Origin: Patescibacteria group bacterium
Lineage (GTDB): Bacteria; Patescibacteriota; Minisyncoccia; Phycocordibacterales; GWA1-40-21
NCBI GenBank assembly: GCA_018968925.1
Contig: JAGWZI010000006.1
Location: 1-34,579, forward strand
Length of the DNA: 34,579 bases
Reading direction: 5' to 3'
In this document: piece after piece, positions 1 to 34,579 of the stretch
Position numbering within the stretch: position 1 is the stretch's first letter
How the letters are laid out: each line of letters begins with the position of its first letter
Made by a program: the position numbers and the translations under genes
The notes under the pieces: model-generated
What the model was told of the DNA's origin: nothing
Database searches by the model: none
What the model saw: only the letters and a program-made list of their open reading frames with translations

Positions 1-1495
<1,495 letters not shown>

Positions 1496-1797
1496 ATTTC
1501 CTATTCGGAAATTTAAAAACCACAACTGCCGCATCCGCTTCAAACGGATACGGCCATGTTTCGACCTGTCATGTGGAATCAATCCGCACGACAGATCATT
1601 TTTACCTGCCTGTCTGCGCCGCCTGAAAGACCCCGTCCGACATAGGTCGGACGAAACCGGCGGCGCGACAGAATTCAGTTGTCAATTTTCGTTCGTTCCG
1701 ATGAAAAAACCGCCTTCCGGCGGCTCATGGAGTCAATGCCAAAGCATTGGCTATATGAACCGCTGTAAAAATTGGTTTTTGTTCTGCATATCTGAGC
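1496..1797 (-). other. 23S rRNA precursor leader with stacked stem-loops
   Basis: Between the rRNA promoter and the mature 23S lie several stem-loops on the minus strand. In transcription order they are: CAATGC/GCATTG (around 1733-1748); a terminator-shaped hairpin (1704-1723); a long stem GCGCCGCC/GGCGGCGC enclosing GTCCGAC/GTCGGAC (about 1607-1670); a 12-bp stem with two G-U pairs (CTGTCGTGCGGA with TCCACATGACAG, about 1562-1595); CCGTATCCG/CGGATGCGG (about 1530-1555); and TTAAATTTCC/GGAAATTTAA at the 23S 5' edge. The paired blocks near the gene are probably rRNA processing stems. No tRNA and no 16S sequence was recognised here. Confidence 0.6.
1704..1723 (-). terminator. Terminator-shaped hairpin inside the 23S leader
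   Basis: On the minus strand CCGCC-GGAA-GGCGG is followed directly by six T, a textbook intrinsic terminator shape. It lies about 80 nt downstream of the predicted rRNA start point and about 210 nt before mature 23S. As drawn it would stop rRNA transcription, so it may be an attenuator, be overridden by antitermination, or be only a processing hairpin. Confidence 0.6.
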
Positions 1798-1803
1798 CAG
1801 GAG

Positions 1804-1831
1804 AGTATAGCGGAAATCAAAATAAAGTCAA
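1804..1831 (-). promoter_or_regulatory. Sigma70-type promoter for the 23S rRNA gene
   Basis: On the minus strand TTGACT (1831-1826), a 16-bp spacer and TATACT (1809-1804) predict a start near 1797. It is among the best -35/-10 pairs in the window and points toward 23S, with nothing but leader between. A 12-codon ATG frame (1789 to about 1751) follows the predicted start and precedes the hairpins. It could be a leader peptide or chance. Confidence 0.75.
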
Positions 1832-1914
1832 GGAAAATAAGCCGATTTCGGGGATTTCCTGTGTACAAAATGCGGAAACCGGTTTTGAGCCTTATTTTGC
1901 AAGGGAGAAAAGAA

Positions 1915-1942
1915 AAACACCCCCGAAAAAACAGGGGTGTTT
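1915..1942 (-). terminator. Intrinsic terminator after the TrpF-like gene
   Basis: On the minus strand AAACACCCC and GGGGTGTTT form a 9-bp stem around a 10-nt loop, followed by a T-rich tail (TTCTTTTC). It lies 12 nt past the TGA of the TrpF-like gene and upstream of the rRNA promoter, so it insulates the two units. Confidence 0.85.
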
Positions 1943-1953
1943 CGAACGAAAGA

Positions 1954-2724
1954 TCAGCCGGCGATTTCAAATAGCCTAAGCGCTTTCCGCACGTACGCTC
2001 CGGCTAAAGCGAGATCAAGACCGTCATCTTTGTTCCGCAAACGGCCCTCGGCATCGATGGAAAGACGCGGGAACTCCTTTGCGAGAAGCGCGACCGCGTC
2101 GAGCGTTTCGGCGGAAAGACCGCCGGCGATGCCGAGACCGATCTGCATGTTCTTCGCGGAAAGAGCCTCGAGATGGCCGCGCATGCGATCGACATCGAGC
2201 AACTGTCCTTTCCCGCCTGACGGGTCGAGAAGAACCGTATCGACAAGAATGTCGTACTCCCCGATCTTCTCGGCAAGCCTTTTCGGCGAATTGCCGATCA
2301 TCGTGAACGCGTAGCCGCCGACCTGTAGCACGATCGACGGAAGCCTTCCCCGCCGTTCAATATGCCCTTTGACGTATTTCTCGATGCTGCCGGGATCCGG
2401 CCACGGAATGTTCAACTGAAATCCGTGCAGATGCTCTCCGCCCCACGAATGCTCGAGAACCGTGAGCTGTTGGTCCAGCGTTTCCGGATCATCGGTATTG
2501 TAGTGGATGAGGTTCAACGTATGCGCCGAATCGGGAAAAATATCGCTGATGCCGTGCATGTCCGGATACCGATTCGGATATTTGTTGCGGATATTGCGCA
2601 CGGTCTTCCAGCTTGCAAGGACTCCGACCATGAGAAGGCACTTTTCATTCTCCGGAAAAACTTCCAGACATGCGTCGACTTCCCTCTTCAACATGAACCC
2701 GGTGATGCCGATGTATGGTTTCAT
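1954..2724 (-). CDS. TrpF-like (phosphoribosylanthranilate isomerase-like) beta/alpha-barrel protein
   Basis: This 256-aa protein has the phosphate-binding half of a ribulose-phosphate-binding barrel. LLDPSGGKG at about 165-173 matches the TrpF pattern LLD..GGTG, and GLGIAGGL at about 196-203 matches the TrpF AGGL turn. The N-terminus (YIGITGFM) lacks the catalytic cysteine expected in the KICG motif of true TrpF, while an Asp consistent with the general acid is present (DTVLLD). No other tryptophan gene is nearby. Seen: barrel motifs and the missing Cys. Inferred: a sugar-phosphate enzyme or binding protein, not necessarily an isomerase. The ATG is supported by a strong GGAAGGAG seven bases upstream, the clearest Shine-Dalgarno in the window. 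A TTGATT-16-TACTAT promoter (around 2773-2800) may drive it. Confidence 0.6.
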   Translation of the reverse strand: MKPYIGITGFMLKREVDACLEVFPENEKCLLMVGVLASWKTVRNIRNKYPNRYPDMHGISDIFPDSAHTLNLIHYNTDDPETLDQQLTVLEHSWGGEHLHGFQLNIPWPDPGSIEKYVKGHIERRGRLPSIVLQVGGYAFTMIGNSPKRLAEKIGEYDILVDTVLLDPSGGKGQLLDVDRMRGHLEALSAKNMQIGLGIAGGLSAETLDAVALLAKEFPRLSIDAEGRLRNKDDGLDLALAGAYVRKALRLFEIAG

Positions 2725-2731
2725 TGCACGA

Positions 2732-2740
2732 CTCCTTCCT
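2732..2740 (-). promoter_or_regulatory. Strong Shine-Dalgarno of the TrpF-like gene
   Basis: On the minus strand AGGAAGGAG ends seven nt before the ATG at 2724. It stands out because almost no other gene here has a recognisable SD. It indicates that the organism retains SD-dependent initiation for at least some genes. Confidence 0.7.
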
Positions 2741-2808
2741 CTTTTTTCAAAGAAAAAACTCCTGGTTTGATAGTACAGGAGCTTTCCGAAAAATCAATAT
2801 AGATCTTT

Positions 2809-3405
2809 TTATCCCAAAATGTGCCCGAGATCGGTCTCGTAGATGACCATTTCCTGGATGTGGCGGTATTTGAGGACTTCGTTTTGCTTGAACCAAAGGT
2901 TGATCTCATTCTTCGCTTCGTCGACGGAACCGGACGCGTGGATGACGTTGCGCACCGCGCGGCCGTCCGTGTCGGCAAGCTGATAGGAATCGAGGACGAG
3001 ATCGCCGCGGATCGTGCCGACATCGGACGTGAGCGGCTCGGTCGAGCCGACAAGCTTGCGCACGAGCGCGACCGCATGCGCCCCTTCGAGGACGAATGCG
3101 ACGACCGGGCCGGACGTGAAGTATTCGACGAGATTGCCGAGCACGCGCTTGCCGATATTCAAGGGATCGTTCGACGGCGCTTTCAGGCCTTTCTTCTCGT
3201 AACCGGCGATGGTTTTCTCGCCGACTTTGCGGAGCCACTCGGGGTCGAGCGTGTAATGCTTCTCGGCCTGCTCGCGCGTCGGCACGAGCATCTTCATGGC
3301 GACGAGCTTCAGGCCGACCTTTTCGAAGCGGCCGATGATCTCGCCGACGAGCGACCTTTGCACGCCGTCCGGTTTCACGATGACGAATGTCTGTTCGGTT
3401 TTCAT
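2809..3405 (-). CDS. ndk: Nucleoside diphosphate kinase, extended form
   Basis: NDK exchanges the gamma-phosphate between nucleoside di- and triphosphates through a phosphohistidine. The N-terminus TFVIVKPDGVQRSLVGEII, the GTIRGDL segment (about 130-136) and NVIHASGS with His156 as active site are diagnostic. At 198 aa it is about 50 residues longer than the usual bacterial enzyme. The extra residues lie mainly in an insert at about 52-90 and a longer C-terminus (LWFKQNEVLKYRHIQ onward). The gene starts 2 nt after the TAA of the upstream ATPase. It also has an extended -10 inside the end of that gene (TGATATAAA, 9 nt before the ATG), so it may be both read through and transcribed on its own. 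Confidence 0.95.
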   Translation of the reverse strand: MKTEQTFVIVKPDGVQRSLVGEIIGRFEKVGLKLVAMKMLVPTREQAEKHYTLDPEWLRKVGEKTIAGYEKKGLKAPSNDPLNIGKRVLGNLVEYFTSGPVVAFVLEGAHAVALVRKLVGSTEPLTSDVGTIRGDLVLDSYQLADTDGRAVRNVIHASGSVDEAKNEINLWFKQNEVLKYRHIQEMVIYETDLGHILG

Positions 3406-3407
3406 GG

Positions 3408-6167
3408 TTATACCTTTATATCAGGTTTTTTGTATTTTTCCAAAATCGCCCGCTCCACTTCCTGCCGGTCGGCGCCGTATTTCTGATACGACAATTCCTT
3501 TATTTTATCAATGAACAGTTTGTCGCCGCGCGGCGGCAGGTTCGTGAGAAGCGAGAACGGTTTCGTCGGCTTGCCGCGCGAAAGCAGCTTGATGTACGAG
3601 TGGTGCATCTCGATGTTCATGAGATCATTCGCGGAAAAGACCGGCGCGAACTGCTTGGCGAGATATTCGGCATCATCCGATGATACCCGGAAGACGTCCA
3701 TGGTGCCGACGTTGCCGAAAACGGCGTCCTTGATCTTCTCGTCGAGCTGCTTGATGAATTGGTGTGCCACCGTGAGCGAAAGCTTGTACTTGCGCGCTTC
3801 GGAGAGGATGACGGCGATCGAGTCGGTCGTGACGTTCTGAAATTCGTCGATATACAGATAGAACGGCGGCAGATCGGCGCCGAGGGAATCAACGCGCGAG
3901 AGCGCGGCCATCAGGATCTTGCCGACGATAATGAGACCGATCAGGTTCGAATTGATGTCGCCGAGCCGGCCTTTCGCCAGATTGACGAGGAGAATTTTCT
4001 TGTTGTCCATCACGTCCCGGAAATCGAACGCGGATTTCTCCTGCGAGACGATCGGCCGCATGATGTCGTTCGACAGGAAGACGTCGAATTTCGAGGTGAT
4101 GTAGGGCACGATGTTCGCAAGCGACGCTTCCCCGCCGGCCTTTGCCGCGATCTCGCGCCAGAACTGGATGACGATCGGGTTCTTGCATTTTGCAAGCTTC
4201 AGCTCGCGATATGCCTTGTCGGAAAGCACGCGCGAAACATCAAGCAGGGTCGATCCCGATTCCGGGTCCTCGATCGTGAGCATCACCGCGTTCCGGAAAT
4301 ACTGCTCGAACATCGGGCCGCCCGCGGTCTTCATGTCGAACAATTTATTGAAAATGGAAAGCATCTCGTTCACCACGAAGGTCTTCTGCTCCGGAAACCG
4401 TCTGTCATATTCGAGCATGTTGAGCCCCATCGGCCGCTCGGTGTGGCTCGGGTCGAAATAGATGACGTCGCCGTATCGCTCGGGCGGAATGTACGAAAGG
4501 ACTTCCTGGATGTCCGAACCGTGCGGATCGAGCATGCAGACGCCGTCGCCCGCGAGAATGTCCTGGCGGATCATCGATTTCAGCATCGTCGTCTTGCCGG
4601 TGCCGGTCTGGCCGATGAGATAGACGTGCCGCAGGCGGTCTTCGGCCGAAATGTGCACCGGCGTGCGAACGTTCCGGTAGACGTTCTCGCCGAGAAGGAT
4701 GCCGTCCATCGGCAGATCGAGCGGTGCGGGCGCAGACACGGCATTCGTCTGGCGGAGTTCCGACGAGCGGCTCGCGGTGCCTTCCGGCAGATGCATGACA
4801 GTCGTCAGTTCTTTCGTACTCAGCGTGAGCGCGCGGCGGTCGTCGAAAAGGCGGAAGGAAAAATCCCGCGCCATTTCGAGGAGCCGCTTGCCTTCAACGC
4901 GGTCGAAGACAAAGCGGTTGCCGGAGGTATTTTCAAACTGGTTGAACGACGATTCGATATCGGCGAGGATCGCTCCGGCGCGCTCGCGCGAGGCGGCCGA
5001 TGCCATGATGCGGATATTGACGGAAAGCAGCGGGTTCGCCGTCTTCTTCCTCACCGCTTCGACTTTCGTCGCGTTCGGCGCCGCCGATGTGCCGTCTTTC
5101 TTCTGTTTTTCCATGCCCACGAGCTGGGCTCCCGCGTGCTTGAACATGTTGAGGAACGAAATGTCCGCCTCATCGAGCGCGGCTTTGAACGGCATTCCCT
5201 TCTCGAGCCCTTTCAGCACGCGCTGGAAAAAACCCATCATCTCGCGCGGTGCCGGTTTCACGACAATCTCGACGGACGCGCCCTCGCCGACCTTCGCGAT
5301 CTTTGAGAAGCTCTCGACAAGGACGGCAAGCGGATCGTGATCGTACTCCTCGTACGTCCGGATCGGCAGGACGGCGTTCGCAGCGAGCGCGGCGTACGAT
5401 CCGACGTAATCGCCCGATTCATTGAAAATATTGTAATCGTCTTTCTTCTCGGCGATCACGGCGTCGGGAAAGACCGATTGGAGCTGTTTCTCGAAAAGCG
5501 TCCGCTTGCCGTCCGGCACCGCCATATAGAGCACGGTCTCGTTCGATCCTTTGGCGCTCGCAAGCTCGATCGAAAAATATCCCGGGCCGTTCGCATCGTC
5601 GCGCTCGACCGAAAGCATGCCGGCATAGAACTGCTCCATTTTCGAGACGAGCTCCTTGAGCCCTTTCGTTTTTTTGTCCTCGTCCTTGCCTGCAGCCGGC
5701 AGCGAAACCTCAAATAATGTCATGGCAAGCGCTTTCCAGATCGGACCGCGTTCGTTTTTACCGGTCGCGAAACCCGCTTTGACGTATTGAACAAGGAAAC
5801 GCTCGAAGTCGTCGGCGACATGCGGGTCGCGGAGACCTTCGACGACGGAGAGCGTATTGAGCACGCCTTTTTCCTGGAGGACCGTGATGAGCTCGGCCAT
5901 CTTTTGGTCGTGAGCTTCGGGCGCAAGATCGAGGACGATCGCTTCGCGTTCGGGATGCTTCAGCACATATTCTTTTGCAAGCATGTCGTCCGCATCGCGC
6001 TCAGCATGTTTTCTGATCTCGCGACTGACCACTTCTTCCCGACGCGCCGTTTCGCCGCGTTCGGCAAGCGCCGCTTCGTGCCGCTTGACCTGCTCTCGCA
6101 GGAAGGAAAGCTCTTCTTCAGGCGTCCTGAATTTCTGCTCGGAAACATCGGCGAATCGTTCTGCCAT
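3408..6167 (-). CDS. TraD/VirD4-like membrane-transfer ATPase
   Basis: This is a 919-aa protein. The first ~480 residues are a poorly conserved region opening with a charged coiled-coil-like stretch (EEELSFLREQVKRHEAALAE). The C-terminal half is a P-loop motor: Walker A GQTGTGKTT at about 518-526 followed by CMLDPHGSD, a Walker B-like strand FYLYIDEFQ at about 768-776, and a following sensor-like AHQFIKQL. This arrangement belongs to the VirD4/TraD/TraG coupling ATPases and their DUF87 relatives. Inferred role: energising transfer of DNA or protein at the membrane, possibly linked to pili. No transmembrane segment or other secretion gene is visible nearby, so the partner is unknown. The ATG at 6167 is preferred over an upstream TTG because an extended -10 ends 9 nt before it. 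Confidence 0.75.
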   Translation of the reverse strand: MAERFADVSEQKFRTPEEELSFLREQVKRHEAALAERGETARREEVVSREIRKHAERDADDMLAKEYVLKHPEREAIVLDLAPEAHDQKMAELITVLQEKGVLNTLSVVEGLRDPHVADDFERFLVQYVKAGFATGKNERGPIWKALAMTLFEVSLPAAGKDEDKKTKGLKELVSKMEQFYAGMLSVERDDANGPGYFSIELASAKGSNETVLYMAVPDGKRTLFEKQLQSVFPDAVIAEKKDDYNIFNESGDYVGSYAALAANAVLPIRTYEEYDHDPLAVLVESFSKIAKVGEGASVEIVVKPAPREMMGFFQRVLKGLEKGMPFKAALDEADISFLNMFKHAGAQLVGMEKQKKDGTSAAPNATKVEAVRKKTANPLLSVNIRIMASAASRERAGAILADIESSFNQFENTSGNRFVFDRVEGKRLLEMARDFSFRLFDDRRALTLSTKELTTVMHLPEGTASRSSELRQTNAVSAPAPLDLPMDGILLGENVYRNVRTPVHISAEDRLRHVYLIGQTGTGKTTMLKSMIRQDILAGDGVCMLDPHGSDIQEVLSYIPPERYGDVIYFDPSHTERPMGLNMLEYDRRFPEQKTFVVNEMLSIFNKLFDMKTAGGPMFEQYFRNAVMLTIEDPESGSTLLDVSRVLSDKAYRELKLAKCKNPIVIQFWREIAAKAGGEASLANIVPYITSKFDVFLSNDIMRPIVSQEKSAFDFRDVMDNKKILLVNLAKGRLGDINSNLIGLIIVGKILMAALSRVDSLGADLPPFYLYIDEFQNVTTDSIAVILSEARKYKLSLTVAHQFIKQLDEKIKDAVFGNVGTMDVFRVSSDDAEYLAKQFAPVFSANDLMNIEMHHSYIKLLSRGKPTKPFSLLTNLPPRGDKLFIDKIKELSYQKYGADRQEVERAILEKYKKPDIKV
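3415..3423 (-). promoter_or_regulatory. Extended -10 of ndk (near-leaderless)
   Basis: TGATATAAA on the minus strand, 9 nt before the ATG at 3405. It overlaps the last codons of the upstream gene. AAAGG directly after it could alternatively act as a weak SD on a longer message. Confidence 0.5.
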
Positions 6168-6176
6168 ATTTTCCGT

Positions 6177-6185
6177 ATTATAACA
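6177..6185 (-). promoter_or_regulatory. Extended -10 of the TraD-like ATPase gene
   Basis: TGTTATAAT on the minus strand, then 9 nt and the ATG at 6167. It excludes the longer TTG-initiated reading because that start would lie upstream of the promoter. It sits back to back with the plus-strand -10 at 6203-6211. Confidence 0.7.
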
Positions 6186-6202
6186 CACGAAATCGGGCAA
6201 TC

Positions 6203-6211
6203 TGCTATACT
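6203..6211 (+). promoter_or_regulatory. Extended -10 of the serine hydrolase gene
   Basis: TGCTATACT on the plus strand followed by 7 nt and the ATG at 6219. The predicted start of transcription coincides with the start codon to within 1-2 nt, implying a leaderless mRNA. No good -35 is present, as is usual when TGn is used. Confidence 0.65.
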
Positions 6212-6218
6212 AAAGGCC

Positions 6219-7247
6219 ATGGAAAAGAAGGAAAAGCGGCATATCGCGATTCAAATTACCGCAAGCATCATCCTCCTTGCGGCGGGTTTTGCCGCGGGCT
6301 ACGCTGTCATGCATGCGAAAACGACCGACCTCGTCCGGAGCATCAGGCCGGTGCACGAGAACAATTTCAATTATCAGTTCGTCTTCCCGCTCCTGAAATA
6401 CGATTTCGGCGCCGCGCGTCCGTATCTCGAGGACAAGGATCTCGAGCAGAAAATAAACGCGTATGTCCAAAACGCCTACGAAAACAACCGGGCTGAGAGC
6501 ATCTCCGTCTATGAGGCGAATCTCCTCGATAACGATTGGGCCGGCGTCAACGCGGATGCCGAATATCATCCTGCAAGCATGATGAAAGTGCTTATCATGA
6601 TCGCCTATTATCGGCAGTCGCAGCTTGATCCGGCAATCATGAACCAACGGTTCATATATACGGAACCGATCGCCGATCAGGCGAATGCGATCGAATACAA
6701 TCTGCCGTCCGATCTCGTCGTCGGACAGACATATAACGTCCGCGACCTGATCGCCCTCATGATTGAGCGTTCCGATAATGGCGCCGAGACCTTGCTTCTC
6801 GACAATTCGAACCAGACGATCCTGAACGACATCTATCATGATCTCGGCATCGAGGTGCCGACCGACGTGCCCGACTTCACGATCTCGCCGCGCACGTATT
6901 CGGCATTCATCCGCATCCTCTACAATACGACGTATCTGACCGACGCGGAATCAGAAGCGGCATTGTCGCTCATGGCGAGCACGACGTTCACAAAAGCGCT
7001 CGCCGCAGGCGTGCCGGCAGATGTCACCGTCGCCCACAAATACGGCGAGCATGTCGACACCGACGCCGCGAACGCGGTGACCGCGACCGAACTTCACGAC
7101 TGCGGCATCGTTTATGCCGAAAATCCCTACCAGATCTGCGTCATGACAAAAGGCTATCCCGACGAGACCGAAGCCGATCTCGCCGGCATCATCAAGGATA
7201 TCTCCGCTCTCGTGTACCGGTATAAAAATTCGGCGGAAAACAACTAG
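6219..7247 (+). CDS. Membrane-anchored class A beta-lactamase-like serine hydrolase
   Basis: This 342-aa protein has an N-terminal transmembrane anchor (about 9-31) and an extracytoplasmic penicillin-recognising-fold domain. The catalytic SxxK is Ser120-Met-Met-Lys123 and the second motif is Ser185-Asp186-Asn187, the SDN typical of class A beta-lactamases. The third motif is Lys274-Tyr-Gly in place of KTG. A clear omega-loop ExxLN was not found. In this family the Ser is acylated by beta-lactams or D-Ala peptides. With KYG and no obvious Glu166 it is more likely a cell-wall hydrolase or transpeptidase-like enzyme than a resistance enzyme (inference). It is the only gene on this strand in the left 22 kb and is convergent with map, whose stop codon overlaps its own. 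Confidence 0.8.
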   Translation: MEKKEKRHIAIQITASIILLAAGFAAGYAVMHAKTTDLVRSIRPVHENNFNYQFVFPLLKYDFGAARPYLEDKDLEQKINAYVQNAYENNRAESISVYEANLLDNDWAGVNADAEYHPASMMKVLIMIAYYRQSQLDPAIMNQRFIYTEPIADQANAIEYNLPSDLVVGQTYNVRDLIALMIERSDNGAETLLLDNSNQTILNDIYHDLGIEVPTDVPDFTISPRTYSAFIRILYNTTYLTDAESEAALSLMASTTFTKALAAGVPADVTVAHKYGEHVDTDAANAVTATELHDCGIVYAENPYQICVMTKGYPDETEADLAGIIKDISALVYRYKNSAENN

Positions 7248-8014
7248 ACCTCCGTCAAAATTTCCACGCCTTTCGCGGTAATAACGATCGTGTGCTCGAA
7301 ATGCGCGGCGCGCGAACCGTCCGCCGTCTTGTACGTATAGCCGTCATCGTCGAGATAGACGTTCTTGCTGCCCGCAGTAAACATCGGCTCAATGGCGAGC
7401 ACCATGCCCGGTTTGAGCTTCTCGCCGCTTCCCTTTCTGCCGAAATTCGGCACGTACGGATCCTCGTGCACCTTGTAGCCGACGCCGTGGCCGCAGAGCT
7501 CTTCGACGACGCCAAAGCCCGCCGCCTGACCGACGCGCTCGACCGCGTATCCGATGTCGCCGATATGACCGCCGCCTTTTACCGCCTTGATGCCGGCAAA
7601 GAGCGCTTTCTCGGTCGCCAAAACAAGCTTTTCCGCTTCCGCATCCGCCGCACCGACGACGACCGTCGCCGCAGTGTCGGTGATGAGTCCCCGATGCGTG
7701 AGGCACATGTCGAACGAGACAATATCGCCGTTCGCGAGGATCTTCGGATGCTCGTTCGGAATGCCGTGGACGACCTCGTCGTTCACGGAGATGCAGACGG
7801 ACGCCGGGTATGGTCGCTTCGCGCCCTTCGGCCGGTAGCCGAGAAGCGACGGCACATCGCCGCCTTCGCGAGCCATTTTTTCGGCAAGCGCATCGAGATC
7901 GGCCGTCGAGACGCCGATCTTTGCGGCATTGCGCAAGGCCTGCATGATGGCGGCAAGCCGCCTGCCGCCTTCGCGCAGGATTTTTATCTCTTCGGGAGTT
8001 TTGATGGTGATCAT
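7244..8014 (-). CDS. map: Methionine aminopeptidase, type I
   Basis: Removes the initiator methionine from nascent proteins. All five metal ligands are visible in a 256-aa pita-bread protein of normal type Ia length: Asp102, Asp113, His176, Glu209 and Glu240, with the substrate-contacting His83 in VVHGIP. Its ATG overlaps the adk stop by 4 nt (ATGA), so it is translationally coupled to adk. The secY-adk-map order is the conserved downstream end of the spc operon. Its stop codon overlaps the stop of the convergent serine hydrolase, leaving no room for a terminator between them. Confidence 0.97.
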   Translation of the reverse strand: MITIKTPEEIKILREGGRRLAAIMQALRNAAKIGVSTADLDALAEKMAREGGDVPSLLGYRPKGAKRPYPASVCISVNDEVVHGIPNEHPKILANGDIVSFDMCLTHRGLITDTAATVVVGAADAEAEKLVLATEKALFAGIKAVKGGGHIGDIGYAVERVGQAAGFGVVEELCGHGVGYKVHEDPYVPNFGRKGSGEKLKPGMVLAIEPMFTAGSKNVYLDDDGYTYKTADGSRAAHFEHTIVITAKGVEILTEV

Positions 8015-8628
8015 TTCGAGAATCCGAGCTTATGCATGAGATCGGCGTCGACAGCGTCCGGCGTCTGTTCTCCGTCGATGTCAAGCACGACGCAGTCCTT
8101 GTTCGTGCGGAAAAATTCTAATGCCGGCACAACGTCCTTGTCGAACCAGTTCATGCGGTTCTCGATGGCGGATGGAATGTCGTCCGAGCGGGCGCGAGCG
8201 GTGAGACGGGCGGTCGCCGATGCGCGGGAGACTTCGATATTGAGAATCTTGTAATTCGCGATCTCGAGGAATTTCATGGTGCTGTCGAGAAAGACCGCCT
8301 CGACGAGCTTGCGCGGCGCGCCGTCAAAAATGAGCTGTTCCGTACCGGTAAAATGCTCGATAATGTAGTTGATCCAGAGGCCGATAATAACCGGGTCCGG
8401 CGCGAGATTGCCCGCTTCGATCAGGCGCTTGACGATCTTTTGCACGTACGAATCACCTTTCGCGTATGCGCGCAGGAATGCGCCAGTCTCGATATGCAAA
8501 AACGGCATGTCATGCCTTGCAAAATAGTCTTTGAGCATCGCGACCTGCGTCCCCTTGCCGGAACCGGACCGGCCCATGAAGACATACGCCATCGGTGCGG
8601 GTTTTTTCAAATCGGTTTTCCTGGCCAT
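8011..8628 (-). CDS. adk: Adenylate kinase, short-LID form
   Basis: Interconverts ATP, AMP and ADP. The P-loop is Gly19-RSGSGKGT (about 19-27), followed by the AMP-binding stretch FLHIETGAFLRA and by FDGAPRK, which replaces the usual DGFPR. After the central strand the Arg-rich segment runs ARLTARARSDD straight into the C-terminal domain. The ~30-residue LID insert of long bacterial enzymes is therefore absent, giving 205 aa including a ~12-residue N-terminal extension. The start is fixed by an extended -10 seven nt upstream. That promoter lets adk-map be expressed apart from the ribosomal genes. The last codons overlap map. Confidence 0.93.
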   Translation of the reverse strand: MARKTDLKKPAPMAYVFMGRSGSGKGTQVAMLKDYFARHDMPFLHIETGAFLRAYAKGDSYVQKIVKRLIEAGNLAPDPVIIGLWINYIIEHFTGTEQLIFDGAPRKLVEAVFLDSTMKFLEIANYKILNIEVSRASATARLTARARSDDIPSAIENRMNWFDKDVVPALEFFRTNKDCVVLDIDGEQTPDAVDADLMHKLGFSK

Positions 8629-8635
8629 GGCGGCG

Positions 8636-8644
8636 ATTATACCA
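8636..8644 (-). promoter_or_regulatory. Extended -10 of adk-map
   Basis: TGGTATAAT on the minus strand followed by exactly 7 nt and the adk ATG at 8628. It lies in the 39-bp gap between secY and adk, so adk-map can be made as a leaderless two-gene message in addition to read-through from secY. Confidence 0.75.
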
Positions 8645-8667
8645 TGAACTGTCCGCCGGGCGGAAAC

Positions 8668-9939
8668 CTAGTACTCGCGCATCGTGATCTGCGCATCGAC
8701 TTTCTTGATGAGATCGATGATGACTGATACGACGATGAGGAGCGCAGTGCCGCCGACGGCAAGCGACGTGATGCCGGTAAGCGACCGGACAGCGAACGGC
8801 AGAACGGCAAGCACCGCAAGGAACGTCGCGCCGACAAGCGTAATGCGCGTCAGGACTTTGGCGAGATATTCCGAGGTCGCCTGGCCCGGACGGACTCCCG
8901 GGATGAATGCACCCGACTGCTGGAGATTCTTCGCGATCTGGTCGGGATCAAACGTGACCGCTGTGTAAAAATACGTGAAGAGAAAGACAAGGACGAAATA
9001 CAGGATGCCGTAGATCCAGACATTCGATATCCAGGCGTTCAGCGTCGCCGAGATCGATTTGATCGTCGGGCTCGCGGCAAGCGTCGAGAGGTATTTGAAG
9101 ATCATCTGCGGGAACAAGAGGATCGACATGCCGAAGATGATCGGCATGACGCCGGCCTGCGCGATGCGGAGCGGCAGGTAGGTCGACATGCCGCCCGTCG
9201 TCGCGCCGCCGCGCACGGTTTTCGCATACGTGACCGGCACCGGACGCTCAGCCTCGGAAATGAAGACGACACCGTAGATGACCGCGAGCGTGAACGCGGC
9301 GAGCAGGACGTACATTGGGATCTCGGACACGGAGAAGATGACGGACAATTGGCTCACGGTGCCCGGCAGGCTCGCCACGATGCCCGCAAAGATGAGAAGC
9401 GACACGCCGTTGCCGATGCCGAATTCGGTCATGAGCTCGCCAAGCCACATGAAGAGCATGGAACCCGCGGTGATGACGACCATATTGACGAGAAGCTCGG
9501 GCCGAGTGAGGTTCGCGATGATGCCGGCCGAAGCGAGAAGCGAGAGGAATCCGAACGCCTGGAGGAACGCGATCGGCACCGTGATGACCCGCGAGATCTG
9601 GTTGAACTTGGCGCGGCCGGCGTCGCCCTCCTCCTGGTACATCGACTTCAACTTGCCGGACACCATGGTAAGCAGCTGCATGGCGACGGACGCCGTGATG
9701 TACGGCGAGACGCCCAGCATGACGATCGAAAGGCGCGACATGCCGCCGCCCGAAAAAATATTCAAAAAGCTGAAGAACTGGCTGCCTGAGAAGAACTCAT
9801 CGAGCTTCGCCGCGTTGATACCCGGCACCGGGATGGTGGCAAGCAGGCGCGAAAGAAGAAGCGTGAGCGCGAGAAAAAGGATCCTGCCGCGCAGACCCTT
9901 GTCCTGCCAGATCATGCCGAGCTTCTCCGAGAATTTCAT
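8668..9939 (-). CDS. secY: Preprotein translocase subunit SecY
   Basis: Central pore of the Sec translocon: 423 aa with ten hydrophobic segments starting at about residue 20. Recognisable are the early PGI stretch (IPVPGINAAKLDEF), the plug region with FNIFSGGGMSRLSI-like sequence, GNGVSLLIFAGI near the middle, the cytosolic loop RPVPVTYAKT, and GAFIPGVRPGQATSEYL before the last helices. It is the last gene of the S14-L15 unit, 5 nt after the TAA of rplO with no SD. It would export the signal-peptide proteins encoded further right in the window. Confidence 0.97.
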   Translation of the reverse strand: MKFSEKLGMIWQDKGLRGRILFLALTLLLSRLLATIPVPGINAAKLDEFFSGSQFFSFLNIFSGGGMSRLSIVMLGVSPYITASVAMQLLTMVSGKLKSMYQEEGDAGRAKFNQISRVITVPIAFLQAFGFLSLLASAGIIANLTRPELLVNMVVITAGSMLFMWLGELMTEFGIGNGVSLLIFAGIVASLPGTVSQLSVIFSVSEIPMYVLLAAFTLAVIYGVVFISEAERPVPVTYAKTVRGGATTGGMSTYLPLRIAQAGVMPIIFGMSILLFPQMIFKYLSTLAASPTIKSISATLNAWISNVWIYGILYFVLVFLFTYFYTAVTFDPDQIAKNLQQSGAFIPGVRPGQATSEYLAKVLTRITLVGATFLAVLAVLPFAVRSLTGITSLAVGGTALLIVVSVIIDLIKKVDAQITMREY

Positions 9940-9944
9940 AAAGA

Positions 9945-10385
9945 TTATTTGACCGAACCGCCGGCCTTTTCAATCTTGGCTTTCGCTTCGGCCGACGCGA
10001 GGCAACCGGTGACGGAGAGTTTCTTCGTGATATCGCCTGTGCCGAGGATCTTCACGGACGGCATTTGTCCGCCGCGAACGCGAACGAGTCCCTTGCCGGC
10101 GAGGATCGCCGGCGTGACCGCGTCTCCTGCGGAAAACACCGCGTCGAGCGCGACAAGGTTGACCACCGCCGGTTTTGCACGGAACGCGACGTTGCTGTTC
10201 TTGCCGCGGCCGCGGAGCTTCGGCATGCGCTTGATGATGTCGCGCATTTCCGGACGGCCTTTATGGCCGGCGCGGGCCGTCTGGCCCTTGCCGCCGCGGC
10301 CGGATGTCTTGCCGCGCTTGCCGCCGCGGCCGATCATCGGATATTTCTTATTCGGGGTCTTGCGGACCAGTTCGTGGATTTTCAT
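9945..10385 (-). CDS. rplO: 50S ribosomal protein L15
   Basis: A 146-aa protein with the L15 signature: a basic Gly/Arg-rich N-terminus (GRGGKRGKTSGRGGKGQ, about 20-36) that threads into 23S rRNA, then a compact C-terminal domain with SVKILGTGDITKKLSVTG. It starts 4 nt after the TAA of rpsE (TAA-TCAT-ATG). In most bacteria rpmD (L30) sits between these two genes. Here there is no room for it, matching the loss of L30 known in CPR bacteria. The internal ATG at 10385 is chosen over longer readings that run into rpsE. Confidence 0.97.
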   Translation of the reverse strand: MKIHELVRKTPNKKYPMIGRGGKRGKTSGRGGKGQTARAGHKGRPEMRDIIKRMPKLRGRGKNSNVAFRAKPAVVNLVALDAVFSAGDAVTPAILAGKGLVRVRGGQMPSVKILGTGDITKKLSVTGCLASAEAKAKIEKAGGSVK

Positions 10386-10389
10386 ATGA

Positions 10390-11049
10390 TTATTCTGCGG
10401 ATTTCTCCGATTTCTCCTTGACCTCTTCCTTCGCGTCGGCAAAGAGCACGGCCGGCTTTTTCTTGGCAAACGCCGAAAGCGCCATGACCGCCGCGCGGGC
10501 GATGTTGAGCTTGTTCTTTGACGGCGAGACGATTTTCGCCGTCACGTCCGTGATGCCGGCAAGCTCGATGACGTTCTTCACCGCGCTGCCTGCCGAGACG
10601 CCGCGGCCCGGTGCCGGGATGATCATGACGCGACCCGAGGAATATTTTGCCGACACGTCGTGCGGAACGGACATCGATTTCGTGAGCGAAAGCTCGACGA
10701 TATTTTTTTTCGCGCTCCGGTACGCCTTGTCGATGGCGGCCGAGGTGTCGTTCGCCTTGCCCGTGCCGACGCCGACGGAACCCTTCCTGTTGCCGATGAC
10801 CATGGCGATCGAGAAATTCATGCGCTTGCCGCCTTTCGTGACGCGGGTGACGCGGCGGATATTCAAAATTTTCTGGTCAAATTCCGGCTTCACGCGCTCC
10901 GGGCGGCCTGCGCTCGGGCGACGGTTCTTCGGACGATCCATGCGCGGACCGCTCCGGCGCGCGAACGGCGCCTTCGGCGCGGCGTTTTCTGCCGGCGCTT
11001 GCGGCGCGGTCACGTTCTGCTTCGTTTCTGTGGTTGTCGTTTCAGTCAT
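10390..11049 (-). CDS. rpsE: 30S ribosomal protein S5
   Basis: A 219-aa S5, about 50 residues longer than usual because of an N-terminal tail (1-70) rich in Thr, Ala and Arg (APQAPAENAAPKAPFARR) and a Lys/Glu-rich C-terminal tail. The core from about residue 73 holds the S5 RNA-binding motif (ILNIRRVTRVTKGGKRMNFSI) and the GKANDTSAAIDKAYR helix. It takes part in decoding accuracy on the small subunit. It starts 4 nt after rplR (TAA-TATC-ATG). An alternative TTG five codons upstream would overlap rplR and is less likely. Confidence 0.96.
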   Translation of the reverse strand: MTETTTTETKQNVTAPQAPAENAAPKAPFARRSGPRMDRPKNRRPSAGRPERVKPEFDQKILNIRRVTRVTKGGKRMNFSIAMVIGNRKGSVGVGTGKANDTSAAIDKAYRSAKKNIVELSLTKSMSVPHDVSAKYSSGRVMIIPAPGRGVSAGSAVKNVIELAGITDVTAKIVSPSKNKLNIARAAVMALSAFAKKKPAVLFADAKEEVKEKSEKSAE

Positions 11050-11053
11050 GATA

Positions 11054-11401
11054 TTAGAATTCAAGTCCTCCTTCGCGGGCGCCGTCGGCGAACGCCTTGA
11101 TCTTGCCGGTATAAATGAACCCGCCGCGGTCGAAGACGACTTTCTTCACACCCTTGGCGATGGCAAGCTTCGCAATCTCCTTGCCCGCGTTCTTCGATTT
11201 CTCGACGAGGCCCTTGCCCGCCGCTTCCGCCGCGGACGACGCCGCGAGCGTCACGCCTTTCGTATCGTCGATCACCTGTCCGTAGACGGACGTGTTCGAC
11301 TTGTGCACTGAGAGACGCGGCCGCTCCGCCGTGCCCGAAACCTTCGCGCGGATGCGCGCGTGGCGGGTCGTGACGCTCGTTTGTTTGCTTTTGGTATTCA
11401 T
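11054..11401 (-). CDS. rplR: 50S ribosomal protein L18
   Basis: A 115-aa protein of normal length that binds 5S rRNA in the central protuberance. The diagnostic core runs RPRLSVHKSNTSVYGQVIDD (about 29-48) to the C-terminal VVFDRGGFIYTGKIKAFADGAREGGLEF, the L18 signature ending. It begins 4 nt after the rplF stop (TAA-TCAT-ATG) without SD. The longer in-frame reading extends back into rplF and is rejected. Confidence 0.97.
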   Translation of the reverse strand: MNTKSKQTSVTTRHARIRAKVSGTAERPRLSVHKSNTSVYGQVIDDTKGVTLAASSAAEAAGKGLVEKSKNAGKEIAKLAIAKGVKKVVFDRGGFIYTGKIKAFADGAREGGLEF

Positions 11402-11405
11402 ATGA

Positions 11406-11939
11406 TTATGCGGTCTTCTTGCCCTCCTTTCTGCGGACGACCTCGTCTTCGAAACGGATGCCCTTGCCCTTGTACGGCTCCGGCTTCTTGATGGCGCGGA
11501 GTCCTGCGGCAAAGCTCGAGACGAGTTCCTTGTCTATCCCTGCGATGACGAGAACACCCTTGTCGGATGTGATCTTGATGCCTTTCGGGATGGCGACCTT
11601 TACCGGGTGCGAGAAGCCGACCTTGAGCGTGATGTCCGCAGGGGCGATGTCGGCCTTGTAGCCGATGCCTTCGACGACCATGCGCTTCACGTATTCCTTG
11701 TTCACGCCCGCGATCATGTTCTTGATGTGCGACGCGTACGTGCCCCAGAGCGCCTTGTTTTCGAGCGTCTCGGCGGCGGGCGCGAGCGTGACGTGGTTGT
11801 CCGCGACCGCGATACGGATGTTCTTCTTGAACGGGCGGGAAAGTTCGCCGAGCGGTCCCTTGACCGTGACCGTGCCCTGGGCGACCGCGACGGTCGTCTT
11901 TTCCGGGATTGCTATGGGTTTTTTGCCGATACGCGACAT
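11406..11939 (-). CDS. rplF: 50S ribosomal protein L6
   Basis: A 177-aa L6 with the two-repeat fold. The N-terminus MSRIGKKPIAIPEKTTV is characteristic, VTVKGPLGELSR follows at about 30-41, and the C-terminal signature KPEPYKGKGIRFEDEVVRRKEGKK contacts the sarcin-ricin region of 23S rRNA. It starts 13 nt after rpsH, the longest gap in this part of the operon, with an AT-rich spacer and no SD. Confidence 0.97.
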   Translation of the reverse strand: MSRIGKKPIAIPEKTTVAVAQGTVTVKGPLGELSRPFKKNIRIAVADNHVTLAPAAETLENKALWGTYASHIKNMIAGVNKEYVKRMVVEGIGYKADIAPADITLKVGFSHPVKVAIPKGIKITSDKGVLVIAGIDKELVSSFAAGLRAIKKPEPYKGKGIRFEDEVVRRKEGKKTA

Positions 11940-11952
11940 GATGATGAAAAAT

Positions 11953-12345
11953 TTACCAGATGCGGAAGAGCGCCTCGCCGCCCGCTTTCGCCTTGATCGC
12001 CTCCTTGTCGGAGAGGATGCCTGCGGGCGTCGAGAGGATGAGCGCGCCGAAGCCGCCCTTGAACGGACGGATCTCGGAGACCGGCATGTAGACGCGGCGC
12101 GACGGTTTCGAGACGCGCGCGACGCCCGCGATCCGCGGCGTTTTTTCCGCGCCATAGGCGAGCTCGATGTCGAGCATCGCGCCGCCCTTCCCCGCCGAGA
12201 CGGATTTGACGAAGCCGGCGCGCACCAAGGCTTCGGCCACCGCCGATTTCAATTTCGACGCGCGGACGGAGACCGTGTCCTTGCCGACACGGTTGCCGTT
12301 CTTGAGACGGATGATGAGATCGCCGATCGTGTCAGTGATTACCAT
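11953..12345 (-). CDS. rpsH: 30S ribosomal protein S8
   Basis: A 130-aa S8 that binds the central domain of 16S rRNA. Recognisable are [20 protein letters not shown] at the N-terminus and the C-terminal [26 protein letters not shown], a canonical S8 ending. Its ATG lies inside the end of rpsN and the two genes overlap by 7 nt in different frames, so translation of S14 and S8 is probably coupled. In E. coli S8 is the translational repressor of the spc operon; the equivalent target here is not evident. Confidence 0.97.
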
Positions 12346-12524
12346 GATGATTTTTTGACGCCCGGGATCTTACCCTCATTCGCGAATTCGCGGAAGCAGA
12401 TGCGGCAGAGACCGAAGTCGCGCATGAAGCCGTGCTTGCGGCCGCAACGGAAACAGCGCCGAACGACCCGTGAGGCGAATTTCGGCTTCTTTTCCGACCG
12501 CGTGATGACTGATTTTTTTGCCAT
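12339..12524 (-). CDS. rpsN: 30S ribosomal protein S14, zinc-binding type
   Basis: A 61-aa type Z S14 with both zinc knuckles intact: Cys24-x-x-Cys27 and Cys40-x-x-Cys43, followed by the conserved [15 protein letters not shown]. It assembles late into the head of the 30S subunit. It is the first gene of a second ribosomal transcription unit: a strong promoter and a hairpin leader separate it from rplE by about 100 bp. The ATG at 12524 is used; a TTG two codons upstream is unlikely. The end overlaps rpsH. Confidence 0.96.
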
Positions 12525-12532
12525 AAGCAAAC

Positions 12533-12552
12533 AAAAAAGCTTCGAAAAGCTT
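12533..12552 (-). promoter_or_regulatory. 5'-terminal hairpin leader of rpsN (attenuator-like)
   Basis: On the minus strand AAGCTT-TTCG-AAGCTT folds into a 6-bp stem with a UUCG loop, followed by TTTTGTTTG. It begins within about 2 nt of the predicted transcription start. The layout, and the following TTTGCTT before the ATG, closely match the rpsS leader at 16189-16204. Confidence 0.6.
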
Positions 12553-12560
12553 GTGGAACG

Positions 12561-12589
12561 ATACTAGCAAGAAGCCTTGCGAAAGTCAA
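12561..12589 (-). promoter_or_regulatory. Promoter of the rpsN-secY unit
   Basis: TTGACT (12589-12584), a 17-bp spacer and TAGTAT (12566-12561) preceded by TGC on the minus strand. Start predicted near 12554. The block TTGACTTTCG...TTGCTAGTAT closely resembles the rpsS promoter. Confidence 0.8.
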
Positions 12590-12599
12590 CAAAGGAAAC

Positions 12600-12615
12600 G
12601 CCCGCTTCCGCGGGC
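12600..12615 (-). terminator. Hairpin after rplE, weak terminator
   Basis: GCCCGC-GGAA-GCGGGC on the minus strand, 9 nt after the rplE stop, followed by GTTTCCTTTG. The stem is strong but the T tail is interrupted, so partial termination or 3'-end protection is the likely role. The rpsN promoter begins 11 nt further on. Confidence 0.6.
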
Positions 12616-12623
12616 ATCATGGC

Positions 12624-13184
12624 TTATTTCTTCCCTTTTTTCGACTCATCACCCTTCTTGAAGGGAAAGCCGAGATAATCGAAGAGGGCTTTCGCGGCGG
12701 CTTTATCATGCGCCGTCGTGACGATCGTCACCGCCATGCCGAAAACATCTTTCAATTCTTCGTCTGCCGATTCCGGGAAAACGTTGTTCTCTCTCACCGC
12801 GATCGTGTAGTTGCCCATGTCGTCGATCGCGCCCGCCGAGAGGCCGCGGAAGTCCTTCGTGCGCGGCAGGGCGACATCGACGAGCTTGTCGAGAAAATCG
12901 AACATGCGCGCGCCGCGGAGCGTGACCTGGTAGCCGACAAGGTCGCCCTCGCGCACCTTGAAGGTGGCGACGGATTTCTTGGCGGTCTTCGCCACCGCCT
13001 TCTGGCCGGTGATCTTGGCAAGGCGGTCGTCGACGATCTTGTTCTTGTTCTTATCCTTGAACGATCCCGTGCCGACGGAGACGACCACTTTCGTGATCTT
13101 CGGCGTCTGCATCGGATTCGTGATATGGAGCACGCCCTTGAGCGCCTCGAATGCCTTCTGCTGTTTTTGCCTGATGGATATCAT
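12624..13184 (-). CDS. rplE: 50S ribosomal protein L5
   Basis: A 186-aa L5, the 5S rRNA-binding protein of the central protuberance. Diagnostic segments are ITKVVVSVGTGSFKD (about 30-44), ITGQKAVAKTAKKSVATFKVREGDLVGYQVTLRG in the middle, and RDFRGLS-like DFRGLSAGAIDDMGNYTIAVRE. The C-terminal tail is Lys-rich (GDESKKGKK). It is the last gene of the S19-L5 unit, starting 9 nt after rplX, and is followed by a GC-rich hairpin and then a new promoter for rpsN. Confidence 0.97.
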   Translation of the reverse strand: MISIRQKQQKAFEALKGVLHITNPMQTPKITKVVVSVGTGSFKDKNKNKIVDDRLAKITGQKAVAKTAKKSVATFKVREGDLVGYQVTLRGARMFDFLDKLVDVALPRTKDFRGLSAGAIDDMGNYTIAVRENNVFPESADEELKDVFGMAVTIVTTAHDKAAAKALFDYLGFPFKKGDESKKGKK

Positions 13185-13193
13185 GGAAATGGT

Positions 13194-13493
13194 TTATAGT
13201 TCCTGGCCGGTCTTCCTCGACGCGCGGACGAATTTCCCGCTGATCATCTTTTTGCCGGTGCGCACGCGCTTGCCGCTCTCGACGAGCATGGCGTTCGAAA
13301 CGTGGATCGGCATGACCTTCTCGATCGTCTGGCCCTTGCCCGAGGACGTCCGGCGGCGTTCATGCTTTTTGTGCTTGTTCACGCCGTCGACGACGATAAG
13401 GTTTTTCTTCGGATACGCGGCAAGCACCTTGCCAGACTTTCCCTTGTCCTTGCCTGCGATGACGATGACATTGTCCCCTTTCTTGATCTTCAT
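13194..13493 (-). CDS. rplX: 50S ribosomal protein L24
   Basis: A 99-aa KOW-domain protein that initiates 50S assembly. MKIKKGDNVIVIAGKDKGKSGKVLAAYPKKN is the KOW motif, followed by VVDGVNKHKKHERR and IHVSNAMLV, all typical of L24. Length is normal. It sits 9 nt after rplN in the conserved L14-L24-L5 order. Confidence 0.97.
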   Translation of the reverse strand: MKIKKGDNVIVIAGKDKGKSGKVLAAYPKKNLIVVDGVNKHKKHERRRTSSGKGQTIEKVMPIHVSNAMLVESGKRVRTGKKMISGKFVRASRKTGQEL

Positions 13494-13502
13494 AAAAATG
13501 AT

Positions 13503-13874
13503 TTAGACGATTTCTGGCGCGAGCGAACCGATCTTCTTGAAACCGAGCTCGACGACCTCGCGCGGGATCGGACCGAAAACGCGGCCGGCGATCGGCTCCT
13601 GCTTGCCCTTTTCGATGACGACGACCGCATTCTCGTCGAAGCGGATGTAGGAACCGTCGGCGCGGCGGAACGGTTTCCGCTGGCGGACGATGACGCCGTA
13701 GAGAATGTCTTTCTTCTTCACCTGCTTGCGCGGTTCGGCCTTCTGCACCGAGAAAACGACGACTTCACCGATCTCCGCCCAGCGCTTTTTTGACGAGCCG
13801 AGCACCTTGAAAATGCGCCCGATGAGCGCTCCCGAATTGTCCGTAACCTGCACGAGTGATCGGTCTTGCAACAT
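13503..13874 (-). CDS. rplN: 50S ribosomal protein L14
   Basis: A 123-aa L14 with the usual features: MLQDRSLVQVTDNSGA at the N-terminus, a central basic stretch (KKKDILYGVIVRQRKPFRRADGSYIRFDENAVVVI) and the C-terminal FGPIPREVVELGFKKIGSLAPEIV, which forms part of an intersubunit bridge. The internal ATG 10 nt after rpsQ is chosen. The longer in-frame reading runs back into rpsQ. Confidence 0.97.
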   Translation of the reverse strand: MLQDRSLVQVTDNSGALIGRIFKVLGSSKKRWAEIGEVVVFSVQKAEPRKQVKKKDILYGVIVRQRKPFRRADGSYIRFDENAVVVIEKGKQEPIAGRVFGPIPREVVELGFKKIGSLAPEIV

Positions 13875-13884
13875 GATGGTGAAA

Positions 13885-14148
13885 TTATTTTCTGATGATG
13901 GCGAAGCGCTTGTTCTTCGAGATCGGCCGCGTCTCGACGATCTCGACCGAGTCGCCGACATGCGCGGTATTGCCCGCGTCGTGCGCCATGATCTTCTTCT
14001 CGCGCTTGATGAATTTGCCGTACTTCGGGTGCTTCTTGAACGAGGAGATCTCGACGACGATCGTGTCTTTCATCTTGGTCGAAACGACCGTGCCGTGGAG
14101 CATCTTGCCGTTCGTTTCCGTTTTCTTTTGTGCCGCCTGTTTCTTCAT
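13885..14148 (-). CDS. rpsQ: 30S ribosomal protein S17
   Basis: An 87-aa S17, an OB-fold primary binder of 16S rRNA. The core MLHGTVVSTKMKDTIVVEISSFKKHPKYGKFIKREKKIMAHD (about 16-57) and GDSVEIVETRPISKNKRFAI are characteristic. A short Lys/Gln-rich N-terminal extension precedes the fold. It starts 1 nt after the TAA of rpmC. Confidence 0.97.
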   Translation of the reverse strand: MKKQAAQKKTETNGKMLHGTVVSTKMKDTIVVEISSFKKHPKYGKFIKREKKIMAHDAGNTAHVGDSVEIVETRPISKNKRFAIIRK

Positions 14149-14149
14149 A

Positions 14150-14344
14150 TTATTGCTTCATTTCGGCCTCGCGCAGGAGGGTCTTGATGCGGGCAATGTC
14201 TTTTTTCGCCGTGCGAAGCGCGCGAACGTTCTTCGTCTGGTGCTTCTTGATGCCGAGACGGACAGTATGCACGAGCTCCGTCGTTTCCGCAAGCGCGTCG
14301 GCAAGTTCCTTCGTATTCTTCTTTCGCAGGTCTTTCGTTTTCAT
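14150..14344 (-). CDS. rpmC: 50S ribosomal protein L29
   Basis: A 64-aa helical-hairpin protein near the exit tunnel. MKTKDLRKKNTKELADALAE and the second helix ending ARIKTLLREAEMKQ fit L29; the usual KKNIARIKT motif appears as KKDIARIKT. It starts 4 nt after rplP (TAA-TGCC-ATG). The longer in-frame reading runs back into rplP and is a shadow. Confidence 0.96.
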   Translation of the reverse strand: MKTKDLRKKNTKELADALAETTELVHTVRLGIKKHQTKNVRALRTAKKDIARIKTLLREAEMKQ

Positions 14345-14348
14345 GGCA

Positions 14349-14768
14349 TTAGAATCGGGCGATGACTTTCGTGTCGACCGGCAGTTTCGTGCCGCCTTTG
14401 CGCAGAATCTCGCGCGCGAGCGTTTCGTCCACGCCGTCGACCTCAAACAGCACGCGGCCGGGCTTGACGATCGCGACGTAGCCCTCAAGCTCGCCTTTGC
14501 CCTTGCCCATCTTCACTTCGGCCGGTTTCTGCGTGTACGGATGGTCCGGGAAGATGCGCGTCCAGATCTTGCCGGATTTCGGCATGGTGTGGGCAATCGC
14601 TTTCCTGGCCGATTCGATCTGGTTCGACTTGATGCGGCCGGCCGAGAGCGATTTGAGACCGAACGAACCGAAGGAGACCTTCGTGCCGCGCGTTTCCACG
14701 CCGATCTTGTCCGCGTTTTCGCGGAACGTATGCGCCTTGCGGAATTTTACTTTTTTGGGGACAAGCAT
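14349..14768 (-). CDS. rplP: 50S ribosomal protein L16
   Basis: A 139-aa L16, important for the A-site region of the 50S subunit. The N-terminus MLVPKKVKFRKAHTF is canonical, GSFGLKSLSAGRIKSNQIESARKAI covers about 34-58, and KIWTRIFPDHPYTQKPAEVKMGKGKG holds the conserved loop. Length matches the family. It starts 9 nt after rpsC. Confidence 0.97.
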   Translation of the reverse strand: MLVPKKVKFRKAHTFRENADKIGVETRGTKVSFGSFGLKSLSAGRIKSNQIESARKAIAHTMPKSGKIWTRIFPDHPYTQKPAEVKMGKGKGELEGYVAIVKPGRVLFEVDGVDETLAREILRKGGTKLPVDTKVIARF

Positions 14769-14777
14769 GATGGTAAA

Positions 14778-15443
14778 TTATTTCTTATCCTTGGCGAAGA
14801 CATCGCCCTTGTAGATCCAGACCTTGATGCCGATGTCGCCGTAGGTCATGTGCGCCTTCTCCTGCGCGTAGTCGATGTCGGCGCGCAAGGTCTGGAGCGG
14901 CACGCGACCCTTCTTGAGCTCTTCCGAGCGCGAGATTTCCGCGCCGCCGAGCCGGCCGCCGCAATAGACGCGCACGCCTTTGACGTCGCGGTTCGCCATC
15001 ACCTTTTCGATGGTCTGTTTCATGACGCGGCGGAACGGCAAGCGCTTCTCGAGGCCCTCCGCCATCATGGCGGCGACGATCGCCGCGTTCGATTCGGGCG
15101 AGCGGACTTCCTCGATGTCGAGCTTGAAGTCCTGCGGAATGGCGAGCTTTTTCTTCGCCGCGAACTTCAAGATGTCCTTGCGCAGGGCGACGGAGCCTTC
15201 GCCGTTCCGGCCGATGACGAGACCCGGGCGCGAGGTTTTGATGATCAGGCGGAATGTCTTGTCGTTGCGCTCCATCTCGATCGAGGCGACGTACTGGCCG
15301 CGCATCTTCTTTTCGAGGTATTCGCGGAGCGTCATGTCGGCCTTCAGGAATTCCTTGTACTTTTTGCCTGAGGAGAACCAGCGGGACTTCCAGTCCCTGA
15401 TGACGCCGAGCCTATGGGAATACGGGTGAACGGTGTGCGACAT
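14778..15443 (-). CDS. rpsC: 30S ribosomal protein S3
   Basis: A 221-aa S3 that lines the mRNA entry tunnel. It has the N-terminal VHPYSHRLGVIRDWKSRW, a KH domain at about 60-110 with the loop VIGRNGEGSVALRKDI, and the C-terminal RVYCGGRLGGAEISRSEELKKGRVPLQTLRADIDYAQEKAHMTYGDIGIKVWIYKGD. Length is normal. It starts 4 nt after rplV (TAA-TACC-ATG) with no SD. Confidence 0.97.
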   Translation of the reverse strand: MSHTVHPYSHRLGVIRDWKSRWFSSGKKYKEFLKADMTLREYLEKKMRGQYVASIEMERNDKTFRLIIKTSRPGLVIGRNGEGSVALRKDILKFAAKKKLAIPQDFKLDIEEVRSPESNAAIVAAMMAEGLEKRLPFRRVMKQTIEKVMANRDVKGVRVYCGGRLGGAEISRSEELKKGRVPLQTLRADIDYAQEKAHMTYGDIGIKVWIYKGDVFAKDKK

Positions 15444-15447
15444 GGTA

Positions 15448-15825
15448 TTACTTGGTTGCTTTGGCTTTCGCCTTTTTCTTCGCCGGCATCGCGTCAGTCG
15501 TGTCGAGTTCGATCATGACGCGGCTCGTGCGCTTCGCGATCGGGAACGCCATGCCGCGGGCGCGCGGACGGCGGCGCTTGAGCGTCATGCCGGAATCGAC
15601 GCGCATGGTGCGGACGAAGAGCTTGTCTGCGGAAATATTGAAATTGTGCGCGGCGTTCGCGACGGCGGAGGCGAGCAGGTCCGCGAGCGGTTTGCCGGCG
15701 CGCTTCGGTAAAAAGGCGAGCGCGTCCGCCGCATCGGATGCGGTCTTGCCCTTCACCAGGTTCGCCACGAGGCGGACCTTGCGCGGAGACTGGCGATAGT
15801 CGCTGAGTTTTGCCGTGATGATCAT
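15448..15825 (-). CDS. rplV: 50S ribosomal protein L22
   Basis: A 125-aa L22 whose beta-hairpin loop reaches into the exit tunnel. Seen: YRQSPRKVRLVANLVKGK at about 10-27, ANAAHNFNISADKLFVR in the middle, and the tunnel hairpin KRRRPRARGMAFPIAKRTSRVMIEL. A Lys/Ala-rich C-terminal tail follows. It starts 4 nt after rpsS (TAA-TACC-ATG). The longer in-frame reading overlaps rpsS and is rejected. Confidence 0.97.
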   Translation of the reverse strand: MIITAKLSDYRQSPRKVRLVANLVKGKTASDAADALAFLPKRAGKPLADLLASAVANAAHNFNISADKLFVRTMRVDSGMTLKRRRPRARGMAFPIAKRTSRVMIELDTTDAMPAKKKAKAKATK

Positions 15826-15829
15826 GGTA

Positions 15830-16171
15830 TTACTTCTTCGCTTCGACGGACGCCTTGGCCGCTTTCGCCGCGGTCGCCTCGGCTTCCTTCGCCGCGGCAT
15901 CGATCTCCTTCTGCATCTTGCCGCCGTGGCGGATGAACTTGCGCGTCGGCGAGAATTCGCCGAGCCGGTGGCCGACCATGTCCTCGGTCACGAGGACCTC
16001 GACATGGCTCTTGCCGTTATGCACGCCGAAATTGAAGCCGACCATTTCCGGAGCGATTTGGCTGCGGCGCGACCACGTCTTGATGACGCCGGTCTCGATC
16101 GGTTTTTTGCCTGCTATTTTCTTGAGCAGTTTTTCGTCGACGTATGGGCCTTTTGAAAGCGATCGTGCCAT
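15830..16171 (-). CDS. rpsS: 30S ribosomal protein S19
   Basis: A 113-aa S19 of the 30S head. [47 protein letters not shown] and [17 protein letters not shown] are the family signature through residue ~88. The remaining ~25 residues are an Ala/Lys/Glu tail not present in the standard protein. It is the first gene of the cluster: a promoter and hairpin leader lie directly upstream. The genes that usually precede it (S10, L3, L4, L23, L2) are replaced by a small membrane ORF and surface-protein genes. Confidence 0.97.
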
Positions 16172-16188
16172 AAAGAAAGCAAAATAAT

Positions 16189-16204
16189 AAGCTCGCGGGA
16201 GCTT
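16189..16204 (-). promoter_or_regulatory. 5'-terminal hairpin leader of rpsS
   Basis: On the minus strand AAGCTC-CCGC-GAGCTT folds into a 6-bp stem starting at the predicted first nucleotide of the transcript, followed by an A/T-rich tract with TTTGCTT before the ATG. It has the same design as the rpsN leader at 12533-12552. Possible roles are 5'-end protection, attenuation or binding of a ribosomal protein. Confidence 0.55.
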
Positions 16205-16210
16205 GGTAGC

Positions 16211-16238
16211 ATGCTAGCAAAAATCGGCCGAATGTCAA
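16211..16238 (-). promoter_or_regulatory. Promoter of the rpsS-rplE unit
   Basis: TTGACA (16238-16233), a 16-bp spacer and TAGCAT (16216-16211) preceded by TGC on the minus strand, with a start predicted near 16204. The -35 lies 4 bp past the stop codon of the small ORF upstream. Confidence 0.8.
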
Positions 16239-16242
16239 CAGC

Positions 16243-16341
16243 CTATTGACCGCCGGCGCCGGCCAAATGCATGAAAAAGAGGCTTGCGCCGATGATGAGG
16301 ACGAAGGCGACGAGAAATTTGAAGAATGCCGAATCGAACAT
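16243..16341 (-). CDS. 32-aa single-pass membrane miniprotein
   Basis: ATG at 16341 to TAG at 16243 encodes 32 residues: a short MFDSAFFK head, one hydrophobic helix (FLVAFVLIIGASLFFMHLA, about 9-27) and a Gly-rich end (GAGGQ). No family is recognised. Support for a real gene is the extended -10 TGGTATGAT ending 6 nt before the ATG, the same leaderless arrangement as neighbouring genes, and the fact that the ORF fills the gap between the PKD gene and the rpsS promoter. It could be a small membrane or export factor, or be non-functional. Confidence 0.55.
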   Translation of the reverse strand: MFDSAFFKFLVAFVLIIGASLFFMHLAGAGGQ

Positions 16342-16347
16342 GCCGCT

Positions 16348-16356
16348 ATCATACCA
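16348..16356 (-). promoter_or_regulatory. Extended -10 before the 32-aa ORF
   Basis: TGGTATGAT on the minus strand, 6 nt before the ATG at 16341. It lies just beyond the stop of the PKD gene. The predicted transcript would start at the ATG. Confidence 0.55.
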
Positions 16357-16371
16357 CGCCGGGAATATCGG

Positions 16372-17664
16372 CTAAAAGCCGAAAAAACGGGCGATCGCGC
16401 CGAAAAATCCCCTGCCCGAGACGGCCGCCGCGGCCGTCTCGGCGAACGGATTCGCGGCGGCGGACGAGCTCGCCGCCGGTTGCACGGCGACCGCCGGCGA
16501 CTTTTTCAAAACAAGCGAGACATGCGCCGCAGAGCTTGCGGCGACGGATTGCGCCGCAACCGACGGCGGCAGAGGCAGGCTTGTCGAAGCGACGATGCCG
16601 CCCGACGGATCGAGAAGCGCGACCGATCCTGACGCCGAGAGGCCGGTATCGGCGTGCGCGAAGACGACGCTCGAGCTCGCGAGAACGATCGTGTCCGCCG
16701 GCACGCCGAACGAACTCGATCCTTGCGAAAATCTCCAGCCGCCGAGATTGATCTCCGCAGTATCGGCGTTCGAGAGACGGATGCCTGCCGGCAGGACGGC
16801 GAGCGAGACGGCCGGCGCCGCGACATGAACGGTCGCGCGCGAAACCGCCGCGATGCCGTTCATCGTCCCGTTCAGGATGACCGGATAATCACCCGGGTAT
16901 TTATAGATGTGCGATACGTTCTGCCCCGCCGCCTGCGTACCGTCGCCGAACGACCAGGCAAAAGATGGCTGATAATAGGAAATATTCGCCGATGCCGAGA
17001 ATTTTGCGGCGAATGCGACCGATGCGCCGACGGTCGCGAGCCGGTCGCGGCCGGCCGAAACGGAAAACGGCTGACTGTCCTGCCAATTTGAGAGCGCCGC
17101 CGGATTCTGGTGGCTCGAGACATACACGATCTTGGTTATGACGGTCGTCGTGGCGGTCGAAGTCGCCGAAGCGCCGGCATCTGTTGACGTCGCCGTCGAG
17201 GTCGCCGGGTTATCCTGATTGCCACCGCCAGACCCTCCAGAAGCAAGAAAAATAGAATACGGCGCAGGCAAAGAAAAAGAATTGCCGTCCGCATCCTTCG
17301 CCGACAGCACGACGTGGTACTCCCCTGCAGGTGCAATCGGCGAAGAGGCGTTTGAAGACGTCTTGCCGTCCCATGTTTTCTCCGCATCGGTCGCCGTCGC
17401 ATAGACGGTAAAATACCGCGTATAATCGGCCGTGCAGGTGTCGACGGATGGGCAGATATACAAGCGGCTGAAATAGACCGGCCCATCCGTTCCAATGCCG
17501 ATCGTCACACTTTCCCCGAGATCGGGACGGAATGTGGCGTTCGCGGCCGCGCTGTTTAGGGTAAAAGAGGAAATCTGCGGCGTATCCGCGAGTGCGGGCG
17601 CGGCAAACAAAAATCCGAAAGAGCAAACAGCCGCGGCAAGCGCGGCACGAGTGATGTGTTTCAT
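16372..17664 (-). CDS. Exported PKD / lamin-tail-like surface protein
   Basis: This 430-aa protein begins with a Sec signal peptide (MKHITRAALAAAV...APALA, cleavage after about residue 26). A beta-sandwich region follows (about 30-150), then a Ser/Thr/Ala linker. A PKD domain is recognised by YYQPSFAWSFGDGTQ and HIYKYPGDYPV. A lamin-tail-like segment follows (IRLSNADTAEINLGGWRF...ADTIVLASSSVVFAHADTGL). The end is a low-complexity Ala/Ser tail closing in the amphipathic RGFFGAIARFFGF. PKD and lamin-tail modules are adhesion or surface-binding folds; no enzyme motif is seen. The ATG at 17664 is chosen because the signal peptide begins there and TGCTACAAT ends 10 nt before it. It lies between the S-layer-like gene and the ribosomal cluster. 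Confidence 0.8.
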   Translation of the reverse strand: MKHITRAALAAAVCSFGFLFAAPALADTPQISSFTLNSAAANATFRPDLGESVTIGIGTDGPVYFSRLYICPSVDTCTADYTRYFTVYATATDAEKTWDGKTSSNASSPIAPAGEYHVVLSAKDADGNSFSLPAPYSIFLASGGSGGGNQDNPATSTATSTDAGASATSTATTTVITKIVYVSSHQNPAALSNWQDSQPFSVSAGRDRLATVGASVAFAAKFSASANISYYQPSFAWSFGDGTQAAGQNVSHIYKYPGDYPVILNGTMNGIAAVSRATVHVAAPAVSLAVLPAGIRLSNADTAEINLGGWRFSQGSSSFGVPADTIVLASSSVVFAHADTGLSASGSVALLDPSGGIVASTSLPLPPSVAAQSVAASSAAHVSLVLKKSPAVAVQPAASSSAAANPFAETAAAAVSGRGFFGAIARFFGF

Positions 17665-17674
17665 AGCTACGCAT

Positions 17675-17683
17675 ATTGTAGCA
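17675..17683 (-). promoter_or_regulatory. Extended -10 of the PKD/lamin-tail gene
   Basis: TGCTACAAT on the minus strand, 10 nt before the ATG at 17664, giving a leader of about 4 nt. Confidence 0.5.
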
Positions 17684-17716
17684 ATCAATCGCGACAAATA
17701 AAATTGTTGATAACTC

Positions 17717-17789
17717 AAAAACGGCGTGCCAATTATTTTTGCGAGGCGGAGCCAGGTCTGGTCAGCAAAATAATTGGCGCGCCGTTTTT
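17717..17789 (-). repeat. Long hairpin element with conserved 22-nt loop, copy 1
   Basis: The arms 17717-17742 and 17765-17789 pair over about 24 bp with one bulged T and one G-T pair. The loop (17743-17764), read on the minus strand, starts TGACCAGACCTGG and ends CCGCCTC. A second copy at 31560-31613 has the same loop except for one base but largely different arms. It lies between the terminator of the S-layer-like gene and the promoter of the PKD gene. See findings. Confidence 0.85.
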
Positions 17790-17800
17790 TCAGGCAAAAC

Positions 17801-17826
17801 AAAAACTCCCCTTTCGGGGAGTTTTT
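17801..17826 (-). terminator. Intrinsic terminator of the S-layer-like gene
   Basis: AAAAACTCCCC and GGGGAGTTTTT form an 11-bp stem with a 4-nt loop, ending in a T-run on the minus strand. It is about 45 nt past the stop codon at 17872. It is nearly symmetrical and could work in both directions. Confidence 0.9.
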
Positions 17827-17871
17827 GCAACCATCAGGTGAGAGCTTTCGCTCTCGCCTGACCACAAGCGG

Positions 17872-20800
17872 TTAGTTGGTGACGGACGAAACGTTCGTCG
17901 GATAGTTGAAGATCGAGGAACCGGTCAGGCCAGACTCTGCCGAGTTGCCCTGAATGTCGGTCCACAGGAAGTTCGTGCTCGACGCAAGCTGTGTAGCGAG
18001 CGAGAGCGTACCAGCCGTAGCGGCGTAGTTCGTCGGGTTCACCTTGATCCTGAAGGTCTGTGACGTGCCAGCCGGAATGCGGTAACCAGTCGACACTCCG
18101 TTCAAGAACGAAATGTAAACGGTGGCATTCGCGTTGTTGCTGACAGCGATCGTACCCGTGGCCTGCGTAACCAGAGAATTGTTCTGGTCGTAGACGCCAA
18201 CCGTCTGGGTGCCGATCGAGAGCGAACCGCCGTTGGCCGCGATGGTAACAGGCAACTGATCAAGATTGATGTCGCCTGCCGCATCCGCTGAAACCGTAAC
18301 GTCGGCAACTTCCGTCGTACCGGCAAGCGTTGCGCCAGCCGGAGTCGATACAGTGACCGTCGGCTTCGTAGCCACGAGCTTCATCGTGTTCGACGAGATG
18401 CTCAGACCCGAATTGGTCTGGATCGCGCTCGAGCCATTCTGCGATTTGACGAGAGTGAGCTTGAGCGTGCTCGAGGAGTTATCCGTCGAGAGACCGTTGA
18501 GACCGACCGTGTTGTACTTGACCGAGACCGGGATATTCACGCCGGCGAATCCAGCCGGAACCGAGATATTGAGACCGGTAACAATCGCCGTACCGGACGC
18601 CATCGGGGCCGTAACGCCGCCGACAGTGACCGAAACGATCGTGCTGTTGTTCTCGGTGTTCGCGAAGTCCATCTCCGTGATGACCGCAGTGCCGACCGAG
18701 GACGTCGCGTTGTAGACGACGACCGGGAAGGACGAACCGCCAACGACGTACTGAGCCGTCGGAGACGTGTTCACGATCGAGCCATTGATGCCCGTCGCAC
18801 CGGAAGCAACCGTGATCTGCTGACCCGTCGCGGCCGCAGGCGTGATCGTCAGGTTAGACGTCATGCCGCGAAGCGTCGCGGAGAGCGTGGTCTGGATGGT
18901 CGCCGTCGACAAAGTCGTCGTCGAACCGCCAGTCATGTTTGCACCGGACACCGTGACTGTACCACCGGTAGTACCAGTGTTCGTCAAAGTGTAGTTCGAA
19001 CCAGAACCGCCCGTCGTCGACGTCAATGTGATGACTGCTGACGAAGTGCCGATCGAGAGCGAAGCCGTAACCGGCGACGTCGATGAGCCATTGATGACTG
19101 AAGTCAACTGGCTCGCGACGTACGCGTAGCTCGAGCTTGCTGCCGATGACGTGAACTTGAACTGCTGGCCGTTCACGTTGACCTCGGCAATCATACCGCT
19201 ATCAAAGTAACCGGAAACAGTCGCCGTACCTGTGGACTTGGTAAGGGTCGGGGTGGACGGAATCGCACCGACATCCGCAAAGACGTCGATTTCCTTGGTC
19301 AAGTTCGAATTGATCGTGTCATTGACCGAGAAGTTGTTCGTCGCAGACGGCGCCGCAATGGTGTTCGTCTGTTCCGTCGTCCTCAAGTTCGAGAGCGACG
19401 TGAGCGGAAGCGTACCGGTGATACCGAGCGCCAAGCTCGTGAGCTGGACGTTCTCATTCGCACCGGCCTGGATCACGAACGAGCCGATTTCCTGGTTCGC
19501 GGTGTTCGCGAGGATCGACTGGTTCGAGTACGCCGCGTTCTTCGACAGGGTCACTGCCGCAGTGCCGAGCGTAATGGCATTGCTCGTGATCGTCGTCGAC
19601 GGGATCGTCGAGAGCGAGTTCGAGGTCATGCCCTGGGCGTTGTTCGTCGTACCCGAGAGCTGGACAGCGACGCTGCCGCCCGTGTAGCTACCGAACGCCG
19701 AGTTGATCGTGTCAGCCTTCACCGTCAGGGTGACTGTCTGGCCGGCCTGGACCGTCAAAGACGAGCCGAGGTTGTAGGTCAGAGTCGTACCCGTCCAGTT
19801 CTGGAGCGTGCCCACCTGGGCGCCGTTCACATAGAGACCGACGTTGTTGAGGGATGACGTCGCGCCCGTTGAAGCGGTCGCATTCGTCAAAACCGGCTGA
19901 ACCTGGATCTGCGAGATCTTCACCGCCTCGCCGTAATCAGCAAGGGTGTACTGCGCGATCGCGACGTTCGTCGAACCGCCAGTAATGACCGTCGGATTGA
20001 ACGACGGATCCTGCTGAACCACGATGGAACCAGCATTGATGCTGATCGTGCCAGCGCTGTTCTGCGAGAAGGTCGAATTCGACTGGTTGGTGATCGCCGC
20101 AACGTAGACGCCCTGGAGCTGCGAATCCGCAAGCATGATGTCCGCCTGATTCTGGAGGACAAACTGGCCGCTGTAATTCGCGCCGCCGACGATGTCCGCG
20201 TGGACCTCGATCGTGTGGCTGCCCGTGGTCAGGGTGTACGGAGACGCCGAGAGATCAAAGACAACAAAGCTGTTGGCATTGATGCCCGCGGACGTTCCGA
20301 CTTTCGAACCGTCGACGTAGAGGGCGAGGTTCTGGAAGGCCGACGGATTCGCCGAGCCGATGAACTTGAGCGTCAAAGCGTTCAAGTAGACCGAGCGCGT
20401 CGAGACCGAGACCGGAACCGACCATACGTTGTAGTTCATCGTGCCGGCATTGACCGAAGAATTCGCAACATTGTTGGAATCCGATCCGCCGCCGAGAAGA
20501 ACGCTCGCCGGATTCGTAGCGCCGGCAATGTTCTGGGTCGAGCCAGCAACGTTGACGTTCACCGCCGCCGTCGCACCCGAAAGGGTGAGAGACGTGAGAG
20601 AAACGCCGACCGTGCCGCTGCCCTGGCCCGTCGCGATGTCAGCCCGGACGGAAACCGTCATCGAGCCGTTCACCATGAAGAGACCGTTCGGGTTCGAGAA
20701 GCTGATCACACCGTTTGCGACCGAAGCCGCATCCGTGAGACGGGTGGCACCCTGGTACAGATAGACGTTGTTGAGCGTGCTATCCGACGAGACGCCGGTC

Positions 20801-21444
20801 CGCTGGAGGACAACTTTCGTAACCGTGCCGGTTCCCGAGAAGACGTACTGCGCGAGAAGCGCCGTAGCCGACGGAGAAACAACGGTCGAGTTGACCGGAG
20901 ACGTGGCCGCAAGAGCGACCGAGACCGAGCCGGCCGAAGTGACCGTGCCAGACGTCGAGCCGGTCGAAACCGACACGCCGCCCGCCATGCCGTTCACGAT
21001 AGCGCGAGTCTTCGGACCGAAGTAACCAGCCGCCGGCGAAATCTTTTCCGCCGCCTGGAACTTGGCGAGAGCCGCTTGCGTGAGCGAGCCGAAGTAACCG
21101 GTGTTGTAGCTCGCGCCGAGATCACCCTGAGCGATCAGGAAGTTCTGGAGAGCCGTAACCGCCGCACCTTTCGAACCGATCGTGAGATCGGACGTGAAAG
21201 TGTATGACGATGTCATCGCCGGAGCCGACGTCGTGGTCGTCACCACCGGAGTGCCGGTGAGAGACGCTTCAACGTTGGCGATCGTTCCCGCATCCGCCCC
21301 GAAGGACTGGAGGAGAGAAACGATGGCGCTGACCTGCGCCGAGGTAAGAGCGGCCGCCTGAGCAACCGTCATACCGACCATCGAGAACGTCATTGCCAAT
21401 GCGACAGCTGACGTAGCCAATGTTTTTAAACCAAATTTTTTCAT
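17872..21444 (-). CDS. S-layer-like surface protein with peptidoglycan-binding domain
   Basis: A 1190-aa exported protein. Residues 1-31 are a signal peptide (MKKFGLKTLATSAVALAMTF..., cleavage after AQAA). Residues ~83-151 form a PG_binding_1 domain with the paired motifs GYFGSLTQAALAKFQ and GYFGPKTRAIVNG. The remaining ~1000 residues are Ser/Thr/Val/Gly-rich beta-sandwich repeats with recurring phrases such as NVGLYVNGAQVGTLQNW and NLALYVDGSKVGTS. This architecture, a wall-binding head plus a long beta-rich body, is that of abundant CPR surface-layer proteins (inference). Its own terminator and a long structured upstream region suggest a separately controlled gene. It contains few charged residues and no enzyme motif. 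SecY further left would export it. Confidence 0.8.
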   Translation of the reverse strand: MKKFGLKTLATSAVALAMTFSMVGMTVAQAAALTSAQVSAIVSLLQSFGADAGTIANVEASLTGTPVVTTTTSAPAMTSSYTFTSDLTIGSKGAAVTALQNFLIAQGDLGASYNTGYFGSLTQAALAKFQAAEKISPAAGYFGPKTRAIVNGMAGGVSVSTGSTSGTVTSAGSVSVALAATSPVNSTVVSPSATALLAQYVFSGTGTVTKVVLQRTGVSSDSTLNNVYLYQGATRLTDAASVANGVISFSNPNGLFMVNGSMTVSVRADIATGQGSGTVGVSLTSLTLSGATAAVNVNVAGSTQNIAGATNPASVLLGGGSDSNNVANSSVNAGTMNYNVWSVPVSVSTRSVYLNALTLKFIGSANPSAFQNLALYVDGSKVGTSAGINANSFVVFDLSASPYTLTTGSHTIEVHADIVGGANYSGQFVLQNQADIMLADSQLQGVYVAAITNQSNSTFSQNSAGTISINAGSIVVQQDPSFNPTVITGGSTNVAIAQYTLADYGEAVKISQIQVQPVLTNATASTGATSSLNNVGLYVNGAQVGTLQNWTGTTLTYNLGSSLTVQAGQTVTLTVKADTINSAFGSYTGGSVAVQLSGTTNNAQGMTSNSLSTIPSTTITSNAITLGTAAVTLSKNAAYSNQSILANTANQEIGSFVIQAGANENVQLTSLALGITGTLPLTSLSNLRTTEQTNTIAAPSATNNFSVNDTINSNLTKEIDVFADVGAIPSTPTLTKSTGTATVSGYFDSGMIAEVNVNGQQFKFTSSAASSSYAYVASQLTSVINGSSTSPVTASLSIGTSSAVITLTSTTGGSGSNYTLTNTGTTGGTVTVSGANMTGGSTTTLSTATIQTTLSATLRGMTSNLTITPAAATGQQITVASGATGINGSIVNTSPTAQYVVGGSSFPVVVYNATSSVGTAVITEMDFANTENNSTIVSVTVGGVTAPMASGTAIVTGLNISVPAGFAGVNIPVSVKYNTVGLNGLSTDNSSSTLKLTLVKSQNGSSAIQTNSGLSISSNTMKLVATKPTVTVSTPAGATLAGTTEVADVTVSADAAGDINLDQLPVTIAANGGSLSIGTQTVGVYDQNNSLVTQATGTIAVSNNANATVYISFLNGVSTGYRIPAGTSQTFRIKVNPTNYAATAGTLSLATQLASSTNFLWTDIQGNSAESGLTGSSIFNYPTNVSSVTN

Positions 21445-21529
21445 AATGACTGTGTAATGTGTTTAGAGCCGTGCCCGCGCACTTAACTGATAAAAGCTAA
21501 TAAGGTGGGCAAAGCCCGGTTCGCACTTA

Positions 21530-21557
21530 GCAAACATACATATATATGTATATTTGC
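21530..21557. repeat. 28-bp AT-rich palindrome upstream of the S-layer-like gene
   Basis: GCAAA-C-ATACATATATATGTAT-A-TTTGC is a palindrome apart from one mismatched pair (21535/21552). It lies about 90 bp before the start codon of the S-layer-like gene. It could be an operator, a promoter melting region or an mRNA hairpin. Confidence 0.7.
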
Positions 21558-21648
21558 GATCGTCTCGATTCCCGCGAAGTTCCGGACCGACCGTCCGAAT
21601 CCTTTCGGGATACCGCGCGGCCGACGAGTGCCGTGCGACTTCTACTAT

Positions 21649-21694
21649 TCCTTTTTCGCATGCCCGCGCGAGGCGGGCTCGACACGAAAAAGGA
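21649..21694. repeat. Composite hairpin, possible diverged relative of the conserved-loop element
   Basis: Outer arms TCCTTTTTCG and CGAAAAAGGA (10 bp, perfect) enclose an inner stem GCCCGC-GCGAG-GCGGGC. Read on the minus strand the interior contains CCCGCCTCGCG, an 11-mer also found across the loop/arm junction of the element at 31560-31613. Confidence 0.6.
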
Positions 21695-21957
21695 TTAGCG
21701 AACAAAACGTAAAAACTGTTCGTCTGTATTTCTGCCTATTCTATTGTCAAAGTTCTCGACCGCTGACAACAGGGCTTGAGCGAGCCCGAAATCAGAATGA
21801 CGGCATATGGCGGTATTCGCATACCGCCGAAACTAGGCGGTAGAACCCCGCCCAGTCTGAGATACGAATAACACTTCGAACGAAATGCAACTCGCGTCTC
21901 GCAAACAATTATATATGTTGCCAAAATAACTGGCAAAATATATATCTGTGGATAACT

Positions 21958-22026
21958 AAAAAAGGCCGCGCAAGGGCTTTCCGCCCCCTATCGCAACCTT
22001 TATTCCATAGCTATCCGCATGCGGCC
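21958..22026 (-). terminator. 63-nt structured segment ending in a T-run after the HTH gene
   Basis: On the minus strand GGCCGC (22026-22021) pairs with GCGGCC (21969-21964), which is followed by six T. The interior holds GGGC-GGAAA-GCCC and a possible CTAT/ATAG pairing, so it is larger than a plain terminator. It lies about 50 nt past the HTH stop. It may be that gene's terminator, or the end of a small structured RNA. Confidence 0.55.
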
Positions 22027-22075
22027 ATACTTGCATGAAACGGCTGAAAAGACAAGCATCAGCGAACGCGGATCG

Positions 22076-22918
22076 TTAAGCGAGAAAATATTTTGACCAG
22101 CGGCGCTCGCCCTCCTTTTTCAGGATTCCTTTTTCCACGAGGCTCGCAAGCTCACGCTGAATGGTCTTGTCCGATACTCCTTTGATATTCTTCGCAAAAT
22201 CCTTGATAGTAAGGCGCTTTCCATCTGAGAGCATGGAGATAATGACCTCTGAACGGTTATTTTTGTCCTTTACTGATTTATGCTCGGCTGTCGGTTTCAT
22301 TACGGACATTTTTTCGGTATTCGATTTTTTCCGTATGTCCGTTACAGACGTTTGTCCTTGAGAAATATTTTCCATCGAGGTTGCGCCGGGTTCAGAGACG
22401 GACGGCGCGGGCGTGCGCAGAATATCGGATACGGCCTCAGGTTTGTAATCATACGATTCGGCGAACATGTCTTTCGGGAACGCGATTTTCGCCGAAGAAT
22501 AGTTCGATGACGATTCTGCCAAAAACTGCATCAATTTTCCAAGCTCTTCCGCGATGATGCGGTGATTCATCTGCGAGATCATTTTTGCCTGCTCGGCGAC
22601 ATCAAAGAGCACCGACATCTCGCACAGTGCGCTTGCAAGATTCTTCTGGCAGGTTTCCTCGCTCCATGTCCGTTCGGACATAAGGAGCGCATTCGAGAGC
22701 ATATCGGTTGCAATACCGCGAAGCTTTTCTTTCATCGGCTCCCTATCAGACATGAGACCGGTCAGAAGATAGATGGCCCGAACGATCCGTTCGGTCTTCT
22801 TGAAAACAAAAAGACCATACGAGTCACCGGCAAAAAGACGGTCAATGTCCGTTTTCACCATCTTGCCGTTCTCTGCAGAAACGGCGACAATATTGGTTTT
22901 TTCATTGTTCTCGGGCAT
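22076..22918 (-). CDS. Transcriptional regulator with C-terminal DeoR-type winged helix
   Basis: This is a 280-aa protein. Residues 1-150 are mostly helical and contain FKKTERIVRAIYLLTGLMSDREPMKEKLR and a second helical block (CEMSVLFDVAEQAKMISQMNHRII). A low-complexity linker follows (about 165-220), then a winged helix at about 223-280: RSEVIISMLSDGKRLTIKDFAKNIKGVSDKTIQRELASLVEKGILKKEGERRWSKYF, which is DeoR-like. The N-terminal half matches no family I can name. It is divergent from ftsK across 279 bp. TGTCCGTT/AACGGACA sites are unusually dense inside this gene and its upstream region, suggesting autoregulation (inference). No SD is seen; a CATAAT -10 candidate lies 11 nt before the ATG. 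Confidence 0.7.
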   Translation of the reverse strand: MPENNEKTNIVAVSAENGKMVKTDIDRLFAGDSYGLFVFKKTERIVRAIYLLTGLMSDREPMKEKLRGIATDMLSNALLMSERTWSEETCQKNLASALCEMSVLFDVAEQAKMISQMNHRIIAEELGKLMQFLAESSSNYSSAKIAFPKDMFAESYDYKPEAVSDILRTPAPSVSEPGATSMENISQGQTSVTDIRKKSNTEKMSVMKPTAEHKSVKDKNNRSEVIISMLSDGKRLTIKDFAKNIKGVSDKTIQRELASLVEKGILKKEGERRWSKYFLA

Positions 22919-23079
22919 ATTCGTCTTTTATTATGTTCCCTTGTAAAATGAAGGTTATTTGAAATTGTCCTTTTCTTGTCCGTTATAGGTAATCAAAGAC
23001 ACAGTAATGTTGCAAAGATATTCTATTATGTCCTATAGAATTTGTCAAATATTGCTATGGGTCATGAAACGGACATTTG

Positions 23080-23088
23080 TCGGACGCA
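23080..23088 (+). other. Gap continuation upstream of the ftsK promoter
   Basis: Unassigned sequence between the last TGTCCGTT-type site and the ftsK -10. A partial TGTCGGAC resembling the half-site occurs here but is not a full match. Confidence 0.2.
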
Positions 23089-23179
23089 AGATGGCTGAAA
23101 AAATACCCCTTTCTTTTCTGCATAAAATGCCGCGAGAACCCGGCCGTCGTTTTTCCGATGGAAAATCGGGCACCGTATC

Positions 23180-23188
23180 TGTTATAAT
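23180..23188 (+). promoter_or_regulatory. Extended -10 of ftsK
   Basis: TGTTATAAT on the plus strand, 9 nt before the ATG at 23198. It is the same nine-base element as in front of the TraD-like ATPase gene. Confidence 0.7.
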
Positions 23189-23197
23189 GGCGCGAGC

Positions 23198-25429
23198 ATG
23201 GCAAAACAGAAAGAAAAGACGCGGAAGAACGACGCAAAAGAGAGCTCGTGGAGCCGGGTGAAAGGCGAGACAAAGCAGGCGATCATCGCCATCGCCTTCC
23301 TCGTCCTTTTCGTGATTTTCCTGCTCGCCGCCTTCGGCAAGGCCGGCATGGTCGGCAACCAGCTCTATACGTACCTGTCCGAGCTCCTCGGCATCGGCTA
23401 CTACCTCATTCCTCTCTTTTTCCTGATGCTCTCGATCTCCTTCTTCCGGGCCGAGGAGAAGGAATTCAACCGGATCAAGGTGGCGGGCGGTCTCCTCTTT
23501 TTCGTCTCGGGTCTCGGTCTCATCGATCTCGTCTCGCGCACGTATTTCACGGCATCGGGCGGCTGGCTCGGACATATCATTTCGACGCCGCTCTTGAACC
23601 TGTTCAGTTTCGCGGCAAGCGCGGTCATTCTCATCGCGCTCATCATCATTGCCTGCCTCGTCCTCTTTGAGACGCGTCTCACGGTCGAATCGATCATGTT
23701 CTGGAAGAAGTGGCAGAAGAAAGAAGAACCGGAAGACGAAGAAAAAGACGTACCGATCGTCATGCCGGAAGAAAAGCCGTTACCGGTGGGCAAGCCGGTG
23801 AAAGAGCCCGAAGAAAAGCCGGAGAAAAAATCGAAAGGCATATTTGCCAAGAAAGACGACGAAGAGCTCAAGGTCGCCGACCGCGTCATCCGCAATTCGA
23901 GCTACGCGCCGCCGCCGATCTCCTTGCTTGAGGACGACAAAGGCCGCGTGGTGTCTGGCGACGTGAAGGCGAACGCGAACATCATCAAGCGGACGCTCGC
24001 GAACTTTGGTATCGACGTCGAGATGGACGAGGTCTCGATCGGCCCGTCGGTCACGCGCTATGCCTTGAAACCTGCCGAAGGCGTGAAGATCTCGCGCATC
24101 TTGGGACTGCAAAACGATCTCTCGCTCGCCCTTGCCGCGCATCCTCTGCGCATCGAAGCGCCGATCCCCGGCAAGTCGCTTGTCGGCATCGAGATCCCGA
24201 ATTCGGTGAAATCGACCGTCGGTCTCGCCTCGCTCGTCTCGGCGGATGAATTCCAGAAATCCGACAAGCCGCTCCTCATCACCCTCGGTCGCGGCATTTC
24301 CGGCAAGTCGCACTATGCGAACCTCGCTAAGATGCCGCACGTCCTCGTCGCCGGCGCGACCGGATCCGGCAAATCGGTGACGATCCACGCCATCATCACC
24401 TCTCTTCTCTATCGCAATTCGCCCGAGCAACTGCGCTTCATCATGATCGACCCGAAGCGCGTCGAGCTTACGCTCTACAACAAGATCCCCCACCTGCTGA
24501 CGCCGGTCATCACGGACGCCAAGAAGACCATCCTCGCCCTCAAATGGGCGACGAAGGAAATGGACCGCCGTTATGACGTGCTTGAGTCGCACGCGGTGAA
24601 AGACATCGATTCGTACCATAAAAATGTCCTCGCCCCCGCCCTGAAAAAGGCCGAGGAAGCCAAAAAAGGCGGCAAAGGTAAGGAGCCGGCCGACCTGCCG
24701 GAAGCGATGCCGTTCATCGTCCTCGTCATCGACGAGCTCGCCGATATCATGATGGCCTATCCGCGGGAGCTCGAGGCCGGCATCGTCCGCCTCGCCCAGA
24801 TGAGCCGCGCCGTCGGCATCCACCTTATCCTCTCGACCCAACGTCCGTCCGTGAACGTCATCACCGGCATCATCAAGGCGAACATTCCGACCCGCATCGC
24901 GCTCCAGGTCGTCTCGCAGATCGATTCGCGCACCATCCTCGATACGACGGGCGCTGAGAAGCTCCTCGGCGCGGGCGACATGCTCTACCTCGGCGGCGAG
25001 AGCGCGAAACCGGTGCGCATCCAGTCGGCGTACGTTTCCGAAAAGGAGGTGAAGGATGTGGCAAAATACCTGGCAAACGCGTACAAGGAAGAGCTCATCG
25101 GCGGCGAGATCGATCTCGGCGGCGACACGGGCGGCGGCGAAGGCGGCGAAAGTTTTGGCGGCGAGATCGATGGCGACGATGACGAGCTCTATATGCAGGC
25201 AAAAGACGAGGTGATGAAAGCAGGTAAAGCGTCGACCTCGTACCTCCAGCGCAAGCTCCGCATCGGCTATGCCCGGGCGGCACGGCTCATCGACCTCCTC
25301 GAGCAGAAGGGTGTCATCGGTCCGGGCGACGGCGCTAAGCCGCGCGAAGTGATCGGCGGCGAGAGTACTCCGAAAACGGACGCCGAAAAAGAAGCGGAGA
25401 ACCTGCACGAGGACGGCGATTATCTCTAG
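23198..25429 (+). CDS. ftsK: DNA translocase FtsK/SpoIIIE
   Basis: This 743-aa septal DNA pump clears and resolves chromosomes during division. Four transmembrane helices occupy about residues 27-155. A charged Glu/Lys/Pro linker follows (about 168-225). The motor has VAGATGSGKS (Walker A, about 383-392), FIMIDPKRVELTLYN, Walker B VLVIDELADIM (about 507-517) and STQRPSVNVITG. The C-terminal winged-helix gamma domain (about 666-730, YLQRKLRIGYARAARLIDLLEQKGVIGP) reads polar KOPS-type sites. It has its own extended -10 and is followed after 3 nt by an Ig-like membrane protein gene and then recA. Confidence 0.96.
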   Translation: MAKQKEKTRKNDAKESSWSRVKGETKQAIIAIAFLVLFVIFLLAAFGKAGMVGNQLYTYLSELLGIGYYLIPLFFLMLSISFFRAEEKEFNRIKVAGGLLFFVSGLGLIDLVSRTYFTASGGWLGHIISTPLLNLFSFAASAVILIALIIIACLVLFETRLTVESIMFWKKWQKKEEPEDEEKDVPIVMPEEKPLPVGKPVKEPEEKPEKKSKGIFAKKDDEELKVADRVIRNSSYAPPPISLLEDDKGRVVSGDVKANANIIKRTLANFGIDVEMDEVSIGPSVTRYALKPAEGVKISRILGLQNDLSLALAAHPLRIEAPIPGKSLVGIEIPNSVKSTVGLASLVSADEFQKSDKPLLITLGRGISGKSHYANLAKMPHVLVAGATGSGKSVTIHAIITSLLYRNSPEQLRFIMIDPKRVELTLYNKIPHLLTPVITDAKKTILALKWATKEMDRRYDVLESHAVKDIDSYHKNVLAPALKKAEEAKKGGKGKEPADLPEAMPFIVLVIDELADIMMAYPRELEAGIVRLAQMSRAVGIHLILSTQRPSVNVITGIIKANIPTRIALQVVSQIDSRTILDTTGAEKLLGAGDMLYLGGESAKPVRIQSAYVSEKEVKDVAKYLANAYKEELIGGEIDLGGDTGGGEGGESFGGEIDGDDDELYMQAKDEVMKAGKASTSYLQRKLRIGYARAARLIDLLEQKGVIGPGDGAKPREVIGGESTPKTDAEKEAENLHEDGDYL

Positions 25430-25432
25430 CCT

Positions 25433-25789
25433 ATGACCGAGCGGCACCAGACGAGCACCTTCCTGCGCAATGCCCTGATCGCGCTCGCCGGCATCATCGT
25501 CCTCGGCTATGCGCTCTACGAGATGCATCGGCTCATCACCGGGCCGAGCATTGTCGTCAAGTTTCCCCAAAACGGCGCGACTATCGCCACCTCGACGATC
25601 AGCGTTTCCGGCGTCGCAAAAAACATAAGCGATATCACGCTCGACGGCCGGCCGATCTCGATCGAGGAAAACGGCGATTTCTCCGAAACGATCGTCCTCT
25701 CCCCCGGTTACAACGTCATTGACATTGCCGCCGAGGACCGTTTCGGCAGCACCGAGGAAAAAAGGATCGAGATCACCTATCGGCCGTGA
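25433..25789 (+). CDS. Single-pass membrane protein with Ig-like domain
   Basis: A 118-aa protein with one transmembrane helix (about 12-33, ALIALAGIIVLGYALY) followed by one Ig-like beta-sandwich: VVKFPQNGATIATSTISVSGVAKNISDITLDGRPISIEENGDFSETIVLSPGYNVIDIAAEDRFGSTEEKRIEITY. This pattern resembles the glucodextranase-B/bacterial Ig-like modules that decorate surface proteins; no active site is expected. It starts 3 nt after the ftsK stop, so it is co-transcribed with it. Its role is unknown; a link to septum or envelope is inference from position only. Confidence 0.75.
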   Translation: MTERHQTSTFLRNALIALAGIIVLGYALYEMHRLITGPSIVVKFPQNGATIATSTISVSGVAKNISDITLDGRPISIEENGDFSETIVLSPGYNVIDIAAEDRFGSTEEKRIEITYRP

Positions 25790-25795
25790 TATAAT
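25787..25795 (+). promoter_or_regulatory. Extended -10 of recA
   Basis: TGATATAAT on the plus strand overlapping the TGA stop of the preceding gene, 28 nt before the recA ATG. Unlike most genes here the message would keep a leader of about 20 nt, A/T-rich with no SD. No SOS-box palindrome was recognised around it. Confidence 0.65.
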
Positions 25796-25823
25796 GGAGC
25801 AAATTTATCAGTAATTTTTTTGT

Positions 25824-26858
25824 ATGAAGAAAACAAAGGAGAAGAAAGCGGACTCAGCGGAGGAACCGAAAACGGCGAAACATGCCGCATCGATCGAGAC
25901 GGCGATGAAGGCCATCCAGACGAAGTTCGGCGACGAAGCGATCATGATGCTCGGCGAAAAGCCGAAAGTGGACGTGAATGTCATTCCCTCAGGCTCGATC
26001 GGCCTCGACGCCGCGCTCGGCGTCGGCGGCTATCCACGCGGCAGGATCATCGAGATCTTCGGCCCGGAATCTTCCGGCAAGACCACCCTTGCCCTCCACG
26101 CCGTCGCCGAGGCCCAGAAGATGGGCGGCGCCTGCGCATACATCGACGCCGAACACGCCATGGACCCTGAATACGCTAAGAAGATCGGCGTGAAGGTGGA
26201 TGAGCTTCTCATTTCCCAACCGGACACCGGCGAGCAGGCGCTTGATATCGTCGATTCGCTCGTTCGTTCGGGCGCGATGGACATCATCGTCATCGACTCG
26301 GTCGCCGCCCTCACGCCGAAAGACGAGATCGAGGGAGACATGGGCGCATATCATGTCGGCAAACAGGCGCGGCTCATGTCGCAGGCCCTGCGCAAGCTCA
26401 CCGCCATCGTCGCCCGGTCGAAAACCGTCGTCATCTTCATCAACCAGATCCGCATGCAGATCGGCGTCATGTTCGGCAATCCGGAAACGACCCCGGGCGG
26501 AAAGGCGCTCAAGTTCTATACATCAGTCCGTCTCGATATCCGCCGCATTGCGCAGATCAAGAAAGGCGAAGAGATCATGGGCGGCCGCGTGCGGGTGAAG
26601 GTCGTAAAAAACAAGGTTGCCGCGCCGTTCAAGCAGACCGAATTCGACCTCATGTACAACGAGGGTATCTCAAAAGAAGGCGAAATCCTTGCGCTCGGCG
26701 AGAAAATGGAGCTCATCAAGAAATCTGGCGCGTCCTACGAATACGGCGAGACCAAGCTCGGTCGCGGCTACGACACGGCACGCACGTTCCTGAAAGAAAA
26801 CTCGAAGATCGAGAGCGAAATACTCAAGGCTATCCGCGCGAAACTGAAAGAGCTATAA
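25824..26858 (+). CDS. recA: Recombinase RecA
   Basis: A 344-aa RecA that forms filaments on single-stranded DNA for strand exchange and SOS signalling. Seen: the N-terminal helix ([21 protein letters not shown]), Walker [10 protein letters not shown] (about 79-87), [16 protein letters not shown], Walker [11 protein letters not shown] (about 154-163), loop L1 [19 protein letters not shown] and loop L2 [26 protein letters not shown]. Length is normal and no intein is present. Upstream are ftsK and the Ig-like gene; downstream a 49-aa membrane ORF begins 7 nt after its stop. Confidence 0.97.
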
Positions 26859-26859
26859 T
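26854..26859 (+). promoter_or_regulatory. -10 hexamer before the 49-aa ORF
   Basis: TATAAT overlapping the recA stop codon, 6 nt before the ATG at 26866. It would allow a leaderless message separate from recA. Confidence 0.5.
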
Positions 26860-26865
26860 ATATCC

Positions 26866-27015
26866 ATGAAACAAATCTGGTGGATCATCGTCCTCGGCCT
26901 TGGCGTCTTCGTCATGTACACGCCGAAGTTCAATATCACGCTGTCGCTCGGCAGCTGGATCATTGTCCTCGGCATCCTCGGCCTCATCAAGAGCCTGTTT
27001 TCGAGCAACAGTTAA
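26866..27015 (+). CDS. 49-aa two-helix membrane miniprotein
   Basis: ATG at 26866 to TAA at 27013-27015. The sequence has one hydrophobic segment at about 4-18 (IWWIIVLGLGVFVMY), a short polar loop (TPKFNITLSLGS) and a second hydrophobic segment at about 31-44 (WIIVLGILGLIKSLF), ending in a Ser/Asn tail. No family is recognised. It is supported by its -10 placed 6 nt upstream, by the regular hydrophobic hairpin pattern, and by fitting exactly between recA and a terminator. It is possibly a small envelope protein. Confidence 0.65.
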   Translation: MKQIWWIIVLGLGVFVMYTPKFNITLSLGSWIIVLGILGLIKSLFSSNS

Positions 27016-27051
27016 AAAATCACCTCTCGGCGGTTTTTGTTGGAATTTTTT
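27016..27051. terminator. Weak bidirectional terminator between the 49-aa ORF and efp
   Basis: An A-run, an imperfect CACC/GGCGG hairpin and a T-run lie between the convergent genes. In both directions the hairpin is short, with one mismatch, and is followed by T-rich sequence. Confidence 0.45.
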
Positions 27052-27627
27052 TTATTTCGTCACCCTGCCGACGTACTCCCCTGTTTCGGTATTGATGATG
27101 GCGATGTCTTTCTCGGTGATGAAAAGCGGCGCGTTCACGATGGCGCCCGTCTCGAGCGTGATCTGCTTCGTCGCATTGTTCGACGTGTCGCCGCGGACCG
27201 CGGGCGGCGCTTCGGTGACGCGCAGTTCTACCTTGACCGGCAGGTGCACGCCGATGACCTTGTCCTCGAATGTCGCCATTTCGACGATCGAATTCGTTTT
27301 CATGAATTTGGCCGGCGTGCCGATCGCCGTCTCGGAGAGGTTGAAGCGGTTCTTCGGATCGGCAGGATCCGCGAACCAGAAGAGGTTCTTATTGTCTTTG
27401 TACAAAAATTTCGCCTCTTTGTAGACGATCTCCGCCTCTTCCACCCGTTCGGACTGGTGGAACGTGACCTCGACGACCTTGCCGGTCGTCATGTGCTTGA
27501 GCTTGGCGACGTTCACCGCCTTATATCCCCCTTTCGAGCCGACCTGGCTCGCGACGACCTCATACGGTTCGCCTTCGTAGAGGATGGTCGTCCTCGGCTT
27601 GATCTCGTTGTAGGACAGGAGCGCCAT
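27052..27627 (-). CDS. efp: Translation elongation factor P
   Basis: A 191-aa EF-P that relieves ribosome stalling at proline runs. Three beta-barrel domains are recognisable: the KOW-like N-domain (NEIKPRTTILYEGEPYEVVASQ), a middle OB domain (YKEAKFLYKDNKNLFWFAD) and the C-terminal signature GDTSNNATKQITLETGAIVNAPLFI. The domain I loop reads VGSKGGYK, with Lys32 at the position that reaches the peptidyl transferase centre. No EpmA/EpmB modification genes are nearby. Its ATG directly abuts the rpsR stop (TAA-ATG), so it is translationally coupled to rpsR. Confidence 0.96.
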   Translation of the reverse strand: MALLSYNEIKPRTTILYEGEPYEVVASQVGSKGGYKAVNVAKLKHMTTGKVVEVTFHQSERVEEAEIVYKEAKFLYKDNKNLFWFADPADPKNRFNLSETAIGTPAKFMKTNSIVEMATFEDKVIGVHLPVKVELRVTEAPPAVRGDTSNNATKQITLETGAIVNAPLFITEKDIAIINTETGEYVGRVTK

Positions 27628-27828
27628 TTATTTCGCGACGAACGGCAGGAGGGCCATGAAGCGGGCGCGCTTCACCGCCTCGGCGAGCTGGCGCTGGCTT
27701 TTGGCATTGGTCGACGTCTTGCGCTTTCCCTGGATGCGCGCGTGGGGATTCAAAAATTGCTTGAGGAGGGCGAGGTCCTTGTAGTCGACGTATTGGATGT
27801 TATTCTGCGAAAAAAAGCACTGTTTCAT
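27628..27828 (-). CDS. rpsR: 30S ribosomal protein S18
   Basis: A 66-aa S18 of the 30S platform, partner of S6. The core IQYVDYKDLALLKQFLNPHARIQGKRKTSTNAKSQRQLAEAVKRARFMALLPF is typical. The N-terminus MKQCFFSQNN is short, with Cys4 where zinc-type S18 proteins start their motif. It belongs to the conserved rpsF-ssb-rpsR run. A TAGTAT -10 ends 9 nt before its ATG and lies in a small CGATA-C-TATCG palindrome (about 27835-27846). Confidence 0.95.
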   Translation of the reverse strand: MKQCFFSQNNIQYVDYKDLALLKQFLNPHARIQGKRKTSTNAKSQRQLAEAVKRARFMALLPFVAK

Positions 27829-27866
27829 AGCTTGGCGATACTATCGTATTTTCAGATTTTTTGCAA

Positions 27867-28316
27867 CTAGAACGGAATGTCCTCCGGATTGATCTCGTCG
27901 GACGGATATTCGATCGTGTCCATGTCCGGCACTTTGGATTTCGCCGCGGGCGCTTCGCTCTCCGCCTTGCGCGGCGCGCCGGCGCCGCCCGTCATCGGGC
28001 CGAACTGGAAATTCTCGACGATGACTTCCGAGCGGTATTTCTTCTGGCCGTCCTTGTCGTCCCACGAACGGTTCGCGATGCGGCCTTCGACGAAGACGCT
28101 CTGTCCTTTCTTCAAGTATTGCGCGATCGTCTCCGCCTGCCGCGCGAACGCAACGATGTTGTGGAAGGTGACGTCTTCCTTCTTCGCGCCGCTCTGGTCC
28201 TTCCAGACGCGGTTCGTGGCGATGGCGAACGAGACGACCTTCGTGCCGGACGGCAACGACTTAAGCTCCGGGTCCCGGGTGAGATTGCCGAACAGGAATG
28301 CCTTATTGATATTCAT
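27867..28316 (-). CDS. ssb: Single-stranded DNA-binding protein
   Basis: A 149-aa SSB. The OB fold occupies about 1-105: MNINKAFLFGNLTRDPELKSLPSGTKVVSFAIATNRVW, then HNIVAFARQAETIAQYLKKGQSVFVEGRIANRSW. The C-terminal tail is acidic and ends INPEDIPF, the DIPF tip that docks partner repair proteins; RecO is encoded in the same window. It starts 12 nt after rpsF. A TATACT -10 sits 6 nt before its ATG. Confidence 0.96.
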   Translation of the reverse strand: MNINKAFLFGNLTRDPELKSLPSGTKVVSFAIATNRVWKDQSGAKKEDVTFHNIVAFARQAETIAQYLKKGQSVFVEGRIANRSWDDKDGQKKYRSEVIVENFQFGPMTGGAGAPRKAESEAPAAKSKVPDMDTIEYPSDEINPEDIPF

Positions 28317-28328
28317 GCCACCAGTATA

Positions 28329-28835
28329 CTATATCTGCTCCTTGGAGATAAGAGCCTCGAGCCCCGCGTCGATTTCCTCGGCCGTGGCTGAGGTTTCGGC
28401 CGCCTTTTCCGGCTTGCCGATGATCGTCTTGCCTTTGGCGTCCTTGTCGGCGAACACGCTGATTTTCGGCGAGTACATGGTGTTTTCGCGCACCGTTTTC
28501 ACGATGATGTAGCGGAGAATGTCGGCGTCGGCTTTCATGCCGGCATCGATCGCCTGGACGTCGCCGCCTTCCGGCAAGGCGAACTTGACCCAGCCGAAGT
28601 AGGCTTTGTCGAACGTCTTGTAAACGCCGCCGAACGCTTTCTTGATCGGATATGCAAGCGGGCGGAGCGCCGGATTTTCTTCGGAGATGATTTCGGCTTT
28701 CTGCGCGGCAAGGAGTTTCTTCACTTTCTCGACGTGCGCCGGGATCTGCTCTTCGGCGACGGAGGAAACGACGTGGTAGCCGACCTCGTAGATCCGCTCC
28801 CCGTCCTTCTTTTCTGCCTTCGGTTCTGTTGACAT
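28329..28835 (-). CDS. rpsF: 30S ribosomal protein S6, C-terminally extended
   Basis: A 168-aa protein. Residues ~15-115 match S6 (YEVGYHVVSSVAEEQIPAHVEKVKKLLAAQKAEIISEENPALRPLAYPIKK and the strand YFGWVKFALP). About 60 C-terminal residues rich in Lys/Glu/Ala exceed the usual ~100-135 aa length. It binds S18 on the 30S platform. The ATG at 28835 is chosen over one six codons upstream because an extended -10 (TGCTAATCT) ends 8 nt before it. Confidence 0.93.
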   Translation of the reverse strand: MSTEPKAEKKDGERIYEVGYHVVSSVAEEQIPAHVEKVKKLLAAQKAEIISEENPALRPLAYPIKKAFGGVYKTFDKAYFGWVKFALPEGGDVQAIDAGMKADADILRYIIVKTVRENTMYSPKISVFADKDAKGKTIIGKPEKAAETSATAEEIDAGLEALISKEQI

Positions 28836-28873
28836 AGGAAATGAGATTAGCACAAACGACGTGCCGAGGCAAG

Positions 28874-30139
28874 CTAGTATTTCAGCACGTCCGAGAATTC
28901 CTTCGCGTCCTTGAACCTGCCGACAACAGCAAGATTGAGCGTCTCGTTTTTGAATATCTTCGCCGCCACGGCGCGAACCTCCTCGGCCGTCACCGCTTTC
29001 ACTTCCCGGGCGATATCCTCCGGCGTCTTGATCTTTTCATGGATGATCTCCTGCCCGCCGTAGAAATTCGCCACCGCATCGGACGATTCGAGGCCGAGAT
29101 ACATGGTGCCGACAAGATACCGCTTCGCCTTTTCAAGCTCCTCCTTGCCAACGGGCTCGACGGTCAAGCGTTTGAGTTCCGCGAGGATCGCTGCAACGCC
29201 CTCTTTGATCCGCGCGGGATCGAGGCCGGCGGAAACGGCGAAGATGCCGTGATCGGTGAACGCGTCATTGCCGGGCGTCACGTAGTAGCAGATGCCGAGC
29301 TCTTCGCGCATTTTCTGGAACAGGCGGCCGCTCATGCCGGAGAGCACGCCGTCGAGCACGCGGATGGCGGGATTGTAGCGGCTGTAGGCGTCGAACGACC
29401 GGTTGCCCACGATGATGTGCGCCTGGTCGGTGTCTTTGTAGAAAACTCTCGCTTGCGGCGCGGATTGCGATTCGGCGACTTTGCGCTTGCCTTCCTTTTT
29501 CCACGTGCCGGCATCTTTGAAAAGCAGTGCGGCTTGTTTCGCAATGTCACGCTCGTCGATGCGGCCTGCAACAATGACGGTCGTCGCCGGCGCGACATAG
29601 TGGCGCATGCGGTAGTCGATAAAATCGCGGCGCGTCATGCGGCGGACGTTCTCCTTCGTGCCGGCGATCGGCCAGCCTGCCGGCGTATCGCCGTAGAGGA
29701 GCTTGAAGAATTCCTCGCCGGCGATCGAGCGCGGATTGTCGGCATACATGTTGATCTCCTCGACGATGACGCCTTTCTCCTTTTCGATCTCGGCCTCGGG
29801 AAAAATGGGGTTCAGATAAATGTCCGCCACGACGTCAAGCAATGTGCCGGCGTTCTTGTAGTCGCCTTTCGCGTAATAGCCGGTGTATTCATGGCCGGTG
29901 AAGGCGTTGTGCACGGAGCCGATGTTCTCGAGCTCGTTGGCGATTATGGCGGATGTCGGGCGCTTTTTCGTCCCCTTGAAGCACATGTGCTCGAGGAAAT
30001 GGGAAATACCGTTCTGATCTTTCGTCTCGTATTTCGATCCGGCCTCGACGAGAACGAGCACGGTGACCGTCGGATTCGACTTCATCGGCACCGTAATGAT
30101 CCGCATGCCGTTTTTGAGGATTTTTTTCGTGTATTGCAT
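28874..30139 (-). CDS. M16-family zinc peptidase (pitrilysin/MPP-like)
   Basis: A 421-aa protein with an intact inverted zinc motif His47-F-L-Glu50-His51 and the third ligand Glu128, exactly 76 residues after the second His as the family requires. HFLEHMCFKGTKKR and EVEKEKGVIVEEI-like EIEKEKGVIVEEINMY are typical. The second half is the non-catalytic M16 repeat (PAIRVLDGVLSGMSGRLFQKMREELGICYYV). It is cytosolic, with no signal peptide. Relatives degrade small peptides or process other proteins; the substrate here is unknown. The start at 30139 is fixed by TGATATAGT seven nt upstream, ruling out an ATG eleven codons further up. Confidence 0.92.
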   Translation of the reverse strand: MQYTKKILKNGMRIITVPMKSNPTVTVLVLVEAGSKYETKDQNGISHFLEHMCFKGTKKRPTSAIIANELENIGSVHNAFTGHEYTGYYAKGDYKNAGTLLDVVADIYLNPIFPEAEIEKEKGVIVEEINMYADNPRSIAGEEFFKLLYGDTPAGWPIAGTKENVRRMTRRDFIDYRMRHYVAPATTVIVAGRIDERDIAKQAALLFKDAGTWKKEGKRKVAESQSAPQARVFYKDTDQAHIIVGNRSFDAYSRYNPAIRVLDGVLSGMSGRLFQKMREELGICYYVTPGNDAFTDHGIFAVSAGLDPARIKEGVAAILAELKRLTVEPVGKEELEKAKRYLVGTMYLGLESSDAVANFYGGQEIIHEKIKTPEDIAREVKAVTAEEVRAVAAKIFKNETLNLAVVGRFKDAKEFSDVLKY

Positions 30140-30146
30140 GCGGCAC

Positions 30147-30155
30147 ACTATATCA
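30147..30155 (-). promoter_or_regulatory. Extended -10 of the M16 peptidase gene
   Basis: TGATATAGT on the minus strand, 7 nt before the ATG at 30139. It lies directly after the glyS terminator. Confidence 0.7.
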
Positions 30156-30156
30156 C

Positions 30157-30184
30157 AAAATCCGTCCGACACCGGGCGGTTTTT
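30157..30184 (-). terminator. Terminator of glyS
   Basis: CCGCCC-GGTGTC-GGACGG on the minus strand (6 bp with one G-T pair), followed by ATTTTGTG. It begins right at the glyS stop codon. Confidence 0.75.
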
Positions 30185-31505
30185 AAAAGATTTTCTTGAA
30201 ACGGTTTGAGAGCTCCCCTATGTTCACCCGCTCCTGCTTGCCTGAGTCGCGGTCCCGAACGGTCACGCAGTTGTCCTTTTCGATTGTCTCAAAATCTACG
30301 GTCACGCAGTACGGCGTGCCGATCTCATCCTGCCGGCGGTATCGTTTGCCGATATTGCCGTTATCGTCGAACATGACCGCGCCGAATTCTTTTTTCAGTG
30401 CGGCATAGACTTCGCGCGCCTTTTTCACGAGCTCCGGCTTGTTCTTGAGGAGCGGGAAAACGGCGATCTTCACCGGAGCGAGCGCCGGTTTGAATTTCAT
30501 GAAAACTCTTTTTTCTCCGCCGAGTTCGTCTTCCTGATACGCTTCGCAGATGACGGCGAGGATGCTGCGGTCGACGCCGAAGGTCGGTTCGACGCAATGC
30601 GGCGTGAATTTCGTTTTTGCTTCCTCGTCGAGATATTCCAAGGTCACACCGGACGCCTTCGAGTGGTTCTTCAAATCGAAATCCGTGCGGTACGCGAGGC
30701 CGTAAAGCTCATTTTTGCCGAACGGGAAATCATATTCGAAATCGATCGTGCGCTTCGAGTAGTGGGCGAGTTTTTCCGCCGGAACCTCAAGCTCGTGGAT
30801 GTGATCTTTGGAAAGACCGAGGGTTTCTGTCATCCATTTCCACATCTCGGCGCGCCAGTATTCGAAAATTTTCTTCCAGTCGTCCCCTTTCAGGAAATAC
30901 TCGATCTCCATCTGCTCGAATTCGCGCGAGCGGAAGGTGAAATCGCGCGGCGCAATCTCGTTCCGGAACGCCTTGCCGATCTGGGCCAGGCCGAACGGCA
31001 GCTTCGGATGAAAGGAGTCGACGACATTTTTGTAATTGACGAACATACCCTGCGCGGTTTCCGGCCGCAGGTACGAGACCGATTCCTCGCTCTCGACCGG
31101 ACCGACGTTCGTCTTGAACATCATGTTGAACTGGCGCGCTTCGCCGAGTTCGCCGCCGCATTCTGGGCACTTTTTCGGATTCTCGACCTGGTCGGCGCGG
31201 AAACGCTTCTTGCACTTTTTGCATTCGACGAGCGGATCGGAAAAGGTCGCGACGTGGCCTGACGCCTTCCAGACGTTCTGATTCATAAGGATCGCGGCGT
31301 CCACGCCGTACATGTCCTCGCGATCGGTGACGAACGTCTTCCACCAGAGATTGCGGATGTTGTTCTTGAGCGCGATGCCGAGCGGACCGTAATCCCACGT
31401 GCCGGCGAGGCCGCCGTAGATCTCGGAACCTTGGTAGATGAAACCGCGGCGTTTTGAGAGAGAAATGATCTCTTCCATACGCTTGTTTTCCGCCTGTTTT
31501 GCCAT
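30183..31505 (-). CDS. glyS: Glycyl-tRNA synthetase, homodimeric class II type
   Basis: A 440-aa enzyme charging tRNA-Gly; this is the alpha-2 type related to the eukaryotic/archaeal form, not the alpha2-beta2 E. coli type. It opens with RGFIYQGSEIYGGLAGTWDYGPLG. A zinc insert has Cys95, Cys98, Cys113 and Cys116. SYLRPETAQGMFVNYKN and the motif 2 region FRNEIAPRDFTFRSREFEQMEIEYF follow, with motif 3 as CVEPTFGVDRSIL and then the anticodon-binding domain. A TATATT -10 ends 6 nt before the ATG. Confidence 0.96.
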   Translation of the reverse strand: MAKQAENKRMEEIISLSKRRGFIYQGSEIYGGLAGTWDYGPLGIALKNNIRNLWWKTFVTDREDMYGVDAAILMNQNVWKASGHVATFSDPLVECKKCKKRFRADQVENPKKCPECGGELGEARQFNMMFKTNVGPVESEESVSYLRPETAQGMFVNYKNVVDSFHPKLPFGLAQIGKAFRNEIAPRDFTFRSREFEQMEIEYFLKGDDWKKIFEYWRAEMWKWMTETLGLSKDHIHELEVPAEKLAHYSKRTIDFEYDFPFGKNELYGLAYRTDFDLKNHSKASGVTLEYLDEEAKTKFTPHCVEPTFGVDRSILAVICEAYQEDELGGEKRVFMKFKPALAPVKIAVFPLLKNKPELVKKAREVYAALKKEFGAVMFDDNGNIGKRYRRQDEIGTPYCVTVDFETIEKDNCVTVRDRDSGKQERVNIGELSNRFKKIF

Positions 31506-31635
31506 GGAAAGAATATACCTGAAAAATAAAAGAATGCCAGAGGTCCACGGCTTACCTTCGGCATGTCATTTTCGCTGACCAGACCTGGCCCCGCCTCGCG
31601 AAAATGACATGCCTCGACTCGCCGCGCCGATTATT
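31506..31635. other. Intergenic gap with glyS promoter and hairpin element
   Basis: 130 bp between glyS and the DUF11-like gene. It contains the glyS -10 (TATATT, 31512-31517) and the conserved-loop hairpin at 31560-31613; nothing else is seen. Confidence 0.6.
31560..31613 (+). repeat. Long hairpin element with conserved 22-nt loop, copy 2
   Basis: Arms 31560-31575 and 31598-31613 are perfectly complementary over 16 bp. The loop (31576-31597) reads TGACCAGACCTGG then CCCCGCCTC on the plus strand and matches copy 1 at all but one of 22 positions. The outer arm sequence is unrelated to copy 1. It lies 22 bp past the stop of the DUF11-like gene, in the opposite orientation to the flanking transcription. 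Confidence 0.85.
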
Positions 31636-33546
31636 TTACTGCCCTACCGTGCCGATGCCTTGCACATACGCCGGGTCGGAGGTGATCTCCGTCGTCACGG
31701 CGGGTTCGGTGTCGGAGAGCGTTGCGCCGGAAAACGCGTCCGTGCCGGAAAGTGTTACCGGGCCGAGAAGCGTTATGGCCGAGCCGACCTGCGAGAGGGA
31801 CGGCGTGACCGCGACCTGGAACGAGACCGAGCGCGGCTGGATCTTCACGCCGGTGTTCGGCGAAAGGTTGCCGATGTTCCAGATGACGGCGCCGCTCGAT
31901 TGGTCGTAGCTCAAGCTCTCGCTTGCCGGACTCGTGAAGCCGGTCCAGACGACGCCTGCGGGCAAGGTCGTCGTGGCAACGGCGTTCGTGACCGCATTGA
32001 ACGAATTCGTCGCCGTGAGCGTGACCGTGTAGGTCGTCTGGCTGTTCACTTTCGGCGGAACCGGACCGCTGTTCTCGAACGGTCCCGCGCTGTGGAATGC
32101 CCGCGACAGGAGATGCAGCGCCGAGGAAACCTTGATGATCGTCTCGCCGGAGTAGAGCGTTTCGACCGTATTGCTGCCGCCCGCCGGAATGCCAGTGACG
32201 GTCACGTCCGCGCGGATCTCGGAACCGGCGAACGGCAAGGTCGGATTGGCGTCCGGCGAGAGCGTACCGAACGTGAACGCGAGGCTGCCCGAACCGCCCG
32301 GCGCGACCGAGGAAAGGTCGCCGTCCGTCGCGCCCGAAAACGTGATGGAATTGTCGGCGGAATTATAGAAACCGTTCTGCGTCGTTATGGCCTGCGGATC
32401 GAGCACCGTGCCGGAAAGCGCCACCTGCACGTTCATCTGGTCGATGGCCTGTGTCAGGTTGTTCTGCCAGTCGATCGAGGCGCTCTCGGTGTCGCCGGCA
32501 TTCATGGAAAGGGACGAGCCGGAAACCTTGTTCACGGAAAATATCGCGCCGACGGAAGGTTTCCTGATCGCGACATCGACCGTATAAATCGAATACGGCG
32601 TGTCGATCGTCGTGCCGTCGGACGCCGGCGTGCCGACGGTGAATTTGAGCACCCGCTCGTCGCCGTCCTGTCCGTCGATCGAACCGCGGATCGTGATGGT
32701 CTTCGTCGTTCCGGGAGCAAGATCACCGATCGAGAATACGCTTCCGTCGAGAGAAGCCGCCTGCGGATCGGACGACGAGAACGTGAAACCGAACGGGTAG
32801 TCGACCTTCAGGATCAGGTTCGATACGGTCGAGAGCGAATTCGACGCGACCGTCACGGTATAGGTCGCGGCCTGTCTTGCGTTCACGCTCGTATCCCCTG
32901 CCACCGAAAGCGCCACCGGCGAGGAACCGATCGTGAGCATGTAATCCTTCTCCTTGGTGAAGACCGCGTTCGAGCCGGCGATCGAATACGAAACGGTCAC
33001 CGCGATCGTCTGCGGCACATTCTCTTGGCCGTAGAGCGACGCTTTGACGATTTCGTCCGCGCTCTTGCCGGCCGCGATTGTGCCGACGTCGGCCGTCTGG
33101 CGCGGCAAGGCGGCCGACGGATTCGCCGGATCGCGCGTGCCCGCCGGATATTCCACGAGCATGCTGACATTCTCGAGCGCGGTCGCATTGCCGTTGACGA
33201 TCTTGATGTCGAGCGGAAACGCTTCTCCGCCCGAGACCGATACCGGACCGGAGATAAGAATATTGATATTGTTGCCGGACACCGTGCCGGAGCCGCCGAA
33301 GAGCGTATACAGCGCGATGAGGACGGCGATGATGAAAAAGACGAGCGCGCCGATGAATATCTTCGCATACGGAATGTTCACGCGCCGTTGTTCCGGCTCC
33401 GGCGTCCACGCGGACGGCGCATTCTTCGGCACGGGAACGGCATCGACCCCGTGGCGGCGCTTGGCGAAAATGTCGCCCGCGTTTTTCGCGTAGAGCGCCC
33501 GTTCGGCTTCCTCGAGCTTGTCTTCGTTTTCCGGCGACCCGTTCAT
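31636..33546 (-). CDS. Membrane-anchored DUF11/CARDB-like repeat protein
   Basis: A 636-aa protein. The cytosolic head (1-58) is charged and Pro-rich, one transmembrane helix lies at about 62-83 (IFIGALVFFIIAVLIALYTLF), and ~550 extracellular residues form beta-sandwich repeats. Recurring phrases are NVSMLVEYPAGT, NLILKVDYPFGFTFSSSDP, FSIGDLAPGTTKTITIRG and VIWNIGNLSPNT, typical of DUF11/conserved-repeat domains in which a potential is followed by GxLAPG. No catalytic motif is seen; a structural or adhesive surface role is inferred. An extended -10 (TGGTATACT) ends 9 nt before the ATG. It starts 20 nt after recO. Confidence 0.78.
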   Translation of the reverse strand: MNGSPENEDKLEEAERALYAKNAGDIFAKRRHGVDAVPVPKNAPSAWTPEPEQRRVNIPYAKIFIGALVFFIIAVLIALYTLFGGSGTVSGNNINILISGPVSVSGGEAFPLDIKIVNGNATALENVSMLVEYPAGTRDPANPSAALPRQTADVGTIAAGKSADEIVKASLYGQENVPQTIAVTVSYSIAGSNAVFTKEKDYMLTIGSSPVALSVAGDTSVNARQAATYTVTVASNSLSTVSNLILKVDYPFGFTFSSSDPQAASLDGSVFSIGDLAPGTTKTITIRGSIDGQDGDERVLKFTVGTPASDGTTIDTPYSIYTVDVAIRKPSVGAIFSVNKVSGSSLSMNAGDTESASIDWQNNLTQAIDQMNVQVALSGTVLDPQAITTQNGFYNSADNSITFSGATDGDLSSVAPGGSGSLAFTFGTLSPDANPTLPFAGSEIRADVTVTGIPAGGSNTVETLYSGETIIKVSSALHLLSRAFHSAGPFENSGPVPPKVNSQTTYTVTLTATNSFNAVTNAVATTTLPAGVVWTGFTSPASESLSYDQSSGAVIWNIGNLSPNTGVKIQPRSVSFQVAVTPSLSQVGSAITLLGPVTLSGTDAFSGATLSDTEPAVTTEITSDPAYVQGIGTVGQ

Positions 33547-33555
33547 ACCGGTATC

Positions 33556-33564
33556 AGTATACCA
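33556..33564 (-). promoter_or_regulatory. Extended -10 of the DUF11-like gene
   Basis: TGGTATACT on the minus strand, 9 nt before the ATG at 33546, just past the recO stop. Confidence 0.6.
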
Positions 33565-33566
33565 CG

Positions 33567-34148
33567 CTAGAGGTTCGTCCGGAGGAGCGTTTCGTTGATT
33601 TCGGCGACGAGCGTTTTCCGTACGGCGCGGACGGCGGCAAGCAAGCTGTCAGAAATGTCGTCATTGCCGACAAACCGGGACAATTCCGCCGATTCTTTCA
33701 GATAGCCGAGCGTGGCAAGGATCCGCAGGACGGCGAGAATCTCGAGATCGCGGGCATCCGCGGCGGATGCGCCGCTCGCAAGATATGCAAGGAATGACCG
33801 GACGATACGGAAAAGCCGCTCGTTCTTTTCCTCGCCGTGGACGAGCCGCAAGAGGAGCGACAGGACGCCCTGCGCAACGGACATCTTTTCCGGATCATGG
33901 AAAAACGTTCCTGCGGATTCCGCTTCCGCGCTCGTGATGCGCCAGACGTCCCTGCCACGCACAACGGAAACGGAAACAAGGCAAAAATCGCGCAGGTGAC
34001 CTTTCAATTTCGATTTCGCGAGGCGCACGCCCTGCGCCAATGCGCGAATGAAACCGAGACCCTCGGTCAAAAGATCATAGGCGCGGTTCGCTTCGCCGGA
34101 GGTACGGCTCCGCACGACGATCGCCCGGGTCGTGTAGACGTGGTGCAT
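33567..34148 (-). CDS. recO: DNA repair protein RecO
   Basis: A 193-aa protein. The N-terminal OB fold reads HHVYTTRAIVVRSRTSGEANRAYDLLTEGLGFIRALAQGVRLAKSKLKGHLRDFCLVSVSVVRGRDVWRITSAE (about 2-75), matching RecO. A helical C-terminal domain follows. At 193 aa it is shorter than the usual ~240, and the four-Cys zinc motif seen in some RecO proteins is absent. RecO loads RecA onto SSB-coated DNA; recA and ssb are both in this window. The start at 34148 is fixed by TGCTATGAT six nt upstream; the longer in-frame reading would cross a terminator. Confidence 0.85.
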   Translation of the reverse strand: MHHVYTTRAIVVRSRTSGEANRAYDLLTEGLGFIRALAQGVRLAKSKLKGHLRDFCLVSVSVVRGRDVWRITSAEAESAGTFFHDPEKMSVAQGVLSLLLRLVHGEEKNERLFRIVRSFLAYLASGASAADARDLEILAVLRILATLGYLKESAELSRFVGNDDISDSLLAAVRAVRKTLVAEINETLLRTNL

Positions 34149-34154
34149 GGAAAA

Positions 34155-34163
34155 ATCATAGCA
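34155..34163 (-). promoter_or_regulatory. Extended -10 of recO
   Basis: TGCTATGAT on the minus strand, 6 nt before the ATG at 34148, directly after the upstream terminator. Transcript start and start codon should coincide. Confidence 0.65.
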
Positions 34164-34167
34164 TGAA

Positions 34168-34193
34168 AAAACCGGCGTTTGTGCGCCGGTTTT
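34168..34193 (-). terminator. Intrinsic terminator after the rightmost gene
   Basis: AAAACCGGCG and CGCCGGTTTT form a 10-bp perfect stem with a 6-nt loop, ending in TTTTTT on the minus strand, 7 nt past the stop at 34201. Confidence 0.92.
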
Positions 34194-34200
34194 CAAAGAA

Positions 34201-34578
34201 TTACGCCGCAATTGCTTCCCGTTCGCGGATCTTCTCCGCCTCCGCTTTCGTGATGTCGTCGATATCGGCAAACGATGAGGACTCGGCATACGCCTCTTTG
34301 AGCGAAGCGAAGTCGGTGAATTCCTTCTTCACGAACATGCGGTTCCGGAATCCGACGAGCTGTTTGCCCAAATCGTTCATTGTCCCATCCTTCGATCCCT
34401 CGCACATGCGGATCGCCTGCTGGAGCGCCACCTTGAAATCGACGAACGTGTGTTCGTCGGCGATGTCCTTCGTGGCGGTCTTCTCGAGCGCGATCTCCGC
34501 CCGGGCGAGCGCTCTCGCCGCGTTCTGCCATTCCGGCTTCACCTGCACTTGTTCAAAATTGGTTCCGAATTTTTCCAT
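34201..34578 (-). CDS. Hypothetical helical protein, 125 aa
   Basis: Reads from an ATG at 34578, one base inside the window, to a TAA at 34201, so the true start could lie outside. The sequence is hydrophilic and predicted helical (NAARALARAEIALEKTATKDIADEHTFVDFKVALQQAIRMCEG; SLKEAYAESSSFADIDDITKAEAEKIRERE), with no signal peptide, membrane segment or motif. I do not recognise the family. A strong terminator follows it. Confidence 0.6.
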   Translation of the reverse strand: MEKFGTNFEQVQVKPEWQNAARALARAEIALEKTATKDIADEHTFVDFKVALQQAIRMCEGSKDGTMNDLGKQLVGFRNRMFVKKEFTDFASLKEAYAESSSFADIDDITKAEAEKIREREAIAA

Positions 34579-34579
34579 G

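Follow-up and report, generated by a model that had tools for sequence, protein, structure and literature searches.

A Patescibacteria regulator gene covered with putative binding sites, and a candidate role for its product at the replication origin

Our analysis of a 34,579-nt stretch of Patescibacteria DNA (hereafter the window) points to an autoregulated protein that probably binds the chromosomal replication origin, where it would compete or cooperate with DnaA. The features behind this reading are short sites gathered in arrays, codon-level selection for them, their phasing on the DNA helix, their adjacency to DnaA boxes and their nearness to the minimum of GC skew; we infer that the protein encoded beneath the main array binds the sites, multimerises, represses itself and controls initiation. 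Almost every sampled member of a large Patescibacteria order has the regulator, and we surmise that it may help set when these cells replicate their chromosome.

A site array over the regulator gene

The regulator gene (22076..22918, minus strand; an ORF of 280 aa) is the divergent neighbour of ftsK (23198..25429, plus strand), with which it has a common site-bearing intergenic region; recA follows downstream of ftsK. A first-pass annotation had placed six sites of one 8-mer, TGTCCGTT/AACGGACA, over this gene and towards ftsK. All six lie where it put them, but only 5 are exact (at 22336, 22667, 22846, 22977 and 23068), the site at 22302 differing at one position (ATGTCCGTA, minus strand, 22301-22309). 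These 5 exact copies and 1 near-copy fall within 775 bp and the rest of the window holds 2, at 10666 and 33876, in line with the earlier estimate of about two; the total of 7 was never reached in dinucleotide-shuffled versions of the window (mean 1.06). The whole genome (579 kb) carries 26 exact copies vs. 8 for a reversed-pattern control, so that 5 copies in ~740 bp make a strong cluster. Within the regulator gene, the core ACGGACA was observed 4 times vs. 0.79 under synonymous-codon shuffling (P=0.0018) and all motif variants together 7 times vs. 2.1 (P=0.0002), with the variants occupying all three codon phases; the earlier statement that protein sequence is not the cause of the sites thus held.

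A position weight matrix was made from orthologues, with a hit threshold of >=8 bits, and 13 of the 18 hits in the window fall within 22166-23077. The strongest at the locus begin at 22334 (GTAACGGACATA, 22334..22346, minus strand, 17.1 bits, the highest score in the window), 22975 (TATAACGGACA, 22975..22987, minus, 17.0 bits) and 22262 (TAAAGGACA, 22262..22274, minus, 15.9 bits). The second of these is a leader site, 11 bp from another leader site, AAAAGGACA (22964..22976, minus, 12.7 bits). Further minus-strand sites are TCAAGGACA (22351..22363, 13.1 bits), AAAACGGACATT (22844..22856, 12.6 bits) and TATAGGACAT (23027..23039, 13.7 bits), which sits within the presumed promoter spacer, while the opposite orientation is taken by TTACGGACA (22298..22310, 13.1 bits), which corresponds to the site at 22302, by TCAAAGACA (22991..23003, 12.5 bits) and by GAAACGGACAT (23065..23077, 13.9 bits), the latter lying towards ftsK. 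The palindrome ATGTCCG-TT-CGGACAT (22666..22681), once considered the key site, was set aside, as it fits the order-wide motif poorly and is absent from the hits of >=8 bits.

Whether the sites persist in orthologues has a divided answer, in that the exact 8-mer is rare there, but a wider motif, TAAARGACA, is densely present, the gene and its upstream region being full of TAAAGGACA/TAAAAGACA and the leaders yielding the consensus T-A-A-A/T-R-G-A-C-A. On this comparison the exact 8-mer is one lineage's version of the broader motif, with AACGGACA as its likely counterpart in the GC-richer genome of the window. Over 81 orthologous loci, the motif is enriched ~20-60x across the promoter, leader, first codons and disordered-linker codons, with sharp edges, and AAAGGAC is enriched 61x relative to flanking DNA. 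The density of AARGACA reaches 10-14/kb in the 200 bp preceding the match start and in the linker codons, is near background within the conserved-domain codons, and outside the locus is at the background itself (0.28/kb sense, 0.11/kb antisense). Many regulator promoters carry TATAATGGACA, some with a mirrored TGTCC ahead of the -10 box.

Selection on the coding sites acts at the nucleic-acid level, as is directly visible in the codons. Among the 81 genes there are 339 sense sites vs. 119+-9 in synonymous-codon shuffles, using all three frames, and 128 antisense sites vs. 40+-6; in addition, KG[QH] is spelled AAAGGA in 69 of 75 cases, the expectation being ~19%. Given this codon-shuffle excess and AAAGGA usage, we regard the recurrence of KGQ, KGH and IKD in the linkers as a side effect of the sites. 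Chance, composition or a constraint from the protein sequence, in whose favor one can say that Lys-rich linkers prefer AAA-containing codons, is a virtually negligible explanation, refuted by the synonymous shuffles, the enrichment in non-coding leaders and the reversed-motif controls.

The spacing of leader sites peaks at a period of 10.25-10.5 bp, the best among all periods of 5-25 bp (76 non-redundant leaders, jitter null: z 4.8, P=0.0015 over all periods), and this helical-repeat phasing favors protein-DNA binding. The leader sites are also strongly sense-biased (about 22:1 in the last 100 bp), a bias that a DNA model explains incompletely. Together with the confinement of the sites to the transcribed region, this bias is what speaks for an RNA-level element, in which AAAGGACA/AAAAGACA, recurring along the mRNA leader and codons, would be read as RNA for translational control or decay. 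We hold such an element to be very improbable, as it is opposed not only by the phasing but also by the excess of antisense sites over codon shuffles, the fact that sites run both ways at the predicted origin as well as in a convergent intergenic stretch, and the overlap of sites with -10 boxes and DnaA boxes. The first-pass annotation had proposed that the sites are operators of the encoded regulator, spread across its own gene; the bounded array, the codon-shuffle excess in both orientations and the phasing give this proposal comparative support, but the presumed operators also occur elsewhere in the genome.

Architecture and distribution of the encoded protein

AF2 models the regulator as a bundle (residues 33-139, pLDDT ~98; codons 22502..22822, minus strand), a linker (residues 140-218, pLDDT <60; codons 22265..22501, minus) and a winged helix (residues 219-280, pLDDT ~94; codons 22079..22264, minus, with a near-invariant SEKTIQREL...GERRW). 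In orthologues the bundle codons hold few sites and the codons of the disordered linker are dense with them. With Foldseek, the top PDB matches of the N-domain were 2gsc and 2rld of the S23 family, with 4dwl (Avd) also listed, at a probability of 1.00 and a TM normalised to target of 0.74-0.84, the best E-value being a modest 1.8e-3; the C-terminus matched ArsR/HxlR/BlaI-type winged helices. At the sequence level, the bAvd Pfam model matched 2 of 30 regulator members weakly (best E 0.054), and a PDB sequence-profile search returned no match for the bundle and only a marginal one to penicillinase repressor. We therefore describe the N-domain as a predicted S23/Avd four-helix-bundle fold of the pentamer type, weakly backed by sequence. 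It shares this predicted fold with the S23/IVP/bAvd proteins (Xcc0516, 2gsc; BT_0352, 2rld; Bordetella phage Avd, 4dwl), but in the regulator a winged helix is attached to the bundle through a long linker, and the loci read showed neither a diversity-generating reverse transcriptase nor an rRNA insertion around the regulator gene. To go by the title of Lin et al. 2006, as cited in PMC10053308, Xcc0516 consists of five four-helix bundles. A five-headed binder with loose linkers would suit arrays of loosely spaced half-sites.

The initial assignment of the protein to the DeoR type had to be abandoned. Its C-terminal winged helix does resemble those of DeoR-type as well as ArsR/HxlR/BlaI-type proteins, but the DeoR family has an N-terminal HTH followed by a sugar-phosphate-sensing domain, whereas here the HTH lies at residues 222-268 of 280, behind an S23/Avd-like bundle, the Pfam matches stay below threshold (HTH_DeoR, 19.2 bits against a cut-off of 21), and the domain scans gave no match to the DeoR effector (sugar-binding) domain. 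No receiver (response-regulator) domain appeared in the Pfam/NCBIfam scans either, and we found in the regulator no ligand domain or receiver that would account for a change in activity. A LexA/SOS regulator was rejected on the grounds that no LexA family is among the matches and that 60 of 98 relatives carry LexA-like genes distinct from the regulator's. A replacement of ParB, or a centromere role, was likewise rejected, with ParB present in 57 of 60 relatives and some 60-180 kb lying between the regulator and dnaA or the origin region.

Of 98 relatives from one order, 90 have an orthologue, as do 156 of 286 genomes at class level; for the remaining 8 of the 98, a single-sequence search found no regulator, a search by which divergent copies could have been missed. 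Outside the class, in a wider sample of the phylum, most matches comprise the winged helix only, of ~350-aa proteins. The named relatives are mostly Taylorbacteria, Zambryskibacteria, Nomurabacteria and other Paceibacterota/Parcubacteria MAGs, and the Patescibacteria that host the regulator are ultra-small, reduced, mostly uncultured and mostly host-dependent.

DnaA boxes and the predicted replication origin

A perfect DnaA box, TTATCCACA, the only one in the window, lies 3' of the regulator gene (21947..21955, minus strand). The same arrangement, with a perfect box <=500 bp after the gene, was seen in 65 of 78 orthologous loci, where box density over the 250 bp directly after the gene is 2.55/kb vs. 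a background of 0.047; of the distant class members, 19 of 20 likewise have a box 3' of the regulator. All 67 boxes examined for orientation have the same direction, facing the next gene, and are followed by TATAAT-like hexamers at roughly -10 spacing, and therefore the box may serve the promoter of the next gene. In the window that gene, at 17872-21444, encodes a surface-type PG_binding_1 protein of 1190 aa, and the promoter of a surface protein may be under the control of DnaA.

In matrix scans of three whole genomes (G013, G014 and G060), the largest clusters were at the regulator gene and the other clusters that recurred were in the xth-cca-tRNA-yraN region, with a reversed-matrix control yielding almost only pairs. 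The window's own genome has an xth-side target too, CCTGTCCTTTATAAAGGACAGG adjoining xth. Directly 3' of xth, site density is 10.3/kb vs. 0.67/kb for the control (30 xth loci); in several of the genomes read this target is a convergent intergenic stretch, and the sites of this second locus run in both orientations. As to gene neighborhoods, xth adjoins xerC/xerD-like recombinase or yraN (UPF0102) genes at four loci (L225, L231, L227 and L347), and ftsK adjoins the regulator, so that in some genomes each partner of the FtsK-Xer pair has a site array nearby.

The idea that the sites are restricted to the regulator locus did not survive, since the predicted origin region has the motif too, either directly beside DnaA boxes or overlapping them. 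Of 297 genomes, 105 contain a composite element, TTATCCACA-N-TGTCYTT, for which the reversed control gave 2 hits, and in 84 of the 111 hits listed the motif follows the DnaA box after a gap of 3-4 bp. A fused element, TGTGNATAAARGACA, is a DnaA box whose end doubles as the start of a site; it was found in 77 of 297 genomes, with 78 hits vs. 1 in the control. In exact form the fused and composite elements thus reach 26% and 35% of genomes, respectively, and TGTGGATAA-N11-TGTGTATAAARGACA or a near form is common to several of them; the fused element of the window's genome is degenerate only. When on the same contig as xth, composite elements lie at a median of 191 bp from it (31 of 32 within 11 kb) and fused elements at a median of 2.7 kb (25 of 26 within 11 kb), the ones far from xth being one composite element in G007 and one fused element in G045.

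GC skew was examined in the three genomes scanned above. In G013 the cumulative minimum is at 83,510, 378 bp from the fused element at 83,888, and the only cluster of >=3 DnaA boxes in that genome (83,868-83,999), which contains this element, is interleaved with sites. In the other two the minima lie 6-10 kb away: at C5:160,312 in G014, with sites and boxes at 166.2-166.3 and 170.3-170.4 kb, and at C2:149,994 in G060, with sites and boxes at 159.8-160.35 kb. From these positions we predict that oriC corresponds to the xth-cca-tRNA-yraN region, away from dnaA.

The composite element resembles a promoter (TTTACA...TATAAT) at L316:3054-3483 and 3' of xth in L319-L378, where a putative unannotated transcript of ~200-300 nt would have the boxA-like GTTCTTTGA as well as a hairpin resembling a terminator; Rfam searches beside xth gave tRNAs only and no known RNA. 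A plain transcriptional autoregulator would repress its own gene, and perhaps ftsK, and act at xth on the promoter of an unannotated RNA, with no part in replication. The centering of the array on the regulator's promoter and leader agrees with this, as does the site pair 3' of xth that overlaps the promoter-like element ahead of the hairpin, but it leaves unexplained a DnaA-box-overlapping site found about once per genome near the origin, the fixed 3-4 bp spacing from DnaA boxes and the match with the skew minimum in G013, and we judge it rather unlikely. We consider it improbable, too, that the sites belong to another binder, either DnaA itself through a second, low-affinity class of site or some other factor, which the array would titrate in the manner of datA or which would regulate the gene. 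DnaA boxes do stand beside sites at both loci, TGTCCTTTA and TGTGGATAA agree at 5/9 positions, and, among the 8 relatives without a detected regulator, at least four (G032, G091, G068 and G084) retain composite or fused elements; on the other hand, the edges of the array line up with the gene of the regulator and that gene's leader, dnaA does not figure among the listed site clusters of the genomes scanned, and the motif is unlike any DnaA box.

Proposed mechanism and known systems

We postulate that the C-terminal winged helix of the autoregulated origin-binding protein recognises TAAARGACA (AACGGACA in the GC-richer genome of the window), that the N-terminal four-helix bundle brings together several copies, probably five, and that flexible linkers allow each multimer to hold several half-sites. 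The regulator would then occupy the arrays on its own promoter, leader and codons, including over the -10 box, and so limit its own synthesis, and it would also bind the xth-cca-tRNA-yraN origin region. One predicted site there overlaps a DnaA box (TGTGTATAAARGACA), and therefore the regulator and DnaA should exclude each other at this position; another lies 3-4 bp after a DnaA box, at the promoter-like element (TTTACA/TATAAT), where exclusion of DnaA, cooperation with it or control of transcription would all be possible. By analogy with known systems, we favor inhibition of initiation, rather than activation. We see about an even chance that this is an undescribed class of replication-initiation regulator, a multivalent and probably pentameric S23/Avd-winged-helix protein that gates DnaA at oriC through one overlapping and one 3-4 bp-spaced site and limits itself through half-sites in its own codons; that evenly balanced estimate covers jointly the view that its disordered linker is shaped by a DNA code. 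The linker also offers a clear example of closely packed regulatory sites imposing the residues of an unstructured protein segment.

The arrangement of the predicted sites recalls Spo0A (B. subtilis), CtrA (Caulobacter), AdpA (Streptomyces) and HP1021 (Helicobacter), which have oriC sites overlapping DnaA boxes. For Spo0A, CtrA and AdpA this overlap results in competition, and HP1021 also competes with DnaA (reviewed in PMC4285127). In contrast to Spo0A, CtrA and HP1021, the regulator has no detected receiver domain, and it differs from all four in its unrelated family, its S23/Avd-type multimerisation domain, its motif, the arrays within codons, and in that its binding and its effect on replication are predictions from sequence. 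One can also liken the array to datA, DARS and iteron loci, in which site density is tied to initiation; these are chromosomal or plasmid loci, dense in binding sites and linked to initiation control. Unlike theirs, the regulator's sites are not DnaA boxes, and they cover the presumed binder's own gene, down to the codons. In the open-licence literature we found no paper on the DnaA boxes or origin of Patescibacteria, or on replication initiation with DnaA in them, and the timing of their chromosome replication appears undescribed there; our analysis contributes a candidate protein and its motif, an oriC predicted to lie apart from dnaA, and an element in which DnaA box and operator are fused.

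A regulon spread across many promoters was considered and rejected, as the three genomes scanned contain very few other clusters. In G014, six strong sites of mixed orientation (C5:171642-171743) lie directly upstream of an MscS-like channel gene near the predicted origin, and three strong sites (C5:99991-100065) lie ~300 bp upstream of a gene for a TasA/camelysin-like secreted protein. Lastly, a contig end at L048:13960-13995 carries AGATGTGTATAAGAGACAG (minus-strand reading), which looks like a Nextera transposase adapter in the public assembly.
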